From positions 62,001-126,000 of the forward strand of contig JAHHHA010000016.1 of the NCBI GenBank assembly GCA_019359615.1: 64,000 nucleotides of DNA. The letters run 5' to 3'. The DNA comes from Cyanosarcina radialis HA8281-LM2. Lineage in GTDB: Bacteria > Cyanobacteriota > Cyanobacteriia > Cyanobacteriales > CCAP-1448. This document shows positions 1 to 64,000 of this stretch, piece after piece (within the stretch, counting starts at the first letter, position 1; each line of letters opens with the position of its first letter). Made by a program: the position numbers and the translations under genes. Under the pieces are notes generated by a model, which made no database searches, had not been told where the DNA came from, and worked only from the letters and a program-made list of their open reading frames with translations.

Positions 1-23
1 TTTAGCAAATAGCGAGGGATATC

Positions 24-827
24 TTAACTCTCGACGAATTCGGGAGCTAAAAAATTTTGCTGCTGCATAATTTGGTAGAGATTGACATCGGCTTCTAACA
101 GGCAAGCATGACCGCTATCGGGCAAAATTACCACTCGAGCCTGGGGCAACCGACGGACTAAGTTTTGGGCTTCCTCGACTGAAGGCAACAAGCGATCGCT
201 ACCGCTGGCCACAATTAGTATTGGTTGAGTCAGACGTTTTAAATCCAAATCGTCGAGATTAAACCCAGAGAGCAACGACAGCCGCCAAACAGACGTAGCT
301 TGGGGAACAGATTGGGTTGCCTTTAGTAAGCTTTGGCGATCGCCTGGTGCTATCCGTTCGAGATTGGCCAAACAAGCCAACAGCAAAGATGACGACATTT
401 GGTAGAGGAAGTGAGGGAAGTAGCGAATAACCTGTCCTCCCCAAGCCATCCAATAGCGCCGCTGGAAGGCAGAAGCGGTATTGATTAACAATATCTGAGT
501 AAATAAGTGCGGCGAATGAGTTGCCACTCGGAGAGCCAAGCAAGCACCAAAGGACTCGCCACAAAGATAAACCGGACGAGCTTTTGGTGTTTTATCTATT
601 TCTGTTTGAATCAGTTGCACTACCCGTTCGGTTAGCACCTCCCAAGAACTGAGGTCGTCTCTAGGAATAGCCAAGCAGCGCACGTCAAATGCTTTTTCTA
701 ATCCGGCGGTTTGAACCCGTAATAGCTCTCCCGTGCCATCCATTCCTGGCAAAAATATAAATAGCGGGTAGGTAGGTTGAAGTTTGGTCGGAGTTAAAAA
801 GCAAGGATGACTTTTAATTTTAGACAC
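24..827 (-). CDS. alpha/beta hydrolase, phytyl ester synthase N-half-like
   Basis: This is a 267-residue alpha/beta hydrolase. The nucleophile elbow GESFG is at about residues 90-94 (Ser92), a GSD acid motif is near residue 210 and the GHA histidine is near 241, giving a complete Ser-Asp-His triad. The FLPGMDGTGELL start resembles the hydrolase half of plant phytyl ester synthases (PES1/2) and their cyanobacterial relatives, which move acyl groups to phytol or diacylglycerol. There is no signal peptide. The gene upstream on the same strand (1003-1725) is an acyltransferase, the other half of that fusion. The hydrolase family is certain from the motifs; the phytol-ester role is inferred from similarity and context. 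Confidence 0.8.
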   Translation of the reverse strand: MSKIKSHPCFLTPTKLQPTYPLFIFLPGMDGTGELLRVQTAGLEKAFDVRCLAIPRDDLSSWEVLTERVVQLIQTEIDKTPKARPVYLCGESFGACLALRVATHSPHLFTQILLINTASAFQRRYWMAWGGQVIRYFPHFLYQMSSSLLLACLANLERIAPGDRQSLLKATQSVPQATSVWRLSLLSGFNLDDLDLKRLTQPILIVASGSDRLLPSVEEAQNLVRRLPQARVVILPDSGHACLLEADVNLYQIMQQQNFLAPEFVES

Positions 828-840
828 GAGCGAAGAAGAA

Positions 841-1002
841 TATAGGAGTTCAGGAGTTCAGGAGTTCAGAATAGTGCAATAAACGTAGGTTGGGTTGAGC
901 GCCAGCGAAACCCAACATGGCTTTCGCGTAACGCTAATTTGTTAATTTCATATTTACCGTAACCCACCAAAGATTGGATTTGTCCCAACCTACACGGGGT
1001 AT
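841..1002. repeat. dispersed repeats: GAGTTCAGG units and a TIR-bounded element
   Basis: The spacer between the hydrolase and acyltransferase genes starts with three GGAGTTCA-type units (845-869). A roughly 109-bp element follows, bounded by inverted ends GTAGGTTGGG (885-894) and CCCAACCTAC (984-993). Its left end is also a small hairpin (TTGGGTT...AACCCAA), whose relatives occur at 20601, 37941, 47790 and 52810. Confidence 0.7.
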
Positions 1003-1725
1003 TCAATTGGCGATCTTCAGAAGGCTAGTAATTTCACTTTGGCAGTAATCGGTCAAGTTATCCACAACTATTTTGGCAGACTTGCCCCGGTATTGCTGGC
1101 GATCGCGCTCGGTAATCCGATAAGGACGACCGATGAGGACGCTTGCTTGATGATAAACTACCAGCGGATGAAACCCCGGCCGATCGAACAAAGGCTCTGA
1201 AGGGTCGAACCAATGAAATACTTGCAACGGGAGCGAGTAGTGAACTGTTTCCTCGCTTACTGAAATCGCGACAGGCAGAATATCTAATTCGGGAACGGGC
1301 GATCGCAAGGCTAAGTGAGCAAACCCTCGCTGGAACTGCCACATTCGATCTGGGGGTGTTACCTCGACGATCGCTTTTCCACCCTCTGGAAAGATGCCGA
1401 CTACTTGTTGAGATTGCAGCAACTGGCCTGCTTGCTGCAAAAAGCCCTGCTGTCTGCTGTTGGTAGGATCTAGCGGCACGCAGCCGAACTGTTGCACCAA
1501 CTCTCGCAAAATCGGTACTTGCTTCATATAGTGATGGCAAGCAAATCGAATGGAACGATTCAGCGCCGTCATCAGCAGCGGGGCATCTAAAAAACTACGA
1601 TGATTGCTCACCACCAAAACTGGGCGTTCTGGAGGAGGAATGCGATCGGCGTGGTAAAGAGATTGGCGCGTCCCCAAACTCAAAAGCATCAAACGAGAAA
1701 GTAGCAAAGGATCGTTGACAAACAT
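1003..1725 (-). CDS. lysophospholipid/glycerol acyltransferase (PlsC-like)
   Basis: This 240-residue protein belongs to the PlsC/LPLAT family, which transfers acyl chains to glycerol-phosphate or related alcohols at the membrane. The catalytic H-x4-D box is NHRSFLDAP (His42, Asp47). A phosphate-binding-type FPEGG motif lies near residue 113, in place of the commoner FPEGT. The N-terminus is hydrophobic but has no clear signal peptide. It is upstream of the hydrolase at 24-827 on the same strand, with a repeat-filled 175-nt gap. In plant phytyl ester synthases a hydrolase and an LPLAT domain are fused, so the pair may work together. The substrate cannot be told from sequence. Confidence 0.85.
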   Translation of the reverse strand: MFVNDPLLLSRLMLLSLGTRQSLYHADRIPPPERPVLVVSNHRSFLDAPLLMTALNRSIRFACHHYMKQVPILRELVQQFGCVPLDPTNSRQQGFLQQAGQLLQSQQVVGIFPEGGKAIVEVTPPDRMWQFQRGFAHLALRSPVPELDILPVAISVSEETVHYSLPLQVFHWFDPSEPLFDRPGFHPLVVYHQASVLIGRPYRITERDRQQYRGKSAKIVVDNLTDYCQSEITSLLKIAN

Positions 1726-1969
1726 AAAAGTGTAAAGTGCGAAGGGCAGAATGAAAGAAAAAACAACAGATCCAAATATAGAAACGCTCTTATCTCGTGT
1801 TTTACTGCTCAGTCAAGTGTCTCACGATATTTCTCGGATCGCTAGCGTGTAGCTCACCTCCTAAAATATTTGTAGCCCGATATTATCGTTGCCTAGCAAA
1901 ACCAGACTTCTTTCCCAGGGATGAAGCGATCGATATAAGTAGGCAGGTTTTGTCAATTGTTTTGGTCGA

Positions 1970-2542
1970 TTATGCGATCGCCAGCACGCAGAAACCCCGC
2001 TCCCTCTCCACCAAACGTGCGTCTCTAAAACCCGCTGCCGTCACCATCTCGGTCAATCCAGCACTCGTCTGTCCCGATTGGGGAGTAAACCCAAGGGCAA
2101 TCTGGCCGCCGACTTCGATTACCCGTTGCATTTCCCGCAGTCCAGCCATTGCATTTGACCAAACTTGCAGGGAGTTAATCGCCAAGGCTTTATCGAAGGT
2201 GTCATCGGCAAACGGTAGGGCTTCAACCGAGCCATACTGAAGTTGGACTAAGCCAGTTTCGATCGCTTTAGCATTCCGCGCACTGGCTTGTTCGACCATT
2301 TCCTGAGAATAATCTACGCCCGCTATGCGTCCGGTTGACACCATCGTCGCCAGCATCTCAATGCCCACTCCGGGACCGAATCCAACTTCTAGCACTCGGT
2401 CATCCGGTTGAACTTCGAGGAGATCGATCGCCCATCGAGTAAAATCGCGTTTCGTGCGGGCTAAAATGAAACCTCCCAATCGACCCAGTAACCCTTTGGG
2501 CCGTCCAAACATTTGCATTAGGAGACTGTCTGCAATCGTCAT
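1970..2542 (-). CDS. class I SAM-dependent methyltransferase
   Basis: This is a 190-residue soluble protein with a Rossmann-type SAM site: motif I VLEVGFGPGVG at residues 50-60, an acidic GVDYS strand end after it, and a post-motif region ALPFADDTFD typical of UbiE-like (Methyltransf_11) enzymes. The N-terminal 40 residues (MFGRPKGLLGRLGG) occur in small cyanobacterial and actinobacterial methyltransferases of unknown substrate. It lies between the acyltransferase and the saccharopine-dehydrogenase-like gene, all on the minus strand, with gaps too wide to be sure of an operon. The 244 nt between 1726 and 1969 show no gene that I recognise. Confidence 0.85.
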   Translation of the reverse strand: MTIADSLLMQMFGRPKGLLGRLGGFILARTKRDFTRWAIDLLEVQPDDRVLEVGFGPGVGIEMLATMVSTGRIAGVDYSQEMVEQASARNAKAIETGLVQLQYGSVEALPFADDTFDKALAINSLQVWSNAMAGLREMQRVIEVGGQIALGFTPQSGQTSAGLTEMVTAAGFRDARLVERERGFCVLAIA

Positions 2543-2618
2543 AACATTTTCATTCGAGCGCCAGACACGTTACTGGGTTGAAAAATGTGCTGTGGCACGT
2601 CTCTAATCGATCGCCTTT

Positions 2619-3725
2619 TTATTGATAAATCATTTGTCCGGGGATTTGTAGCTGGCGCTGTTGCATTACTCGATCGAACAATTCCGTCGAAAGCACTTGC
2701 TCGACCGACCAGACTCCCGATCGATGCAACTTGCCCTCTAACATTAGTTGGGCAATACTGCCAGTGCCGCAGCCAGTGGCGACGGCGGCGCTTTCATGGA
2801 AAAAAGTCGATCGATAACAAGCAGGCTGTCCGTCCTTTTGACCGCAGACTTCAGAGCGCACGGCCACCCCTTGACCGCTAAAGCGATCGGTAACTTGAGT
2901 CATCTGATGGCTGACTCGCGCTAGAAATTCCACGGTCGCTGGACTTTTTAACATGGGTGGGGGAAAAAATCGAGCCGCTATCCAGGTGAGATGGTTGTAA
3001 AAATCTGGCACGATCCCGAATTTGGTAATCACTTGTTTGACTGGAAACGCTGCTGCTAGCGTAAAAGCTTCGGGCATATCGTACCAATAAACCTGCGCTC
3101 GCCCGTAAGGAGGCGGAAATTCTATGGTTTCTCTTTCGGTGTAAGGCTTAACCTCTTGCCAGCGGCCGTCCAGCCACGCTTCAAAGGGTCTTTGCAAGCC
3201 GATAAACGTGGTTCGCATCACCGTTACCCCCGCTCCTCCCGATCCCGCCACGACGTAGCTGAGATGGATCGAATCGGGGCGATCGAGTTTTTCGACTCCC
3301 TGACGCACCATGCTGTTAGAAATTCCGGGAAATACGCCCGTGTTAATTATTGCTGTGATGCCAGCAGCTTCGGCAGCGGGGCGCAAAGCTAAGGCTCTGA
3401 TGGTAAAACTGCGTTCGTCGCTGACATCGAGGTAATTTACTTGGCGATCGATGCAGGCTTGCAGCACGTCCATTTTCCGGTGGTAGAAAGGACCAGCGGT
3501 ATCGATCGCTAAATCGGCCTCTGCCACCGCTTGCTGAATTTGCTCTGGGTGATTGAAATCGACAACTCTAAACTTCACTCTCGATCCCAAATGGGCGAGC
3601 GCCGCCTCTCCCCTACTGACATTGCGGCCAGCGATCGCCACATCGGCTTGAGTATAATTCAGTACGTCTCGTGCGATGCTGCTGCCTATCCTCCCACTGC
3701 CGCCAATAATCAAAACTAGAGCCAT
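2619..3725 (-). CDS. saccharopine dehydrogenase-like NAD(P)-binding protein
   Basis: This 368-residue protein starts with a Rossmann fold, IIGGSGRIGSSIA, and has the AGRN and DTAGPFYHR segments of the saccharopine-dehydrogenase/Sacchrp_dh_NADP family. The start is placed at the ATG at 3725, which has AAAGGTGG just upstream; an upstream in-frame codon at 3767 lacks such a site. It follows crtO on the same strand after a hairpin-containing gap and could be co-transcribed with it. Many members of this family are annotated as lysine-pathway enzymes without proof, and the substrate here is unknown. The carotenoid neighbour suggests, but does not show, a redox step on a lipid. Confidence 0.8.
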   Translation of the reverse strand: MALVLIIGGSGRIGSSIARDVLNYTQADVAIAGRNVSRGEAALAHLGSRVKFRVVDFNHPEQIQQAVAEADLAIDTAGPFYHRKMDVLQACIDRQVNYLDVSDERSFTIRALALRPAAEAAGITAIINTGVFPGISNSMVRQGVEKLDRPDSIHLSYVVAGSGGAGVTVMRTTFIGLQRPFEAWLDGRWQEVKPYTERETIEFPPPYGRAQVYWYDMPEAFTLAAAFPVKQVITKFGIVPDFYNHLTWIAARFFPPPMLKSPATVEFLARVSHQMTQVTDRFSGQGVAVRSEVCGQKDGQPACYRSTFFHESAAVATGCGTGSIAQLMLEGKLHRSGVWSVEQVLSTELFDRVMQQRQLQIPGQMIYQ

Positions 3726-3767
3726 GTTGCCACCTTTTTCATCGCCATTCTCAATCGATCGCTCCAC

Positions 3768-3792
3768 TGGGACAGCCCAGAGGGCTATCCCA
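3768..3792. repeat. intergenic hairpin between crtO and the downstream gene
   Basis: TGGGACAGCCC and GGGCTATCCCA pair around AGAG with one mismatch. On the minus strand no T-run follows, so it is not a classical Rho-independent terminator. It may affect message stability or partial read-through. Confidence 0.5.
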
Positions 3793-3806
3793 CAAGTCTA
3801 TAGAAA

Positions 3807-5498
3807 TCATATTCCCAGCACGCTTTTGGTCATTGATTTGAGGGATTTGCTAGCGCCTGCTACTGCCTGATTTAGGGGTTGCTGACCTTGCAAGAAAACT
3901 CTAGCGCAGTTTCGACCGGGCATTCCCGATATCGAACCGCCGGGATGAGTACCCGCTCCGGTCAAGAATAGTCCTTCAATGGGCGTGTGATAGTTAGCTA
4001 GCTCTGGCAAGGGACGGAAAAACACCATTTGTTCGAGGGTCATATCGATATGGTAATAGTTGCCCTTATAAGCTCCCAATCGCTCTCCCAGTTCTGCCGG
4101 ACTTTCTACCGCTCGATCGATTATGGCCGATTTGAGGTTGGGGGCATATTCTGCCAGTTTATCTAAAACGCGATCGGCTACTTTATTTTTCAAATCGTCC
4201 GTCCAACCCGTACCGTGCAACCCCGTACCTTCTTTCCCAGCAATTTGATAGGGGGCAAAGAACTCGATCCAAAGGGTATGCTGGCCTGGTGGGGCCATGG
4301 AAGGATCGAGCATTGTCGGCATGACCACATACATCGAAGGATCGGAGTCGGGAATATTGCCGATAGATGGCTCGGAATGAGCGATTTCTACCTGCCTCAT
4401 CGTGTCGGCAATCAACACCGAACCGATGAGGTATTCGTCTTGGTGTTGGTAGCGATCGAATCGCAACGGTTCGGAGAGAGCGCAGTCGATTTTCAAGATG
4501 GTTTCGTTATTGTTGACGATCCGCCGCTCCAGTCTTTCTCGTAAAGCGCCATCAGCATCATCGACATCGGCTGGCTCCATTAATTGCAAGAACAGGCGCT
4601 TGGCATCAATGTTAGAAATTACTCCTCGTTTGGCTCGATATTCGCTACCATCTGCGACTTGAACCCCAACTGCCCGGCCGTTGTCGATCAGAACTCTTTT
4701 AACAGATTGGTCGGTGAGAACAATACCGCCATGGGAGCGAACCAGATTTAGAAGTGCTTCTACTAACGCCCCAGTACCGCCTTTCGGTCTGGCCATACCG
4801 GGGTGATGGCGCATCGCCATCATCATCGCTCCGATTGCCAGATTCTTCTGTGAAGGAGGCGCTCCCAGTTCGGAAGCCAATCTGGCTAGAGGTGCTTTCA
4901 AAAATTCCGAGTCGAACTGCTCGTGGAGCATATCCTCAGCACTGGTGAGCATCGTTCTGATAAAATCCAGCGTCTTCTGAGGTGCGCCTAGCAATGAAAA
5001 GAGGTCTTTAATCTTTTTGATGTCGTAGTTGCCCAAGATGTCGATTACCGACTTAGGTGGGGCGTTGAAAATGGGAATCGCCATGCTGATGAACTGCTGC
5101 CAGTAGCGAGCAAATTCGCCATAGCGCTCGGCATCTTTTTGGTGAAATTTGGCAATTTCGGCACAAGTTTTTTCGATCGATTTGTGAGCTAAAAAGTATT
5201 TGCCATCTGGATGGGGGCAAAATACTATCGGATCGCAGAAGAGGTATTCGAGTCCGTATTTGTGGAGTTCTAACTCCTCGACTACCGGGCCTAGATGAAT
5301 GAACTCGTGATCGATCGCGCAACGATTGAATCGAAAACCCGGTGCTGTTTCTGGCATTAGCGTCTCGGTAGTTGCTGCTCCCCCAGGAACGGGTCGTTTT
5401 TCTAGCAGCAAGACGCTGTAGCCTGCTTTCAGGAGGTAAGCAGCGCAAGTCAGTCCGTTATGACCTGCGCCGATGATAATTACGTCGTAAGTTTCCAT
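3807..5498 (-). CDS. crtO: beta-carotene ketolase, CrtO type
   Basis: This 563-residue FAD enzyme resembles CrtO of Synechocystis, which adds keto groups to beta-carotene to form echinenone and canthaxanthin. The dinucleotide-binding motif is IIGAGHNGLTCAAYL at residues 8-22, followed by LLEKRPVPGGAA. The C-terminal signature GLFLTGAGTHPGGSISGMPG closes the FAD site, as in phytoene-desaturase-like enzymes. Length and end motifs fit CrtO better than CrtI or CrtD. It probably acts at the thylakoid or cytoplasmic membrane. The product is used in photoprotection, for example as the ligand of orange carotenoid protein; no OCP gene is in the window. Confidence 0.92.
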   Translation of the reverse strand: METYDVIIIGAGHNGLTCAAYLLKAGYSVLLLEKRPVPGGAATTETLMPETAPGFRFNRCAIDHEFIHLGPVVEELELHKYGLEYLFCDPIVFCPHPDGKYFLAHKSIEKTCAEIAKFHQKDAERYGEFARYWQQFISMAIPIFNAPPKSVIDILGNYDIKKIKDLFSLLGAPQKTLDFIRTMLTSAEDMLHEQFDSEFLKAPLARLASELGAPPSQKNLAIGAMMMAMRHHPGMARPKGGTGALVEALLNLVRSHGGIVLTDQSVKRVLIDNGRAVGVQVADGSEYRAKRGVISNIDAKRLFLQLMEPADVDDADGALRERLERRIVNNNETILKIDCALSEPLRFDRYQHQDEYLIGSVLIADTMRQVEIAHSEPSIGNIPDSDPSMYVVMPTMLDPSMAPPGQHTLWIEFFAPYQIAGKEGTGLHGTGWTDDLKNKVADRVLDKLAEYAPNLKSAIIDRAVESPAELGERLGAYKGNYYHIDMTLEQMVFFRPLPELANYHTPIEGLFLTGAGTHPGGSISGMPGRNCARVFLQGQQPLNQAVAGASKSLKSMTKSVLGI

Positions 5499-5874
5499 GT
5501 CTAATGTGGCAACGGGTTTAATTTTTTCGTTCGGGTTATCGGTGAGGCTGGGCGGGTTTGATTTGAAAGTTAATTGTGCGTTCCGCCACTGGTTGGCTAA
5601 ACTCGCCGACCATTGAGTTAAAGCTGTCGCTGTACCATGAACTTCAGCTACAACCGCCAGGGGTTCAAAACCCCTGGCTAATAGCGCAAGTCCATTGAAA
5701 TGGACTAAGGAACTAAATTACGCAGAGATTGGCGAGTCCTCTTTAGAGGACTTTCTCTTTGAGACAGGGGTTGAAAACCCCTGCCGGATCGTGCTTTTGA
5801 CTGTTAACTTGACACAAATGCTCTACAATCTGCTCCTACAAATTTTTGTTATCCAACGAACGATCGACCTTGCC
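5499..5874. repeat. gene-free region with nested hairpin repeats
   Basis: No convincing gene is present. The stretch holds two forms of one repeat: CGCCAGGGGTT...AACCCCTGGC (5655-5679) and CAGGGGTT...AACCCCTG (5765-5783). Smaller hairpins GTCCATT/AATGGAC and AGTCCTC/GAGGACT lie between them. A related copy, with the same TCTTTAGAGGACTTT segment, is at 46163-46211 inside the DUF2330 array. Confidence 0.65.
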
Positions 5875-6396
5875 TTAAGGTGAATTGCGATCGCTGCTAC
5901 CAACTACAGCAATTTTGTGGCGGTAAACGAGTTCCCCTCCATACCAACCTGTAATTCCTAACAAGGCTGAAACCACCAGCGAAAGAGCTAAACCTGTAGG
6001 TAAAACGCTATCTATGGGATTGTTCCATCGCAGTGCTAAGTTGATTGCGGTAGCAATTAAAGCGGCCACATTACCGATTAAATGGAACCATCCGGCTTGA
6101 CGTTTCCGCACTCGCCCGATTTTAAAAAAATCCATCAGTCCAGTAATTGCTGCCAGAATTGCTGTTAGCAATCCCGCGCCAATTAGCCACACAGAAACTT
6201 CTGCCCAAAACGGATCTTTAGTCAGCCAAAAACCGATATCGGTTCCTAAAGCTGTGACGAGAAAAGTAATCGGAAAAGTTACCAACAATGGATGTAGAGG
6301 ATGACCAGCGATCGCAGCCGTACTGGGAATGCCGCTGTCCTGGTAATCTCGCTCGATATTTTCAATTAAAGGTTCGGTTCTAGATGTTTGAGCCAT
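5875..6396 (-). CDS. DUF2231 membrane protein
   Basis: This 173-residue protein has about four transmembrane helices. The family signature AGHPLHPLLVTFPI starts near residue 30, before the first helix, and GLMDFF ends the second hairpin, as usual for DUF2231. Function is unknown; relatives are predicted inner-membrane proteins, often in stress-related gene groups. The hydrophilic N-terminus (about 28 residues) is probably cytoplasmic. The start ATG has an upstream purine stretch TAGGAGTAAGAAA that can serve as ribosome binding site. Confidence 0.85.
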   Translation of the reverse strand: MAQTSRTEPLIENIERDYQDSGIPSTAAIAGHPLHPLLVTFPITFLVTALGTDIGFWLTKDPFWAEVSVWLIGAGLLTAILAAITGLMDFFKIGRVRKRQAGWFHLIGNVAALIATAINLALRWNNPIDSVLPTGLALSLVVSALLGITGWYGGELVYRHKIAVVGSSDRNSP

Positions 6397-6422
6397 TTTC
6401 TTACTCCTATAGTCGCTCTAAA

Positions 6423-6450
6423 GTAGAGATAAAAGATCTCGCGTCTCTAC
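6423..6450. repeat. GTAGAGA...AGATCTCGC...TCTCTAC palindromic repeat, copy 1
   Basis: Arms GTAGAGA and TCTCTAC surround an AGATCTCGC core. Related copies are at 7941-7968 (nearly perfect palindrome) and 31854-31882. Confidence 0.7.
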
Positions 6451-6502
6451 AACTTCTGAATTTCTCACACCACACTCGACGCTTACGAAACTTATTACGC
6501 CT

Positions 6503-7249
6503 TCACTTTTCTGATGGAAATTCTTCGATTAATGCGCTACCGACCATGGTTAACTTGCCTGCTTCGGCTTGAATTTTTTCCAGGCGAAGATCCATACCTT
6601 GTAGCTCAAAATTCTGCAAATTTAGCAGGTCGCGCATTTGTGCTAGCAACGGAGAGGTTAACTCTTGAGAATCTGCTTGAGATTCTGGAAATTCGATGTT
6701 TTCTAGCAAAACTTGTTGGCGATCGCTACTTACTTTTGGTACTGCTGTAAAAGCGACTTGTTTTAGTTCGCCAGTTTCCCGAACAAAAATTTCGGCGTTC
6801 AAAGATATTTTGCCATTCTCTGGAATATCGAAATCGACTTTCAAAAAGTTGATCGTTACAGGTTTGCCATCCACGGGAATTTTTAAACCTTGCATTTTTT
6901 GCCGAATGTAATCAGAATTAAAAGCCCGATCGATATCGGTAGCAGTTAATACGATTTCAGCGCTGGCTTCGGTGGGACGAGTTAATTCGATTTTGCCTAA
7001 AACCGCACTTAAGGGATTAATGGCCACGGCGTTAGTTTGCAGTTGAATTGCTTCCATCCGCAACTCTTGTTGCACGACAATTCCCTGACCCTCGATCGCT
7101 ACTGATTCTAGTTCGCCTTGGACTAGCTTCAAAGGATCGGTTCTTAAATCGACATTGAGGCTCTCGGCCTCGTCTACCTGGCTATTTAAAGCAACTTCGG
7201 CTATTTTGCTTAGGGTTTGCTCTCCTAAGTCACCCCGATCCTGACTCAT
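6503..7249 (-). CDS. DUF2993 (LmeA-like) lipid-binding-type protein
   Basis: This 248-residue protein matches DUF2993: the KIAEVALNSQVDEAESLNVDLRTDPLKLVQGE opening region (described here by its parts KIAEVALNSQ and DLRTDPLKL), a central VVQQELR stretch, and beta-rich repeats. In actinobacteria LmeA binds phosphatidylinositol and supports envelope glycolipid maturation; cyanobacterial copies are uncharacterised. No signal peptide is visible, so here it may be cytosolic or peripheral. The ATG at 7249 is chosen because AGGAG lies eight bases upstream; an earlier in-frame ATG at 7279 lacks a comparable site. Confidence 0.8.
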   Translation of the reverse strand: MSQDRGDLGEQTLSKIAEVALNSQVDEAESLNVDLRTDPLKLVQGELESVAIEGQGIVVQQELRMEAIQLQTNAVAINPLSAVLGKIELTRPTEASAEIVLTATDIDRAFNSDYIRQKMQGLKIPVDGKPVTINFLKVDFDIPENGKISLNAEIFVRETGELKQVAFTAVPKVSSDRQQVLLENIEFPESQADSQELTSPLLAQMRDLLNLQNFELQGMDLRLEKIQAEAGKLTMVGSALIEEFPSEK

Positions 7250-7495
7250 GCAGCGGTCTCCTATATGATTACCGGCCATACTCTAGGCTATTTTCCAGCA
7301 GCAATTTATCTACATTTCGATAGAGAAAACCGATCGATCTGGTAGATAAATTCGCCTCGGTTATAAGTTAGCGATCGCACCACAGACGGCAGATTAGTCG
7401 ATGAGGTTATCTCTGGGGTGGGATGGGAGATCTGGGTTTGTGTTTTTAGGATCGACAGCAGCAAGAAAAAACTTTTTGAGAACAAGCTGCGACTT

Positions 7496-7864
7496 ATGAA
7501 AACTAATGAAAGATTAGACCGCGCAAACGATCGCCTCGATCTCAAACAACCGATGCAGCCGGAAGAAGTCGATCCGCAACAAAAACAGCAGCAAAAAGAA
7601 GAATTGGCCAGCAAGGGAAGCTCTGCAACCGTTAATCCAGGCGATCGCATTGATGAGTCCAAAAGTTTAGCTGAAAAAGCCAAACAGGTAGCTGTAGATG
7701 CCCCCGATATCACGGGCGACCATATTACAGTGCCGACTTACTTTGTGGTCAATTATCCCAACGGTGAAACCAAAGCCTTACACCACGTCAGAGACGCACA
7801 AGAAATTTCTGATGTCATTCGCCAAGCCCGGATGGACGAGAACGGCAATCGGATTTGGTGGTAA
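7496..7864 (+). CDS. hydrophilic hypothetical protein
   Basis: I do not recognise this 122-residue protein. The first 60 residues are highly charged and Gln/Glu-rich (PEEVDPQQKQQQKEE) and probably disordered. The C-terminal half has a compact, conserved-looking block TYFVVNYPNGETKALHHVRD ending in GNRIWW. The frame stays open upstream to 7418, but that extension is not protein-like, so the ATG at 7496 is preferred. It sits among DUF2993, a GSP39-type SDR and ChaB, which suggests a stress setting. Confidence 0.6.
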   Translation: MKTNERLDRANDRLDLKQPMQPEEVDPQQKQQQKEELASKGSSATVNPGDRIDESKSLAEKAKQVAVDAPDITGDHITVPTYFVVNYPNGETKALHHVRDAQEISDVIRQARMDENGNRIWW

Positions 7865-7940
7865 TAAGTCCGAGAAGTTCAGAATACAGAAGTTCGGGAG
7901 TATGCGCCGAGCGCAGGCTGCGCCAACAGAATTTCAGAAG

Positions 7941-7968
7941 GTAGAGACGCGAGATCTCGCATCTCTAC
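7941..7968. repeat. GTAGAGACGCGAGATCTCGCATCTCTAC-type palindrome, copy 2
   Basis: Near-perfect 28-bp palindrome centred on GAGATCTC, with arms GTAGAGA and TCTCTAC. It lies downstream of the hydrophilic protein gene and is the most regular of three copies (others at 6423 and 31854). A GTTCAG-type repeat lies on either side. Confidence 0.75.
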
Positions 7969-7984
7969 AGGAGTTCAAGAAGTG

Positions 7985-8333
7985 ATACCAAATCCGGTTC
8001 TCATATCATCCTTTCAGCCCTCACCCTAAATCCCTCTCCCACGGGAGAGGGACGAAAGACTCTAACCGCCTGAATTGGTCATAGAGAATTGCTGGCGGCT
8101 GAACTGGGAACTGGTTCGACTCCGGCTCCCCTTCTCCCTGGGGAGAAGGGGCACCGGGGATATAGACGCTTTCTTCGGCTTCCCGTAGGGTGGGCAAACC
8201 ACGTCTAGCAAAGCTCTGAGGGACTTATGTATACACGGTAGCCTACGAGGAGAGGGAAAAGGAAGTTTCTGTTATCTGAGGGGAGCCGGAGGCTCCTTGA
8301 GAGAAAGATGGTTTTGGCAACCGGATTTGGTAT
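7985..8333. mobile_element. MITE-like element with 15-bp terminal inverted repeats
   Basis: The ends ATACCAAATCCGGTT (7985-7999) and AACCGGATTTGGTAT (8319-8333) are a perfect 15-bp inverted pair, 349 bp end to end. Inside are GC-rich hairpins (CTCTCCCACGGGAGAG at 8034-8049; CCCTTCTCC/GGAGAAGGG near 8129-8150; GGAGCC/GGCTCC near 8282) and no ORF. A shorter relative with the same ends is at 54903-55017. No transposase is present, so mobilisation would be in trans. Confidence 0.65.
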
Positions 8334-8339
8334 GAGAAG

Positions 8340-8420
8340 TGTGAAGTGTTGAGTGAAGAACGCTCCCCTGCTCCCCCTCTTGCTCCCTCTCCCGTGGGAG
8401 AGGGCTGGGGTGAGGGCAAG
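8340..8420. repeat. CCCTCTCCCGTGGGAGAGGG hairpin with GTGTTGAGTG repeat
   Basis: A perfect hairpin, CCCTCTCCC and GGGAGAGGG around GT (8385-8404), follows a GTGAAGTGTTGAGTG unit and precedes TGGGGTGAGGG. It lies just upstream of the SDR start. The reading frame of the SDR is open through it, but the protein-like sequence begins downstream. Confidence 0.65.
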
Positions 8421-8448
8421 TCTTAACCTTTTTCCCAGAAATACGACC

Positions 8449-9309
8449 ATGACTCAAACTCAAACACTGCAACCCCCCCAGCATCAAGATCGCCAACCTG
8501 GGGTAGAGGCCGAAATGACTCCTAAGCCTAAAACAGACGATCGGCACTATCGCGGCAGCGGGAAACTTAGCGGTCGGGTGGCGTTAATTACTGGCGGCGA
8601 TAGCGGGATCGGTAAGGCGGTGGCTCTTTTTTATGCTAAAGAAGGGGCAGATATAGCGATCGTCTATCTCAATGAAAACGAGGATGCCGAAGAAACCAAA
8701 CGCTTGGTAGAAGCCGAAGGACGGCGCTGTTTGGCTATTGCTGGCGATATTGGCGACGAACAATTTTGCCAGCAAGCGATCGACCAAACGGTAGAAACCT
8801 TGGGGCATTTGGACATTTTGGTCAACAATGCTGCCGAACAGCACCCGCAAGAAAGCATTGCAGATATTAGCGCCGAACAGTTAGAGAGGACTTTTCGCAC
8901 CAATATCTTTGGGATGTTCTTCTTGACAAAGGCAGCTTTGTCACACCTCAAAGAAGGTAGCGCTATTATCAATACCACTTCGGTAACTGCCTATCAAGGT
9001 AGCCCCAAACTATTAGATTACTCTGCCACCAAAGGGGCGATCGTCGCTTTTACGCGATCGCTCTCAAAAGCCCTGGTAGAGAAAAAGATTCGCGTCAACG
9101 GCGTAGCCCCCGGTCCGATTTGGACTCCGTTGATTCCTTCTACTTTTCCCGAAGAGAAGGTAGAAAGTTTTGGGGCGCAAGTTCCCATGCAACGCGCTGG
9201 ACAGCCAGAAGAAGTTGCCCCTAGCTATGTCTTTTTGGCATCAGATGATTCGTCTTACATGACCGGACAAATCTTACACCCCAATGGCGGCACGGTCATT
9301 AACGGTTGA
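8449..9309 (+). CDS. SDR oxidoreductase, general stress protein 39 type
   Basis: This is a 286-residue short-chain dehydrogenase. It has the cofactor motif TGGDSGIGKA, the NNAA motif, catalytic Ser in NTTSV, and YSATK (Tyr and Lys of the catalytic tetrad), then VNGVAPGPIWTPL. The roughly 40-residue hydrophilic N-terminal extension (PPQHQD...KPKTDD) and the C-terminal SSYMTGQILHPNGG end are typical of the YdaD/GSP39/YghA subgroup, linked to general stress. The start is the ATG at 8449; the open frame further upstream translates repeat DNA. ChaB follows 71 nt downstream on the same strand. The physiological substrate is unknown. Confidence 0.88.
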   Translation: MTQTQTLQPPQHQDRQPGVEAEMTPKPKTDDRHYRGSGKLSGRVALITGGDSGIGKAVALFYAKEGADIAIVYLNENEDAEETKRLVEAEGRRCLAIAGDIGDEQFCQQAIDQTVETLGHLDILVNNAAEQHPQESIADISAEQLERTFRTNIFGMFFLTKAALSHLKEGSAIINTTSVTAYQGSPKLLDYSATKGAIVAFTRSLSKALVEKKIRVNGVAPGPIWTPLIPSTFPEEKVESFGAQVPMQRAGQPEEVAPSYVFLASDDSSYMTGQILHPNGGTVING

Positions 9310-9380
9310 GCGGCGAATGTATTCGCGGCTATACAAACACTCGTCTGCCTGCGCAGACTAAAGAATAAGGAGATTTTTCC

Positions 9381-9635
9381 ATGGCTTACCAAAAAATTGA
9401 AGATCTACCTCAAGAAGTGAGAGAGCAACTACCCGAATACGGTCAACGAGTATTCATCGCTGCATTCAATAGTATTGCCGAAAGAAGCGGTGATGAAGAA
9501 GCAGCAAATCGCGTCGCTTGGCAGACTATTAAGCGCTCTCAAGAATTTGTTCGAGGTGAAGACGGTAAATGGCATCAACGCAAAGATTTTCCTTCTTACG
9601 GCAAGGCTGGTGCGCCTAATTTGGCCGGTAATTAA
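9381..9635 (+). CDS. ChaB-domain protein
   Basis: This 84-residue protein has the ChaB fold signature: LPQEVREQLPEYGQRVFIAAFN at residues 8-29, EEAANRVAWQTIKR in the middle, and a WHQRKDFP end. ChaB was named as a putative regulator of cation transport in E. coli, but its biochemical role is not established. The AAGGAGATTTTTCC sequence before the ATG is a strong ribosome binding site. It follows the GSP39-type SDR, a pairing compatible with a shared stress response. Confidence 0.85.
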   Translation: MAYQKIEDLPQEVREQLPEYGQRVFIAAFNSIAERSGDEEAANRVAWQTIKRSQEFVRGEDGKWHQRKDFPSYGKAGAPNLAGN

Positions 9636-9657
9636 AGCAGAATCTCTGGCATTGAGG

Positions 9658-10434
9658 CTAACACCAGGTAGAGAAATCCTGGCCGAACTGGGAAAGAGAA
9701 AGAAGTCGAATGCGGCGATCGCTTCTAACAGATTCTCTCATGGTGGCAGTATTGTAGCCCCAATCTGCTAGAAATAATTGCACCCCTGCTAAATCTGGTA
9801 ACTGTTCGATCGATCGCAAGGTTTCCAGCCGATCTTCTACAAACCAAATGGTCGGGGGGCGATCGCTATAATTGGCTAATAGCTCTCGTAAGGTTTGAGA
9901 TTTAGCCCGCCGCGCCTCTTTACCGATAATCCATCTGGCGGGTAAAGAGATGTCTTGCTGTTGCAATAGTTGCTGGACGAATCGCCCTTCTTTGGTAGTC
10001 ACAATTATCGGCTGCACGTCGCTGGCAAGTAATTCTTGCAGCCGTTGTGCTACCCCTGGATAAAACCGATGCAGCGCCAGCCAACTATCTAAATCGCTAG
10101 CAATCCAACGATCTCGAATTCCATCTAATTTGCTGCCGATATCGGTAGCATTTAAATTTTCTGTTTCTAACAATTCTCGAACAATTACTGGCCAATTTTG
10201 CTCGATTTTAGTTTCTGGAATATCTAGCATTAAGGCACGGATTAAAATTGGCATTTCCCAGCCAATTTCGATGATGGGACGCAAGCGAAAAAAGCGATCG
10301 CGCAAATTTTCTGGCGGTTTGACGCTAGATGAATGCCAAATTTCGCAGTAGGTGTCCCAGGAGGTAGCAAAATATTCCTGGATGCCATCGCACACCACCC
10401 CATCAAAGTCTAGAGCCAGAATATTAGGTAACAT
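9658..10434 (-). CDS. HAD-superfamily hydrolase
   Basis: This 258-residue protein begins with HAD motif I, LALDFDGVVCDG (nucleophile Asp and general-acid Asp two residues apart). Later come the IIVTTK (motif II Thr) and IIGKEARR (motif III-like Lys) segments and the acidic VEDRLETL (motif IV). It is probably a phosphatase of unknown substrate. The ribF stop codon (10439-10437) is two bases from the ATG at 10434; a TTG at 10440 overlapping the stop is an alternative start. Either way the two genes are translationally close. A link with flavin nucleotides is possible but only contextual. Confidence 0.82.
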   Translation of the reverse strand: MLPNILALDFDGVVCDGIQEYFATSWDTYCEIWHSSSVKPPENLRDRFFRLRPIIEIGWEMPILIRALMLDIPETKIEQNWPVIVRELLETENLNATDIGSKLDGIRDRWIASDLDSWLALHRFYPGVAQRLQELLASDVQPIIVTTKEGRFVQQLLQQQDISLPARWIIGKEARRAKSQTLRELLANYSDRPPTIWFVEDRLETLRSIEQLPDLAGVQLFLADWGYNTATMRESVRSDRRIRLLSLSQFGQDFSTWC

Positions 10435-10436
10435 AC

Positions 10437-11516
10437 TCAAGCAAAAAATTCTCTAGCTGCCGCACAATCGGCAGCAATTTGGTCTTTGAGTGCAGCAAGG
10501 TTAGCAAATTTCTGTTCGGGTCGCAAAAACTTTTCTAAACTGACGGTTAAAACCTGCCCGTATAAATCTGGCGATCGATCCAACAAGTGTACTTCTACTG
10601 TAGTAGTCGTACCATCTACCGTCGGGCGCTGACCGATATTCATCACGCCAGCGATGTAGGAGTGTGAAGTGTTGTGGGAAGTGTGGAGTTGAAAATTCTT
10701 CCCCTGCTTCCCCTGCTTCCCCTGCTCCCCCTGCTCTCCCTCTCCCCATCTCCCCATCTCCCCCTCTCCTTCTCCTCCCTCTTCCAGCAGCGAAACTTTG
10801 ACGCAATAAACGCCATGGCAGGGTAAAAACTTCTCTGGCGGTAGCTGAAGGTTAGCGGTAGGAAATCCGATCGTTCTGCCTAGCTGTTGCCCTGCAACTA
10901 CTTTGCCTGTCAAAGTATAACAGCGTCCTAGCAATCGGTTGGCCGTCTCCAAATCTCCCCCCAGGAGGGCGGCGCGAATGCCAGAACTGCTAATTCTTTC
11001 GTTTTGACAGCTTTCCAAGGGGACGATCGTTACTTCAATACCAAAGGTAGCTGCGATCGCTTTTAAGTCGGCAGCGGTACCGGAACGCTGGCAGCCAAAA
11101 TGAAAATTCTCGCCGATGCTGATGTCGGTAGCTTGCAACTGCTGCACCAAAATCTGTTCGACAAATTCCTGCGGACTCATTGCCGCCACGGTGCGATCGA
11201 ATGGTATCACTACTAACTGTCCCACGCCGAGCGATCGCAAGATTTGCTCTCTTTCGGTTAGTGGTGTCAGCAAAGTTCGCTTTTCCCCGCTAAAAAACTC
11301 TTGCGGATGGGGATTAAAAGTTACTACTGTGGGATGTCCTGGTTGGCGTTGGTCTGTAGTCTGTTGTCCGTTGCTGGGAATTTGCCGAGCTAAAATCGGT
11401 CGAATTACTTGTTGATGGCCCCGATGCACGCCATCAAAATTTCCCAAAGCTATGGCAGTTGGCGTTAAAGCTGTTTCTATAGAGAAGTTGCGCTCGGCCG
11501 TCGATCGGTTCACCAC
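10437..11516 (-). CDS. ribF: bifunctional riboflavin kinase/FAD synthetase with low-complexity insert
   Basis: This protein makes FMN from riboflavin and FAD from FMN. The adenylyltransferase half has GNFDGVHRGHQQVI (residues 25-38), TFNPHP and the ISSSGIRAALLGGD signature. The kinase half has the TIGFPTANL motif (216-223), GVYCVKV and PTVDG. Between residues about 244 and 286 there is an insert, rich in Gly-Glu-Gln followed by HTSHNTSHS, that the family does not have; its DNA (10658-10787) belongs to the dispersed GGGGAGAT/GTGTTG repeat family. A shorter atypical stretch is at residues 46-62. The start is GTG. If the insert forms an exposed loop the enzyme should still work, since all core motifs are intact. 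Confidence 0.92.
   Translation of the reverse strand: MVNRSTAERNFSIETALTPTAIALGNFDGVHRGHQQVIRPILARQIPSNGQQTTDQRQPGHPTVVTFNPHPQEFFSGEKRTLLTPLTEREQILRSLGVGQLVVIPFDRTVAAMSPQEFVEQILVQQLQATDISIGENFHFGCQRSGTAADLKAIAATFGIEVTIVPLESCQNERISSSGIRAALLGGDLETANRLLGRCYTLTGKVVAGQQLGRTIGFPTANLQLPPEKFLPCHGVYCVKVSLLEEGGEGEGEMGRWGEGEQGEQGKQGKQGKNFQLHTSHNTSHSYIAGVMNIGQRPTVDGTTTTVEVHLLDRSPDLYGQVLTVSLEKFLRPEQKFANLAALKDQIAADCAAAREFFA
10658..10787. repeat. dispersed repeat in frame inside ribF
   Basis: The plus strand reads GTGTGAAGTGTTGTGGGAAG, then CCCCTGCTTCCCCTGCTTCC units and CTCCCCATCTCCCCATCTCC. These are the same units found between genes elsewhere (14555, 18190, 25390, 33207). The length keeps the ribF frame open. 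Confidence 0.85.
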
Positions 11517-11854
11517 TTTTCATTAAATCTGCCCCATTTTTAACTAGGGACTTGGGCAGAGGCAATAAGTCTGCTTTACATTTTGACACATTTCGTCAAC
11601 CATGAGGCCATAACAGAGAAAAAAGATCCGGCATCATGATGTAGTGCGATCCCCTAAAACCTGGGGACGACATAGCGTTACGCTGCCTTTTGCTCGATGG
11701 GATTCGATAAGAGATCGGAGTAAAGGCGATCGCCCTCTAACAAAATAGAGCATAATTTGTTATGCCATAACTTAGTAAGCCCTAAACTGTTATGGCTATA
11801 ATTAAGGTAGTAAATCTCGCTGACGCATTCTGAAATGGCTAGCGAGGAAGAGAT
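11517..11854. other. gene-free region upstream of the STAND ATPase
   Basis: I see no protein gene longer than a few codons. Near the 3' end are TTGTTATGCCATAAC (a near palindrome, 11757-11771) and a related CTGTTATGGCTATAAT with a TATAAT box at 11797-11802, a plausible -10 without a good -35. A 13-codon ORF (11792-11833) could be a leader. Two small hairpins (CCCC...GGGG near 11652-11667) have no clear role. Confidence 0.4.
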
Positions 11855-13339
11855 ATGGATTATAAAGAAGCACTGAATGTAGTTAAGTCAGCAGTAGCCG
11901 CTAAAACCGAGAAGCAGCTAAGCGAAGCAGAAAAGACGGTTTTGCGCGGCGCTTGGGAGGGTAAAACCTATGACGAGATGACGGTAACTTCTGGTTATAC
12001 CCTTAACTACCTCAAAAACGATGCCGGTCCAAACTTTTGGAAGCTGCTGAGCGAGGTATTTGGAGAGAAAGTCAGTAAAGCTAACTTGCGAGCCATACTA
12101 GAACGACATAGCCGCTACCAATTAGAACGACTCCGGCAAAAGATCGAGCAAACGCGCGAACAAGCTCGCGCTACCTGCAAGGAGAAAGGTGCAACTTCTA
12201 AAGAATGCGCGGTCTTGTGGGATGCGATGGAAGAAATGCAAGCAGAAATAGCTCACAAAAATTCTAAGAAGCGGCTAGATTGGGGAGAAGCCCCTCTTTT
12301 ACCAACATTCTACGGACGCACCAACGAACTCGAAAAACTGAAAAAATGGATTTTGCAGGACAAAGATCCGCTAGTAATTCTGCTAGGAATCGGGGGAATT
12401 GGCAAAACTACCCTAGCGGTTAAGCTAGTTGAAGAAATTCAAGGTGAGTTTGAGTACGTCATTTGGCGATCGCTCCGTTCTCCTTCTCCCCCGCTGGCCG
12501 ATTTGTTAGCCGACATCATTAATTTTTTCTCCCAACAGCAGAGAACCAACTTACCTGAAACAGTGGAAGGCAAACTTTCACTATTAATGGAGCGTTTGCG
12601 CCAGCACCGCTGCTTGTTAATTTTGGATAATGCTGAATCCCTGATGCAGGGCGATAAATTTGCTGGGACGTATCAAACTGGCTACGAAGATTACCGCGAA
12701 CTATGGCGGCGAGTGGGTACGGAAAGACATAAAAGTTGCCTATTATTAACCAGTCGAGAAAACACCAAACAACTGGTGGAACTATCGGCCCAAGGGTTCC
12801 CAGTGCGCTTGCTAGCTATGCCTGGTTTGGAGTCCAAAGCGGCTTATCAGTTACTAGCAGCTAAAGGGTTAGCCGATCGCTCTTCCTGGGAAGATTTAAT
12901 AGCAATCTATCAAGGCAATCCCTTAGCTTTGCAAATTGCTACCGCCACCATTCAGCGCTCTTTTGGGGGCAAGGTGTCTGAGTTTCTCCAACAGAGGGGA
13001 ATCGAAATGGCTCAAATTTTCGATTTAGTCGATCGGCAATTTCATAACTTATCCGATTTAGAGCAAAAAGTGATGTACTGGTTGACGATTAGCCGTCAGC
13101 CGATGTCGTTTGCCGAATTGCAAGAGAGCATCGAGATATCGGGTGCAGAACTCCTAGAAGCGATCGAATCGTTACTGAGGAGATCTCTCGTTCAAGGCGA
13201 AGCCGATTTCCAACTCAATCCGATCGTCCAACAATACACCGCCCACGAACTCGATCGCCAACAGATCCCCTTAACAGAACTGCCAGATAACAAAGATGAC
13301 ATCAGACAAGCACTAGAGCGGATTTTCGATCGAAGCTGA
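11855..13339 (+). CDS. STAND-type NB-ARC ATPase with vWA-MoxR-associated N-terminal HTH domain
   Basis: This is a 494-residue regulatory ATPase. Residues 1-90 (ALNVVKSAVAAKTEKQLSEA, YDEMTVTSGYTLNYL) match the N-terminal helix-turn-helix domain common in cyanobacterial STAND and vWA-MoxR-associated proteins. A helical linker follows. The NB-ARC core begins with FYGRTNELE (152-160), Walker A GIGGIGKTT (178-186), Walker B LLILDNAE (254-261), an LLLTSRE sensor strand (297-302) and a GNPLAL motif (354-359). A winged-helix region fills the rest. Most relatives continue with WD40 or TPR sensor repeats; here the frame stops cleanly at FDRS with none. STAND proteins act in signalling or conflict systems. 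Whether this one is truncated or uses a separate partner is open. Confidence 0.85.
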   Translation: MDYKEALNVVKSAVAAKTEKQLSEAEKTVLRGAWEGKTYDEMTVTSGYTLNYLKNDAGPNFWKLLSEVFGEKVSKANLRAILERHSRYQLERLRQKIEQTREQARATCKEKGATSKECAVLWDAMEEMQAEIAHKNSKKRLDWGEAPLLPTFYGRTNELEKLKKWILQDKDPLVILLGIGGIGKTTLAVKLVEEIQGEFEYVIWRSLRSPSPPLADLLADIINFFSQQQRTNLPETVEGKLSLLMERLRQHRCLLILDNAESLMQGDKFAGTYQTGYEDYRELWRRVGTERHKSCLLLTSRENTKQLVELSAQGFPVRLLAMPGLESKAAYQLLAAKGLADRSSWEDLIAIYQGNPLALQIATATIQRSFGGKVSEFLQQRGIEMAQIFDLVDRQFHNLSDLEQKVMYWLTISRQPMSFAELQESIEISGAELLEAIESLLRRSLVQGEADFQLNPIVQQYTAHELDRQQIPLTELPDNKDDIRQALERIFDRS

Positions 13340-13436
13340 AACAATTGTCAATTCGCAATTCGCAGTTCGCAATTTTAGGGCAGAGAGTATCAATTTGATA
13401 GACTGGATCGAGTGGGAAACTTGGATATAAAAAGCT

Positions 13437-14021
13437 ATGAACTCTCAAGGGCGATACGTTGCTCCGCAACAGGCTGCGCCAACGCTGGCAGTAGAACATG
13501 ATGGTAGGAGACGTTCAAAGCGATCGCTCCTCCAACATCTGATGAAAGGATTGCTGTTGTTGTGCGTAGCTGGTTTCTGGCTGCTTACCGTACCTGGTGC
13601 GATCGCTCAAGAAAATACAGTTAACTACACCCTTACTGACTTACAGCATCGAGACTTTTCTCACAAAGATTTATCTGGTACCTCTTTTGCTGGCGGTAAT
13701 ATGCAGGAGGCAAATTTTGAAGAAGCCAACCTGCAAGCAACCATCCTCACCAAGAGTTCGTTCTTACAAGCTAACCTGAAAGGAGCTAATTTAGCGGGGT
13801 CGCTGGCCGATCGAGTAGTTTTTAGTCGCGCCGACTTAACTAACACCATCTTCACCGATGCGATCGCTACCAGTACCAATTTTTTTGAAGCCCAAATTAC
13901 TGGGGCAGATTTTTCCGGCGCTTTGCTCGATCCCTACGAAGTGACGCGGATGTGCGAACGCGCTGATGGAGTTAATCCCGTTACAGGTGTTTCTACCCGC
14001 GAAAGTCTAGGCTGCGAGTGA
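13437..14021 (+). CDS. exported pentapeptide-repeat protein
   Basis: This protein has a hydrophobic segment [13 protein letters not shown] ending in GAIAQ, a likely signal peptide cleaved before Gln, then about 18 A(D/N)LxX pentapeptides ([20 protein letters not shown] and onward) that form a right-handed beta-helix. A short Cys-containing tail (MCERADG...LGCE) resembles thylakoid-lumen pentapeptide proteins. The start is uncertain: the first ATG at 13437 adds a basic 35-residue leader that includes repeat-derived sequence, while the ATG at 13542 gives a standard signal peptide. It lies 97 nt after the STAND ATPase gene on the same strand. Function is unknown. Confidence 0.8.
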
Positions 14022-14083
14022 ACAAGTAATAGTTACTATGATTTGTTTGATTAAATGATAACTACGATCGAAAACGCCTTCAT

Positions 14084-14134
14084 CATAGTCTTCAATCAAT
14101 CATAGTCTTCAATCAATCATTCAAATCATAGTCG
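14084..14134. repeat. tandem 17-bp repeat
   Basis: CATAGTCTTCAATCAAT occurs twice head to tail (14084-14100, 14101-14117), followed by a degenerate CATTCAAATCATAGTC. It lies directly upstream of the SUI1 gene. Confidence 0.7.
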
Positions 14135-14139
14135 GTAAT

Positions 14140-14493
14140 ATGGCTTCTTCAAATCCCAAAGCTTCTGCCCAAAAGAAAATTATCTATCAGGAATTTGGTA
14201 ACGCTGACAACCCAGAAGCGATCGAACGGCCAGCTTTAGAATTACCCCCAGCACAGCAAAATCTCAAGGTGCAAGCTTCCCGGAAAGGACGCAAGGGCAA
14301 AACTGTAACTGTAATTAGCGGTTTTCAAATGAAGCCAGAAAGTCTTCAGGCTTTGCTGAAACAGCTAAAAACCCAATGCGGTGCTGGTGGTACGGTTAAA
14401 GATAACGAAATCGAAATTCAAGGCGACCACAAACAAAAGCTACTGCAAATTCTTACCCAGTTGGGCTACAAAGCCAAAATCAGCGGCGGCTAA
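14140..14493 (+). CDS. yciH: SUI1/YciH family translation factor
   Basis: This is a 117-residue protein of the eIF1/SUI1 family. The C-terminal fold has KGKTVTVISGF, LKTQCGAGGTVKDNEIEIQG and HKQKLLQILTQLGY, the typical SUI1 core. The N-terminal 50 residues are hydrophilic and variable. Bacterial YciH can discriminate aberrant initiation complexes in vitro and acts in stress; in cyanobacteria it is widespread but little studied. It is flanked by repeats and probably forms its own unit. Confidence 0.9.
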   Translation: MASSNPKASAQKKIIYQEFGNADNPEAIERPALELPPAQQNLKVQASRKGRKGKTVTVISGFQMKPESLQALLKQLKTQCGAGGTVKDNEIEIQGDHKQKLLQILTQLGYKAKISGG

Positions 14494-14504
14494 GAAAAGT
14501 GTGA

Positions 14505-14608
14505 AGTGTTGAGTGCTTGGAAGCCTGGAGTGAGAAGAGTGGAGTGTTGAGTGTTAAACGCTCCCCATCTCCCCATCTCCCCATCTCCCCATCTCCCTCT
14601 CTCCCCAC
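14505..14608. repeat. composite dispersed repeat (GTGTTGAGTG plus CCCCATCT octamers)
   Basis: GTGAAGTGTTGAGTG and GTGGAGTGTTGAGTG units are followed by four CTCCCCAT octamers. This separates the converging SUI1 and dps genes. The composite order (GTGTTGA units, then CCCCATCT units) is the same as inside ribF. Confidence 0.8.
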
Positions 14609-14609
14609 T

Positions 14610-15164
14610 CTAATTATGAGCGGCTTGCACGAACCCCAAGGTGAGGCTATCGGGAGCGAGGAAATGAGACAAGTGGTAAGCTCTCTCCTCAGTTTCCAGA
14701 AGCATTTGCTCGTACATATAGCGGGTAGCGCGATCGCCTAAACTTTCAGCTTGTCCCGCTTGACGGCGCAGCAATTGAATGACTGCTTGCTCGGCTACTA
14801 GATCGTGTTCTACCATCTGCCGACAGTTATAGATGCCGTCGATTTCTGGCGTAAAACAACATAATTCCGCTAATTTGCTAAAGCTAGCCACTGGTACGCC
14901 GCCTAAGCCGTTTAAACGTTCTCCCAATTGATGGACGTATTCTTGGGCTTCTTTGCTGCTGTCTTGAAAAAACTCGTGTAAAGAGTAAAATTCTGCTCCT
15001 TCAACCACAAAGTGATGCTTTTGATATTGCAAGTACAGTGCTTGAAAACTCGCCAAGGCCATGTTTAACCCCTCGCACACTGGCACTGTGACGCTTTTAT
15101 CCAGCAACACTGGATTATCAGAAACTTCACCAAAGGAGCGTAATAAGGTTTGAGTGTCAGCCAT
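14610..15164 (-). CDS. dpsA: Dps family ferroxidase/DNA-protection protein (DpsA)
   Basis: This 184-residue protein is very close to cyanobacterial DpsA. It has the block [21 protein letters not shown] followed by SLHEFF and the [12 protein letters not shown] loop, then [15 protein letters not shown]. Dps dodecamers oxidise and store iron at inter-subunit ferroxidase sites and protect DNA; the conserved His in KHHFVVEG, His/Asp in SLHEFFQD and the following acidic residues fit those sites. AGAGAGGAGAACC before the ATG is a strong ribosome binding site. It is transcribed alone, towards the SUI1 gene. Confidence 0.93.
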
Positions 15165-15579
15165 GGTTCTCCTCTCTTTCCGGTAAACGATCGTTTTGGA
15201 GTGGATCGATCTATATCAATTCTAGGAGTTAGAACCAAATATGACGCTTAATTAACAACATCTTTGCAGTTTTTTAAAGTTTTTGCCCCATTCTGGGTAC
15301 TATATGAATGAGAATATTTTGCACTGATTATGGTTAAGCGATATCCATCGGCAGCAAGGTAAAGCAGAAGTAGGGGAGCGAAGTTCGTCTCATCTGTACC
15401 TCGATCGAGATGCTAGAGATCGTAATTTTTCGATAATCTCAGGTGTGACGGCCAGCGATCGCCTCTAGATCTAAGTTCTTTACCTTCACTGCTTTTGTTT
15501 CAAAATTGACAAATTATATCTGTAGATATTGCCATATGTCCGACCCTAGTTTTATACTAATTGATAATTACTTGCAATT
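15165..15579. promoter_or_regulatory. gene-free region with promoter for 15580 gene
   Basis: There is no protein gene in these 415 nt. At the right end TTGCCA (15529-15534) and TATACT (15553-15558) lie 18 bp apart, a good sigma-70-type pair 22 bp before the ATG at 15580. A TTGACA at 15506-15511 may be a second -35. The left half should hold the divergent dps promoter. A small RNA cannot be excluded; I see no clear terminator for one. Confidence 0.5.
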
Positions 15580-15834
15580 ATGGAAGGAATGAAATCTTTA
15601 CAAGCAGATTCAGAAGCCGCGCAGACATTGGGGGTAAAGGGGGCGGAGCGTTGGGAAATTTACTGGCGCTTGCAGCAACTAGATATCCCGGCTCAGTGTG
15701 CGACTAACCAGCCATTAAAGGCGCAGATTACCAGTCCAGCAGCAGTGGTTCAAGTTTGGAGCGTCGTCAGACAAACGACAGCGCCTCGGCGGGAGCTAGT
15801 CCTCTGGTTGCATCGTTGCTGGCAAGCAGAGTGA
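15580..15834 (+). CDS. small conserved-looking cyanobacterial protein
   Basis: This is an 84-residue protein I cannot name. It is soluble and Trp-rich (WEIYWRLQQL, VVQVWSVVRQ, LVLWLHRCWQ), with amphipathic helices. GGAAGG precedes the second in-frame ATG (MKSLQ, residue 4), so translation may start there. A good promoter lies just upstream and the [2Fe-2S] protein gene follows 40 nt later, so the two probably form an operon. Similar short genes are common in cyanobacteria; the function is unknown. Confidence 0.65.
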   Translation: MEGMKSLQADSEAAQTLGVKGAERWEIYWRLQQLDIPAQCATNQPLKAQITSPAAVVQVWSVVRQTTAPRRELVLWLHRCWQAE

Positions 15835-15874
15835 GAGCGCAGTTTATAAATAGCAATTATGGGGAAGTGAAAAT

Positions 15875-16450
15875 ATGAGTAAGTACACTCAAGTAGCAGA
15901 ACTTAAGGTCGCAGGCCAGTTTTTAGGATTTTTATTTAAAGATGGCTATAAGATCGAATACTTGCGACTTGGTACTCCCCAAGGAGAATTTTGGTTTAAG
16001 CCTGCCAAAGAATTACGCCCAGTGCTGGAGGGATATTTAAATCCAGGCGATGCGATCGAGATCGGTGGCGAAGGCAAACGCGATCTCAAAAGCGGCAAGC
16101 TGAAATTGAAAGCTTATGAGGTAAAAAGGGCAGGAGAGAGAGAGGAGGAGAGAGGGAGAGAGGGAGAGAGGGAGAGAACAGAATTAAGCAAAAATGCCAG
16201 CATTTTGATCTGTCAGAAATCGGATTGCCAGAAACGAGGTGGAAAAGCGATTTGTGAGGCGCTAGAGGCAGGATTGCGAGATCGCAATTTATCAGAGCAA
16301 GTGAAGATTAAGGGTACTGGTTGTCTCAAGCAATGCAAGGCAGGCCCCAATCTAGTTTTTATGCCAGATAAAACTCGCTACAGTAAGGTTTCTCCGGCCC
16401 AAATCCCTAACTTAATTGCCAAGCACTTTCCCATCTCCGGTTCAAATTGA
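15875..16450 (+). CDS. thioredoxin-like [2Fe-2S] ferredoxin domain protein
   Basis: This 191-residue protein has two parts. Residues 1-84 form a small beta-rich domain (LGFLFKDGYKIEYLRLGTPQ, LNPGDAIEIGGEGKRD). Residues 108-190 are a thioredoxin-like [2Fe-2S] domain with ligand cysteines C113-x4-C118 and C150-x3-C154 (ICQKSDCQK and GTGCLKQC), as in NuoE- or shethna-like ferredoxins. The linker (about residues 86-102) is a Glu-Arg-Gly run encoded by GAGAGAGGGAGA repeat DNA. It may carry electrons, but no partner enzyme is adjacent other than the small Trp-rich protein. Confidence 0.85.
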   Translation: MSKYTQVAELKVAGQFLGFLFKDGYKIEYLRLGTPQGEFWFKPAKELRPVLEGYLNPGDAIEIGGEGKRDLKSGKLKLKAYEVKRAGEREEERGREGERERTELSKNASILICQKSDCQKRGGKAICEALEAGLRDRNLSEQVKIKGTGCLKQCKAGPNLVFMPDKTRYSKVSPAQIPNLIAKHFPISGSN

Positions 16451-16489
16451 TAGCGTGAGTCCCAGATGGTTGGGTTTGTTGGGTTTCCT

Positions 16490-16666
16490 GTGTCGAGCCA
16501 GTAGGGTGTGTTAGCGCAACGTAACGCACCCTACTGGCGTGTCAAGCCTAAAATGGTGCTCCTGCGGCGGACTGTTGAACTTAACTCAGAGCAGGAATTA
16601 TTGCCGCCTAACGCACTCTACCTAATGCAACAAATTAAGGTTGACACGCCACTACTGGCTCGACAC
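16490..16666. mobile_element. MITE-like foldback element, 177 bp
   Basis: The terminal inverted repeats GTGTCGAGCCAGTAG (16490-16504) and CTACTGGCTCGACAC (16652-16666) are a perfect 15-bp pair. Inside, GGCGTGTCAA (16536-16545) pairs with TTGACACGCC (16641-16650), and CCAGTAGGGTG/CACCCTACTGG (16498-16537) form a further hairpin. No ORF. It lies between the converging [2Fe-2S] protein gene and pepA. Confidence 0.7.
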
Positions 16667-16676
16667 CACTTTAGAC

Positions 16677-18149
16677 TTAGCTGAGAACCCAGTTAACCAA
16701 GGTTCGCACCCCGAAGCCAGTAGCACCAGAATTGTTGTAGCTGTTATCTTTGTCCGTCCACACGGGACCGGCGACATCTAGGTGCGCCCAAGGGGTTTCC
16801 TTGACGAACTGCTTGAGAAATAACGCCGCTGTAATGGCTCCACCACCGCGAGGGCCGGTATTTTTCATATCGGCAATAGGAGATTTTAAGCCTTCAAAAT
16901 ATTTATCTTCTAAAGGCATACGCCAGAGTTTCTCCCCAGCTAGTTCTGAGGCTTGAGTTAGTTGAGAGGCGATCGCATCATCTGGAGTCCACATTCCAGC
17001 AATATCGTTTCCCAAAGCAATGACGCAAGCGCCAGTCAAAGTAGCTAAATCGACGATCGCGTCTACTCCCAATTTTTCGGCATATACCAAAGCATCGGCT
17101 AGGGTGAGTCTGCCTTCAGCATCGGTGTTGTTAACTTCAATGGTTTTGCCGTTAGAAGCTTTCAGGATGTCGCCGGGATGGAGGGCGTTACCGCCGATCA
17201 TGTTCTCGGTCACTGCACTGATGAAGTGGACTTCTACATCGGGTTGAAGTTGAGCGATCGCTTTAGCTGCCCCAAAAGTAGCAGCCGCCCCGCCCATATC
17301 CATCTTCATGGTTTCAATGCCGCTACCAGCCCCTTTAATGTTCAATCCGCCGGAGTCAAAAGTCAAACCTTTACCGACAATCGCTAATTTCCGACGGGGC
17401 GTACCGGGTGGCTTATAAGTGATATGAACGAACTTAGGCGGCAGATCGGAAGCTTGAGCCACGCCTAAAAAAGCGCCCATTCCTAGTTCCTGGCAAGCTT
17501 CTCGTTCCAAAATTTCTATATTGAAGTTGGGCGCAGTAGCAATTTCTTGGGCGGTTTCTGCCATCGTTATTGGAGTGCATTCATTCGCTGGTGCGGCTAC
17601 CAGTTCCCGCGCCAAGATCGCGCCATTACAGATTGCTTGAGCCTTGGCAATGGCTGCCTCTTGCCCTGCTAATCCCAACAGATCGAAAGTTTCTGGAGGT
17701 TCCGATTTATCTTCTACCTCTGACTTAAACCGCCGATCTTGGTGTAAAGCCAGTATAATTCCTTCGACGATCGCGCCAGCGGTACTTGCAGGCTCGTTAT
17801 TCCATACAGGCAAACTAATCCCGACGGTTTTGCACCTTTCCTTTTTGGCTAATTTGGCGATCGCAGCGGCGGCGTGTCGCAAGCTGTCTAACTTGAAAGT
17901 ATCCGGCTTGCCCAACCCGACTAAAATAACTTTCCGAATCGCGCTGCCACCACCAACTCGCGTTACTGCATTGCTACCGACAGCGCCCTTAAATTCGGTT
18001 TCGGCAATCAGTTCCTGCAAAGTTCCAGATAGTTTAGCATCTAGTTGAGCCAGATCGTCGGTCAATTCCACGGCATCTTCAAAAGCGCCAATTGCCAGGA
18101 CATCGCCAGTCCAGTCTAAACGAGGAGTATTAAGCGATCGAAATTCCAT
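16677..18149 (-). CDS. pepA: leucyl aminopeptidase (M17)
   Basis: This 490-residue cytosolic metallo-aminopeptidase of family M17 removes N-terminal residues from peptides. The catalytic domain contains the metal-binding [10 protein letters not shown] region, KMDMGGAAA, the M17 signature [14 protein letters not shown] and the ATLTGA strand. The N-terminal macro-like domain (residues 1-160) is complete, and the length is standard. It forms a hexamer with two metals per subunit in known family members. It is a single gene, bounded by a MITE-like element downstream and octamer repeats upstream. Confidence 0.95.
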
Positions 18150-18186
18150 TATTTATGCAAGATAGAAGTAACCTATCTACTAGTAT

Positions 18187-18330
18187 GACTCAGAGGGGAG
18201 AGAGGGGGAGATGGGGAGAGGGGGAGATGGGGAGAGGGGGAGATGGGGAGCAGAGGAAAAAATTAACTACTGACTACTGACAATTGACATTCTGAACTTC
18301 TGAACTCCTGAACTTCTGATAAATGCCCCA
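18187..18330. repeat. GGGGAGAT octamers and GAACTTCT repeats
   Basis: The divergent gap between pepA and the transglycosylase gene holds a GGGGAGAT/GAGGGGGA array (18192-18252), CTACTGACTACTGAC, and GAACTTCTGAACTCCTGAAC units (18293-18318). Real promoters for both genes must lie in what remains at the two edges. Confidence 0.75.
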
Positions 18331-18386
18331 TGACTAATTGCAAATAGCAAGCTACTATATCTAGCAACTTTACAGCCAAACTATAT

Positions 18387-20561
18387 ATGAAACTTTCACC
18401 TCCGATTATCTCTAAAGGTCGATCGCAACCAAAAAAATCTGGCAAAAAAGCTGGATTGGTTGCTGGCATTGGGTTGTGCGCCTTAGCTTTAGGGCTGTGG
18501 GTAGGGACTAAATCGGGAGGATTGTTTTTACAAAACTCTCAAACTCAAGCTAGATCTGGAGTTCAAGTTTTAGCATTGCAGCCAGCCGCCCAACGAGCCA
18601 GACAATTAGAAGCTATAGCTCAAGGTTCGCCATCTTTAGAGCGAAATCGCGCCCGCTACCTGCTAGCAGCAGATTCGATCGAGCAACAACAGGGAAAAAA
18701 GGCCCTCAAGTGGTTAGAAGGATTGGAAGAGTCGTATTCAGAGATGGCACCTTATATCGCCCTCAAACGCTACCAAGCATACGAGACTAGCGGAGAGCGA
18801 GCCAAAGCCGATGAAACTTTAAACAATATTTTGAAAAGCTATCCTAAATCGCCCGTAGCCGCAGAAGCATTATACGTTTTGGGGAAAAAACAACCGCAGC
18901 TTTGGCAGCAAGCGATCGAGCGATTCCCCAGTCATCCTCGGACTATAGAAATTATTCGCCAAAGCTTAAAGCAAGATCGAGATCGCCCAGAGTTACTCTG
19001 GTTGTTGCTTAAATATGCGCCTAATTCCCCTGGAATCGTCTCTTCGATCGATCGGGTAGCAGCAAAACATTCAGCCCAGTTTAAGCCAGAGAATTGGGAA
19101 GCTATAGGTCAGATCTACTGGCAAAATCAAATTTACGATCGCGCCGTGGCTGCTTACAGTCAAGCACCCTCTACACCAGAAAGAGCCTACCGAATTGCTA
19201 GGGGACTGGAACTAACAGACAAAAAACCAGCAGCTAACACCGCCTACCGCGTCCTCATCGATGGCTTTCCGAAGTCGGAGGAAGCTGCTATTGGCTTGGG
19301 ACGGTTCCTCAAGATCTTAGAGCCAACCGAAGCTTTAACTTTTTTAGACCAAGCGAGCGCTAAATATCCCGATTTAGCCGATGAGGCCCTGCTAGCCAAA
19401 GGGAAAATCTTAGAGAAATCGCCCCAACCGCAGCTAGCCGAACCAGTATATCAATTGTTGGTGAAAAACTATAGCCGTTCTGAAGCTGCCGCTGAATATC
19501 GCTGGAGTTTAGCTCAAAAGCGGGCAGCGACTGGCGATTTTCAAGGAGCCTGGGAATGGGCGAAACAAATTACCGAGCAAAATCCCCAAGGCAAGTACGG
19601 CCCTAGAGCCAAATTTTGGCTCGGCAAATGGGCAAATCGATTGGGCAAGGCCGACGAGGGCAAAACTGCTTTTCAGCAGACGATCGCGCAATACCCTTGG
19701 TCTTACTATGCTTGGCGTTCGGCGGTGCATTTAGGCTGGGATGTCGGCGATTTTAATACCGTGCGTCAACTCAATCCGCAGATGTCTTTTCCCTCAGAGC
19801 GATCGCAACCTCCCGCTGGTTCGGCAACGCTCAAAGAACTTTACCAAATCGGTCAAGATCGAGATGCCTGGACTTTATGGCAAGCAGAATTTACTAATCG
19901 CCAGCAGCCGACGGTGGCAGAGCAGTTTACCGACGGACTGATGCGTTTGGCCAGCGGTAGATATAAATCTGGAATCGATTTAGTAGCCCAATTAGAAGAT
20001 CGAGAATCGCCCAAAGAGCAAGCTCAATACCGCAAGCTCAGCCAACAGATGGATTATTGGTACGCGCTCTATCCGTTGCCTTATCTGGATATTATTCAAG
20101 ACCGATCGCAACAACGCCAACTCAACCCCCTACTGGTAATGGGGCTGATCAGGCAGGAATCTCGATTCGAGCGCGGCATTAAATCGATCGCAGGTGCGGT
20201 TGGTTTGATGCAGTTAATCCCGACAACGGCGGCTGAGGAAGCGAAAAAACTCAACTTAGATAAATACGCCCTGGATAATCCTTCAAACAACATTCAGCTA
20301 GGTACGGCTTATTTAGCACACACCCACGACCTTCACAAAGATAATTCCATGTTGGCGGTTGCTAGTTACAATGCCGGGCCTGGAAATGTAGCGAAATGGT
20401 TGCGATCCAAAGGAGCGATCGATCCAGATGAATTTGTCGAAAGCATTCCCTTTGACGAAACCCAATGGTATGTCAAAAATGTGTTTGGCAATTACTGGAA
20501 TTACTTGCGGCTCTACAATCCTGATGTTTTTCTCCAGTTATCTAAGTTGGAGAAAAATTAA
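18387..20561 (+). CDS. soluble lytic transglycosylase (SLT family)
   Basis: This 724-residue protein cleaves the peptidoglycan glycan strand with formation of anhydro-muramic ends. A single N-terminal membrane segment (AGLVAGIGLCALALGLWVG, about residues 24-42) anchors or exports it. Residues 60-540 are tetratricopeptide-like helical hairpins, as in the Slt70 superhelix. The SLT catalytic domain (about 565-700) has the Glu in GLIRQESRFERG (Glu591), the AVGLMQLIPTTA motif and VASYNAGPGNVAKW. Length and order fit Slt70-type enzymes. It may work in envelope turnover or septal pore formation; context gives no more. Confidence 0.92.
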   Translation: MKLSPPIISKGRSQPKKSGKKAGLVAGIGLCALALGLWVGTKSGGLFLQNSQTQARSGVQVLALQPAAQRARQLEAIAQGSPSLERNRARYLLAADSIEQQQGKKALKWLEGLEESYSEMAPYIALKRYQAYETSGERAKADETLNNILKSYPKSPVAAEALYVLGKKQPQLWQQAIERFPSHPRTIEIIRQSLKQDRDRPELLWLLLKYAPNSPGIVSSIDRVAAKHSAQFKPENWEAIGQIYWQNQIYDRAVAAYSQAPSTPERAYRIARGLELTDKKPAANTAYRVLIDGFPKSEEAAIGLGRFLKILEPTEALTFLDQASAKYPDLADEALLAKGKILEKSPQPQLAEPVYQLLVKNYSRSEAAAEYRWSLAQKRAATGDFQGAWEWAKQITEQNPQGKYGPRAKFWLGKWANRLGKADEGKTAFQQTIAQYPWSYYAWRSAVHLGWDVGDFNTVRQLNPQMSFPSERSQPPAGSATLKELYQIGQDRDAWTLWQAEFTNRQQPTVAEQFTDGLMRLASGRYKSGIDLVAQLEDRESPKEQAQYRKLSQQMDYWYALYPLPYLDIIQDRSQQRQLNPLLVMGLIRQESRFERGIKSIAGAVGLMQLIPTTAAEEAKKLNLDKYALDNPSNNIQLGTAYLAHTHDLHKDNSMLAVASYNAGPGNVAKWLRSKGAIDPDEFVESIPFDETQWYVKNVFGNYWNYLRLYNPDVFLQLSKLEKN

Positions 20562-20600
20562 GGCATTAGGGAATGATGAATTATGAGCGATCGAAACCGC

Positions 20601-20631
20601 GTAGGTTGGGTTGAACGTAGTGAAACCCAAC
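20601..20631. repeat. GTTGGGTT...AACCCAAC hairpin repeat
   Basis: GTAGGTTGGGTT and a matching AACCCAAC arm surround GAACGTAGTGA. It is one of five or more copies in the window (885, 37941, 47790, 52810). Confidence 0.7.
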
Positions 20632-20699
20632 TAAAGCTTATGTTAAAGAGAAAAGATTATCAATGTAGTTGAACCCAACAATATTGTTAGCCATGAGAT

Positions 20700-21242
20700 A
20701 TGAACGATTCAGTCAATTTTGCTCTAAATCGTCCTGGATATTCAGTAAAAATCCTCAAATTAGAGGATGCAGCAGTCATGCAAACTCTCTACGATCGCTG
20801 TACCGATTTTGCTCTTTTAACTGACGGTCAACCTCCTTCGCCAACGGCAGCACTGGAAGAATTTGACGCTTTGCCGCCAGGAAAAACCCAGGATGATAAA
20901 TATATTTTGGGCTTGTTCGACCTGCAAAATAATTTGTTAGGAATAATCGAATCGATCCGACACTATCCAGACGATCGAACGTGGTGGTTGGGATTGATGA
21001 TGTTGAGTCCCGATCGCCGAGGCCAAGGATTAGGTTCGGAATTTTATCGGGCGTTTGAAAATTGGGTAACAATACAGGGAGTCAAACAAGTATCGTTGTC
21101 TGTAATTGAAGCTAACGAGCTAGGACTGCGCTTTTGGAAAAGCTTGGGATTCGAGATTATCCGGCAGACAGAACCGCGACAATTTGGTAATAAAACTCAT
21201 AACCTTTACGTAATGAGCCGTACTGTTGTTAGCGATCGATGA
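20700..21242 (+). CDS. GNAT family N-acetyltransferase
   Basis: This 180-residue protein has the GNAT core: a WWLGLMMLSPDRRGQGLGSEF stretch whose RRGQGLG is the acetyl-CoA pyrophosphate-binding motif A, then SLSVIEANELGLRFWKSLGFE, the motif B region. The N-terminal part (VKILKLEDAAVMQTLYDRC) is the usual first strand and helix. The acceptor cannot be predicted. It is a single gene between repeat-rich gaps. Confidence 0.88.
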   Translation: MNDSVNFALNRPGYSVKILKLEDAAVMQTLYDRCTDFALLTDGQPPSPTAALEEFDALPPGKTQDDKYILGLFDLQNNLLGIIESIRHYPDDRTWWLGLMMLSPDRRGQGLGSEFYRAFENWVTIQGVKQVSLSVIEANELGLRFWKSLGFEIIRQTEPRQFGNKTHNLYVMSRTVVSDR

Positions 21243-21251
21243 ATTGGAAAG

Positions 21252-21467
21252 TTAACGAGGCAGAATATCTTCTAGACGAATTTCGAGTTGGGGCAAGATG
21301 GGAGAAGCGATACGTGCTACCGCACACGCTGCGCGAACGCTTGACCTAGACGAAATAGCTGCTTAGTATAGTCTTCGTCAATCAATTGACAAAGCGTAGC
21401 GGGGGTTGTCTCGGTATTGAGCCAGAAATTCTTCTAGGGTGAAAAGTTTTTGTGAGGTATAAGTCAT
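21252..21467 (-). pseudogene. Uma2-family (DUF820) endonuclease remnant
   Basis: The minus strand from 21467 reads MTYTSQKLFTLEEFLAQY then DNPRYALSID and a stop, the typical N-terminus of a Uma2-family protein. About 100 nt further on it reads ASPILPQLEIRLEDILPR and stops at 21252, the typical C-terminus. Almost all of the roughly 190-residue family length is missing. Between the two ends lies the repeat sequence GCGATACGTGCTACCGCACA and relatives. This is therefore a gene reduced to its ends, not a working gene. Confidence 0.75.
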
Positions 21468-21575
21468 CAGAAACCTCTAAGTCAATAGCCCCATCTTAGG
21501 CGATCGCCTATTGAACTTCTGAACTCCTCCCTCGTGTATACTTTTGTGAACAGCGATCGAGATTAAGGAGTAAAA

Positions 21576-23051
21576 ATGTACATCGTCCAAATTGCCTCGG
21601 AGTGCGCCCCAGTAATCAAAGCCGGAGGCTTAGGAGATGTGGTTTATGGACTCAGTAGAGAATTAGAAATTCGGGGCAATACCGTTGAAATTATCCTCCC
21701 CATGTACGACTGTATGCGCTACGACCACATTTGGGGACTCCACGAGGCTTACCGCGACTTATGGGTGCCATGGGATGGCGATCGCGTTCATTGTTCTGTA
21801 TTCTGCGGCTGGGTTCACGGACGAGTATGCTTCTTCATTCGACCTCACTCTGGCGATAATTTCTTCGATCGAGGTCAATATTACGGCGCTCTCGACGATC
21901 ATATGCGGTTCGCTTTCTTCAGCAAAGCCGCCTTGGAATTTTTGTTAGTTAGCAACAAGCGTCCCGACATCATTCATTGCCACGACTGGCAAACTGGCCT
22001 AGTTCCAGTCATGCTCTATGAAATGTACAAATGGCACGGCATGGGCACTCAACGGGTATGCTACACCATTCACAACTTCAAACACCAAGGAATTGCTGGG
22101 GCTAACGTTCTGAACGCCACTGGATTGAATAACGAATCGTACTACTTTCAATACGATCGCCTGCTAGATAACTTTAACCCCTTGGCGATCAATTACATGA
22201 AAGGGGGAATCGTCTACTCAAATTTTGTCAACACGGTTTCGCCGCATCACGCCTGGGAAGCCCGTTACAGCGATATTAGCTGCGGATTGGGTCATACCTT
22301 AGAACTGCACCATCACAAGTTTGGCGGCGTTCTCAACGGCATCGATTACGAAGTATGGAATCCTGAAGGCGATCGCTACATCCCCCATCACTTCTCTTAC
22401 GATAACTTCGCTGAAAAAGCCAATAATAAAAAAGCCTTACGGGAACGATTGCTGCTGGGAGATAGCGATAAACCTCTCGTTTGTTTTATCGGGCGCTTGG
22501 ACGATCAAAAAGGGGTGCATCTAGTTCATCATGCCATGTATTACACCCTCAGTCGAGGAGGGCAATTCGTGCTTTTGGGTTCGCCTACCGAGTCAGGAAT
22601 TGGCTCGTGGTTCTGGCACGAAAAAAATCACCTCAATAACAACCCCGATTGTCATTTAGAACTGGGATTTAATGAAGAGCTAGCTCACTTAATTTACGCT
22701 GCGGCAGACATGATAGTCGTTCCGAGCAATTACGAACCTTGCGGACTAACCCAGACGATCGGCTTGAGATACGGCACCGTACCGATCGTGCGGGGCGTGG
22801 GCGGCTTGGTGAATACCATTTTCGATCGAGACTACGATGAAAATCACCTGCCAGAAGAACGCAACGGTTTTGTTTTCTATCAAAGCGATCGCCACGCCTT
22901 AGAATCGGCCATGGATCGGGCTTTTGGCTTGTGGTACGAAAGTCCTCAAGAATTCCGCGAACTGGCGATCCAGGGGATGAAATACGACTACTCCTGGAAC
23001 CATCCTGGCGAGAAGTATTTGGGGATTTACGATTACATTCGGCATAGGTAG
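21576..23051 (+). CDS. glgA: glycogen synthase (GlgA2-like)
   Basis: This 491-residue GT5 enzyme extends alpha-1,4-glucan from ADP-glucose. The N-terminal KAGGLGDVVYGL motif (residues 16-27) binds the nucleotide sugar. The C-terminal domain has FIGRLDDQKGVH, VPSNYEPCGLTQ and the RGVGGLVNTI segment. The WGLHEAYRDLWVPW region and short length fit the second cyanobacterial isoform (GlgA2, related to starch synthase III/IV). AAGGAG lies seven bases before the ATG, and a TATACT box is at 21537-21542. It is a single gene. Confidence 0.93.
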   Translation: MYIVQIASECAPVIKAGGLGDVVYGLSRELEIRGNTVEIILPMYDCMRYDHIWGLHEAYRDLWVPWDGDRVHCSVFCGWVHGRVCFFIRPHSGDNFFDRGQYYGALDDHMRFAFFSKAALEFLLVSNKRPDIIHCHDWQTGLVPVMLYEMYKWHGMGTQRVCYTIHNFKHQGIAGANVLNATGLNNESYYFQYDRLLDNFNPLAINYMKGGIVYSNFVNTVSPHHAWEARYSDISCGLGHTLELHHHKFGGVLNGIDYEVWNPEGDRYIPHHFSYDNFAEKANNKKALRERLLLGDSDKPLVCFIGRLDDQKGVHLVHHAMYYTLSRGGQFVLLGSPTESGIGSWFWHEKNHLNNNPDCHLELGFNEELAHLIYAAADMIVVPSNYEPCGLTQTIGLRYGTVPIVRGVGGLVNTIFDRDYDENHLPEERNGFVFYQSDRHALESAMDRAFGLWYESPQEFRELAIQGMKYDYSWNHPGEKYLGIYDYIRHR

Positions 23052-23060
23052 AGAGAGGGA

Positions 23061-23204
23061 GATGGGGAGATGGGGCGATGGGGAGATGGGGCGATGGGGC
23101 GATGGGGCGATGGGGCGATGGGGCGATGGGGCGATGGGGCGATGGGGCGATGGGGCGATGGGGCGATGGGGCGATGGGGCGATGGGGAGATGGGGCGATG
23201 GGGC
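23061..23204. repeat. array of 18 GATGGGG(C/A) octamers
   Basis: Eighteen head-to-tail 8-bp units, mostly GATGGGGC with three or so GATGGGGA, begin 10 bp after the glgA stop. The unit has no stop codon in any of the six frames, which explains the overlapping open frames here; none is a real gene. GTGTTGA-type units and GAACTTCT units follow to 23280. Confidence 0.95.
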
Positions 23205-23279
23205 GATGGAAACCTTATTAACTTCACACTCAACACTCAACACTCAACACTTCCAAAGCTTCTGAACTTCTGAACTCCT

Positions 23280-25385
23280 TCAAGAAAACACTTGCCAAAT
23301 TTTGATCGTACCGTCGTGGCTGCCGCTGGCCAGGGTTTGGCCGTCGGGGCTGAAGGTAACGGAAAATACCGAGCCTAAATGCCCTGTCAGGGTTTGAATT
23401 TCCTCTCTGGTTTTTAAATTCCAGAGCTTGATGGTGCGATCGCAACTGCCGCTAGCTAGCACTTGTCCGTCGGGGCTGAAAGCTACAGAGTTGACTACTG
23501 CCAATAAGCCTAAATGCCCGGTGAGAGTGCCAATTTCTTGCTGGGTTTTCCAATTCCAGAGTTTGATCGTATTGTCGCCACTACCGCTAGCTAGGGTTTC
23601 TTTGTCTGGACTAAAAGCAACGGATTCAACCCAACTTAAATGCCCGGTGAGGGTACAGATTTCTTGAGCCGTACTCAGATCCCATAGCTTAATGTTGCCA
23701 TCCATATCGCCGCTAGCGAGGATGCGTCCATCGGGACTGAAAGCCACAGCATTGATCCAGCCAGAATATCCCTCTAGGGTGCAAAGTTCGTAACCTGCGA
23801 CTAGATTCCACAGCTTGATGGTTTTGTCATTACTGCCGCTGGCTAGCATCTTGCCGTTAGGACTAAAAGCGACGCAAGTAACTGCGTCTAAATGCCCCGC
23901 TAGAGTGCGGATTTTTTTCCCGGTGGTTAAATCCCACAGCTTGATGTTTCGATCTTCCCCAGCGCTGACCAAGATTTCTCCCGAAGAATAGAGATTGGGG
24001 AAGGGTGCTTTTACAGAACGGCCCGATGCCATGGCTACCTGCTGCGGCGAGGGACTGAAAGCGACGCAGCGCACTCCGGCAAAGAATTTTACTGGATCTT
24101 TGAGAGTAAAAAGTTCTTCTCCGGTTTTGAGGTTCCAGACCTTAATCGTAGTGTCTTCGCTGGCGCTAGCTAGCAACCGCCCGTCTGGACTGAAAGCGAC
24201 GCAACGCACTCCTGCCAACCAACCGGAATGCCCTTTAAGGGCGCTAATTTCTTCTCCAGCGACGGTAGAGCATAAGTTGATAGTGGTTTTCCAATTCCCG
24301 CTGCTCCAGTCTGGGGCTAAGGAGATATTGGCGTAGCTGTTACTGGCATTAGAAGTAGTGGGTTTAACCGATTGGGAATGACCTGCCAAAGTTCGGTCTA
24401 ATTGGGCATTTTGCCAAGCGATCGCGGCTCGATCGCGGATTATCGGCTGGGTTGGCAGAGTTGCTGTCGATCCGGGATGTAAAATCTGCCAAATTTCTGA
24501 TAGCTGTTCCACGATCTCTTGAGAATTGATGGGACGAGCTTCAGGTTCGGATGCCATCAAGCGATCGAGCAAATCTGCTAGTTCTGGCAGTAAATCGGGA
24601 ACGAGATCGCGCCATTCTAGTTCGTTGGTGTAAGGATCGTACATGGTCGTCGGTTCTTTGCCCGTCAGCAAATAAACGAAGGTTCGTCCCAAGGCAAAGA
24701 AATCTGATGCGGGCACGGCTCGCCCGCTGAGTTGTTCTGGGGGAGTGTAACCAGCAGAAGCCACCCCAGTAATCTGGCCGTAATGCTGTTTGGCATAATA
24801 GGTGTCGGTCAACTCTCTAGCAGTACCGAAGTCAATTAAGACCAACTCGCCATCGGGTTTGAGCATGATGTTAGTGGGCTTGATATCTCGATGGAAGAAA
24901 TTTTGCTCGTGTACCTGCTCTAAAATTTTCGTCAGTTGCACCAACCATCTCACTGCCAATATGCGATCGATCGGGTGTCCTTGTTGGTTGATATACGACC
25001 ACAAATTCATGCCCTCAATCTTTTCCATTACCAGGCAATGCAAGGGTTCTTGGCTATCTTTGGCCCAATACTGAAAGTATCGATCGCCTTTGGGAATCCC
25101 CGGACGATCGAGTTGAATCAATACCTTCACTTCTTGCTGGAACAGAGATAGAACTTTAGCTTGATTGGTTGGCGAGACGCGATCGAGCTTGAGAACCTTC
25201 AATACTTTGAAAACGCCGTTATGACTGACTTCATAAGTTTTGCCAAAACGCCCCTCTCCCAATACCGTTTTCGCCCAATATCGACCTTCTAGTAATAGTT
25301 GAGAGCCACAGGCCTTGCAAAACAAATCTCGAAGATGATTTTTGGGCTGATGGCAGCGGGGATTGATGCAGAGATTGATAGACAT
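23280..25385 (-). CDS. Ser/Thr protein kinase with N-terminal zinc ribbon and C-terminal WD40 propeller
   Basis: This 701-residue signalling protein has three parts. Residues 1-27 carry four cysteines (C6, C11, C23, C26) in a zinc-ribbon pattern. The kinase domain (about 35-290) has the Gly loop LGEGRFGKTYEV, a VFKVLK lysine, the HRDIKPTN catalytic loop (His165-Arg-Asp) and DFG (185-187). Residues 380-701 hold seven WD40 repeats ending in SGS(H/C/G)D..IKLWN, likely one propeller. No transmembrane helix is seen. This layout is common in filamentous cyanobacteria; substrates are unknown. It converges with glgA across the octamer array. Confidence 0.93.
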   Translation of the reverse strand: MSINLCINPRCHQPKNHLRDLFCKACGSQLLLEGRYWAKTVLGEGRFGKTYEVSHNGVFKVLKVLKLDRVSPTNQAKVLSLFQQEVKVLIQLDRPGIPKGDRYFQYWAKDSQEPLHCLVMEKIEGMNLWSYINQQGHPIDRILAVRWLVQLTKILEQVHEQNFFHRDIKPTNIMLKPDGELVLIDFGTARELTDTYYAKQHYGQITGVASAGYTPPEQLSGRAVPASDFFALGRTFVYLLTGKEPTTMYDPYTNELEWRDLVPDLLPELADLLDRLMASEPEARPINSQEIVEQLSEIWQILHPGSTATLPTQPIIRDRAAIAWQNAQLDRTLAGHSQSVKPTTSNASNSYANISLAPDWSSGNWKTTINLCSTVAGEEISALKGHSGWLAGVRCVAFSPDGRLLASASEDTTIKVWNLKTGEELFTLKDPVKFFAGVRCVAFSPSPQQVAMASGRSVKAPFPNLYSSGEILVSAGEDRNIKLWDLTTGKKIRTLAGHLDAVTCVAFSPNGKMLASGSNDKTIKLWNLVAGYELCTLEGYSGWINAVAFSPDGRILASGDMDGNIKLWDLSTAQEICTLTGHLSWVESVAFSPDKETLASGSGDNTIKLWNWKTQQEIGTLTGHLGLLAVVNSVAFSPDGQVLASGSCDRTIKLWNLKTREEIQTLTGHLGSVFSVTFSPDGQTLASGSHDGTIKIWQVFS

Positions 25386-25692
25386 GGGTAGAGGAGGAGA
25401 GGGAGAGGGAGCAGGGGGAGCAGGGGGAGCAGGGGAGGCAGGGGGGGAATTAACAACTGAACTCCTAAACTTCTAAACTTCTAAACTTCTGCCTTCTATA
25501 CTCCTGAACTTCTGAACTCCTGAACTCCTGAACTCCTATTAATACTTCAATTCTTCCCATTAAATCATTTTCGATCGCTATGACCTAATCGATCGATCGA
25601 TTAATCTTTGTTGCATTTCATCATTAGACATCTCCAGAAATTAGGATCGAGGGCAGGCAGGATGCCTACCACACAAGAATTGTTGGATATGT
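25386..25692. repeat. gene-free region of dispersed repeats
   Basis: It contains GAGCAGGGG units (25405-25450), AAACTTCTAAACTTCT and GAACTCCTGAACTCCT runs (25458-25540), then about 150 nt without recognised signals. The reading frame that covers 25608-25850 overlaps ackA in antisense and has no protein features. Confidence 0.7.
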
Positions 25693-26919
25693 CTATTGCA
25701 CTTGATGATTCGTCCGCCAGCACTGTTGGGCAATCGCCCAATCTTCTTGAGTGTGAATTACTAGTATCCGCACTTTGGAGTCTGGTGCGGCGATGTCTCG
25801 ATCTACCGGACGATCTTGGTTTTTTTCAGGCTCTAGCTTCAGCCCTATAAAATCAAAGTTTTGGCAAGCTAGGGCACGAACTAGGGCAGAATTTTCGCCG
25901 ATGCCAGCAGTAAAAACTAGGGCATCAAGTCCGCCTAAGCTGGCCAGCATCGCACCTATACTCGATCGCAACCGATGGATAAAGATATCTAAGGCCAGTT
26001 GGGCTTGGGCGTTTCCAGTTTCGATGGCAGTCGCAATCTGCCGCAAATCGGCTGCCACTCCAGATATGCCTTTTAAACCAGATTCTTGATTGAGTTCTCG
26101 ATCTAAGCGATCGACACTATAGCCTTCTTGCCGCATTAGATGAATTAAAATTCCCGGATCGACAGCCCCAGAACGAGTACCCATCATTAGGCCATCTAGG
26201 GGGGTAAAACCCATGGTGGTATCGATGCTTTCTCCGCCAGAGACGGCCGAGAGAGAACAGCCATTGCCCAAGTGACACACTATTAATCGCAGATCTTGTA
26301 AGTCGCGATTTAACAGTTGAGCCGCTCTTCGAGCGCAATATTGATGGCTGATGCCGTGAAATCCATAGCGGCGAATGCCCCTCTCTACCCATCGATAAGG
26401 GCCGGGATAAATGGCAGCGGCATCGGGCAGGGAACTGTGGAAGGCGGTGTCAAACACGGCAATTTGAGGCAGATTGGGGCCGAAAATCCGATCGATCGCC
26501 TCTATCCCTTCTAAGTTGGCGCGGTTGTGGACGGGAGCCAATTGCGTCAGCCGATCGATCGCAGCCTTGACATCAGCAGTTATTCTGACGCTGTGGCGGT
26601 AATCTTGCCCGCCGTGGACTACTCGATGTCCTACTACATCTACTTCTGAAGGGTTATCGATCGCTTTGGTTTTACCCTCCCACAAAGTATCGAGCATCCG
26701 GGCGATCGCTTCTGCGCGATCCTGAGTAGGAATTTCTAGGTTTAAAGTCTCCCCTTTAGCAGTTTTCACCTCGATCTCTGCTATGCCCTGATGGTGAGTC
26801 CAGTCTACAGTAGCCTCCCAGAGAGGAGTTGGCGGGCGATCGGGCGGTCTTGGTTCTGAGATCTCGTAGAGACAGCTTTTCTGGCTGCTCGATCCGGCAT
26901 TTAGCACCAAAATTTTCAT
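25693..26919 (-). CDS. ackA: acetate kinase
   Basis: This 408-residue enzyme interconverts acetyl phosphate plus ADP with acetate plus ATP. Signatures are LVLNAGSSSQKSCLYEI at the N-terminus, VVGHRVVHGG, DTAFHSSLP, RRYGFHGISHQY, HLGNGCSL and FTAGIGENS. All AckA motifs are present and the length is standard. The start is the ATG at 26919; a TTG directly before it is also in frame. No phosphotransacetylase gene is adjacent. Confidence 0.96.
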   Translation of the reverse strand: MKILVLNAGSSSQKSCLYEISEPRPPDRPPTPLWEATVDWTHHQGIAEIEVKTAKGETLNLEIPTQDRAEAIARMLDTLWEGKTKAIDNPSEVDVVGHRVVHGGQDYRHSVRITADVKAAIDRLTQLAPVHNRANLEGIEAIDRIFGPNLPQIAVFDTAFHSSLPDAAAIYPGPYRWVERGIRRYGFHGISHQYCARRAAQLLNRDLQDLRLIVCHLGNGCSLSAVSGGESIDTTMGFTPLDGLMMGTRSGAVDPGILIHLMRQEGYSVDRLDRELNQESGLKGISGVAADLRQIATAIETGNAQAQLALDIFIHRLRSSIGAMLASLGGLDALVFTAGIGENSALVRALACQNFDFIGLKLEPEKNQDRPVDRDIAAPDSKVRILVIHTQEDWAIAQQCWRTNHQVQ

Positions 26920-26971
26920 CAACTAACCCAACTCTAATGCACGAATTTAGCTATGTCGTTCCAAATATATA

Positions 26972-26999
26972 GTAGGGGCGTAAAGCTTTGCGCCCCTAC
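26972..26999. repeat. GTAGGGGCG...CGCCCCTAC hairpin repeat
   Basis: Nine-bp arms surround TAAAGCTTTG. A near copy is at 33311-33338 and a broken one near 62545-62645. Confidence 0.75.
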
Positions 27000-27147
27000 C
27001 GGGGTATATCATCTCTCGATTCGTCTAAGTCCTGTAAATGCCACTGCTATAAATGCGTTGGCGACAGCCTGTGCGATAGCACGCATCGCACTTTCGCCAT
27101 TCCTCCCCTATTCGCGGCACAATGGAATGTGGAGTAAATATGCTTAT

Positions 27148-27179
27148 CCCAATTCGCAATTCGCAATTCGCAATTCGCC
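27148..27179. repeat. short tandem heptamers (CAATTCG)
   Basis: Tandem CAATTCG units end directly at the ATG of the FAD hydroxylase gene. The same heptamer array occurs at 13345, 29410, 29930 and 33820. Confidence 0.8.
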
Positions 27180-28421
27180 ATGAGAACATCTCAATCTAGT
27201 CAAGTTTTACCCTGCTCGCGCACCGTCGATTATGACCTAGCTATTGTTGGGGGGGGAATTGTGGGGTTAACCCTAGCTGCGGCTTTAAAAGATTCTGGGT
27301 TGAGAGTGGCGTTAATTGAGGCCAAAAAGCGATCGCTGGCTGTCAGTCAAGGACGAGCGTATGTAATCTCTTTGATGTCCGGTCAAATTTTGTCGCAAAT
27401 TGGCGTTTGGCAGCGGATATTGACTCAAATATCGACGTTTTCCCAAATTCACCTTTCTGATGCCGACGATCCCGGTGTTGTCAAATTCCATCCCCAAGAT
27501 TTAGGCAGAGATGGACTCGGTTATGCTGCCGAACATCGAGTTTTGTTAGAAGCTTTACAAGAGGAATTACAAGCTTGCCCTCACGTTTCGTGGTTGTGTC
27601 CGGTAGAAGTGGTCAGTACCCAATATGAAGCGGATGCGGTGGAAATCGAGTTGAATCGAGGCGGAGAAAAATCTGTAATTCGCACTCGCTTGTTGGTAGG
27701 AGCAGATGGGTCCAAATCGCATATCCGCCAAGCCGCTGGAATTCGCACTTACGGCTGGCCTTACTGGCAATCGTGTGTAGTGGCAACCATTAAACCCGAA
27801 CTGTCCCATCAAAATATTGCTTACGAACGCTTTTGGCCCACCGGCCCGATGGGGATTTTGCCCTTACCCGGCAACCGCTGTCAGGTTGTCTGGACTGCTC
27901 CTCATGCCAAGGCGAAAGAGATGAAAGAGTGGGACGAGGAGCGATTTTTAACTGAATTAGAATTCCATACAGGCGGTAAGTTAGGACGTTTATCTTTGTT
28001 GGGCGATCGCATTTTGTTTCCGGTACAACTGATGCAAAGCGATCGCTACGTCTTACCCCGCCTGGCCCTAATTGGCGATGCTGCCCATTGTTGCCATCCA
28101 GTGGGCGGACAAGGAATGAATCTGGGTATTCGAGATGCTGCGGCTTTAGCTAGAGTTTTGCAATCTGCCTGCCAACAAGGTGAAGATATTGGCGATATTA
28201 AAGTTTTGCAGCGCTACGAACGCTGGCGCAAACCAGAAAATCTGATGATTTTGGGTTTTACTGATTTTCTCGATCGAATATTTTCTAATAATTGGTTGCC
28301 AATAGTGGGGATGCGTCGTTTAGGTTTATGGATGTTGCGACGAATTCCCCATGTCAAAATTTATGCTTTGCAGCTAATGACTGGACTGCGGGGTCGTCCT
28401 CCTGAGTTAGCCCAACAATAG
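27180..28421 (+). CDS. FAD-dependent hydroxylase, UbiH/Coq6-like
   Basis: This 413-residue class A flavoprotein monooxygenase has the FAD Rossmann motif AIVGGGIVGLTLAAAL (residues 21-36), the GADGSKSHIR motif with NAD(P)H/FAD contacts near residue 175, and the ALIGDAAHCCHPVGGQGMN motif near 300. UbiH-like members hydroxylate quinone-ring precursors; cyanobacterial versions are annotated by similarity only and do not make ubiquinone. No quinone-pathway gene is adjacent. The upstream sequence is tandem repeat, so a standard ribosome binding site is not evident. Confidence 0.88.
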   Translation: MRTSQSSQVLPCSRTVDYDLAIVGGGIVGLTLAAALKDSGLRVALIEAKKRSLAVSQGRAYVISLMSGQILSQIGVWQRILTQISTFSQIHLSDADDPGVVKFHPQDLGRDGLGYAAEHRVLLEALQEELQACPHVSWLCPVEVVSTQYEADAVEIELNRGGEKSVIRTRLLVGADGSKSHIRQAAGIRTYGWPYWQSCVVATIKPELSHQNIAYERFWPTGPMGILPLPGNRCQVVWTAPHAKAKEMKEWDEERFLTELEFHTGGKLGRLSLLGDRILFPVQLMQSDRYVLPRLALIGDAAHCCHPVGGQGMNLGIRDAAALARVLQSACQQGEDIGDIKVLQRYERWRKPENLMILGFTDFLDRIFSNNWLPIVGMRRLGLWMLRRIPHVKIYALQLMTGLRGRPPELAQQ

Positions 28422-28524
28422 ACCTCTAGCGAATATCTATATTTTGGATTCATAACGCAGATAAACGCGGATAAACGCAGATGTTTCGATCGGCGATCGA
28501 CAGTCAACTCAGGAGTACAGAGTG

Positions 28525-29382
28525 TTAGCTACGGTCTGTTGTAGATCGTGAGTCATTACTAGCTTCTTGAGCAAATATATCGGTTTGCGGGAACACTTCG
28601 GTTTCGATGAGATTTGCTTCTGAGCGATCGCTGCTAGCCAAACCTGCGGCTAAATTCTTAGCTGCTTCCATGAATTCCGACGGAATCATGACAATTGTAG
28701 TCGTGTTATTTTCGGCTCCAATTTCAGTGAGCATTTGCATTCGTCGCAATTCCAACGCGGCTGGAGTCGCAGCAATAATTCGGGAAGCTTCTGCGAGTTT
28801 CATCGATGCTTCTTGTTCTGCCGCAGCTTTAATGAAGCGGGCGCGTTTTTCTCTAACTGCTTCGGCTTCTTTAGCCATGGCTCTTTGCATACTGGGGGGA
28901 ATTTCTACATCTTTCATTTCGACTCGTTCGATCGCAATTCCCCAAGGTTCGGTGATTTCATCAACAATGTCTTGAACTTTATTGTTAATTTTATCGCGGT
29001 TTTGTAAAACATCATCTAAGATGTTTTGACCGACTACATTCCGCAAGGTTGTCATGGCAGCTTGATAAACTGCCATTTGGTAATTCTCCACCTTAGTAAT
29101 TGCTTTCATAGCATCGAGAATGCGGTAGTACAGTACCGCATTAACTCGAATCGTGACGCTATCGGCAGTAACGGTTTCTTGCGGTTCGATATTTACCGTT
29201 TTGGTGCGGATATCTACCTGCATCTTTTGATCTACCAGCGGAATAATCCAGTACATCCCCGGTCCTCTCACCCCCTTGCTTCTCCCAAGGCGGAAGATAG
29301 CACCTCGCTGGTATTCGCGATCGATCTTCAGACCGGAAAATAAGATCCCCAGGATAACGATCGTAGGAATAATAATATCCAT
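28525..29382 (-). CDS. slipin (SPFH/Band 7) membrane protein
   Basis: This 285-residue protein has one N-terminal membrane segment (IIIPTIVILGILFSGL) and a Band 7 domain with RGAIFRLGRSKGVRGPGMYWIIPLVD and TADSVTIRVNAVLYYRI, typical of the slipin branch of the stomatin family. A helical region (REKRARFIKAAAEQEASMKLAEA) follows. Such proteins oligomerise into ring scaffolds on membranes. Slipins are often next to an NfeD gene, but none is here. The C-terminal 30 residues are acidic and variable. Confidence 0.92.
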   Translation of the reverse strand: MDIIIPTIVILGILFSGLKIDREYQRGAIFRLGRSKGVRGPGMYWIIPLVDQKMQVDIRTKTVNIEPQETVTADSVTIRVNAVLYYRILDAMKAITKVENYQMAVYQAAMTTLRNVVGQNILDDVLQNRDKINNKVQDIVDEITEPWGIAIERVEMKDVEIPPSMQRAMAKEAEAVREKRARFIKAAAEQEASMKLAEASRIIAATPAALELRRMQMLTEIGAENNTTTIVMIPSEFMEAAKNLAAGLASSDRSEANLIETEVFPQTDIFAQEASNDSRSTTDRS

Positions 29383-29407
29383 TTTGGCTCTAGCCTCATG
29401 CAGATAA

Positions 29408-29455
29408 ATCTATTTTAGCAATTCACAATTCGCAATTTACAATTCGCAATTTAAA
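29408..29455. repeat. short tandem heptamers (CAATTCG/AATTCACAATT)
   Basis: AATTCACAATTCGCAATTTA-type units lie between the slipin gene and the four-helix-bundle gene. Confidence 0.75.
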
Positions 29456-29543
29456 GAATCTTAGCAAAAATATAGCTTGTCTTCACAAACTGTTGTATTC
29501 ATAAAAAAATCACATATAATAAAATAAATTATTGACAATAAAA

Positions 29544-29918
29544 ATGGAATATTCTCATCCAGATATTTGCCGTCGTACTTATGAATTTGCTATTAGAATT
29601 GTAAAGTTATGTACCTTTCTAGACGGACAACCTGGAGTTGCAAGAACTTTATCCAAGCAAATATTGAGATCGGGCACTTCAATTGGGGCGAATATCCGAG
29701 AAGCTCAATCGGCAGAATCCGATCGAGATTTCATTCATAAACTTGAAATTGCACTTAAAGAAGCAAGAGAGACTGAATACTGGTTAGAACTATTAGTCTC
29801 CACAGGCATTGTTACTCCCAATCGATTAAATAATTTAGTCAATGAGTGCAAACAACTGTGCAGAATTCTCATTTCTACCACCAAAAAACTTAAAGAAAAA
29901 CGAAAAATCGCTCGTTAA
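29544..29918 (+). CDS. four helix bundle protein (S23/IVP family)
   Basis: This 124-residue, all-helical protein matches the family first found in 23S rRNA intervening sequences. Its signatures are RRTYEFAIRIVKLC, the LSKQILRSGTSIGANIREAQSA block (described by its parts ILRSGTSIGAN and IREAQSA) and a KLEIALKEARETEYWLELL helix. The fold forms pentamers in solved family members, and function is unknown. The ATG at 29544 is used; a TTG at 29532 is the only upstream alternative. Heptamer repeats flank the gene on both sides, and it has an AT-rich upstream region, which suggests a mobile cassette. Confidence 0.85.
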   Translation: MEYSHPDICRRTYEFAIRIVKLCTFLDGQPGVARTLSKQILRSGTSIGANIREAQSAESDRDFIHKLEIALKEARETEYWLELLVSTGIVTPNRLNNLVNECKQLCRILISTTKKLKEKRKIAR

Positions 29919-29921
29919 TCC

Positions 29922-30046
29922 TCAACTGCGAATTGCGAATTGCGAATTGAAAATTGCTTGTTAGTCCTCAACTGCGAATTGCGAATTGCGAATTGAAAAT
30001 TGCTTGTTAGTCTTCAACTGCGAATTGCGAATTGCGAATTGGCAAT
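29922..30046. repeat. 45-bp direct repeats built of GCGAATT heptamers
   Basis: A 45-bp unit starting TCCTCAACTGCGAATTGCGA occurs at 29922-29966 and 29967-30011 and partly again to 30046. There are no unique spacers. The third copy encodes the last residues ([11 protein letters not shown]) of the ABC transporter. Confidence 0.85.
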
Positions 30047-31833
30047 TTTATCCCCGACTGAACTTGCCATAAGCTAGCATAAATTCCTACCTGTTCTAGT
30101 AATTCTTCATGTCGTCCACTTTCTACTAATTTGCCCCGTTCCATAACGTAGATTCGATCGGCATTGCGAATAGTAGAAAGGCGATGGGCGATCGCAATCG
30201 TGGTTCGATCTACAGTAATTCGTTCTAGCGATCGCTGAATGGCAGCTTCGGTTTCGTTATCAACGGCGGAAGTAGCTTCATCCAAAATCAGAATCGGTGG
30301 ATCTTTCAAAATCGCACGGGCGATCGCAATTCTTTGTCTTTGTCCGCCAGATAGCTTTTGCCCCCGTTCGCCGACAATGGTGTCATATCCGTAGGGTAAT
30401 TGCTGAATAAAATCGTCGGCTTCGGCAATTTTAGCAGCAGCAACTATATCTCGCTCGCTGGCTTCAAAGCTGCCGTAAGCAATATTTTCTGATACCGTGC
30501 CGTGAAATAAAAACACGTCCTGGCTGACTAAGCCGATGCAGCGGCGCAAGTCTTCTAACTTTAAATCTCGAATATCGATGCCATCTAAAGTAATCGTTCC
30601 GGTTTCAATTTCGTAAAGTCTGAGTAAAAGTTTTACTAACGTACTTTTACCAGAACCAGTAGAACCGACGATCGCGATCGTTTTTCCAGCGGGGATATGA
30701 AGAGATAACTTTTCAATTACTGGTTTGCGTCCTTGATAGGCAAAAGTAACATCGTGTAATTGCAATTCTCCCTTAACTGAAGACACGGGTAAGCTAATAT
30801 TTCCAGGATGAATTGCGATCGGAGTATCTAATAAATTCATCACTCGGTTGGTTGAAGCCATCGCCCGTTGATATTGGTCGAAGGTTTCGCCTAATCTGGT
30901 TAAAGGCCACAACAACCGTTGAATTAGAAATATCAACATACTGTAAGTTCCAGCCGTCATTCTGCCCGCTACAGCTTCAGTGCCGCCATAAAATAGTAAG
31001 GCGGTAAACCCGGCTAAGATAATCATCCGAATTAAGGGCACAAAAGCAGCAGATAGAGCGATCGCTCTTCGATTGCTTTGCCGATAAGCTTCGCTTTCTT
31101 CTGCTACTCGTGCGGTTTCATAAGCTTCGGCGGTAAAACTTTTAATGGTAGTAATTCCAGTCAGATTGTTAGTCAACCTAGAGTTAAGCAAACTCACTTT
31201 TTCTCTAACATCGGCATAGCGAGGAGCCAGGCGGCGTTGAAAAGCTACAGAACCCCAAAGAATAAAAGGCATCGGTAACATGGCCATCCACGCGACGCTG
31301 GGAGCCATGATGAAGAAAATTCCCCCAATGACGACTACAGTGGTAACTACTTGAATTACTTCATTGGCACCAATATCGAGAAATCGCTCTAATTGATTGA
31401 TATCGTCGCTCAGGATCGACATCAAACTGCCCGTACTGCTTTCTTCAAAATAAGCTAGTTCTAAATTTTGCAAATGTTGATAAGCATCTAACCGCAATTG
31501 GTGTTCGATCGCCTGCGAGAGATTGCGCCACAACTTGGCATAAGCATACTCAAAAGCCGATTCTAATATCCAAATAATTACTGTTAACGCAGAAAGAATA
31601 AAAAATTGTCCAAAAGTATCTTTAATTCCCAATTGAGCGATTAAAGAATTTTGTTGGTTCACCACTACATCGACGGCAATACCGATTAAAACTGGTGGTG
31701 CTAGATCGAAGATTTTATTGAGAATAGAACAAGCGATCGCTAACCAAATCTGTCGGCGATAATTACGCCCATAATGCAACAAACGCTGTAGCGGATATCT
31801 AGCGTGCGGATGTTTTTGGTTGTTGCTAGCCAT
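30007..31833 (-). CDS. ABC exporter, permease-ATPase fusion
   Basis: This 608-residue MsbA/MDR-type half transporter has six membrane helices (about residues 30-320) and an ATPase domain with Walker [24 protein letters not shown] signature and Walker [13 protein letters not shown], plus the switch HRLST. The substrate is unknown; lipid or peptide export is usual. The start is taken at the ATG 31833 (MASNNQ); the open frame upstream to 31926 crosses a palindromic repeat. The last dozen residues come from the heptamer repeat, so the natural C-terminus was probably replaced or extended by it. Confidence 0.9.
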
Positions 31834-31853
31834 GAAGAAATGTGTTCGGAGTT

Positions 31854-31882
31854 GTAGAGAGGCGAGATCTCGCGTCTTGCCA
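31854..31882. repeat. GAGATCTCGC palindromic repeat, copy 3
   Basis: TGTAGAGAGGCGAGATCTCG followed by CGTCTTGCC; the right arm is degraded compared with 7941-7968. It lies just upstream of the ABC exporter start. Confidence 0.6.
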
Positions 31883-32033
31883 GGAGTTGGGCAAGTATTC
31901 AATTCTAACGAACCACAAAGGCACAAAGAGATCTAAAGAGGCGATCGATTAGGTGCAAAATGCTGTTTGGCTATTCTCATGCCCGTTCGGACGTTCGGCG
32001 AAGCCTCAGTCGAGCCGCTGAGCTTGTCGAAGC

Positions 32034-33200
32034 CTATGCCCCTGTTTGGCAAAACTTTTGAATCGTTGCCACCAAGCGATCGATCTCTTCTTCGAGGGTG
32101 AAATAGTGAACGCACGCACGCACGCAATTTGGATCTAACATAATGCGGAGAAAGTAGCCTTCGGTTTCTAAAAACTGTACTAGCTTCAGGTGAGATCGAC
32201 CATCGAGTTGGAAAGAAACCAAACTAGATTCTGGTGGTGAGGTTCGCAAGCAAGTAATCTCTGGAATTGCAATTAAACTTTGCCAAAGGTACTTACTGAG
32301 GTCTAGAAGGCACTGGTAACGCTTTTGAGAATCTCCCCATTGTTGGTGCAGAGCGATCGCAGCCCTCAATCCAGGATAAAGCGGCCTGGCTGATGTTGAC
32401 ACTTCAAACCGCCGAGCGTCGGGTTGCCAGCCTACAGGTTGATTGGATTTATTTACCAGAATGCTGCGCCAACCGATAAAGGTAGGATGTAACTCACTTA
32501 AAACTTCCGGTCTGACGTACAAACCGCCAACTCCTTCCGGTCCGCACCACCATTTATGCCCGGTAAAAGCATAAAAGTCTGCCCCTAATTCGCTTAAATT
32601 TACTGGTAGCAATCCCACCGATTGAGCGCCATCGACCAAAATTCTTACAGGTTGGGCAGTGTTAGCCTGACGGCAAGCTGCCACAATTTCTGCCAAGGGT
32701 AAGACTTGCCCGGTATTCCAGAAAACATGGCTGACGACTAACAAGCGAGTACGAGGTTGCAAGTATTGAGTGACGACTGCGACTGGATCGCCCGCATTTA
32801 AAGTTGCCATCAACGGACAGACATCGACCTCAATGCCAAATCGCCGCTGGAGTTCTTGCACGGTAGCGACAATCCCTTGATGTTCGCAATCAGACATTAA
32901 CAAGCGATCGCCCGATCGCCAATCAATTCCCCACAGAGCAATATTGCAGCCGATGGTGACATCTTCTGTCAAAGCAATGGTAGCAGGTGTAGTCCCCAGT
33001 TCGGCGGCCATTGCTTCCCTGGTGCGATCGGCTTCTTGAGTCGCCCAGTCGTTTACTTCCTGAGAAAACGGCCCAGCCTGTTGAATATATTCATAGGTTT
33101 GCTGGATTGCCTCCAATGCCACCTGGGGCAGCGGGCCTTGTCCCCCGTAATTGAAATAGGCTTTGTTAGTAAGGGCGGGAAATTGCGATCGATGGTGCAT
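32034..33200 (-). CDS. L-cysteine/cystine lyase C-DES, PLP-dependent
   Basis: This 388-residue class V aminotransferase-fold enzyme closely resembles C-DES of Synechocystis (slr2143): NKAYFNYGGQGPLPQ at the N-terminus, ALTEDVTIGCNIALWGIDW, SDCEHQGI, the VDGAQSVG aspartate and the PLP lysine in YAFTGHKWWCGPEGVGG. C-DES splits cystine to cysteine persulfide, pyruvate and ammonia, and can feed sulfur to iron-sulfur cluster assembly. The start is the ATG at 33200 (MHHRSQF). Upstream the frame is open only because it runs through GGGGAGAT octamers, read as SPSPHLPI repeats. Confidence 0.87.
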   Translation of the reverse strand: MHHRSQFPALTNKAYFNYGGQGPLPQVALEAIQQTYEYIQQAGPFSQEVNDWATQEADRTREAMAAELGTTPATIALTEDVTIGCNIALWGIDWRSGDRLLMSDCEHQGIVATVQELQRRFGIEVDVCPLMATLNAGDPVAVVTQYLQPRTRLLVVSHVFWNTGQVLPLAEIVAACRQANTAQPVRILVDGAQSVGLLPVNLSELGADFYAFTGHKWWCGPEGVGGLYVRPEVLSELHPTFIGWRSILVNKSNQPVGWQPDARRFEVSTSARPLYPGLRAAIALHQQWGDSQKRYQCLLDLSKYLWQSLIAIPEITCLRTSPPESSLVSFQLDGRSHLKLVQFLETEGYFLRIMLDPNCVRACVHYFTLEEEIDRLVATIQKFCQTGA

Positions 33201-33206
33201 CTGGAA

Positions 33207-33338
33207 GAATGGGGAGATGGGGAGATGGGGAGATGGGGAGATAGGGAGATGGGGAGATAGGGAGATGGGGAGATGGGGAGATGGGGAGATGGAAATTTCC
33301 CAACATTTCTGTACGGGCGCAATGCTTTGCGCCCCTAC
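33207..33338. repeat. GGGGAGAT octamer array and GTACGGGCG hairpin
   Basis: About ten GATGGGGA/GATAGGGA octamers (33212-33292) are followed by GTACGGGCGCAATGC and the arm GCGCCCCTAC (33311-33338). They fill the gap between the VOC gene end and the cystine lyase start. On the minus strand the octamers read without stop codons. Confidence 0.85.
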
Positions 33339-33349
33339 GACTGCCCTCC

Positions 33350-33772
33350 TCACTCAACACTTTCCACGGTTAAAGCGACTTCCTGCCCGTAAGACAATTC
33401 TAAAGTGTGTCCGTCAGGATCGCTGATAAAAGCCCAATAACCAATCGGATATCCCGAATCGCAAGGACCATCTCGCAAGATCCCCTCAGCTTTGGCTAAA
33501 TCGCACAACCGATCGACTTCAGCCTTACTGATACAACCTACACCCAAATGAGCGATCGGCGAGAGAATCGGTTCTACTTTGGGCTTTTGGATCAAAACGA
33601 TGACAAACGGGCGAGTCTTATCTGTAATCCAAGCAACCTCGGTAGATGTGGAGTTAGTTTTGTCAACGCGATGATGGACGACGCTCATCCCAGCATACTT
33701 CGAGTAGAACGCAATGCTGCGCTCTACATTACTTACAGGCAGGGCGATATGAGTTAGTCCGAGATCGGTCAT
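33350..33772 (-). CDS. VOC/glyoxalase-family protein
   Basis: This 140-residue protein has the paired beta-alpha-beta-beta-beta modules of the vicinal oxygen chelate fold: LTHIALPVSNVERSIAFYSK at the start with a metal-ligand-type His, IAHLGVGCISKAEVD in the middle and the end motif SDPDGHTLELSYG with its Glu. It may be a lyase or dioxygenase-like enzyme; the substrate is unknown. The start ATG is at 33772. The stop codon lies in a GTGTTGAGTGA repeat unit that supplies the last residues SVE, so the original end was slightly different. Confidence 0.83.
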   Translation of the reverse strand: MTDLGLTHIALPVSNVERSIAFYSKYAGMSVVHHRVDKTNSTSTEVAWITDKTRPFVIVLIQKPKVEPILSPIAHLGVGCISKAEVDRLCDLAKAEGILRDGPCDSGYPIGYWAFISDPDGHTLELSYGQEVALTVESVE

Positions 33773-33817
33773 CAGCAATTATGAATGATAAATGTAGCGT
33801 GCCAGAGGCATTTATTG

Positions 33818-33846
33818 CCAATTGCGAATTGTGAATTGCGAATTGG
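33818..33846. repeat. short tandem heptamers (GCGAATT)
   Basis: TTGCGAATTGTGAATTGCGA units, the same heptamer family as at 29930, lie between the two VOC genes. Confidence 0.75.
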
Positions 33847-33999
33847 TTTGCCTGTCTTCAGCTTGGCACAGAACGATATGCCCTCGCAATTGGCGAGCGC
33901 TAATTGAGTATTTATTCCTCGTTGACATCTCATAGTCGTTATGACTACACTTAAGAAACAGCAAACCAATCCAATCCAAGTCAAACAGGAACCCAAGCT

Positions 34000-34101
34000 A
34001 TGTCGTTACTTTTACGTTCTGACCACAGACAAATCGAACTAGCCGAACAACTTCGTCAAGCTAGAGAAAATTACTATTTAGAGCGTCGTTCTATTTGGTA
34101 G
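34000..34101 (+). CDS. possible small protein, 33 residues
   Basis: A 33-codon ORF starts at ATG 34000 with CAGGAA ten bases upstream and ends 15 nt before the next gene. The product begins MSLLLRSDHRQIELAEQ and is strongly amphipathic and basic-acidic (QLRQARENYYLERRS), with no membrane segment. It is probably co-transcribed with the VOC gene behind it. I do not recognise it; a conserved small protein or a leader peptide are both possible. Confidence 0.45.
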   Translation: MSLLLRSDHRQIELAEQLRQARENYYLERRSIW

Positions 34102-34116
34102 GTAATAGGAGAAAAA

Positions 34117-34512
34117 ATGAATCTTATTCGCTTTGAACATATCAATCTTTCCTGCCACGACCTCGATCGCACCCAGCAGTTTTATCAAACTATTTTTCCT
34201 GACTGGTACGTGCGGGTTGAAGGCATAAGCGACGGTACTCGCTGGATGCACTTAGGGAATAACCAATTTTATCTAGCGATGCAAGCTAATCCTGACCGAG
34301 AACGAGTACATAGAATTTACGAAGACATCGGCATTAACCACGTTGGTTTCGTCATCGATGATGGTGAAGCTATGAAATCTTGGTTAGACAAAAATGCGAT
34401 TGAATACTACACCATGACATCACCTGAAACCAAGCACCGAATTTACGTTACCGATCCCGATGGTAATGAAGTCGAATTAGTCGAGTACAATTCAAATTAC
34501 GCATTAAAGTAG
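34117..34512 (+). CDS. VOC/glyoxalase-family protein
   Basis: This 131-residue protein has the VOC fold: RFEHINLSCHDLDRTQQFYQ with metal-ligand-type His, a central GINHVGFVIDDGEAMKSWL and the final YVTDPDGNEVELVEY with Glu. This is the glyoxalase-I-like arrangement. AGGAGA lies seven bases before the ATG. It is divergent from the other VOC gene at 33350-33772 but the two are not close copies. The substrate is unknown. Confidence 0.87.
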   Translation: MNLIRFEHINLSCHDLDRTQQFYQTIFPDWYVRVEGISDGTRWMHLGNNQFYLAMQANPDRERVHRIYEDIGINHVGFVIDDGEAMKSWLDKNAIEYYTMTSPETKHRIYVTDPDGNEVELVEYNSNYALK

Positions 34513-34626
34513 GGGAATCTCTACTTTTCGGTATAAGACTGAGTTAGGCGATCGTGGCACACTAGTATATAGAGCTAGTAAAAACAGCATACTTTGCTCT
34601 TCTTTAGATATTTGAGTTTTAACTAG

Positions 34627-35049
34627 ATGAACGTTACCGAACGCCTAATTGCTCTCAATCGCATTCGTAAATTTACCCGTTTGATGGATAGCGCCTTCCG
34701 CATCCCAGGTATTGGTTTTCGCTTTGGCTGGGACCCGATTATCGGTTTAATTCCTGGGGCTGGAGATTTAGTTAGTACCGTTTTTTCGGGTTACATTATT
34801 TATTTAGCCGCCCGATTCAATCTCCCACTTAAGGTCTTAGCATGGATGATTTTCAACGTCGCTTTAGAATTTGTAATCGGCGCAATTCCGCTCATCGGCG
34901 ATCTGTTTGATGCTTTCTATAAATCTAACATTCGGAACTTGGCACTTTTAGAACAACATCTTGAGGTTGAAGAACCGGAACTAATCGAGGTAAACGAACC
35001 AGAAATGGAAATTTCTCCAACTTTAACTTCAATGGCTACACCTACTTAG
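34627..35049 (+). CDS. DUF4112 membrane protein
   Basis: This 140-residue protein has the DUF4112 pattern: LMDSAFRIPGIGFRFGWDPI, then IIGLIPGAGDLVSTVFSGYI and AIPLIGDLFDAFYKSNIRNL, with two or three membrane segments between. The function is unknown. The last 30 residues are acidic and variable. It is the second gene in a plus-strand run (VOC, DUF4112, SDR, Rieske fusion). Confidence 0.88.
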   Translation: MNVTERLIALNRIRKFTRLMDSAFRIPGIGFRFGWDPIIGLIPGAGDLVSTVFSGYIIYLAARFNLPLKVLAWMIFNVALEFVIGAIPLIGDLFDAFYKSNIRNLALLEQHLEVEEPELIEVNEPEMEISPTLTSMATPT

Positions 35050-35096
35050 ATAGATTTTAAATGTCGATATTTTCCAGCAATTGATAGGAAAAAAAG

Positions 35097-35807
35097 ATGA
35101 GCGATCGCCAAAAAATAGCTGTGGTTACGGGTGCTAATCGCGGATTGGGATTAGAAACTAGTCGCCAATTGGCCGAACGAGGAATCCAAGTAATTCTCAC
35201 CAGCCGCGACGAGAATAAAGGGAAAGGCGCGGTTGAGAAATTGCAATCTGAAGGATTGAATGTTTTATATTGTCAGCTTGAGGTCACAGATGATAAGAGC
35301 GTTCAAAACCTAGCTAAGTTTATTCGCGATCGCTTTGGCTATCTAGATATTTTAGTCAACAATGCCGGAAAATTAATAGATAGTTGGACTGCCAGCGTAT
35401 TCGACACCAAAACTAGTACGTTGCAAGAAACAATTGAAACTAATTTATACGGGCCGTTTTATCTTTGTCAGGCTTTAATTCCCCTGATGAAAGTGCATAA
35501 CTACGGGCGAGTAGTTAACGTTTCTTCTGGTGCGGGCCAGCTATCTGATATGCAGAGCGGTTATCCGGCTTATCGAATGTCAAAAACTGCTCTCAATGCC
35601 CTCACCCGAATTCTCGCTAACGAATTACAAGGGACAAATATCTTGATTAATTCACTTTGTCCCGGTTGGGTAAGAACTGATATGGGCGGCCCCAATGCTA
35701 CTAGAACTATAGAGCAAGGTGTCGAGACAATTGTTTGGTTAGCAACTTTAAATGATGGCAGTCCTAGCGGTCTTTTTTGGCGCGATCGCCAGCCGATCGA
35801 TTGGTGA
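35097..35807 (+). CDS. SDR family oxidoreductase (carbonyl-reductase-like)
   Basis: This 236-residue classical SDR has the cofactor motif TGANRGLGLE (residues 11-20), NNAG, the Ser of VNVSSGAG and the catalytic YRMSK (Tyr and Lys). The PGWVRTDMGG segment after the active site resembles plant and bacterial carbonyl reductases. TAGGAAAAAAAG precedes the ATG. It may share a transcript with DUF4112 47 nt upstream. The substrate is unknown. Confidence 0.88.
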   Translation: MSDRQKIAVVTGANRGLGLETSRQLAERGIQVILTSRDENKGKGAVEKLQSEGLNVLYCQLEVTDDKSVQNLAKFIRDRFGYLDILVNNAGKLIDSWTASVFDTKTSTLQETIETNLYGPFYLCQALIPLMKVHNYGRVVNVSSGAGQLSDMQSGYPAYRMSKTALNALTRILANELQGTNILINSLCPGWVRTDMGGPNATRTIEQGVETIVWLATLNDGSPSGLFWRDRQPIDW

Positions 35808-35828
35808 AAATGCGACCTAACCCCCCAG

Positions 35829-35853
35829 CCCCCTTCCCTGGGAGGGAAGGGGG
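35829..35853. repeat. CCCCCTTCCCT/AGGGAAGGGGG hairpin
   Basis: A perfect 11-bp stem with a GGG loop sits 22 nt after the SDR stop. No T-run follows directly. Similar GC-rich units are at 8385 and 54945. It may act as a terminator or a processing signal between the SDR and Rieske genes. Confidence 0.6.
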
Positions 35854-35939
35854 AGGAATTCAAAGCCTCTCTCCTCTTAGGAGAAAGGTCAGATCGATAC
35901 CGTAAAAAGCCAAAATAATTAAATAAATTAAATAAAAAA

Positions 35940-37688
35940 ATGTCTGCAAAACCCGAACAATACGTCCGTGCGGCTAAGTTAGAAGATGTCCGTAAAACTG
36001 GCAGATTAGTAGTAGCGATCGCCGGACATACGTTATTACTAATTAGCGTCGATAACAAGGTTTATGCGGTGGATAACCGCTGTCCTCACATGGGCTTTCC
36101 GCTCCACAAGGGGACGGTAAAAGATTGTATTCTAACTTGCGATTGGCACTACGCCAGATTCGATCTAACTAGCGGGGGAACCTTCGATTCTTGGGCAGAT
36201 GACTTGCCAGCTTTCCCCGTACAAATTCGGGATGATGAAGTGTGGGTAGATATCGCCCCTCATGCCGATCCATTGACTCATCACCGCGATCGCCTCCAGG
36301 ATGGTTTAGAACAAGGCATTTCTTTGGTAGTTGGCAAGTCTGTCATTGCCCTACTCGATAAGGGAGTTAATCCCACCGAACCGTTTCGCATGGGATTGGA
36401 TTTTGGGGTACGTTACCGACAGGGCGGCTGGGGTACGGGTTTGACGATTCACACCTGCATGATGAACCTGCTGCCGTATCTCGATACTGAAGACAAAGCG
36501 AGGGCGATTTATCACGGGTTAGCAGCAGTTGCCAGAGATTCTGCCAATCAACCCCCTCGCTTTCCCGTAAAACCTCTGCCTGAATCTGACAGTCTAGAAA
36601 AGCTTCCCATCCTGCAAAATTGGTTTCGCGAGTTTATTGAAGTCAGAGATGCAGAAGGGGCAGAACGCTGTTTGGCATCCGCTATTCGGGCGGGTGCGTC
36701 TTCAGAACAAATTGCTCGAATGCTGTTTGCGGCTGTTACCGATCGCCGCTACATTGATGTCGGTCATACTTTAGATTTTACTAACAAAGCGTTAGAGGCC
36801 CTAGATGCTACAGGTTGGGAAAATGCCGAGATCGTTTTAACCAGCTTAGTTTCTGGCTACGCCAGTGCCACGCGGATGGAAGAATCTAGATCTTGGCGTT
36901 CTCCCGTGGATTTGGTGGCAATTTTGCAACAGGCTTTTGAGGATTTGCCAACCGCTTTGGCAACAGGGAGAGATAAACAGGGTAATTGGAAAGATCGCCC
37001 CCAACTTATCCCAGTATTATTGGGCGACAATGCCCAATCGATCGCCGATGCCCTACTTACAGCTTTACGCGAGGGTTGCACCGAAGAAGAATTAGCGGGA
37101 ACTGTGGCTTATGCCGCCGCTTTGCGAATTGCCCAATTCAGCACCAACAACGACTTTAACGATTGGGATAGCGCTCATCACACGTTTACATTTGCTAATG
37201 CAGTCCACCAAGGACTCAGGCGGCTAGCCTCACCAGAACTATTGCGGGGAGTATTTGATGCTGCCATGAGCGTATACCTCGATCGCTTTCTCAACGTCCC
37301 TGCCGCCCGCCTGCCCAATCCAGATAAAACCGTAGAAAATCCCGCAGAATTATTGCAGGAACTACCAGATTTACTCGATCGACAACAGCAAGTAAATCGA
37401 GTGGGAGAATTAGTAGGCAGCTATCTTTACAGCGGGGGCAAACCAGAACAACTTCTGGCGATGTTAGGGAAATTGCTGTTACGTGAAGATCGGCAATTTC
37501 ACGTTATCCAAGAGATCGAAGCTGCTTTTCGGCAATATTCTTTGTTAGGTAATACTCCCGAAGGAATTAACGTCTTGGTAGCTGCATCTCGTTATTTAGC
37601 TGCCCACGCACCTACCATGCGATCGCAAGGACAAACCTATCAAATGGCCTATAGATTGCATAGAGGCGATCGAGTATTTGAAGATTAG
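35940..37688 (+). CDS. Rieske [2Fe-2S] domain fused to a large helical domain
   Basis: This is a 582-residue protein. Residues 8-110 form a Rieske domain with the ligand pairs Cys48-Pro-His50 (RCPHMG) and Cys67-x2-His70 (TCDWHYARF), in the style of dioxygenase-type Rieske ferredoxins. Residues 110-582 are mostly helical with several conserved-looking His-containing stretches (GLTIHTCMMNLLPYL, YHGLAAVARD, IDVGHTLDF, DSAHHTFTF). I do not recognise the second domain; it lacks the usual 2-His-1-Asp ring-hydroxylase domain, and a questin-oxidase-like fold is only a guess. It is downstream of the SDR. Its last residues GDRVFED also occur in the short ORF at 41802-41909. Confidence 0.85.
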   Translation: MSAKPEQYVRAAKLEDVRKTGRLVVAIAGHTLLLISVDNKVYAVDNRCPHMGFPLHKGTVKDCILTCDWHYARFDLTSGGTFDSWADDLPAFPVQIRDDEVWVDIAPHADPLTHHRDRLQDGLEQGISLVVGKSVIALLDKGVNPTEPFRMGLDFGVRYRQGGWGTGLTIHTCMMNLLPYLDTEDKARAIYHGLAAVARDSANQPPRFPVKPLPESDSLEKLPILQNWFREFIEVRDAEGAERCLASAIRAGASSEQIARMLFAAVTDRRYIDVGHTLDFTNKALEALDATGWENAEIVLTSLVSGYASATRMEESRSWRSPVDLVAILQQAFEDLPTALATGRDKQGNWKDRPQLIPVLLGDNAQSIADALLTALREGCTEEELAGTVAYAAALRIAQFSTNNDFNDWDSAHHTFTFANAVHQGLRRLASPELLRGVFDAAMSVYLDRFLNVPAARLPNPDKTVENPAELLQELPDLLDRQQQVNRVGELVGSYLYSGGKPEQLLAMLGKLLLREDRQFHVIQEIEAAFRQYSLLGNTPEGINVLVAASRYLAAHAPTMRSQGQTYQMAYRLHRGDRVFED

Positions 37689-37700
37689 TCCGAATCCTTA

Positions 37701-37901
37701 CTACCTGAGTAGGAGCAAAATGACTCCAGCAATGATGCTAATTGTGGCACCAGCAATCAAACTTGTAGCTAACCGCTCCAAACGCTCTCCTGCTGACTGC
37801 GAAACCTCGAATTTGTAATCTAACTTTTCGACATCGGCCTTGAGACTTCGCAGTTCTTCCAACACATCTGATATTGTTGGTTCTCGGTTCGCAGCTTGCA
37901 T
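37701..37901 (-). CDS. small coiled-coil protein with C-terminal membrane helix
   Basis: This 66-residue protein begins MQAANREPTISDVLEELRSL, with a heptad-like charged stretch, and ends with one membrane helix (SLIAGATISIIAGVILLLL). The ATG at 37901 has AGGAG eight bases upstream. It overlaps nothing and converges with the Rieske fusion gene 12 nt away. It resembles small tail-anchored bacterial proteins with no assigned function. Confidence 0.65.
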   Translation of the reverse strand: MQAANREPTISDVLEELRSLKADVEKLDYKFEVSQSAGERLERLATSLIAGATISIIAGVILLLLR

Positions 37902-37940
37902 CAAATTTACTCCTACTTTTTTTAGCCGCTTCGATCGCTA

Positions 37941-37986
37941 AACCCAACATTCCTGGGACGTTGGGTTTCACTCCGTTCAACTAGGA
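37941..37986. repeat. AACCCAACAT...TTGGGTTTCACT hairpin repeat
   Basis: AACCCAACATTCC pairs with GGGACGTTGGGTT. It lies between the small membrane protein gene and the hydrolase gene, near the end of the TetR-controlled operon. Confidence 0.65.
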
Positions 37987-37987
37987 C

Positions 37988-38878
37988 CTACAATCTTATT
38001 GGCGAATCGTCGAAAACACGGCGAGCAAATTCAGCTAACTCTCGATCGAAACGATCGGCGTTCTCCCAGTGTGGTGCGTGGCCCCCTGATTCATACAAAA
38101 CATACTTGGCATCCGGTCTGACCGCTAATAATTCCTCAGATGCAGCAGGTAAGACAATGCGATCGTCTTGAGCGTGAACTAACAAAATTGGGATCTGCAT
38201 CCCTTGATAGAGGGGCAAATAATCGATATCTCGCATCAAGATCGTGGTTCGCATTGCCAAGGGTGTCAGCATACTGGTGGCCGAGATGACTTCGCGAGCA
38301 TCGCTGTTAACTGGATTCGTCGTCAGCGCCCGATTGATAAAGTTAAAGGCAACAATTTGGTCGTAAATGCTTTCAGCATAAATTCCTTGGGCTTGGGACC
38401 GAACGAACACGTCGCCCGCTTGGGTTTGAAACATCGGTGTCCCCAGTTTGTTCGCTGCTGCCACTAACACCACCCCTGACACGTTGTCCTCACCATATTT
38501 GGTCAGATAGTCGCCAATTAACGCCCCACTCATCGACCAAGCCACCAGGATCGGCTTGGTCAATTTTAATTGGGTAATAATGGCATTGAGATCTTCCGCA
38601 AATAGCTCGCCATGGTTGTAAGCTTCGGGAATTGCAGGCTTGTCCGATTCTCCATGACCGCGATGGTCGAAGGTAATTAGCCGAAATCGCTCTGTTAAAA
38701 GATCGCTGGTAACTTGCGGCAGCCATCCTAGATGGCTCATGGCATAAGCATGAACGAAGAGCAGGGGTTGACCGTTGGGAATGCCCCATTCTTGAACCGA
38801 TAGAGTCACGCCTTGTCCCCCTCGAACTTTGTGGCGCGTGCGGGGTGAAATTGATTGAGTTAGATCGATCGAGTACAT
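37988..38878 (-). CDS. alpha/beta hydrolase
   Basis: This 296-residue protein has the HGRGHGESDKP region of alpha/beta hydrolases (TFDHRGHGESDKPA), the nucleophile elbow in VAWSMSGALIG (Ala in place of the first Gly), an acid in VHAQDDRIVLP and the His of SGGHAPHWE. It resembles esterases and cofactor-free haloperoxidases. It is the last gene of a minus-strand group that starts behind TetR and probably handles the same substrate class. No signal peptide is evident. Confidence 0.85.
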   Translation of the reverse strand: MYSIDLTQSISPRTRHKVRGGQGVTLSVQEWGIPNGQPLLFVHAYAMSHLGWLPQVTSDLLTERFRLITFDHRGHGESDKPAIPEAYNHGELFAEDLNAIITQLKLTKPILVAWSMSGALIGDYLTKYGEDNVSGVVLVAAANKLGTPMFQTQAGDVFVRSQAQGIYAESIYDQIVAFNFINRALTTNPVNSDAREVISATSMLTPLAMRTTILMRDIDYLPLYQGMQIPILLVHAQDDRIVLPAASEELLAVRPDAKYVLYESGGHAPHWENADRFDRELAEFARRVFDDSPIRL

Positions 38879-38935
38879 GATGGTTTTCCCGTTTGTAGTT
38901 TTGCAGAAATTAGGGCTACGGCTAGCAGCATTGAG

Positions 38936-39376
38936 TCAAGGAAGTTGCGTCTTGCCCAGTTGTTGATACCAACTCGCGCTGTCCCAAAAAGTAGTCATTT
39001 TGGCGATCTTGCCCCGATCGTTTATTTGCAAAACAAACAGATGACGCAACCAATACTTTTGCCCTTGGTTGGGAATGCCGAAGGCATCTTGGCGTTGAGT
39101 TCCACCGATATAGACATCAACAAAGACAGTGTTTGCGCTCGGATCTTGCCAAATTTGTTTGACTTCATTAGTAAGATCTGGAAAGGCATCAATCAGAACG
39201 CGCCATCCATTTTCTGCAAGCTGGGCGGGGGTTGCTGTTAAGTTGAGGGGAACATAGTCGATGATGGCATCTGGCACGAACATAGCAATCATGGCATCGA
39301 CATCTCGATCGCGATACCGATCGAACCAAGCGATCGCTGTATCTGTTGCCGATTTGGTTTGGATTTGCTCTAACAT
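38936..39376 (-). CDS. SnoaL/NTF2-like protein
   Basis: This 146-residue protein has the NTF2-like cone fold: AIAWFDRYRDRDVDAMIAMF, a helical N-terminus followed by VPDAIIDYVPLN and an FPDLTNEVKQIW strand, ending KMTTFWD. Polyketide-cyclase and ester-cyclase members of this family act on small hydrophobic substrates, but many are uncharacterised. It lies between hydrolase and quinone-reductase-like genes on the same strand. GGAGTCAAAGCC precedes the ATG. Confidence 0.78.
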   Translation of the reverse strand: MLEQIQTKSATDTAIAWFDRYRDRDVDAMIAMFVPDAIIDYVPLNLTATPAQLAENGWRVLIDAFPDLTNEVKQIWQDPSANTVFVDVYIGGTQRQDAFGIPNQGQKYWLRHLFVLQINDRGKIAKMTTFWDSASWYQQLGKTQLP

Positions 39377-39479
39377 GGCTTTGACTCCTAGTTGGGAATT
39401 TAAATTGGCTTTGCATCTCTTTGTTGGTTAGCTCGAACAGTTTGGCTGAAAAACTGCCCAGAGCTTTGCTTGTTAGTCT

Positions 39480-40475
39480 TTAAACTGCAACCACGATTTT
39501 TCCCAGTTGCTCGTTCGACTCCATGTAGCGGTAGGCATCGACGATGCGATCGAGGGTGAAGCGTTTTTCGGCAATTAGCGGGCGAAACGCACCTGACTGC
39601 AATCTTTGGTTGATATAGCTAATTCCTGCCTTCAGCCTTTCGGGATGAGCGACGACATGAAAGCTCAGGTGGAAACCCTGTACCCGAAACCCTTTGACGA
39701 GGGCTGGCACTACCGGGAAGATAGGCGTACCTTCAGCCAGCCAACCGTATTCCACGATCAGACCTTCAGGAGCAACGATGTCTGCCAACTTTTCCAGATA
39801 AGGGCCGCTTACTGGGTCAAAAACAATATTCGCACCCTTGCCAGCGGTAATCGCCTGCACTCGCTCGGCCATATCCTCTTCGTCAGTGACGATGACATAG
39901 CGAGCGCCCGCTTGGAGCAACCCTTCCCGCTTCTCGGCCTTGCGGGTAATGGCAATGCTGACTCCCCCAGCATCGTTGACCATTTGAACCGCTGCGAGTC
40001 CGACGCTGCTGCTAGCGGCAGTAATCGCCACCACATCGCCTGATTTGAGCTTGCCAAATTCAATTAGAGAGCCATAGGCGGTCAGGTATTGCATCCAAAT
40101 CGACGTACCCTCTTCTGGGGAAAGTTGTTCTGGGTACTTGGCAACGTGCATTGCCGGGACGATCGCGCTATCTCCAGCCACGCCGTATTGATTCAGACTG
40201 AAGCCAGGAATAGTGCTGACGCGATCGCCAACTTGAAATTCGGTTACTCCTTCGCCTACAGCATCGACGATTCCGGCAGCTTCGTAGCCAATCCGCGACG
40301 GAAACTGCGCTCGTTCGGTATAAGTATTGGTGCGGTACATGACTTCTGCCCGGTTGAGTCCCAGCGATCGAACCTGAATTCTTACTTCTCCAGCTTGGGG
40401 TGCGCGGGGCGCTTCTTCTTCAACTTTCAGAACTTCAGGACTGCCAAACTCGTAGAATTTCACAACTTTAGACAT
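39480..40475 (-). CDS. MDR-family NADPH:quinone reductase/alcohol dehydrogenase-like
   Basis: This 331-residue medium-chain dehydrogenase has the GroES-like fold (VRIQVRSLGLNRAEVMYR, GYEAAGIVDAVGEGV, VGDRVS) and a Rossmann domain with AASSSVGLAAVQM. The zinc-ligand cysteines of classical alcohol dehydrogenases are absent, so it is probably a zinc-free quinone or enone reductase. The ATG at 40475 (MSKVVK) has AAAGGAAAGAAAACC upstream; the open frame continues to 40781 in antisense to the next gene and is not coding. It belongs to the TetR-controlled run. Confidence 0.88.
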   Translation of the reverse strand: MSKVVKFYEFGSPEVLKVEEEAPRAPQAGEVRIQVRSLGLNRAEVMYRTNTYTERAQFPSRIGYEAAGIVDAVGEGVTEFQVGDRVSTIPGFSLNQYGVAGDSAIVPAMHVAKYPEQLSPEEGTSIWMQYLTAYGSLIEFGKLKSGDVVAITAASSSVGLAAVQMVNDAGGVSIAITRKAEKREGLLQAGARYVIVTDEEDMAERVQAITAGKGANIVFDPVSGPYLEKLADIVAPEGLIVEYGWLAEGTPIFPVVPALVKGFRVQGFHLSFHVVAHPERLKAGISYINQRLQSGAFRPLIAEKRFTLDRIVDAYRYMESNEQLGKIVVAV

Positions 40476-40540
40476 GGTTTTCTTTCCTTTGTATTTACTG
40501 TCGTTATTGGTTTTGGTTGATTTCAAGGCGATCGCAGCTT

Positions 40541-41065
40541 TTACTGGCTGACAGAGGTGGTACGGGTTTTCCGATCGACAATTGCCCCACGGACGAGATG
40601 AATTCCTAATAGCGTTTCTGTCACCACCAACGCGGGAACGTAAACCGTCAGAATCAGCCATCCCATCGCCCCCACTAAATTTTGGTCGGTAATGTGGAGG
40701 GCAAAGTTGGGACCGGCGTTGAGGGTGTCTGCGGTTCCTTCTAAAAAGAACGCCCACGTCCAGAACGCCGCCGTCTTCCACTCTTTTCTGACTGCGATAA
40801 CAGCAACGATCGCCAGAATGACAGCGATAAAATCGCCATAAGCAACTTGTTGCAAATAGGTGTGGCTGAAGTTGAAGGGTTCTGGGTTGAAAAAGCTGGG
40901 AATTAGAGCAACTAAGCCGATGTAGCGAAAGGTATGGACGCTAGCGAGAACGGTAAAGATGCGTTTGCGGCCGCCTTGTTTTATCCAGTCCCAATTAATC
41001 CAAAACAATAGCGACCAAGTGGCAACTCCGGTAATGATGCTCAGGTGTAACAGCGTAGCGTTCAT
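40541..41065 (-). CDS. multi-pass membrane protein, first gene of TetR-controlled operon
   Basis: This 174-residue protein has four or five membrane helices (for example TGVATWSLLFWINW, FIAVILAIVAVIAV, WLILTVYVPALVVTE). I do not recognise the family. AAGGAG lies eight bases before the ATG, and a perfect TetR-type palindrome overlaps the promoter -35 (41092-41115). It heads the run membrane protein, MDR reductase, SnoaL-like protein, hydrolase. The product may act in transport or membrane-bound redox. Confidence 0.8.
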   Translation of the reverse strand: MNATLLHLSIITGVATWSLLFWINWDWIKQGGRKRIFTVLASVHTFRYIGLVALIPSFFNPEPFNFSHTYLQQVAYGDFIAVILAIVAVIAVRKEWKTAAFWTWAFFLEGTADTLNAGPNFALHITDQNLVGAMGWLILTVYVPALVVTETLLGIHLVRGAIVDRKTRTTSVSQ

Positions 41066-41082
41066 GAGTTTATCTCCTTAAA

Positions 41083-41115
41083 TTAATGAGAATTATTGAC
41101 CAATTGGTCAATAAT
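41083..41115 (-). promoter_or_regulatory. promoter and TetR operator of the 40541-41065 operon
   Basis: Ten-base arms ATTATTGACC and GGTCAATAAT around AATT form a perfect 24-bp palindrome (41092-41115). The minus-strand TTGACC (41106-41111) is a -35 and CATTAA (41083-41088) a -10, 17 bp apart, so a bound regulator would cover the -35. The ATG of the membrane protein is 27 bases from the palindrome. Confidence 0.8.
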
Positions 41116-41128
41116 CGAGCAAAAAAAA

Positions 41129-41710
41129 TTACCGCTTGAGTACCGCCAAAACCGATTCGATCGCTTCGGGCAGATCTGGTTTGAGAAACTCTGCCCGACC
41201 CCAAGCCAGCGCCCCATTGGCTGCGACCAGTAAAATTTGCCGCAACTGCTTGGCCGATAAATCTTGGCGGAAAATTCCTGCTTGTTGACCTCGATCGATC
41301 GTCCGTTCTAGCAATATGCCGACGCGGGAGTATTGAGATTCCAGCATTTTGGCCGCATCTGCATCTTGGGGAGCCATTTCGATCAGACTGTTAATGGCAA
41401 AACAACCTTTGTTTTCCCCTGGAACCGCAGCGGTATCTACCAGAAGTTGAAACCAACCTGCGATCGCCCGATCTGGATCGGGATCGTCCAAAGCTTGACG
41501 GGTGAGGCTGTAGAGCCGATCGAGGTACGACTGGAGTGCTCTAAGGAACAGCGATCGCTTATCGCCAAAGGCTTTATAGATGCTGCCCTTTTGCAACCCC
41601 GTCACTGCCATCAAGTCCGCTAAGGAGGTGGCTTCATAGCCCCGTTTCCAAAAAGCGTTGATGACCGCTTCCATCACTTCTTCGGTGTCAAACTCTCGCA
41701 GGCGAGCCAT
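41129..41710 (-). CDS. TetR/AcrR family transcriptional regulator
   Basis: This 193-residue protein has the TetR helix-turn-helix at about residues 8-55 (EEVMEAVINAFWKRGYEATS then LADLMAVTGLQKGSIYKAFGDK). The helical ligand-binding part has GENKGCFAINSLIEMA, common in the TetR_C_16/AefR-like branch. The start is the ATG at 41710. Its own promoter (TTGACT-18-TATATT, minus strand) overlaps a degenerate version of the palindrome at 41092, so it probably represses both itself and the downstream operon until a ligand binds. Confidence 0.92.
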   Translation of the reverse strand: MARLREFDTEEVMEAVINAFWKRGYEATSLADLMAVTGLQKGSIYKAFGDKRSLFLRALQSYLDRLYSLTRQALDDPDPDRAIAGWFQLLVDTAAVPGENKGCFAINSLIEMAPQDADAAKMLESQYSRVGILLERTIDRGQQAGIFRQDLSAKQLRQILLVAANGALAWGRAEFLKPDLPEAIESVLAVLKR

Positions 41711-41740
41711 TGGCTTCAGTTTCTTTGCTCTACAAAAATC

Positions 41741-41774
41741 AATATAGCAAATTAGGAACCAATCAGTCAATAAT
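41741..41774 (-). promoter_or_regulatory. tetR promoter with degenerate operator
   Basis: TTGACT (41765-41770) and TATATT (41741-41746), 18 bp apart on the minus strand, form a good promoter. The 24 bases 41751-41774 match the perfect operator at 41092 at most positions, with an intact right half GTCAATAAT and a degraded left half. Confidence 0.75.
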
Positions 41775-41801
41775 CTTATTTAAGAATCTTATTCACAATT
41801 A

Positions 41802-41909
41802 ATGCGAACTGCAACCCCGCTGGCCTCTCAACCTGCGGTTAATCCAACTCCTCAAGCGACTGGCAGACTAGCTGGAAAAGGCGATCGAGTGTTTGAAGAT
41901 GCCGTCTAA
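41802..41909 (+). CDS. possible small protein, 35 residues, with Rieske-type tail
   Basis: A 35-codon ORF divergent from tetR starts at ATG 41802. Its product is Ala/Pro/Thr-rich at the start (TPLASQPAVNPTPQAT) and ends AGKGDRVFEDAV. The GDRVFED segment equals the C-terminus of the Rieske-helical fusion (residues 576-582), and the DNA there is almost identical over about 20 bases. No good ribosome binding site is seen. It may be a small peptide, or a fragment copied from the Rieske gene. Confidence 0.4.
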   Translation: MRTATPLASQPAVNPTPQATGRLAGKGDRVFEDAV

Positions 41910-41939
41910 AGCTCGATCTACAGACTATTAGAGGATCGT

Positions 41940-42569
41940 CTACTTCCACATCTGAGTAAGATGCGATCGAATCTCGAAGAAGTCGTTCCATGGAATGTAG
42001 GACTTTTGGTGTTGTTCTAGATAATACGCCAAGCGATCGCGGGCAAAGACTACAGGAGCCGCTAGTGCCAAGTTCAAATCCGTCAGGGAATCGCCGATCG
42101 CGATCGCTCCTAAAGATGAATACTGGGACATTACTCGTACTTTGTCCATCAAATCCGTCTCGCCTTCAAATTCTGAAATTACCCGCAAATGAGAATTGCT
42201 CAAATCCACATCTATTGCATGGATAGCTCGAACTCGCTCTTTTAAAGCACCGAGAACGACTTCTACCATGCCTCGCAGACCTCCAGATACCACGACTAAA
42301 GGCACGGCTTCAGATTCAAGAAAATCCAATAATTCGGTAAATCCAGGTCTAATTTCTCGATCTTTATTAAATTCCAAAATTTCTGGGTAGCGAGATGAGG
42401 GAATCGACTCTAAGATTTCCCGCACTCCTTGCCGCAGCGTCAGCCGTCGATGATACATTTCCGGCAACAGTCGAGCCGCCAGTTCTGGGGCAAAATGCTT
42501 GAGAACGGCGACAAAGGTTTCTTCAACCGTAATAGTGCCATCAAAGTCGCACAAGATAACGCGATTCAT
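41940..42569 (-). CDS. MtnX-like HAD phosphatase
   Basis: This 209-residue protein has HAD motif I CDFDGTIT (near residue 6), motif II VVVSGGLRG and motif IV IGDSLTDL, in the HAD-IB arrangement of MtnX, the phosphatase acting on 2-hydroxy-3-keto-5-methylthiopentenyl-1-phosphate in methionine salvage. No other mtn gene is near, so the substrate is uncertain. The start is taken at the ATG 42569; the upstream open frame is repeat DNA. It follows the PMT gene on the same strand. Confidence 0.82.
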   Translation of the reverse strand: MNRVILCDFDGTITVEETFVAVLKHFAPELAARLLPEMYHRRLTLRQGVREILESIPSSRYPEILEFNKDREIRPGFTELLDFLESEAVPLVVVSGGLRGMVEVVLGALKERVRAIHAIDVDLSNSHLRVISEFEGETDLMDKVRVMSQYSSLGAIAIGDSLTDLNLALAAPVVFARDRLAYYLEQHQKSYIPWNDFFEIRSHLTQMWK

Positions 42570-42595
42570 GTGAATAATGGGGGCATAGGGCATAG

Positions 42596-42640
42596 GGCAT
42601 GGGACATGGGTTATTCTCTCCCTCTCTCCCTCTCCCCTCA
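42596..42640. repeat. GGCATAGG and CTCTCCCTCTC repeats
   Basis: GGGGGCATAGGGCATAGGGC units are followed by CTCTCCCTCTCTCCCTCTCC. The sequence overlaps the region just before the MtnX-like start and the end of the PMT gene. Confidence 0.7.
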
Positions 42641-44608
42641 AACCCAATTAGGCAACCATGGTTGCAACCAATAGGACAAATCTTCCATAGTTATTCGCAA
42701 CATCCGAATTTTATATCCATCAGGCGATAAAGGCAGCCCTAAATACACTGGCATCCAGTAGACCAAAGCCAGTAGCACCAAAAAGATGGCAGTAACTCCT
42801 ATGGCTCGAAGATCGGGAGAAAAACTGTGCAGGCAATTTTCGACCAGCCAAGCAAGGGCTAAAGCGGCAAATATCGAAGCTCCCATGTAATGGTACAAAA
42901 ACGTGCAGCGAGTCACTCGCACCCAAGGCAGGAAATTAGCAGCGTAGTTCAACACTAGGTAAAAGAGAATCCAAGTAGTTGGAGTGGGAGCAAACTTCCA
43001 ACCCGTCCCTTGAAAACATTGTTTTGCCAACAGCCAGAGCGAGATTAAAATCGCCGCTGTCGAGAGCAAGTACAAAATCGGATTGCCCATAGCATGGACA
43101 TCATAAATCACCCTTCCAGCACTAGGAGGCAATGGGGGAAAAGCTGGCACTGGGTCTGTGGTATTGCGAGCAACTTCGTAGAAGTAGGCTATAGGTCGCA
43201 ACATCAATGGCCAAGTAAACCACCTGGAACAATAAGGATGGACGTTCGGGCCGTCCTTAATTCCTTGGTGATAATTCAAAATTTTCTGTTGTTCTTCCCA
43301 GAAGTTATCCCACAGGCTCAATTTAGAGTCCGTTTCTACGAGGAGGTAGGGAATCCAAAGCACTCCGTAGACTACTACTGGAATAATTCCCAAATTCCCC
43401 ACCATCTGAAGGGCATTTATTTGCGTCAGCTTCGACAAAGGATTGTGGAAGTGTGGAGTGTTGAGTGTTGAGTGTTGAGTTGATAAAGAGTCTGAAGTGT
43501 GGAGTGTTGAGTGTGGAGGGAGAAATTCTTCGCCCTCTCCTCTCTCTCCGACCTCTTCGCCCTCTCGCCCTCTCGCCCTCTCTTCCCCGAACCAGGTATA
43601 TGCCCAAATTGCCCAAGCAGCTACCCAAATTACCCAAGCCACTACAAGCAACCACAAACCAGTTTGCCAAACATAGCCAGTAGCCAAACCTAACCACAAA
43701 CCGTTCCAATTAAGGCCGACTGCGGCGACGAAACTGACTCCAGAGATCGCCAGCCAATCCCAACGTTTAATTCTTTGAGGATTTAAGGCTAGTAGGAAGC
43801 TCAATTGCCCTAGCAAACACAAAGCGACGAATTTTTGCACGCCAGAGATCGCAAAAATCTTGGGGGCATAAAGATACTCAGCTAGCAACCAAAAATCACC
43901 AACAGCAAACAAGCCTGCGATCGCAGCGTAGAAGCTGTTACTTATTAAGTAAGTTACCGATGGCATCAACCTCGCCACCAGCCAAATTGCCACCGTACCG
44001 AGGAGAAACCACAAACCGTTCCATTTGACGCAAATTGACGCGCCAAAACTAACTCCTGCTAGCGCCAGCCACAGCCAACGTTGTCTTTCTTGGCGGTTTA
44101 GTGCCAGCAGAAAGCACAACTGCCCTAGTAAACCAAAAGTAACTAAGTAAATGTTGTTGAGGGCATAGCGAGACTCTACCAATAACAAGCCATCAGCAGC
44201 GACAAATAAGCTAGCAATCAAGGCGTAGCTGCGGCGGTGAGTGAGTTGATAGGCAATCCCAGCTACCAGTAAAGGAACTAAAGAGCCGATTGCGGCATTC
44301 ATCCAGCGGTAGCTGAAGGTGGAGCGCCAAGAACCAGTTAAATTGTTGGCGGTATCGCTACCAAATGGCAGGTGCGAGCCGATCCACATCCCCACGGCCA
44401 CGAAATAATGACCGAGGGGAGGATGCGAGTAGAAAACGTATTTGCCGTTTAAGAGGTCGTTGGCAAATTTGGCGTAGTAAACTTCGTCAAATACCAAAGA
44501 GTTAAACCGCCCCAGTCCCCAAAAGCGCAAGGCGACTGAGAGCAAAAAGACACCGATGATGCCGATGCCTAACCAGGGAATCGATCGATCGTGCTGCTGT
44601 TTCCACAT
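42638..44608 (-). CDS. PMT/GT39-family glycosyltransferase with internal duplication and repeat insert
   Basis: This 656-residue membrane protein belongs to the dolichyl-phosphate-mannose protein mannosyltransferase family. The first loop has the acidic motif LVFDEVYYAKF (Asp41, Glu42) and SHPPLGHYFV. The C-terminal part (YHYMGASIFAAL, WMPVYLGLPL) is the usual PMT four-helix end. Residues about 128-205 and 227-310 are related copies (LLGQL-FLLALN-W-WLA-GVSF-A-WNGLW), adding helices beyond the family norm. Residues 341-390 are a Glu-Gly-Arg and HSTLNT-rich insert encoded by dispersed repeat DNA. Family and location in the plasma membrane are clear; the acceptor protein is not known. Confidence 0.87.
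   Translation of the reverse strand: MWKQQHDRSIPWLGIGIIGVFLLSVALRFWGLGRFNSLVFDEVYYAKFANDLLNGKYVFYSHPPLGHYFVAVGMWIGSHLPFGSDTANNLTGSWRSTFSYRWMNAAIGSLVPLLVAGIAYQLTHRRSYALIASLFVAADGLLLVESRYALNNIYLVTFGLLGQLCFLLALNRQERQRWLWLALAGVSFGASICVKWNGLWFLLGTVAIWLVARLMPSVTYLISNSFYAAIAGLFAVGDFWLLAEYLYAPKIFAISGVQKFVALCLLGQLSFLLALNPQRIKRWDWLAISGVSFVAAVGLNWNGLWLGLATGYVWQTGLWLLVVAWVIWVAAWAIWAYTWFGEERARGREGEEVGERGEGEEFLPPHSTLHTSDSLSTQHSTLNTPHFHNPLSKLTQINALQMVGNLGIIPVVVYGVLWIPYLLVETDSKLSLWDNFWEEQQKILNYHQGIKDGPNVHPYCSRWFTWPLMLRPIAYFYEVARNTTDPVPAFPPLPPSAGRVIYDVHAMGNPILYLLSTAAILISLWLLAKQCFQGTGWKFAPTPTTWILFYLVLNYAANFLPWVRVTRCTFLYHYMGASIFAALALAWLVENCLHSFSPDLRAIGVTAIFLVLLALVYWMPVYLGLPLSPDGYKIRMLRITMEDLSYWLQPWLPNWV
43439..43588. 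repeat. dispersed repeat in frame inside the PMT gene
   Basis: GTGTGGAGTGTTGAGTGTTG units (43449-43515) are followed by CTCTCTCC and GCCCTCTC units to about 43588. The same units occur between genes at 14510 and 23225. The reading frame is kept and encodes residues 341-390. Confidence 0.85.
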
Positions 44609-44647
44609 AGTATATAGGCTACTTCAGCGAAGCTCTAGTGCCAAGCC

Positions 44648-44735
44648 AAGGAGTTCAGGAGTCAGAAGTCAGGAGTCAGAAGTCAGGAGTTAAAAATTCC
44701 CCGCTGTCTACCCTCTCTCCCTCTCCCTCTCTTAA
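44648..44735. repeat. AGTCAGGAGTCAGAAG repeats
   Basis: CAGGAGTCAGAAGT units and CTCTCCCTCTCC precede the end of the first DUF2330 gene. They fill the gap to the PMT gene. Confidence 0.7.
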
Positions 44736-46045
44736 TCCGTCCAGATGCTTCTCCAAAAGGGTTCGGACCGATCTGATACCAATTTCATCTTCTGACGGAT
44801 ATCTTCAACCCTCCAGCCTGTTAACTGCGATAGAGTTTGCGCCTGCTCCTCGGAGCGTTGCTTCAAAGATCTCTTATATTCTGCCGCTGCCGGACACTTC
44901 ATCTCGCCAGTATAGGGATGGCGTAAAACGTATCTTCCCTGGAATTGCTTGCGATTGGCTGTCTCTTGGAACATCAAATCTTCAGGGAATTTATCGCGAG
45001 TGTAGCGAACGTGAATTCGAGAAATGAAGACATTTGTGCCTTCATTGGGTTTGAGCCAAAATACTCCGGCTTTTTTGAGTTCTTCAACAGTTAACGGTTC
45101 TGCCGAGCAAGGATCGCAACTGCCCATATCCCAGGCATATTCCAAGAAAGCAACCTTTTTGCTTTCTTTGGTGTAAGCATTTTGGAACATCGCTTTGTAA
45201 AAGTCACTAAATTCATTTTTCACAAATAGGGGAATTTCACTATCAGATGGTACTTTGACGGTGCGATAGTTAGTGACTTCTGCTTGTCCTTTGGGAGATA
45301 AAACGTAGACGATTAAATCTTGTTCGGTCTTACTATTAACCATCCCTAAGCGAATCGGCAACATGAATTTGGGCGATTCGTAGGCTATCATCAACGGACG
45401 CAAACTTTCATACCCAGATTTGTTAAATTCTTTCAGGTTTACTTTAGCGACAAAGAATTTCATCTTTTGTCGGATATAAGGTTGTAGCAATTGACTGGCT
45501 CCTGAAGGAATGCGATAGCCATTTTGTTTGAGCCAAGTTTCTAAACCGCTAGATTCTTTGGCGCTCAAAATCAAGATTTCATATTCCCCAACGTTGAACT
45601 GTGCCTCTATGGTGACACCAAGGGTACTTCGAGCCGGAGGCGACTGGGGAGCACCTCCTGCTGGTGCTGGTAATGGTGGTGGTGTCTCGCTAGCAGGGTA
45701 AACTTGACAAGGATTATCATCAAAATATTCCACCAAGCGCGGGGCGCTGAAAGCGTCTAATCGTTCCACAATCTTGGGATCGCCAATGCGAACTTGTTCT
45801 TTTTCAATGGCTACAGGAACGGGCACGACGATCGCAAAATCTTTCACGTCTCCTTGATAGTCATTGGCCATAGTTAAAATGGTGCGATCGCTATCTCTAG
45901 CTATGACTACTTGAGAGGCTTGGTTGTAGAGCTTAGTATCGGCTTTAGCGACATAAAAACCGCAAAATCCCCAGGCATTCGGTGTATATCCAATAAAAAT
46001 TATTAAGGACAGAATACAGCTTAATGAGATGCGAAGTCGGTTCAT
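44732..46045 (-). CDS. DUF2330 exported protein, copy 1
   Basis: This 437-residue protein has a signal peptide (ISLSCILSLIIFIGY...AWG) cleaved before FCGFYVAKADTKLYN, which starts the DUF2330 region. The domain contains VVIARDSDRTILTMANDYQG, FAIVVPVPVAI, a variable Pro-rich stretch, EAQFNVGEYEILILSAKES, WLKQNGYRIP, a KFFVAKVNL strand, the Cys pair WDMGSCDPCSAEPLT, and RIHVRYTRDKFPEDLMF. Five cysteines are shared by all four paralogues. CDPCS is not a CxxCH heme site. GGAG lies seven bases before the ATG. It is the last copy of the array and follows a 194-nt hairpin-containing gap. Function unknown. Confidence 0.9.
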   Translation of the reverse strand: MNRLRISLSCILSLIIFIGYTPNAWGFCGFYVAKADTKLYNQASQVVIARDSDRTILTMANDYQGDVKDFAIVVPVPVAIEKEQVRIGDPKIVERLDAFSAPRLVEYFDDNPCQVYPASETPPPLPAPAGGAPQSPPARSTLGVTIEAQFNVGEYEILILSAKESSGLETWLKQNGYRIPSGASQLLQPYIRQKMKFFVAKVNLKEFNKSGYESLRPLMIAYESPKFMLPIRLGMVNSKTEQDLIVYVLSPKGQAEVTNYRTVKVPSDSEIPLFVKNEFSDFYKAMFQNAYTKESKKVAFLEYAWDMGSCDPCSAEPLTVEELKKAGVFWLKPNEGTNVFISRIHVRYTRDKFPEDLMFQETANRKQFQGRYVLRHPYTGEMKCPAAAEYKRSLKQRSEEQAQTLSQLTGWRVEDIRQKMKLVSDRSEPFWRSIWTD

Positions 46046-46162
46046 AATTCGCTCCGATCGAGATGCAATAATTAGACGATCTATTCTTGCGCCAAGATAG
46101 TACGCATGAAAAGAGAAAAACGTAAAAAGTTACAACTAGGATATATACCAAATATTACCTAG

Positions 46163-46211
46163 TCTTCTTTAGAGGACTTTAGCTATGAGCCAGGGGTTTT
46201 GCACCCCTGGC
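46163..46211. repeat. hairpin between DUF2330 copies 2 and 1
   Basis: GCCAGGGGT and ACCCCTGGC (9-bp stem, TTTGC loop, 46189-46211) after TCTTTAGAGGACTTT. It is related to the repeat at 5652-5786. Confidence 0.75.
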
Positions 46212-46239
46212 GGTTGTTGCTACTGAGAATCGATGATGG

Positions 46240-47748
46240 CTATAAAACAAACATCACATATATAGCGATCGATCCCAAAATAGCCAAGAGAGCTAGTAAG
46301 ATATACATTCCTTTCCAAGGATTTGACGTGCTAGCATCTTCTGACAAAGCTACTTGAGTAGTTTGCGGTTGGGAATTACTTTGAGCGACATCAGTAGTTT
46401 GAGTTTGAGAATTACTTTGCTTATCCCAAATAGTTTCCCAAAATGGAGTTGGACTAACGCTAGTAGAGGGGTATTCAGCTAAATTCATTTTTTGACGAAT
46501 ACTTGGCAAATTCCATCCAGTTAAGCTAGATAAAGTCTGGGCTTCTCGTTCAAAACGCGCTGGTAGAGACTTTTGATATTCAGCACCAGCTTGACAAGTA
46601 GTCGATCCTTTAAAGGGATGCCGCAGTACGTAACGCCCTTGAAATTGTTCGCGATTAGCTGTTTCTTGGAACATCAAATCTTCAGGGAATTTATCGCGGG
46701 TGTAGCGAACGTGAATTCGAGTGATGAAAGCATTACTGCCTTCGTTTGGTTTGAGCCAAAATACCCCAGCTTTTTTCAGTTCTTCAGGAGTTAGAGGATC
46801 GGCAGAACATGGATCGCAACTGCCCATATCCCAGGCATATTCTAAGAAGGCTACTTTTCTGTCTTCTTTACTGTAAGCATTTTGGAACATCGATTTATAA
46901 AAGTCGCCAAATTCGTTTTTGACAAACACGGGGATTTCGTCACCTGACGGGACTTTGACAGTACGATAGTTGGTGACTTCTGCTTGTCCTTTAGGCGATA
47001 AAACGTAGACGATTAAATCTTGTTCGCTAGTGGAGTTAATCATGCCCAATCGAATTGGCAGCATGAATTTGGGCGATTCGTAGGCTATCATCAAAGGACG
47101 TAAATTTTGATAGCCAGATTTGTTGAATTCGGCAATATTGACTTTAGCAACAAAGAATTTCATTTGTTGCCGAATGTAAGGTTGCAGCAGCGAACTCGCT
47201 CCTGAAGGCATTCGGTAGCCGTTTTGTTTGAGCCAAGTTTCTAAACCGTCAGATTCTTTGGCACTCAAAACCAAAATTTCATATTCGCCTACGTTGAACT
47301 GCGCTTCGACGGTAACGCCTAAAGAAGTCTTGCGTTCTTGGCGTAGACTTTCATTAGCTGCTGGTGCCGATTGTGGTACAGGTATTGCCCCATCGTAATA
47401 AACTTGTTGGCAAGGATCGGAGTCAAAGTATTCTACTAATCTGGGGGCGCTAAAAGCATCTAATCGTTCGATAACTTTAGCATCGCCAATTTTAACTTGT
47501 TCTTTCTGTAAAACTACAGGAACGGGAACGACGATCGCAAAGTCTTTTACGTCTCCTTGGTAGTCGTTTGCCATCGTTAAAATAGTGCGTTTATCATCTT
47601 TAGCAATGACGACTTGCGAGGCTTTGTTATACAGCTTGCTATCGGCTTTGGCGACATAAAATCCGCAAAATGCCCAAGCATTTGGGGTGAAGCTTATAAA
47701 GATAACTAAAGCCAGAATACAGCTTAATAAGATCCTAAATGGTTTCAT
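46240..47748 (-). CDS. DUF2330 exported protein, copy 2, C-terminally membrane anchored
   Basis: This 502-residue protein has the same plan as its neighbours: signal peptide (LLSCILALVIFISFT, cut near AWA), FCGFYVAKADSKLYN, the five invariant cysteines including GSCDPCSADPLT, and the conserved C-terminal PFWETIWDK. It then adds a Gln-Thr-rich linker and one membrane helix (GMYILLALLAILGSIAIYVMFVL) that the other three copies lack. This copy is therefore tethered by its tail, facing the periplasm or lumen, and could hold the soluble copies. AGGAG lies before the ATG. Confidence 0.9.
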   Translation of the reverse strand: MKPFRILLSCILALVIFISFTPNAWAFCGFYVAKADSKLYNKASQVVIAKDDKRTILTMANDYQGDVKDFAIVVPVPVVLQKEQVKIGDAKVIERLDAFSAPRLVEYFDSDPCQQVYYDGAIPVPQSAPAANESLRQERKTSLGVTVEAQFNVGEYEILVLSAKESDGLETWLKQNGYRMPSGASSLLQPYIRQQMKFFVAKVNIAEFNKSGYQNLRPLMIAYESPKFMLPIRLGMINSTSEQDLIVYVLSPKGQAEVTNYRTVKVPSGDEIPVFVKNEFGDFYKSMFQNAYSKEDRKVAFLEYAWDMGSCDPCSADPLTPEELKKAGVFWLKPNEGSNAFITRIHVRYTRDKFPEDLMFQETANREQFQGRYVLRHPFKGSTTCQAGAEYQKSLPARFEREAQTLSSLTGWNLPSIRQKMNLAEYPSTSVSPTPFWETIWDKQSNSQTQTTDVAQSNSQPQTTQVALSEDASTSNPWKGMYILLALLAILGSIAIYVMFVL

Positions 47749-47789
47749 TACTTACTCCTATACATTTGAGAGGTATTATGGTTGAGTTC

Positions 47790-47820
47790 GTTGGGTTTCG
47801 CTTCGCTCAACCCAACCTAC
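47790..47820. repeat. hairpin between DUF2330 copies 3 and 2
   Basis: GTTGGGTT and AACCCAAC arms around TCGCTTCGCTC; a copy of the widespread GTTGGGTT repeat. It lies in the 89-nt gap between the two genes. Confidence 0.75.
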
Positions 47821-47837
47821 GGCTAAAAATCATGTGC

Positions 47838-49172
47838 TTATTCTCCCCAAATATCTTGCCAAAAAGGTGTGGGATTGGGATTCGGGGAATAATTGCTGGA
47901 AACGACGTTCATTTTGCTGCGAATATCCCGAATATTCCATCCCGTCAATTGAGCTAGAGTTCGGGCCTCTTGCTCGAATCTTCTCGGTAAAGAACGTTTG
48001 TATTCTTGTCCGGCGCGACAAGTAGCTTCTCCTTTAAATGGATGTTGGAGGACGTATCTTCCCTGAAATTGCTCGCGATTAGATGTCTCTTGAAACATCA
48101 AATCTTCGGGAAATTTATTGCGAGTGTACCTAACGTGAATTCGAGAAATAAAGGCATTACTACCCTTATCTGGTTTCAGCCAAAATACTCCTGCTTTCTT
48201 CAGTTCTTCGGGCGTTAGCGGTTCGGCCGAACAAGGATCGCAACTGCCCATATCCCAGGCATATTCCAAGAAGGCGATATTTTTACCTTCACGGGTATAT
48301 GAAGTTTGGAACATGGATTTATAAAAGTCGCTAAATTCATTTTTGACGAATACAGGAATGCGATCGCCTGTGGGCACCTTAACGGTACGATAGTTGGTAA
48401 CTTCTGCTTGTCCTTTGGGCGATAAAACGTAGACGATTAAATCTTGTTCGTTGGTAGAATTGATCGTACCCAAGCGAATTGGCAGCATGAATTTGCGCGA
48501 TTCGTAAGCTATCATTAACGGGCGTAAATTTTGATAACCAGATTTGTTAAATTCTCCGAGGTTGACTTTAGCTACAAAGAATTTCATCTGTTGCCGAATA
48601 TAAGGTTGCAGGAGTCGATCTGCCCCTCTGGGAATTCGATAGCCATTTTGTTTGAGCCAAGTAGCTAAACCGTTAGATTCTTTGGCACTCAAAACCAAGA
48701 TTTCATATTCGCCCACGTTGAAACGAGATTCAATTGTAACTCCAAGAGCGTTAGCATCAGCCCTTCTGCTTGGGGCTACAGGTCTGGGCAAATCCGTACT
48801 CAATCCCTCTCGACTTCGGTATAATATCCTCCGACAAGGATCGGAATCAAAATACTCTACTAATCGCGGGGCGCTAAAAGCATCTAGCCTTTCGATAACT
48901 TTGGCATCACCAATTCTTACTTGTTCTTTCTGAATGGCTACGGGAACCGGAACGATGATCGCAAAATCTTTTACATCTCCTTGATAGTCATTTGCCATAG
49001 TTAAAATGGTACGATTCTCATCTCTAGCCAGAACGACTTGCGATGCTTGGTTATATAACTTGGCATCGGCTTTGGCTACATAAAAGCCACAAAAGCCCCA
49101 AGCGTTAGGAGTAAAACCAACAAAAATAATTGCTGCTAAAATCAAACTAAATAAAAGACGAAATGGTTTCAT
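47838..49172 (-). CDS. DUF2330 exported protein, copy 3
   Basis: This 444-residue paralogue has a signal peptide (LLFSLILAAIIFVGF, cut near AWG), FCGFYVAKADAKLYN, the PVPVAIQKEQVRIGDAKVIERL block, and the five shared cysteines (GSCDPCSAEPLT near the middle of the C-terminal half). The stretch between DPC and GVTIESRFNVGEYEI is rich in Arg and Pro and differs from the other copies. It ends with PFWQDIWGE. The order within the array is copy 4, 3, 2, 1 in transcription. Confidence 0.9.
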   Translation of the reverse strand: MKPFRLLFSLILAAIIFVGFTPNAWGFCGFYVAKADAKLYNQASQVVLARDENRTILTMANDYQGDVKDFAIIVPVPVAIQKEQVRIGDAKVIERLDAFSAPRLVEYFDSDPCRRILYRSREGLSTDLPRPVAPSRRADANALGVTIESRFNVGEYEILVLSAKESNGLATWLKQNGYRIPRGADRLLQPYIRQQMKFFVAKVNLGEFNKSGYQNLRPLMIAYESRKFMLPIRLGTINSTNEQDLIVYVLSPKGQAEVTNYRTVKVPTGDRIPVFVKNEFSDFYKSMFQTSYTREGKNIAFLEYAWDMGSCDPCSAEPLTPEELKKAGVFWLKPDKGSNAFISRIHVRYTRNKFPEDLMFQETSNREQFQGRYVLQHPFKGEATCRAGQEYKRSLPRRFEQEARTLAQLTGWNIRDIRSKMNVVSSNYSPNPNPTPFWQDIWGE

Positions 49173-49201
49173 GGTTAACTACCTATCTTCAACATCAATT
49201 G

Positions 49202-49232
49202 AGGTAGAGGTGATTCATGAAACACCTCTACC
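49202..49232. repeat. hairpin between DUF2330 copies 4 and 3
   Basis: AGGTAGAGGTG and CACCTCTACCT form a perfect 11-bp stem with a nine-base loop. It occupies the 71-nt gap between the genes. Confidence 0.8.
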
Positions 49233-49243
49233 TGACTTCTGCA

Positions 49244-50569
49244 TTAATTACCTTCTTGCCAAATATTTCTCCAAAAAGGTTCAGTTTGAGTTTGTGCCAG
49301 ATCCATCTTTTGGCGAATATCTTGAATTTTCCAGCCCGTCAACTTAGCCAAAGTTTCTCCTTCTCGATCGAATCTTTTAGCTAACGATTTCTTGTATTGT
49401 TCGCCCGCCTGACAAGTCATCGATCCTTTAAACGGATGCCGCAGTACGTAACGTCCTTGAAATTGTTCGCGATTAGCTGTTGCTTGAAACATCAAATCTT
49501 CGGGAAATTTATCGCGGGTGTAGCGGACGTGAATTCGCGAAATAAAGGCATTACTACCTTCATCTGGTTTCAGCCAAAATACTCCAGCTTTTTTGAGTTC
49601 TTCAACAGTTAACGGTTCCGCCGAACAAGGATCGCAACTCCCCATATCCCAGGCATATTCCAAGAAGGCTGTTTTTTTACCTTCTTTGGTGTAACTGTTT
49701 TGGAACATGGCTTTGTAGAAGTCGCTAAATTCGTTTTTGACAAATGGGGGGATTTCGTCACCCGATGGCACTTTGACGGTGCGATAGTTGGTTACTTCTG
49801 CTTGTCCTTTAGGGGATAAAACGTAGACAATTAAGTCTTGTTCGCTGGTGGAATTAATCGTACCCAAGCGAATTGGCAACATGAATTTAGGAGATTCGTA
49901 GGCTATCATCAAAGGGCGTAAATTTTGATAGCCCGATCTATTAAATTCTGCCAGATTGACTTTAGCGACAAAGAACTTCATTTGTTGCCGAATGTAAGGT
50001 TGCAATAATTGATTTGCTCCTTTGGGAATTCGGTAGCCATTTTGTTTGAGCCAAGTAGCTAAACCATTAGATTCTTTGGCACTGAGGATGAGGATTTCAT
50101 ATTCTCCGACATTAAATTTAGATTCTACAGTTACCCCCAAAGCCGTGTCTGAGGACCTCTGGGCTACTGCGCCGTTAAGAGCAGATCCGGTCGAAAAAAA
50201 TCGGAGATCCTGTTCGGCTTCTTCGAGTTGACAAGGATCGGAGTCAAAGTATTCTACTAATCGAGGGGCGCTAAAAGCATCTAACCTCTCGATAACTTTG
50301 GCATCGCCAATTCTTACTTGTTCTTTTTGGATAGCTACCGGAACCGGAACGACGATCGCAAAGTCTTTGACATTTCCTTGATAATCGTTTGCCATGGTTA
50401 AAATGGTGCGATTCTCATCTCTAGCTAAAACAACTTGCGAGGCTTGGTTATATAACTTGGCATCGGCTTTAGCTACATAAAAACCGCAGAATGCCCAAGC
50501 ATTTGGAGGGAAGCTAATAAAGATAACAAACGCGAGAATGCAGCTTAATACAATACGAAATACTTTCAC
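49244..50569 (-). CDS. DUF2330 exported protein, copy 4
   Basis: This 441-residue protein is the first DUF2330 gene behind the RnfD-like gene. The GTG at 50569 is chosen because AGGAG is six bases upstream and the resulting MKVFRIVLSCILA start matches the other copies; a TTG at 50575 is also in frame. Signal peptide, FCGFYVAKAD, the five cysteines (NPC/DPC, GSCDPC, TCQAG) and the PFWRNIW end are present. The DPC to GVTVESKFNVGEYEI linker is again copy-specific. It is 27 nt from the RnfD-like stop, so the two are very likely co-transcribed. Confidence 0.9.
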   Translation of the reverse strand: MKVFRIVLSCILAFVIFISFPPNAWAFCGFYVAKADAKLYNQASQVVLARDENRTILTMANDYQGNVKDFAIVVPVPVAIQKEQVRIGDAKVIERLDAFSAPRLVEYFDSDPCQLEEAEQDLRFFSTGSALNGAVAQRSSDTALGVTVESKFNVGEYEILILSAKESNGLATWLKQNGYRIPKGANQLLQPYIRQQMKFFVAKVNLAEFNRSGYQNLRPLMIAYESPKFMLPIRLGTINSTSEQDLIVYVLSPKGQAEVTNYRTVKVPSGDEIPPFVKNEFSDFYKAMFQNSYTKEGKKTAFLEYAWDMGSCDPCSAEPLTVEELKKAGVFWLKPDEGSNAFISRIHVRYTRDKFPEDLMFQATANREQFQGRYVLRHPFKGSMTCQAGEQYKKSLAKRFDREGETLAKLTGWKIQDIRQKMDLAQTQTEPFWRNIWQEGN

Positions 50570-50596
50570 GAACAACTCCTCAGATAAGTAAATAGT

Positions 50597-51562
50597 TCAT
50601 CCGACCTGTGATTTTTCTCTTTCCATCTGAGGCGCAGATTTGGGAGCGATCGCTAGATCTAAAGTCAGATTTTCTGTGAAACTAGGAGACGTTTCTTGCC
50701 AAGAAAATCTCGGTGCTTGCCAGATCGAGTCGAAAACAATTGTCAGCGGTGCTAAGGCAAACAATGCCCAAAAAACGGCAGTGGGAATGAAAAAGTAGTT
50801 GCGTAAAATAAAGGTTAGTAAGGCTATAGATATCGCCCACAGATAGCGACTAATTCTGGCATTGGGAATCGATCGCGGATCGGTAATCATAAACAAAGCA
50901 AACAGCAGCAGCGAACCGCTCATCAAGCGATGCCAATATACGTCCCAAGTCCATCCCAGCCAAAAATTGCGAATGGCTTCTAGTAAGGCATAAGCACCCA
51001 AAAAAGCAGCCGTTGTATCCCAGCGCCCTACTTTTTTGACAATTAAGCCGCCAGTACCAGCAAACAAAAGCAGATACCACCAATCTTCTCCCCATTGTCC
51101 GGGAGAAACCCAAGCATCTTGAGTTAAAACTAAAACCGCAATGATGCCGATATTTGCTGGATTGAAAAAATGTTTGTCTTTAATTTTGAAAATAAACTTA
51201 CTAGAAATCGCGATCGCACCTGCCAAAACCATCGTCGAGCAATGGTCTACTCGCAGCAATAAACTAAGTCCTAAAGAGGTGATAATCGCACTGCGAAATG
51301 CTGGTTTAACTAAACTAAAATTAAATACGTCAGCTAAATTTTTAGTGTCAATTAAACCTTCGGTATTTCCATTATCCCGTGCATCTTTGTTATCTACTTC
51401 TATGAAATACTTCAGCGATGCAGCCACCCACTGAGTCAGACAACAAGTAGCGATCGCTACTAAAATAAATTCAGGGTGTAGAGTCCAGTCTCTAGTTCCA
51501 ATCCCTAAAACTAAGAACAGAGAGAGAAACAGGATTTGATAATCTCTGGCATCTTTTAGCAC
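50597..51562 (-). CDS. RnfD/NqrB-like membrane protein
   Basis: This 321-residue protein has about nine membrane helices and the NQR2/RnfD/RnfE signature features: KDKHFFNPANIGIIAVL, LLFAGTGGLIVKKVGRWDT and ALFMITDPRSIPNARISRY. In RnfD and NqrB a flavin is attached to a Thr in an (S/D)GAT motif; I do not see that motif, so it may lack flavin. No other rnf or nqr subunit gene is here. The start is GTG at 51562 preceded by GGGGGATA. It heads the DUF2330 array, which suggests it works with those exported proteins. Confidence 0.85.
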   Translation of the reverse strand: MLKDARDYQILFLSLFLVLGIGTRDWTLHPEFILVAIATCCLTQWVAASLKYFIEVDNKDARDNGNTEGLIDTKNLADVFNFSLVKPAFRSAIITSLGLSLLLRVDHCSTMVLAGAIAISSKFIFKIKDKHFFNPANIGIIAVLVLTQDAWVSPGQWGEDWWYLLLFAGTGGLIVKKVGRWDTTAAFLGAYALLEAIRNFWLGWTWDVYWHRLMSGSLLLFALFMITDPRSIPNARISRYLWAISIALLTFILRNYFFIPTAVFWALFALAPLTIVFDSIWQAPRFSWQETSPSFTENLTLDLAIAPKSAPQMEREKSQVG

Positions 51563-51711
51563 TATCCCCCCTTAATTAAAAACCGATTTAGATTTACTCT
51601 AGACCGGAATTTAACATGGGTAGTTCTTAGATAAATAAGTTGTTACAGAAAACGCAACCATGTTATGGGCGATCGCCGTTCAAATATTAACTTTAGTAAC
51701 AGCAACCAAGT

Positions 51712-52203
51712 CTAATTCTCCTCCAATCGCTCGTACTGCTCTTGATGCGATCGCTTGAGTTGCAAATAAGTCTCGTCGTTCCTAGCTTTCTGCCACACGG
51801 CGTAAAACTCTTTGGCACTGGCGGCTTTAACGGGATCTTCTTCTCTAGGTAGCTCTTTTTTACCTTCACCGCTGTCAGTATATTTCCGACCAGTTTTGTG
51901 GTTGGCATAACGTCGAGAGCGCGTGTAACCCATTTGTAAAAACTTACGCGCCATGTCCATGCCCACAAAGTCTGATGCCTGCTTGTATTCGAGAAACATT
52001 TGGTAAATCTGGCGAGCCGATTCCCGTGCTATATCTGGAGTCTTGAATCTCCAGTGCGGCAAGATCTCGCTTTTGTAAGGCTCTACCAACAATACCCCTT
52101 GCTCTCCTTTACCGATGCGATACAAGTCAGGACGCTCTCTGAAATTGATTCGATCGAAGTCTAAGGTGTAGTCAAAGGCCCGAAACGACGTTTTCTTAGT
52201 CAA
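51712..52203 (-). CDS. DUF4385 protein
   Basis: This 163-residue protein matches DUF4385: FDYTLDFDRINFRERPDLYR at the start, GEQGVLLVEPYKSEILPHWRF (by its parts GEQGVLLVEPYKSE and ILPHWRF), the DFVGMDMARKFLQMGYTRSR helix and RRYANHKTGRKY. It is soluble with unknown function. It is nine bases behind the MerR gene, so they form an operon. Relatives are found in cyanobacteria and in some phages. Confidence 0.85.
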   Translation of the reverse strand: MTKKTSFRAFDYTLDFDRINFRERPDLYRIGKGEQGVLLVEPYKSEILPHWRFKTPDIARESARQIYQMFLEYKQASDFVGMDMARKFLQMGYTRSRRYANHKTGRKYTDSGEGKKELPREEDPVKAASAKEFYAVWQKARNDETYLQLKRSHQEQYERLEEN

Positions 52204-52212
52204 AATACCACC

Positions 52213-52644
52213 TCAAACCGACGCGCTACTTCGAGCCTGTTCAATAATCGGGCAGATGGTATCTTCAGGCTTCTCCGGCACGATTTCCCAACCAGATAGC
52301 ACCCCTGTTAGCTCCTGCTTGAGAATTTGCAATTGTTGAATTTGTTGCTCGATCTGCGAGAGCTTATCTTCTAACTTGACCTTAATGCGATCGCACGGCA
52401 ATTCACCTCGATCGTGTACTTCTAAAAGCTCTTCGATCTCTAGCAAGCTCAATCCTAAACTTTGAGCGCGTTTGATGAAGCGCAATCGACCAAAGACATC
52501 TGAGTTGAATAACCGATAGTTACTCCTCGTTCTCCCGCAGGTCTTGAGTAATCCCAACTCTTCATAATAGCGGATGGTTTTAATTGGCAGCCCGCTTTCC
52601 TTTGCAACCGAACCAATCCGTTTTAATTCTTCTTGAGCTAGCAT
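52213..52644 (-). CDS. MerR family transcriptional regulator
   Basis: This 143-residue protein has the MerR winged-helix: RIGSVAKESGLPIKTIRYYE, GLLKTCGRTRSNYRLF, then the dimerising helix IEQQIQQLQILKQEL. Cys in GELPCDR and a second in DTICPIIE are placed as in metal- or redox-sensing members (ZntR, SoxR, CueR branch), so it may sense metal or thiol stress. The ATG at 52644 is used; a GTG at 52650 is in frame. It is co-directional with the DUF4385 gene it may control. Confidence 0.88.
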   Translation of the reverse strand: MLAQEELKRIGSVAKESGLPIKTIRYYEELGLLKTCGRTRSNYRLFNSDVFGRLRFIKRAQSLGLSLLEIEELLEVHDRGELPCDRIKVKLEDKLSQIEQQIQQLQILKQELTGVLSGWEIVPEKPEDTICPIIEQARSSASV

Positions 52645-52809
52645 AATCACCCCACCAGTGCCATAGCTCTATTCTAATTACCCGCTAGCTTAGACAACTC
52701 CATCGATCGGACGAAGAGAGCGAACGCTTGATTCGGACTCATGATTGGTAATTGCGAGGAGAACATCCGGCCCGTCGTCTGTTGAGGACAGGCAAAATAC
52801 ATTGAGTTG

Positions 52810-52861
52810 TAGGTTGGGTTGAACGCAGTGAAACCCAACACCCCAGGAATGTTGGGTTTCT
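52810..52861. repeat. GTTGGGTT hairpin repeat, doubled
   Basis: TAGGTTGGGTT and AACCCAACA (52810-52841), followed by a second TGTTGGGTTT. It sits at the 3' side of mnmA. Confidence 0.75.
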
Positions 52862-52881
52862 CAAGTCGATCGCTTCAAGCT

Positions 52882-53937
52882 TCAAGTTTCTCTTTCGAGG
52901 ATGCCACCACCTAACAGCACATCTCCGTCGTACCAAACGGCAGCTTGTCCGGGGGTAACGCAGGCTTGGGGTTCGTCAAACACCAGTTTGACCCGATCGC
53001 CTTCTAAAGGAATGACGCTAACTGGTACGGCAGCCGATCGATAGCGGATTTGGACTTCCCCCCGAATCGGATTTACCGGAGGAGAAATCGAAACCCAATT
53101 GACTCGACTCACCGTACATTCTGACTGGAGAGTCAGATCTCGATCGCCGACTATTACTCGATTGTTGGCAGCATCTAAGCCAATTACGTATAGCGGTTCG
53201 GCCGCAGCAATTCCTAACCCCTTGCGCTGACCGATCGTATAGTGATGGATGCCCGTATGCTGTCCCAAAACTTTACCGTCTCGATCGACGATATCGCCCG
53301 TTTGCGGCGTAATGTATTTGTCCAAAAATGTCCGCATCGAACCGTAATGTTCGATCAAGCATAAATCTTGACTTTCGGGCTTCTCAGCGGTTTTGAGGGC
53401 AAATTGGGCCGCAATCTGGCGGGTTTCAGCTTTAGTATGTTCTCCTAATGGAAATAAGACGCTAGCTAAAATCTCTTGGCTCAGATCGTATAAAAAGTAA
53501 GATTGATCCTTAGCTCGATCGACCGCCCTCAGTAGTTGATAGCGATCGCTAGCCGCATCGAATCTAATGCGGGCGTAATGACCCGTAGCAATGCGATCGA
53601 TTCCCAATTCTTCACGGGCATATTGCAACATCGGACTAAACTTCACCGTTTTATTGCACTGCGAACACGGCAAAGGAGTAATTCCAGTTTCGTAACCTGC
53701 AACTAGAAAATCGACGATATTAGTTTGGAATACATCCCGGCGATCGACAATATAATGAGGAATACCTAATTGCTCGCAAATAAAAGCCGCATCGACCATA
53801 CCTTCAGAGCAGCATTGACCTTTACCCTTCATCAGCCAAAGGGTGAGTCCAACTACTTCATATCCTTGATGGTGTAGGGTAGCAGCAGCGACAGAACTAT
53901 CGACTCCACCAGAAAGACCTACAACGACCTTATTCAT
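52882..53937 (-). CDS. mnmA: tRNA 2-thiouridylase
   Basis: This 351-residue enzyme thiolates U34 of tRNAs for Lys, Glu and Gln. The PP-loop is [12 protein letters not shown] (residues 8-19). Catalytic cysteines lie in [11 protein letters not shown] and in [10 protein letters not shown]; these form the disulfide used during sulfur transfer. The C-terminal part has [18 protein letters not shown]. Length and motifs are standard. It is a single gene; no mnmE or mnmG is near. Confidence 0.96.
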
Positions 53938-54172
53938 GGGACAATTAGATATATCAAAACAACCTTTACTTTCCTAGAGTAACACTTATAGCAGGAGTCC
54001 AACTAAGTCAAAAGTCAGAAGTCAGAAGTTTTAACATCAACGATTTCATCCACTACTAATATTTTGCCTTCGCGCCTCGCACAGGCTTCGCTAAGAGCAA
54101 CATGGTTCGCTCAAAACTCTTCACACCTGAGATTGCCATCCTCTATCAACTATCAACTACGAGGTAGGAACC

Positions 54173-54850
54173 ATGAACCAAAAACCTTTCTCTTCCCTCC
54201 TAAATTTAAGTAACGGAAAAACGGCGATCGCCTTGGTATTTCTATCGGGCTGTTTGGGGATTTTTTGTCAAAGAGCGATCGCCGATCGAACGATCGAATT
54301 TACCGCGCCACCACCATCGAGCGAGCGTCCCAATAATAATTCTCAGTTATATCGAATATACATTAAAGGAAGCAGCCCAGAACTATTACAGCAAGTTAGA
54401 AGCGTGGAACCGCTGGCTTTTGTGAGACGAAAAGAGGGAGTAATTCAGGCAGGCTTATTCGTCGAAGAATGGCGAGCAAAATCGCTATTGCAGCAATTAC
54501 AATCGAAAGGAATCAAAGCGCAAATAACCAAATTAGGCAGCGGTAATTCTAACAATATTGGTAATAATAATTCTAACGATATAATTATAGATAGACCTGA
54601 GAGTTTGGCTGCCCCCAGCAAATCTAGGCTTTATTATGCGATCGTTCCAGGAAAAAAAGAAGATCTAGCCAGTAGAGAAGCACAATTAGTCTGGCTGGGC
54701 ATCAGCCCCGATGCCTTTCGCATCAAACAGAATCCGCGAGGATTGCACATCGCCGTAGGGCCTTTCCGCACCAGGCAGGAAGCAGAATCTTGGAGTAACT
54801 ATTTACGCTCTTACGGTATGGATGCTAGGGTTTTTTACGGTCGCTGGTAG
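54173..54850 (+). CDS. exported SPOR-like domain protein
   Basis: This 225-residue protein has a hydrophobic N-terminus (TAIALVFLSGCLGIFCQRAIA) that acts as signal peptide or anchor, then two SPOR-like repeats: YRIYIKGSSPELLQQVRSVE with FVEEWRAKSLLQQLQSKGI, and YYAIVPGKKEDLASREAQLV with GPFRTRQEAESWSNYLRSYG. SPOR domains bind denuded glycan at division septa. A Ser/Asn-rich linker joins the repeats. The match to SPOR is by pattern only. Confidence 0.72.
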   Translation: MNQKPFSSLLNLSNGKTAIALVFLSGCLGIFCQRAIADRTIEFTAPPPSSERPNNNSQLYRIYIKGSSPELLQQVRSVEPLAFVRRKEGVIQAGLFVEEWRAKSLLQQLQSKGIKAQITKLGSGNSNNIGNNNSNDIIIDRPESLAAPSKSRLYYAIVPGKKEDLASREAQLVWLGISPDAFRIKQNPRGLHIAVGPFRTRQEAESWSNYLRSYGMDARVFYGRW

Positions 54851-54902
54851 GAGAGACAGAGAGAGGGAGGAGAGGGTGGAGCAGAGGAAAAAATTAACAA
54901 CT

Positions 54903-55017
54903 CAAATCTGGTTAGCAAAAGCAGGTTTCCAATTGCCCATCTCCGGCTCCCCTCTCCCACGGGAGAGGGGTTGGGGGTGAGGGCAGCAATTCGGCGTTTA
55001 AGAACCGGATTTGATAT
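54903..55017. mobile_element. short MITE-like element related to 7985-8333
   Basis: The left end CAAATCTGGTT and right end AACCGGATTTGATAT are inverted, with one or two mismatches. Between them is CTCCCCTCTCCCACGGGAGAGGGG and TGAGGG, the same central hairpin unit as at 8034 and 8385. Size is about 115 bp. Confidence 0.6.
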
Positions 55018-55023
55018 GACTAC

Positions 55024-56703
55024 CTATTTGACCTTATCGAAGCCGTACTTGTCTTTGATATGGGCATTAAAGTATTGACCCGCAGAAGTGTCGCTTTTCA
55101 AACCTTGAGCTACATTATCGGGAACTTCTTGATAGTCATAGATGCTGCCATCATCGAATTCAATGCGCAGAGTTTGACTGCTGGCATTGTAGTCAAAGGC
55201 TTTAATAAAGCTGCTGGCACTTTTGAGTAAAGGAAAAGCGATCGCATCTCGAATGCTGGCACAATCTGTTAGTAACATTACCAAGCGATCGATCCCAATT
55301 CCTAAACCGCCAGTGGGCGGCATTCCGTATTCCAGCGCCGTCAAAAAGTCTTCGTCAACTCCGTGGGCTTCTAAATCTCCAGCGGCTTTTCGCGCCGCTT
55401 GTGCTTCTAGTCGCTGGCGTTGCTCGATTGGATCTGTCAGTTCCGAGAAACTATTAGCTATTTCCCGCCCGCAGACAAACAACTCGAAGCGTTCTACCAA
55501 CCCTGCCTTCTGGCGATGGGGTTTAGCTAGAGGAGAAATTTCTACTGGGTAATCCACTACGAACGTCGGTTGCATCAAGGTAGATTCTACTTTTTGCTCG
55601 AACGCCTCGTTCAGGACTTTACCAATAGATTCGCAACCTGCTAACTCTTCGATTCCCACCTTTTCGGCGGCAGTTTTGGCTTCAGCCAGAGTTTTGAACT
55701 CGGTGAAATCGAGTCCGGTCGCTTCCTTTACCAAGTCGTGCATCGTCCCTCGTCGCCAAGGTGGGGTGAGATCGATCGTCTCGCCTTGATAGCTAACTTT
55801 CAGCGTCCCTAAAACTTCCTGGGTGACAGCCGCCACTAGATTTTCCGTCAGGGCCATCATGTCGTTGTAGTCGGCATAAGCTTGGTAGACTTCGATCGTG
55901 GTAAATTCCGGGTTGTGGCGGCTAGAAACCCCTTCGTTACGGAATATCCGTCCCAATTCAAACACCTTTTCAAATCCACCGACGATCAACCGCTTCAGAT
56001 GAAGTTCGGTAGCGATCCGCAAATACAACTCCATTTCTAAAGTGTTGTGGTAGGTGATGAACGGACGCGCCTCTGCCCCACCGGGTTCGGCTTGCAGTAC
56101 GGGCGTTTCGATTTCAATAAAACCTTGCCGTTCTAGGTAACGGCGAATGGCAGCCGTTATTTGGGCGCGACGGCGAAAGGTTTCTCGCACTTGCGGATTG
56201 ACGATCAAGTCAACGTAGCGTTGGCGATAGCGTTTGGCCACATCTGTAAGTCCGTGCCACTTGTCGGGTAATGGTAGCAGCGATTTTGTCAGGATGGCGT
56301 ACTGGCTGACATATATAGATAACTCGCCTTTTTCCGTCCGCTTGATCGTCCCTTTGACTCCTAAGATGTCTCCCACATCTGTCAGTTGCTTCAGGTGAGT
56401 AAAAGCATCTGGGAGATCTGCCATGCCCGCTGAGATTTTATTCTTGTCTAGATAAAGTTGAATTATTCCCGTTTCGTCTTGCAGGGTAAAAAATGCCAGT
56501 TTGCCAAATACTCGACGGGCGAGGATGCGTCCAGCTATGGCTGCTTCTTCGTCAACTTCTTCACCGCTGGATAAGTCAGCATATTTTTCTTGTAATTCTG
56601 CTGCATGATGGGTAGATTCCCAACGGTAAGCGTAGGGGTTCAACCCTAGCTGCTTGAGTTGTTCGACTTTAGCCAGCCTAGTGGCGCGGATTTCTTCTTC
56701 CAT
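55024..56703 (-). CDS. lysS: lysyl-tRNA synthetase, class II, with KTSC tail
   Basis: This 559-residue enzyme charges tRNA(Lys). The N-terminal anticodon-binding OB fold has [20 protein letters not shown]. Class II motif 1 is [10 protein letters not shown], motif 2 [15 protein letters not shown] and motif 3 [12 protein letters not shown]. Residues about 497-559 ([12 protein letters not shown]...[12 protein letters not shown]) are the KTSC domain, often appended in cyanobacteria. The start ATG begins [12 protein letters not shown]. The short KTSC tail probably has an accessory role, not yet defined. Confidence 0.95.
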
Positions 56704-56784
56704 TACTGTTGCTAATCCTTAAGCAAGCACCGTAGACCCTCATTATAGATAGTGTTTGGGTTTGATGGTCGCACCCACGGCTAA

Positions 56785-57135
56785 TTGCACGGCAAAATCG
56801 ATCGCCTGCCATTAGAGTATGGTGGAGAACAGAATCGTAGTCTTACCGACTCCGTACCCGGACAGTTAACGGTGTTGCCATGCTTGGGGATCGTTAGAGG
56901 GAGCTTTTGCCCCCACTACGATGGAGAAGTCGAGCGACGACCATCTCTGCATCGGTTATTAAGGGAAAATAAAATTGCCAGTGGGTATGCAGCAGATGAC
57001 GGAGCCGCAGCCCATTTTATTGATGGTGAGTTGGCTTATGCCGTCAGTTCGCGCCCTCACGCTAAAGTTTACAGGGCGATCGAAGTAGATGGAATGCTTA
57101 TAGAAGAAGCGATCGAGACTCGTTACTTAGGATAG
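56785..57135 (+). pseudogene. peptidase E (S51) C-terminal fragment
   Basis: The 116-residue frame holds only the C-terminal half of peptidase E-like (type 1 glutamine-amidotransferase fold) proteins: TDSVPGQLTVLPCLGIVRGS, the FCPHYDGE histidine, GYAADDGAAAHF and SSRPHAKVYR, ending TRYLG. The N-terminal part with the catalytic serine (GxSAG-type) is missing, and the first residues are not protein-like. A frame starting at TTG is unlikely to give a functional enzyme. This is a 5'-truncated gene. Confidence 0.75.
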
Positions 57136-57197
57136 CGCGGTAGAAGCAAGCGTATAATCAAGCTTTAAGCTTAGCTCGAACTCATCAGCTACCAGAG

Positions 57198-57983
57198 ATG
57201 AACCACAAACAATTAGCACCAGCAGTTTACATTGTTGGTGCAGGTCCGGGAGATCCAGATTTATTGACAGTGAAAGCGCAAAAAATTCTGGCGCAAGCAG
57301 ATACAATTCTTGTGGCTGATTCTTTAGTGCCGATCGAGATTTTGCAAGGGGTTCGCCCTGATGCTGAAGTTATCCGCACTGGCAATAAAACCTTAGAAGA
57401 AATTCTGCCAGTCATGGTTGACAGAGTGCGATCGCACCGGGCAGTCGTCCGCCTCCATTCTGGCGATCCTAGCTTGTATAGCGCGATCGGCGAGCAGATG
57501 CAAGCTTTAGCTGACGCGAACATTCCCTTTGAAGTGATTCCAGGGATTAGCGCCTTTCAAGCCGCCGCTGCCACACTCAAAGTCGAACTCACTGTACCAG
57601 GATTGGTACAAACCATTATCTTGACTCGCATCAGCGGACGCACAGAGGTTCCACCAGCAGAAGAATTGGCATCGCTAGCAGCCCATCAAGCTTCTTTGTG
57701 TCTTTACCTCAGCGCCCGCCATATCGAATCTGCCCAAGAAAAATTGCTGCAACATTATTCTCCCGACACGACTGTAGCTATTTGCTACCGCTTGGGCTGG
57801 CCGGATGAAAAAATTTGCCTAGTTCCCCTAGAAGAAATGGCAGTCGCAACGGAACGAGAAAACTTGGTGCGGACGACGCTGTATCTAATCAGTCCGGCAT
57901 TAACCAAAAATTACGATCGAGCGCGATCGCGTCTTTACCATCCCGAACACACTCATATATTTCGTCCAACTTCTAAGAGATGA
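57198..57983 (+). CDS. cobM: precorrin-4/cobalt-precorrin-4 C11-methyltransferase
   Basis: This 261-residue SAM-dependent tetrapyrrole methylase acts in cobalamin biosynthesis. Motifs are VYIVGAGPGDPDLLTVKA (residues 10-27), VVRLHSGDPSLYSAI and VIPGISAFQAAAA, with AELTVP... region typical of CbiF/CobM. Length is normal. The gap to the preceding gene is only 62 nt, too small for a full cobalamin riboswitch. No other cob gene is near; the YiiX-like gene follows 24 nt later but is unrelated by function. Confidence 0.93.
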   Translation: MNHKQLAPAVYIVGAGPGDPDLLTVKAQKILAQADTILVADSLVPIEILQGVRPDAEVIRTGNKTLEEILPVMVDRVRSHRAVVRLHSGDPSLYSAIGEQMQALADANIPFEVIPGISAFQAAAATLKVELTVPGLVQTIILTRISGRTEVPPAEELASLAAHQASLCLYLSARHIESAQEKLLQHYSPDTTVAICYRLGWPDEKICLVPLEEMAVATERENLVRTTLYLISPALTKNYDRARSRLYHPEHTHIFRPTSKR

Positions 57984-58007
57984 TGAAACTGAGATTTAAG
58001 TAATATT

Positions 58008-58709
58008 TTGAACCGTAAAGAGGTGAAAAAATTTTACCGATGGCTGAGTTGTCCTCTGAGGACAAGCGGTATTATTTGCGGAGTGTTTTTGTTAATAATT
58101 GGGGGATTTTTGCTAGCATCAGATCGTCGATTTTTTCAGGCGAAATCTCACCGCGATCGCTACATTCAAAAGCTCGATTACTCATCTTTAAAAACTGGCG
58201 ATCTTATCTTCCGTTTAGATGGTAATATCCCCAGTCAAGCATTATCTACTGTTCTCAAACAGTCAAGATTTTCCCACGTCGGTCTGATCGAGTTAGTCAA
58301 CGGCCAACCCTTCGTCATCCACGCTGCCTTAGAAAACCCCAGCCAGGGACAGGGACAAGTCAAGAAAGAACCTTTATCAAACTTTCTACAGAAAGTGCCA
58401 ACTTTAGCTGTCAGTATCTATCGCCCTCAAGTCGATGAAAACCTAAAGAAAAAAGCGATAAAGATAGCCGATCGATACGTATTGAAAGCAACTCCTTTTG
58501 ATGCCGAGTTCGATCTCGATACTCCCGATCGAATTTACTGCACCGAGCTAGTTTGGCAATCTTATCTGGCAGCCGGGGTAGATTTAGTGGAAGAGCGATT
58601 CGATATCTTAAATTTACCTTTAGTGGGGAGCAAAAAATATTTGTTGCCCGATACTCTTACTAAAAGTAGTAATTTAGTAGAAGTTCATTCAATTAAAGCC
58701 GAGGAATAA
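58008..58709 (+). CDS. YiiX/NlpC-P60-like cysteine hydrolase
   Basis: This 233-residue protein has an N-terminal membrane segment (SGIICGVFLLIIGGFLLAS) and a YiiX-type permuted NlpC/P60 domain: LKTGDLIFRLDGNIPSQALS, the histidine in SRFSHVGLIE and the cysteine in IYCTELVWQSY. It may hydrolyse peptidoglycan peptides or lipid esters. The start codon is TTG at 58008; no better ATG is in frame near. It is 24 nt behind cobM and may share its transcript. Confidence 0.8.
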   Translation: MNRKEVKKFYRWLSCPLRTSGIICGVFLLIIGGFLLASDRRFFQAKSHRDRYIQKLDYSSLKTGDLIFRLDGNIPSQALSTVLKQSRFSHVGLIELVNGQPFVIHAALENPSQGQGQVKKEPLSNFLQKVPTLAVSIYRPQVDENLKKKAIKIADRYVLKATPFDAEFDLDTPDRIYCTELVWQSYLAAGVDLVEERFDILNLPLVGSKKYLLPDTLTKSSNLVEVHSIKAEE

Positions 58710-58811
58710 TTTTGCTAAACTAGCTTTACAAAGAATGGTAAAGTGTAAGTCGATTACTTATCTTTTTCCCCTTCTTACCCACAAAGGGGATGTAGTTTCC
58801 CGGAGGTCTTG

Positions 58812-59192
58812 ATGAAGAGACGTAAATTTATCTCGATCGGCGTATCTAGCTGCTTGGTGACATCTCTAGCAGGCTGTTCCTTTGCCAATACTCCATCTGG
58901 AACCGTCAAACTCTTTTTTCAACGGCTGGAAAAAGGCGAGATCGAGAAAGCTAAGGAACTGGTAAGCAAAAGCGTGTTAGCCTTAGGCAGCAAATTAGAT
59001 GCAGGTTTGGCTCAGATATCGAACGAAATCAAGCAAGCTGGGGGCATCAAATCGATCGAAACCAAAAACGAACAAATTACGGGCGAAGTAGCAAGAGTTG
59101 AATACTCTGTAGTGCTGAAAAACGACCGACCGCAGAACGACAACGCCGATCTGCTAAAAGAAGATGGTAGCTGGAAGATCGGTAAGTTTTAA
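58812..59192 (+). CDS. lipoprotein, DUF4878-like
   Basis: This 126-residue protein has a twin-Arg-like start [15 protein letters not shown] and a lipobox TSLAGC, so Cys is the likely lipid-bearing residue. The rest ([20 protein letters not shown], ending DGSWKIGKF) is a small NTF2/DUF4878-like fold. GGAGG lies six bases before the ATG at 58812. Its last four bases overlap the end of the convergent yidD gene. Function is unknown. Confidence 0.82.
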
Positions 59193-59449
59193 TGTCTGAC
59201 TTCAGGCTTCGGCTTTGACTTCAATTCCGACTCGACATCTGAAGGAACGGGATCGTAACCCCCTGGATGAAACGGGTGACAGCGTAATATCCGGCGAACT
59301 GCCAGCCAACTACCGCGTCCGATGCCAAAACGAGCGATCGCTTCTAAGGCGTATTGGGAACAAGTCGGCTGAAATCGGCAACTAGGGGGAAAAAGTGGCG
59401 AAATAAAGATTTGATACCCCCGAATTAACCACATTAATAGAGTTTTCAT
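59189..59449 (-). CDS. yidD: membrane protein insertion efficiency factor
   Basis: This 86-residue protein is Yid[21 protein letters not shown] and [14 protein letters not shown] (Cys residues of the family), then GGYDPVP. It aids YidC-dependent membrane insertion. The C-terminal extension ([17 protein letters not shown]) is cytosolic and variable. No rnpA, rpmH or yidC is adjacent, unlike the usual bacterial order. It overlaps the lipoprotein gene by four bases at the shared ends. Confidence 0.95.
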
Positions 59450-59604
59450 CGATTCATTCTAGCGAAATATATTTTGACATTGCTGCTGGCTTGAGCTACT
59501 GGCCTTTGTGCGAAGATTTTGGTAATGCTAATAATCGTTTTTAGTTTGATGGTTCGTAGGTAATTGCTGCGAACCATTGAGGTCTAGCCTGCCCGCAAGC
59601 TATC

Positions 59605-60327
59605 ATGAGCCACCTGCTTCTCCCCCTCACCCTCTCTCCCCATCTCCCCCTCACCCTCTCTCCCCTCTGGCTTCACATTGGTATAGTAGCAGTCTACTTA
59701 GGGGCGATCGTCCTAGCAGCAGAATTGTTGCATCGCTACCAACTCTTCCAACCAGAACAGGTGCGGAAAGTGGTTCACATCGGTGCTGGCAACGTCATTT
59801 TATTAGCTTGGTGGTTGCAAATTCCGGCTTGGGTAGGAATTGGAGCCGCGATCGCAGCTAGTATCGTCGCTCTTTTATCTTACAAATTTTCGATTCTCCC
59901 TGGAATTAACAGTGTCGGCCGTCAAAGTCTGGGAACGTTTTTCTATGCCCTCAGCGTTGGCATCCTCATAGGTTGGTTTTGGCCTTTGGATCTGCCCCAG
60001 TATGCCGCGATTGGAATTTTGGTCATGACTTGGGGGGATGGACTAGCAGCATTGATCGGACAGAGATTTGGCCGACATCCCTATAAAATTGCTGGGAGTC
60101 AAAAAAGCTGGGAAGGCTCCTTAACCATGGCTGTCGTCAGTTATATCGTTTGCAGTCTGATTTTGTTAGCAGTTCAGGGCAGCATCTGGCAAACCTGGAC
60201 GATACCAATTTTTGTGGCTTTAGTAGCTACAGGGTTAGAAGCTTTCTCTAAACTAGGAATTGATAATCTCACCGTTCCCTTGGGCAGCGCCGCCCTGAGT
60301 TCGCTCTTAGAGCAACTATTAAAATAA
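59605..60327 (+). CDS. phytol kinase-like CTP-dependent polyprenol kinase (VTE5 type)
   Basis: This 240-residue protein has about seven membrane helices and the signature segments of VTE5/dolichol-kinase enzymes: RKVVHIGAGN (residues 53-62), MTWGDGLAALIGQRFGRHPY and KSWEGSLTM. VTE5 phosphorylates phytol from chlorophyll breakdown for tocopherol or chlorophyll reuse. The N-terminal 20 residues (LTLSPHLPLTLSP) come from CTCTCTCCCC repeat DNA. An ATG further in is not found, so translation probably starts here. It may work with the phytyl-ester-type enzymes at 24-1725. Confidence 0.85.
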   Translation: MSHLLLPLTLSPHLPLTLSPLWLHIGIVAVYLGAIVLAAELLHRYQLFQPEQVRKVVHIGAGNVILLAWWLQIPAWVGIGAAIAASIVALLSYKFSILPGINSVGRQSLGTFFYALSVGILIGWFWPLDLPQYAAIGILVMTWGDGLAALIGQRFGRHPYKIAGSQKSWEGSLTMAVVSYIVCSLILLAVQGSIWQTWTIPIFVALVATGLEAFSKLGIDNLTVPLGSAALSSLLEQLLK

Positions 60328-60381
60328 ATTCATCATTCCTCGATCCCTTTCATAACTCATAATTCATTATTCATAATTCAG

Positions 60382-62466
60382 ATGGAGCGATCGATAAGCA
60401 ACCCGAATTCCGTGCTAGCAGACTTGCTGAAAGCCATACCCCATCTGAGGGCACAGCTTTATTTCAAGCCTTCTTTAACTGCGCTGTCCCACGCCATGGA
60501 AGATCAGGTGTTAGCTGGTGACGAACGGCTTTTAGTGATTGCTAACTTCCAAAGAGAACGATTCTATCGTCAGGAAGCACACCGCTATCAACGCATTGCC
60601 GAACGCACGCCCCAAGTATACGTGCTAGCAGCACCAGAAACAGAATTTAAAAGCGCCTCCCATGACTGCGAAACCGTAGCTTTCGATCCTCACGACGGTT
60701 TGAGCCAAGAATGGCATTTAGTAGTAATCGGCCAGCAATACGGAGCTTGCCTGATCTGCCGAGAAAAATTAGCCCCAGAGGATGCTAAAGCTAAGAAAAA
60801 ACCAATTCGTCCCTCAAATAAAGCCACTAACACCTGTGGTGGAGCAGAAATAGACACGGCTCGTCGATTTGAAGGTATTTGGACGTTCGATCGCCAAGTA
60901 GCTAGTGTGGCTGCCGATCTGTTGCTAGAGCGAATCTTATCGTACCGACCGGAGTTAGCCAATAAAATCGAACAAGCACGACGCGATTGCGGGATTGTTT
61001 CTCTCGCACCCAAAAGAAAAAGTCCCGCTCAAAAAATAAGGCAAAACTCAGTCAAGATCGAAGCTGGATTAACTCAAAACTCAACACTTAACACTCCACA
61101 CTCTACTATCCCCAACCCAGGGGCTTTTGCCCAACGCTTGCTGACTTATTTGCAGGCAGGTCAGTACAAATTACTCAAAGCTTATCGCTCGATCGCCGCT
61201 CAAGAGCAGAAAGAACGGCTGATCAATTCGATTACTGATACGATTAGGCGATCGCTCGATCCCGATGAAATTTTGCAAGTAGCAGTCAAGGAACTAGGAC
61301 AAGAACTGGCAGCTTGTCGCTGCCCGATCTATTGCTGTCAAGCCACCGATGCTACGGCGACGATCGACTATGAATTCTTGCAATCTAGCGCTCGAACGGC
61401 TGGGATTGCTTCCACTCTAGGGCAAATTTGGCCCTTGCAAGACAATCCTCTGTTTCAGCAAGTAGTCAAGCAGCGGGAACCTCTATACGTCGCTGATGCC
61501 CAAACCGACCCCCAGATCGCTCAGTCATCGACCCTGCAAAAATTGGTACGAAAATTTAGCATTAACTCTTGGTTGATGGTTCCCGTGCTATATCAAGACC
61601 AATTGTTAGGAATGGTGGAATTACACCATTGCGGTACTAGCCCACGCCAATTAGCAACTGAAGATTTATCCTTGGTGTCGGCTATAGCCACTCAAATCGG
61701 CGTGGCCTTAATTCAAGCCCAAGCTTACGCTCGCGTAGAAAACCTCAATCAACAGCTAGAAGCACTCGATCGCACTCGCGCCAATTTAGTCGCCATTACC
61801 GGCCACGAACTCCGCACTCCCTTATCTACTATTCAAGTTTGCTTAGAGAGTTTAGCCAACGAACCCGATATGGCTACTGAGTTGCGCCAGTTAATGCTAG
61901 ATACGGCTTTAGCTGATGCCGAACGCCTGCGGAAACTGATCCAAGACTTCCTCACCCTTTCCCGCTTAGAAAGCGGTCGAGTCGAATGGCATTTTGAACC
62001 GATCGATCTAACTGAGTGTGCCGAACTGGCGATGAGCAGCATTCGCACTCATAGAACTCAAGAACAACAACCGCCAATCGTTCTGGAATTGCCAGTCGAT
62101 CTGCCGCTAGTCAAAGCTGATGGAGAATGGCTGGTAGAAGCGATCGTCAAACTGCTAGATAATGCCTGCAAATTCACTCCTCCTGAAGGTCGCGTCAGTG
62201 TTATCGCTCAAAGTAACGACAGTGGGACGCTCGAAGTTATCGTAGCCGATACCGGGCGAGGGATCGCTCCCGAACGCCTAGAGACAGTGTTCGATCGCTT
62301 TTATCAAGAAGAAGGGGCATTGCGGCGCAGCACTGGCGGTACGGGCTTGGGATTGGCGATTTGCCGTCAAATCGTCAGCAATTGGGGCGGACAAATTTGG
62401 GCAGAATCAGCCGGAAAAAACCAAGGCAGTCGGTTTCACTTCACGGTCCCAGTGTTTGAGGATTGA
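60382..62466 (+). CDS. DICT-GAF sensor histidine kinase
   Basis: This 694-residue protein is a soluble two-component sensor. Residues about 18-125 form a DICT domain (LTALSHAMEDQVLAGDERLL, VIGQQYGACLIC), found in cyanobacterial light- or redox-linked sensors. A GAF domain follows (about 285-440; DEILQVAVKELGQELAACRC). The HisKA box has the phospho-acceptor His475 in ITGHELRTPLST, then ATPase boxes DNACKFTPPEG, DTGRGIAPERL and GGTGLGLAICR. Residues about 231-243 (TQNSTLNTPHST) come from a dispersed repeat. No response regulator gene is adjacent. Confidence 0.9.
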   Translation: MERSISNPNSVLADLLKAIPHLRAQLYFKPSLTALSHAMEDQVLAGDERLLVIANFQRERFYRQEAHRYQRIAERTPQVYVLAAPETEFKSASHDCETVAFDPHDGLSQEWHLVVIGQQYGACLICREKLAPEDAKAKKKPIRPSNKATNTCGGAEIDTARRFEGIWTFDRQVASVAADLLLERILSYRPELANKIEQARRDCGIVSLAPKRKSPAQKIRQNSVKIEAGLTQNSTLNTPHSTIPNPGAFAQRLLTYLQAGQYKLLKAYRSIAAQEQKERLINSITDTIRRSLDPDEILQVAVKELGQELAACRCPIYCCQATDATATIDYEFLQSSARTAGIASTLGQIWPLQDNPLFQQVVKQREPLYVADAQTDPQIAQSSTLQKLVRKFSINSWLMVPVLYQDQLLGMVELHHCGTSPRQLATEDLSLVSAIATQIGVALIQAQAYARVENLNQQLEALDRTRANLVAITGHELRTPLSTIQVCLESLANEPDMATELRQLMLDTALADAERLRKLIQDFLTLSRLESGRVEWHFEPIDLTECAELAMSSIRTHRTQEQQPPIVLELPVDLPLVKADGEWLVEAIVKLLDNACKFTPPEGRVSVIAQSNDSGTLEVIVADTGRGIAPERLETVFDRFYQEEGALRRSTGGTGLGLAICRQIVSNWGGQIWAESAGKNQGSRFHFTVPVFED
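61076..61110. repeat. dispersed repeat in frame inside the histidine kinase gene
   Basis: CAAAACTCAACACTTAACAC and CTCCACACTC, the minus-strand form of GTGTTGAGTGTGGAG units. It encodes a TQNSTLNTPHST stretch between the DICT and GAF parts. Confidence 0.75.
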
Positions 62467-62652
62467 GGAAGAGGGGGAAGAGGGGGAGATGGGGGGATGG
62501 GGAGATGGGGAGAATTTTTAACTCCACACTCCACGCTTAACATTTGTACGGGCAAAGCATTTGGGCAATAACTTAATGGTCAAATTTAAGGGTTATTAAC
62601 CAAATGCTAAGTGCAAGGCACAGGCTGCGCCAACGCCCCTACGACTGAACTC
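62466..62652. repeat. GGGGAGAT repeats and degenerate hairpin repeat
   Basis: GAGGGGGA and GATGGGGA units (62473-62510), CACTCCACAC, then GTACGGGC...GCCCCTAC-like parts (62545-62645) interrupted by unrelated sequence. They lie between converging histidine kinase and FHA-kinase genes. Confidence 0.7.
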
Positions 62653-64000
62653 CTAAACTTCTGCTGTTAGCAATGCCTCCTTGAAGGCAGCAGCAGTTTT
62701 AAAGTGGATTTCTGGCTTATCGCGCAGTGCCAAGTCGATTACTTCTGCCAGCCCTTGAGGAATTGCCGGATCTCGCTGGCGGATGGGTACGGCATCGGTT
62801 TGTAAGACGGCGAGAAATGGATCGGTGTTGCCAAAGTTACGAGGGAAAGCACCAACCAACATAAAATACAGGCAGGCAGCAGTTGCCCAAATATCTACTT
62901 CGGGCTTGGCGTACTTGAAATTAATTACCTGCTGGCGGGGCATGAAAGCTGGGGAACCTGCCAGAGTGCCACTCATGGTTTGACCGCTCAATCCAGCGAG
63001 ATCGAAGGCTTTGCCTAATCCATAGTCGCCGATTTTGGCAAGGCGCTGATTACCAACATTGGCGAGGAAGATGTTAGCTGGTTTGAGGTCGCGGTGTACC
63101 AAACCCCGTCCTTTGGCAAAGCTGCCATCGGCTTGTTTGACGCACGGAATTTCGGCATTGTGGGCGTATTCCAGACCCTCTAGAACTTGCAGGATAAGCG
63201 GTAGGGCTTCATCGATCGTCAATCGCCTGCGCTGTTGTTGCATGAAATTAACAATGCTGCCCCCGTCACAATATTCCAGGGTGAAGAAGAAGTTGCCATA
63301 AAAGTGACCGTAAGTTCGCAGTTGGACGATATGGGGATGGTTTAAGGCGTTGGTGTTTTCGGTTTCTCGCAGAAAGAGATCGATCGCTCCTGGGGTGGCG
63401 GCTACTTGGGGTAGCATGACTTTGAGGGCGACTAACTCATCTGTTCGATCGTGGCGAGCGAGATAAACGGCTCCAAATCCTCCTTTACCCAGTAATTTGA
63501 GAATGGTGTAGCCGCGAATGGCAATCAGATTAGGATCGCCTGCGTTGGCTTGTTGCACCAATCGTTGCATACTCTCGCTGGGATCTGAGTTTTGGGCAGA
63601 ACTGGCGGCAAAGGCTTTTTGAGCGGCTTCAACTTCGCTGGTGACTTCGATGCCGATTTGGAAAATAGTGTTACCGAGTTGAATTTCGTCGCCTGCTTTG
63701 AGGTCGTATTCTGGAAAGCTCATTTGAGCGCCTTGTTCTGGGGTTTGATCGGGTAGGCGCTGTCCGATTAATTGGCTGTTGATGTAGGTGCCGTTTCGAC
63801 TGCCGAAGTCCCGGACGCGGATGGCTGGAGGGTTGATGTCTAGGAGGCAGTGATAGCGAGAGATGGTGCCATGAGCTTCATCGTTGGGTAGTTTGGGATG
63901 AGCGTCGTTAGCGCGACCGATGATGCAAGTGGTGCGTTCTTCAAAGATAAATTTTTGCCCTGTAAGGCTGCCAGAAATAATGGTAAGGGTAACTTGGGCT
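62653..64000 (-). CDS. FHA-domain Ser/Thr protein kinase, N-terminus beyond window
   Basis: The minus-strand frame is open from the window edge, so the start is not seen. It begins with an FHA domain (ERTTCIIGRANDAHPKLPND, then GTISRYHCLLDI and RVRDFGSRNGTYIN), which binds phosphothreonine. After a linker comes the kinase: LLGKGGFGAVYLARH loop, VALKVM lysine, VHRDLKPANI loop and DYG in place of DFG. The end is near residue 440 of this part. No membrane helix is seen. The kinase could act with the histidine kinase nearby, but no link is proved. Confidence 0.9.
   Translation of the reverse strand, partial: AQVTLTIISGSLTGQKFIFEERTTCIIGRANDAHPKLPNDEAHGTISRYHCLLDINPPAIRVRDFGSRNGTYINSQLIGQRLPDQTPEQGAQMSFPEYDLKAGDEIQLGNTIFQIGIEVTSEVEAAQKAFAASSAQNSDPSESMQRLVQQANAGDPNLIAIRGYTILKLLGKGGFGAVYLARHDRTDELVALKVMLPQVAATPGAIDLFLRETENTNALNHPHIVQLRTYGHFYGNFFFTLEYCDGGSIVNFMQQQRRRLTIDEALPLILQVLEGLEYAHNAEIPCVKQADGSFAKGRGLVHRDLKPANIFLANVGNQRLAKIGDYGLGKAFDLAGLSGQTMSGTLAGSPAFMPRQQVINFKYAKPEVDIWATAACLYFMLVGAFPRNFGNTDPFLAVLQTDAVPIRQRDPAIPQGLAEVIDLALRDKPEIHFKTAAAFKEALLTAEV

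Follow-up and report, generated by a model that had tools for sequence, protein, structure and literature searches.

A lone RnfD-like membrane protein paired with exported DUF2330 proteins in cyanobacteria: a candidate minimal electron conduit

The window analysed here, a 64,000-nucleotide stretch of the Cyanosarcina radialis HA8281-LM2 genome, raises the question of what a solitary gene related to the RnfD/NqrB subunits of Rnf and Na+-NQR might do beside four genes for exported proteins of the DUF2330 family (PF10092). The initial annotation had proposed that the products form an assembly of membrane and extracytoplasmic proteins with possible thiol or redox chemistry. A two-protein unit of this kind is apparently undescribed, and no mention of DUF2330, COG4402 or PF10092 was found in the literature searched.

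The gene array and its conservation in cyanobacteria

The five genes lie head to tail on the minus strand, as initially annotated, beginning with that of the RnfD/NqrB-like membrane protein (50597-51562; 321 aa, GTG start; PF03116, E 5.4e-16; model match RnfD 8rbq_D). DUF2330 copy 1 (49244-50569; PF10092, E 8e-74), which encodes a signal peptide followed by FCGFYVAKAD, has a GTG start 27 nt past the stop of the RnfD-like gene, and is followed by copy 2 (47838-49172; E 1e-73), copy 3 (46240-47748; E 4.5e-74), whose product is extended at its C-terminus and ends there in a transmembrane helix, and copy 4 (44732-46045; E 6e-73). Given the GTG at 50569 as the start of copy 1, the gaps along the array are 27, 71, 89 and 194 nt. 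The last of these holds a perfect 9-bp inverted repeat (46189-46211, not assigned to a strand) that is a possible terminator or attenuator; this consensus match represents no excess over shuffles, and a promoter scan likewise gave no excess over shuffled sequence.

RnfD-like and DUF2330 genes usually occur one to one. Here the exported partner has expanded in tandem, locally and in this lineage, to four copies under purifying selection, and the number four is therefore not a defining feature of the unit.

The pairing itself is widespread. Among 291 cyanobacterial genomes surveyed with PF10092 and PF03116, DUF2330 occurs in 116, PF03116 in 119 and both in 113, and far from being rare neighbours, the RnfD-like gene lies directly upstream of DUF2330 on the same strand in 102 of these 113; the 11 genomes in which the genes are not adjacent still keep both. 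About 40% of the sampled genomes have the unit, including Nostoc, Anabaena, Calothrix, Oscillatoria and Pseudanabaena, and the pair is present at 75 of 80 named genome loci. Two genomes have the genes fused: in one (L052) the two proteins are encoded by a single ORF of 743 aa, and the RnfD-DUF2330 fusion of the other (L084) carries a frame break late in its sequence. As the same pair is found in more than 100 other genomes, linkage by chance can be excluded, and adjacency in 102 of 113 genomes rejects recent duplication as well. A larger conserved operon was also rejected: in 40 neighbourhoods there was no further conserved neighbour, any third gene occurring in at most 5. Because of these adjacency counts and natural fusions, the membrane-plus-exported functional unit that had been suggested from the window is well supported.

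Beyond the class Cyanobacteriia, one genome (G333) has its RnfD-like gene paired only with a DUF2330 protein of the CDPC type described below, and not with its two divergent copies. Among sister-class genomes with only divergent DUF2330, PF03116 had no match in four that were sampled, and in a fifth matched only a canonical protein.

The lone RnfD-like membrane protein

PF03116 matches the C-terminal half of the RnfD-like protein, and the predicted model has the full NqrB/RnfD fold, aligning to RnfD 8rbq_D with Z 23.1 and 2.8 Å over 244 residues and to NqrB with Z of about 20.6. The riboflavin ligands of NqrB are T162, N200, N203 and D346 (PMC10643135). T162, N203 and D346 correspond to T95, N134 and D228, which are conserved in 111/114, 114/114 and 114/114 cyanobacterial sequences, respectively, and the equivalent of N200 is an invariant His, so three of the four side-chain ligands are kept. 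The HxxNPAN motif (residues 131-137; 51152-51172) contains both N134 and the substituting H131 (PMC10643135), and Asp228 is encoded at 50879-50881.

The covalent flavin site has been lost. Alignment with canonical Methylococcus RnfD places a WVSPGQWG loop (residues 151-158; 51089-51112) where the TGAT-bearing segment of RnfD is missing, this periplasmic segment having been deleted between WVSP and GQWG. This deletion accounts for the absence of the (S/D)GAT attachment motif, already reported as lacking, and none of 121 lone RnfD-like sequences has a flavinylation motif at this junction. A Pfam search found no PF00175 NAD-binding domain in the protein, and the part of NqrB before residue 50 is without counterpart in the aligned model; hence no cytoplasmic electron donor was identified.

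The remaining machinery is missing as well. PF03116 has a single match in the whole genome, and RnfA/E (PF02508), FMN_bind (PF04205; RnfG/NqrC) and ApbE (PF02424) have no match anywhere in it, which extends the absence of other rnf/nqr genes from the window to the genome. Membership of a full Rnf/Nqr complex was rejected on these grounds.

These losses could be taken to mean that no electrons are moved at all: the RnfD-like protein would have gone back to being a channel for solutes or ions, built on the ammonium/urea-transporter fold, and exported DUF2330 would serve it as lid, receptor or gating subunit. AmtB and urea-transporter structures, which share the NqrB/RnfD fold, do match the model (Z 10-12), and the missing covalent flavin, ApbE and other Rnf/Nqr subunits would fit a channel, as would the want of an identified cytoplasmic redox partner. 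We nevertheless consider this unlikely: the model is much closer to RnfD/NqrB structures (Z 20-23), near-invariant riboflavin ligands would be needless in a plain channel, and a hydrophobic constriction and the riboflavin site block the passage in published RnfD/NqrB structures (PMC9588780, PMC12174285).

The exported DUF2330 proteins

PF10092 matches each of the four products with an E of about 1e-73 and scores of 246-250 bits, against a Pfam cut-off of 24.7, across the domain. All four share FCGFYVAKAD, GSCDPCS and five invariant cysteines, as initially annotated, and these cysteines are invariant in 71 of 71 aligned relatives. The CDPC motif of copy 1 lies at 49625-49636 (Cys 312 and 315, numbered from the GTG start). 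The five cysteines may in part form structural disulphides. The C-terminal motif had been read as PFW-x-IW and is in fact PFWxxIW; a motif of this type is present, but it is not the end of every copy, as copy 3 continues past it into its transmembrane helix. Thiol chemistry does not go with the entire family, since divergent, unlinked DUF2330 proteins outside Cyanobacteriia are without CDPC.

A sequence search of the PDB returned no DUF2330 relative. When the RnfD-like protein and DUF2330 were modelled as a pseudo-fusion, with the TGA read as Trp to mimic the natural fusion, both domains were confident; at a pTM of 0.52 we claim no interface between them.

In Foldseek the DUF2330 model is matched best by baculovirus P35, both in the PDB (E 8e-5, probability 1.0) and among viral models (probability 0.98); P35 comes from insect viruses and inhibits caspases in the cytosol. 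In VIA-align it scores Z 9.8 over 217/281 residues, and Z 10.0 with a second model, versus about 6.2-6.6 for the next unrelated fold. DUF2330 could accordingly be related to P35 in fold and, in the envelope, regulate proteases or act as bait; the RnfD-like protein could then be the platform on which it docks at the membrane, or a redox sensor. The working parts of P35 are its N-terminus and reactive site loop (PMC3375223), with which one may tentatively compare the invariant Cys at position 2 of the predicted mature DUF2330 N-terminus and the variable, low-confidence loop that follows a conserved helix in the model. This reading is quite unlikely in our view: TM-scores against P35 are low (0.26-0.37), and function is not shown by a fold match. 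Homology to P35 was not found by sequence: the P35 profile (PF02331) matches none of 71 DUF2330 members and misses the genes of the window.

It is very unlikely that the DUF2330 proteins are instead assembly, stability or maturation factors for an RnfD-like protein that alone carries the activity. The strict order of the genes, their short gaps and the fusions would be just as expected of a chaperone and its client, but other lineages have DUF2330 without any RnfD-like gene, and the partner duplicated and diversified here is DUF2330.

A possible electron conduit and its relation to known systems

The reading we prefer, at a probability of roughly 40%, is that the RnfD-like protein is a single-subunit flavin conduit that exchanges electrons across the membrane with DUF2330. 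It starts from what was directly observed, namely the conserved pairing, the fusions, the conservation of fold and residues and the missing flavinylation machinery. The RnfD-like protein would act as a stand-alone membrane electron conduit: it no longer has the covalent FMN that RnfD/NqrB carry on the periplasmic side, and close to the cytoplasmic face it probably binds a single non-covalent flavin of the riboflavin type. Exported DUF2330 would take the position of RnfG/NqrC, docked to the outside of the conduit, exchange electrons with it, most simply via the CDPC cysteine pair, and give electrons to, or take them from, some extracytoplasmic substrate. Duplication of this exported partner has given four versions in the present lineage, one of them membrane-anchored. 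Of what had been suggested for the array, the shared unit stands; the redox part we infer from the riboflavin-site residues, a thioredoxin-like neighbour in a related system and the invariant CDPC, and the direction of flow and the cytoplasmic redox partner are inferred as well. Flavin-based extracytoplasmic electron transfer is reported to be strikingly underrepresented in cyanobacteria (PMC8238504); if the unit moves electrons, these bacteria would nevertheless have a flavin conduit of minimal build across the membrane.

The RnfD-like protein shares with RnfD/NqrB of Rnf and Na+-NQR the whole 10-helix fold, the riboflavin-site T, N and D and the TDP motif; it differs in the deleted covalent-FMN segment, the His at the position of Asn200 and the lack of other rnf/nqr genes. 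Also comparable are NQR/RNF-like systems of two subunits, in which an NqrB/RnfD-fold subunit without a membrane flavinylation site is combined with one exported partner (Meheust 2021, PMC8238504; PMC11334425). Those systems have a C-terminal PF00175 and an FMN-bind partner, both absent here, whereas in our case the partner is DUF2330 and the genome is without ApbE. DUF2330 proteins of other lineages have the same Pfam domain and are also exported, but they have an ACGG(x)FC or CACGG N-terminus, no CDPC and no RnfD-like neighbour, and many are about 600 aa long with a C-terminal membrane anchor. With baculovirus P35 the comparison is one of fold only, P35 being the top structural match in two libraries and for two models, and no sequence similarity was detected.

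Among Bacillota and Actinomycetota, sampled through plasmids only, a Metabacillus plasmid carries a relative of the RnfD-like gene that shares a 4-nt overlap with a gene for a membrane-anchored AhpC/TSA-redoxin (thioredoxin-like) protein with a CxxC motif; this neighbour is a single case. Through the RnfD-like protein of Metabacillus runs the sequence link between the cyanobacterial RnfD-like proteins and UnbU, a further relative that sits in enediyne clusters. UnbU, too, stands alone as an RnfD-like protein, has the HxxNP motif and lacks the covalent site; in place of DUF2330, it is partnered by UnbV/CRTAC1, DUF1702 and an enediyne polyketide synthase. UnbU-type genes elsewhere have polyketide synthase or UnbV genes beside them, the RnfD-like gene of the window has neither, and an enediyne cluster was rejected there on that account. 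Two genomes with PF03116 and without DUF2330 (G033 and G072) carry UnbU-type genes beside ORFs of about 1900-2000 aa, and the second PF03116 gene of G225 is also UnbU-type and beside such an ORF.

A broader generalisation, which we regard as doubtful, is that lone HxxNP RnfD-like proteins in general make up one class of transmembrane electron conduits, each a single subunit with non-covalently bound flavin, and that their exported partner varies (DUF2330 in cyanobacteria, a thioredoxin-like protein on the Bacillota plasmid, UnbV in enediyne clusters), and that DUF2330 is the first cellular family with a P35-like fold. Should the cyanobacterial unit move electrons, it would suggest a testable role for the UnbU protein of enediyne clusters.

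Architecture and origin of the gene array

The RnfD/NqrB-like gene (51562-50597, minus strand; PF03116, Pfam E 5e-16) is followed by four genes encoding exported DUF2330 proteins (PF10092, E about 1e-73 each) at 50569-49244, 49172-47838, 47748-46240 and 46045-44732, with gaps of 27, 71, 89 and 194 nt in minus-strand order. The coordinates and Pfam assignments agree with the head-to-tail, one-strand array described in the initial annotation. The features it had listed for the DUF2330 products, namely a signal-peptide-like start, FCGFYVAKAD, GSCDPCS and five shared cysteines, were found in all four. Copy 3 (46240-47748) alone is extended C-terminally, by ~60 residues ending in a predicted transmembrane helix, and is probably the membrane-anchored one among the four exported partners. 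A perfect 9-bp palindrome, GCCAGGGGTTTTGCACCCCTGGC, at 46189-46211 in the 194-nt gap that separates copy 3 from copy 4, the longest of the array, could be a terminator or attenuator. Upstream of the RnfD-like gene, on the same strand at 51712-52650, lie a DUF4385 gene and a MerR-type regulator, neither of which recurs in other RnfD-like/DUF2330 neighbourhoods.

Whole-genome profile searches yielded no second PF03116 or fifth PF10092 gene and no match to RnfA/E (PF02508), FMN_bind (PF04205) or the flavinylation enzyme ApbE (PF02424), in keeping with the earlier claim that no other rnf/nqr gene is present. The fourfold array is local. A single DUF2330 copy is found in 100 of 116 DUF2330-bearing genomes. 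Two tandem copies are present in the nearest relative sampled, and they form one clade with the four of the window; these four group together with weak support (0.565). Because pairwise dN/dS is 0.11-0.15 at a dS of 0.9-1.5, the copies are old and constrained.

Distribution and specificity of the pair

The pairing of RnfD-like and DUF2330 genes is ancient and general. Among 291 cyanobacterial genomes, 116 carry DUF2330, 119 carry PF03116 and 113 carry both. The initial annotation had suggested, from the window alone, that the two belong to one assembly; they neighbour each other in other genomes too, the DUF2330 domain beginning 104-829 nt after the RnfD-like domain end on the same strand in 102 of the 113, and genomes with non-adjacent genes still encode both. 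In a separate set of named genome loci the pair was seen at 75 of 80; of the other five, at least three begin near a contig end and one (L157) has a different ORF upstream. No third gene family recurred in more than 5 of 40 neighbourhoods. The two domains share one 743-aa reading frame at L052 and a fusion whose frame is broken late at L084. Two genomes with PF03116 only (G033, G072) carry a gene of the type of UnbU, the lone RnfD-like protein of enediyne clusters, beside a ~1900-2000-aa ORF as in enediyne-like clusters; two others are incomplete assemblies. Cyanobacterial UnbU-type genes at L192 (6070-7035), L193 (3299-4264) and L194 (5724-6650) adjoin ORFs of ~1900-2000 and 659-673 aa, surroundings that are likely enediyne-like clusters.

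The RnfD-like gene pairs with only one DUF2330 type, that with an invariant CDPC. In one sister-class genome (G333), a CDPC-type DUF2330 gene directly adjoins the RnfD-like gene and two divergent copies sit elsewhere. Sister-class genomes with only divergent DUF2330 had no PF03116 match (G339, G350, G358, G362) or, in G343, a match to a canonical full-length protein, and CDPC was absent from the divergent sister-class copies that were read. G362 has nine DUF2330 matches (L206, L209, L210); most of those read over their whole length reach ~600 aa or more and carry at the C-terminus a Cys motif, a transmembrane helix and an Arg-rich tail, a layout resembling a surface-sorting signal. Within Cyanobacteriia, several divergent unlinked paralogues (L176-L179, L182), most of which keep CDPC, carry an insertion of two transmembrane helices in the variable loop that follows the conserved PC; this hints that the loop may face the membrane in the normal pair. 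A cyanobacterial-type DUF2330 gene on a Deinococcus sp. QL22 plasmid (L088 8001-9217) is split across frames and has no RnfD-like neighbour.

Predicted structures and proposed function

The RnfD-like protein was modelled as a pseudo-fusion with DUF2330, copying the natural fusion. Its best fold match was RnfD (Z 23.1; 2.8 Å, 244 residues), with NqrB at about 20.6. The (S/D)GAT motif is missing, as first reported: alignment with canonical RnfD shows the TGAT-bearing periplasmic flavinylation segment deleted, with WVSPGQWG remaining. Using published riboflavin-binding residues of NqrB (PMC10643135), with numbering verified against the PDB sequence, we mapped T162, N203 and D346 to T95, N134 and D228, which are kept in 111, 114 and 114 of 114 cyanobacterial sequences; the N200 position is an invariant His, a residue shared by the Metabacillus and UnbU relatives. 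The protein thus seems to have kept the riboflavin pocket and lost the covalent FMN, a loss that agrees with the missing ApbE.

As the most likely function (probability roughly 0.4), we propose a single-subunit flavin conduit, in which flavin held in the RnfD-like subunit would carry electrons through the membrane, to or from DUF2330 on the far side. The next-ranked fold matches were ammonium and urea transporters (Z 10-12), below RnfD and NqrB, and it is unlikely that the RnfD-like protein is instead a channel. The DUF2330 model (pLDDT 75, pTM 0.76) gave baculovirus P35 as its top match in the PDB and in viral models, as did a second model; TM-scores were low and sequence profiles gave no support. 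A P35-like fold is a lead, and a match in fold says nothing of function. A P35-like regulatory role is slightly less probable than a channel. Least probable is a chaperone-client relationship between the neighbouring, occasionally fused proteins.

RnfD-like relatives and their gene neighbours

An RnfD-like relative with 37% identity over 192 residues is encoded on a Metabacillus plasmid (L089 7228-8615), where its gene shares 4 nt with that of a membrane-anchored AhpC/TSA-redoxin (CxxC); the two are possibly a simpler electron-transfer pair. These genes lie ~5 kb from mercury-resistance genes. The Metabacillus protein also matches UnbU, whose genes adjoin UnbV/CRTAC1. The redoxin overlap and the UnbU neighbourhood suggest that lone RnfD-like proteins pair with different exported partners, and published two-subunit NQR/RNF-like systems (PMC8238504, PMC11334425) are a precedent for such a protein with an exported partner.
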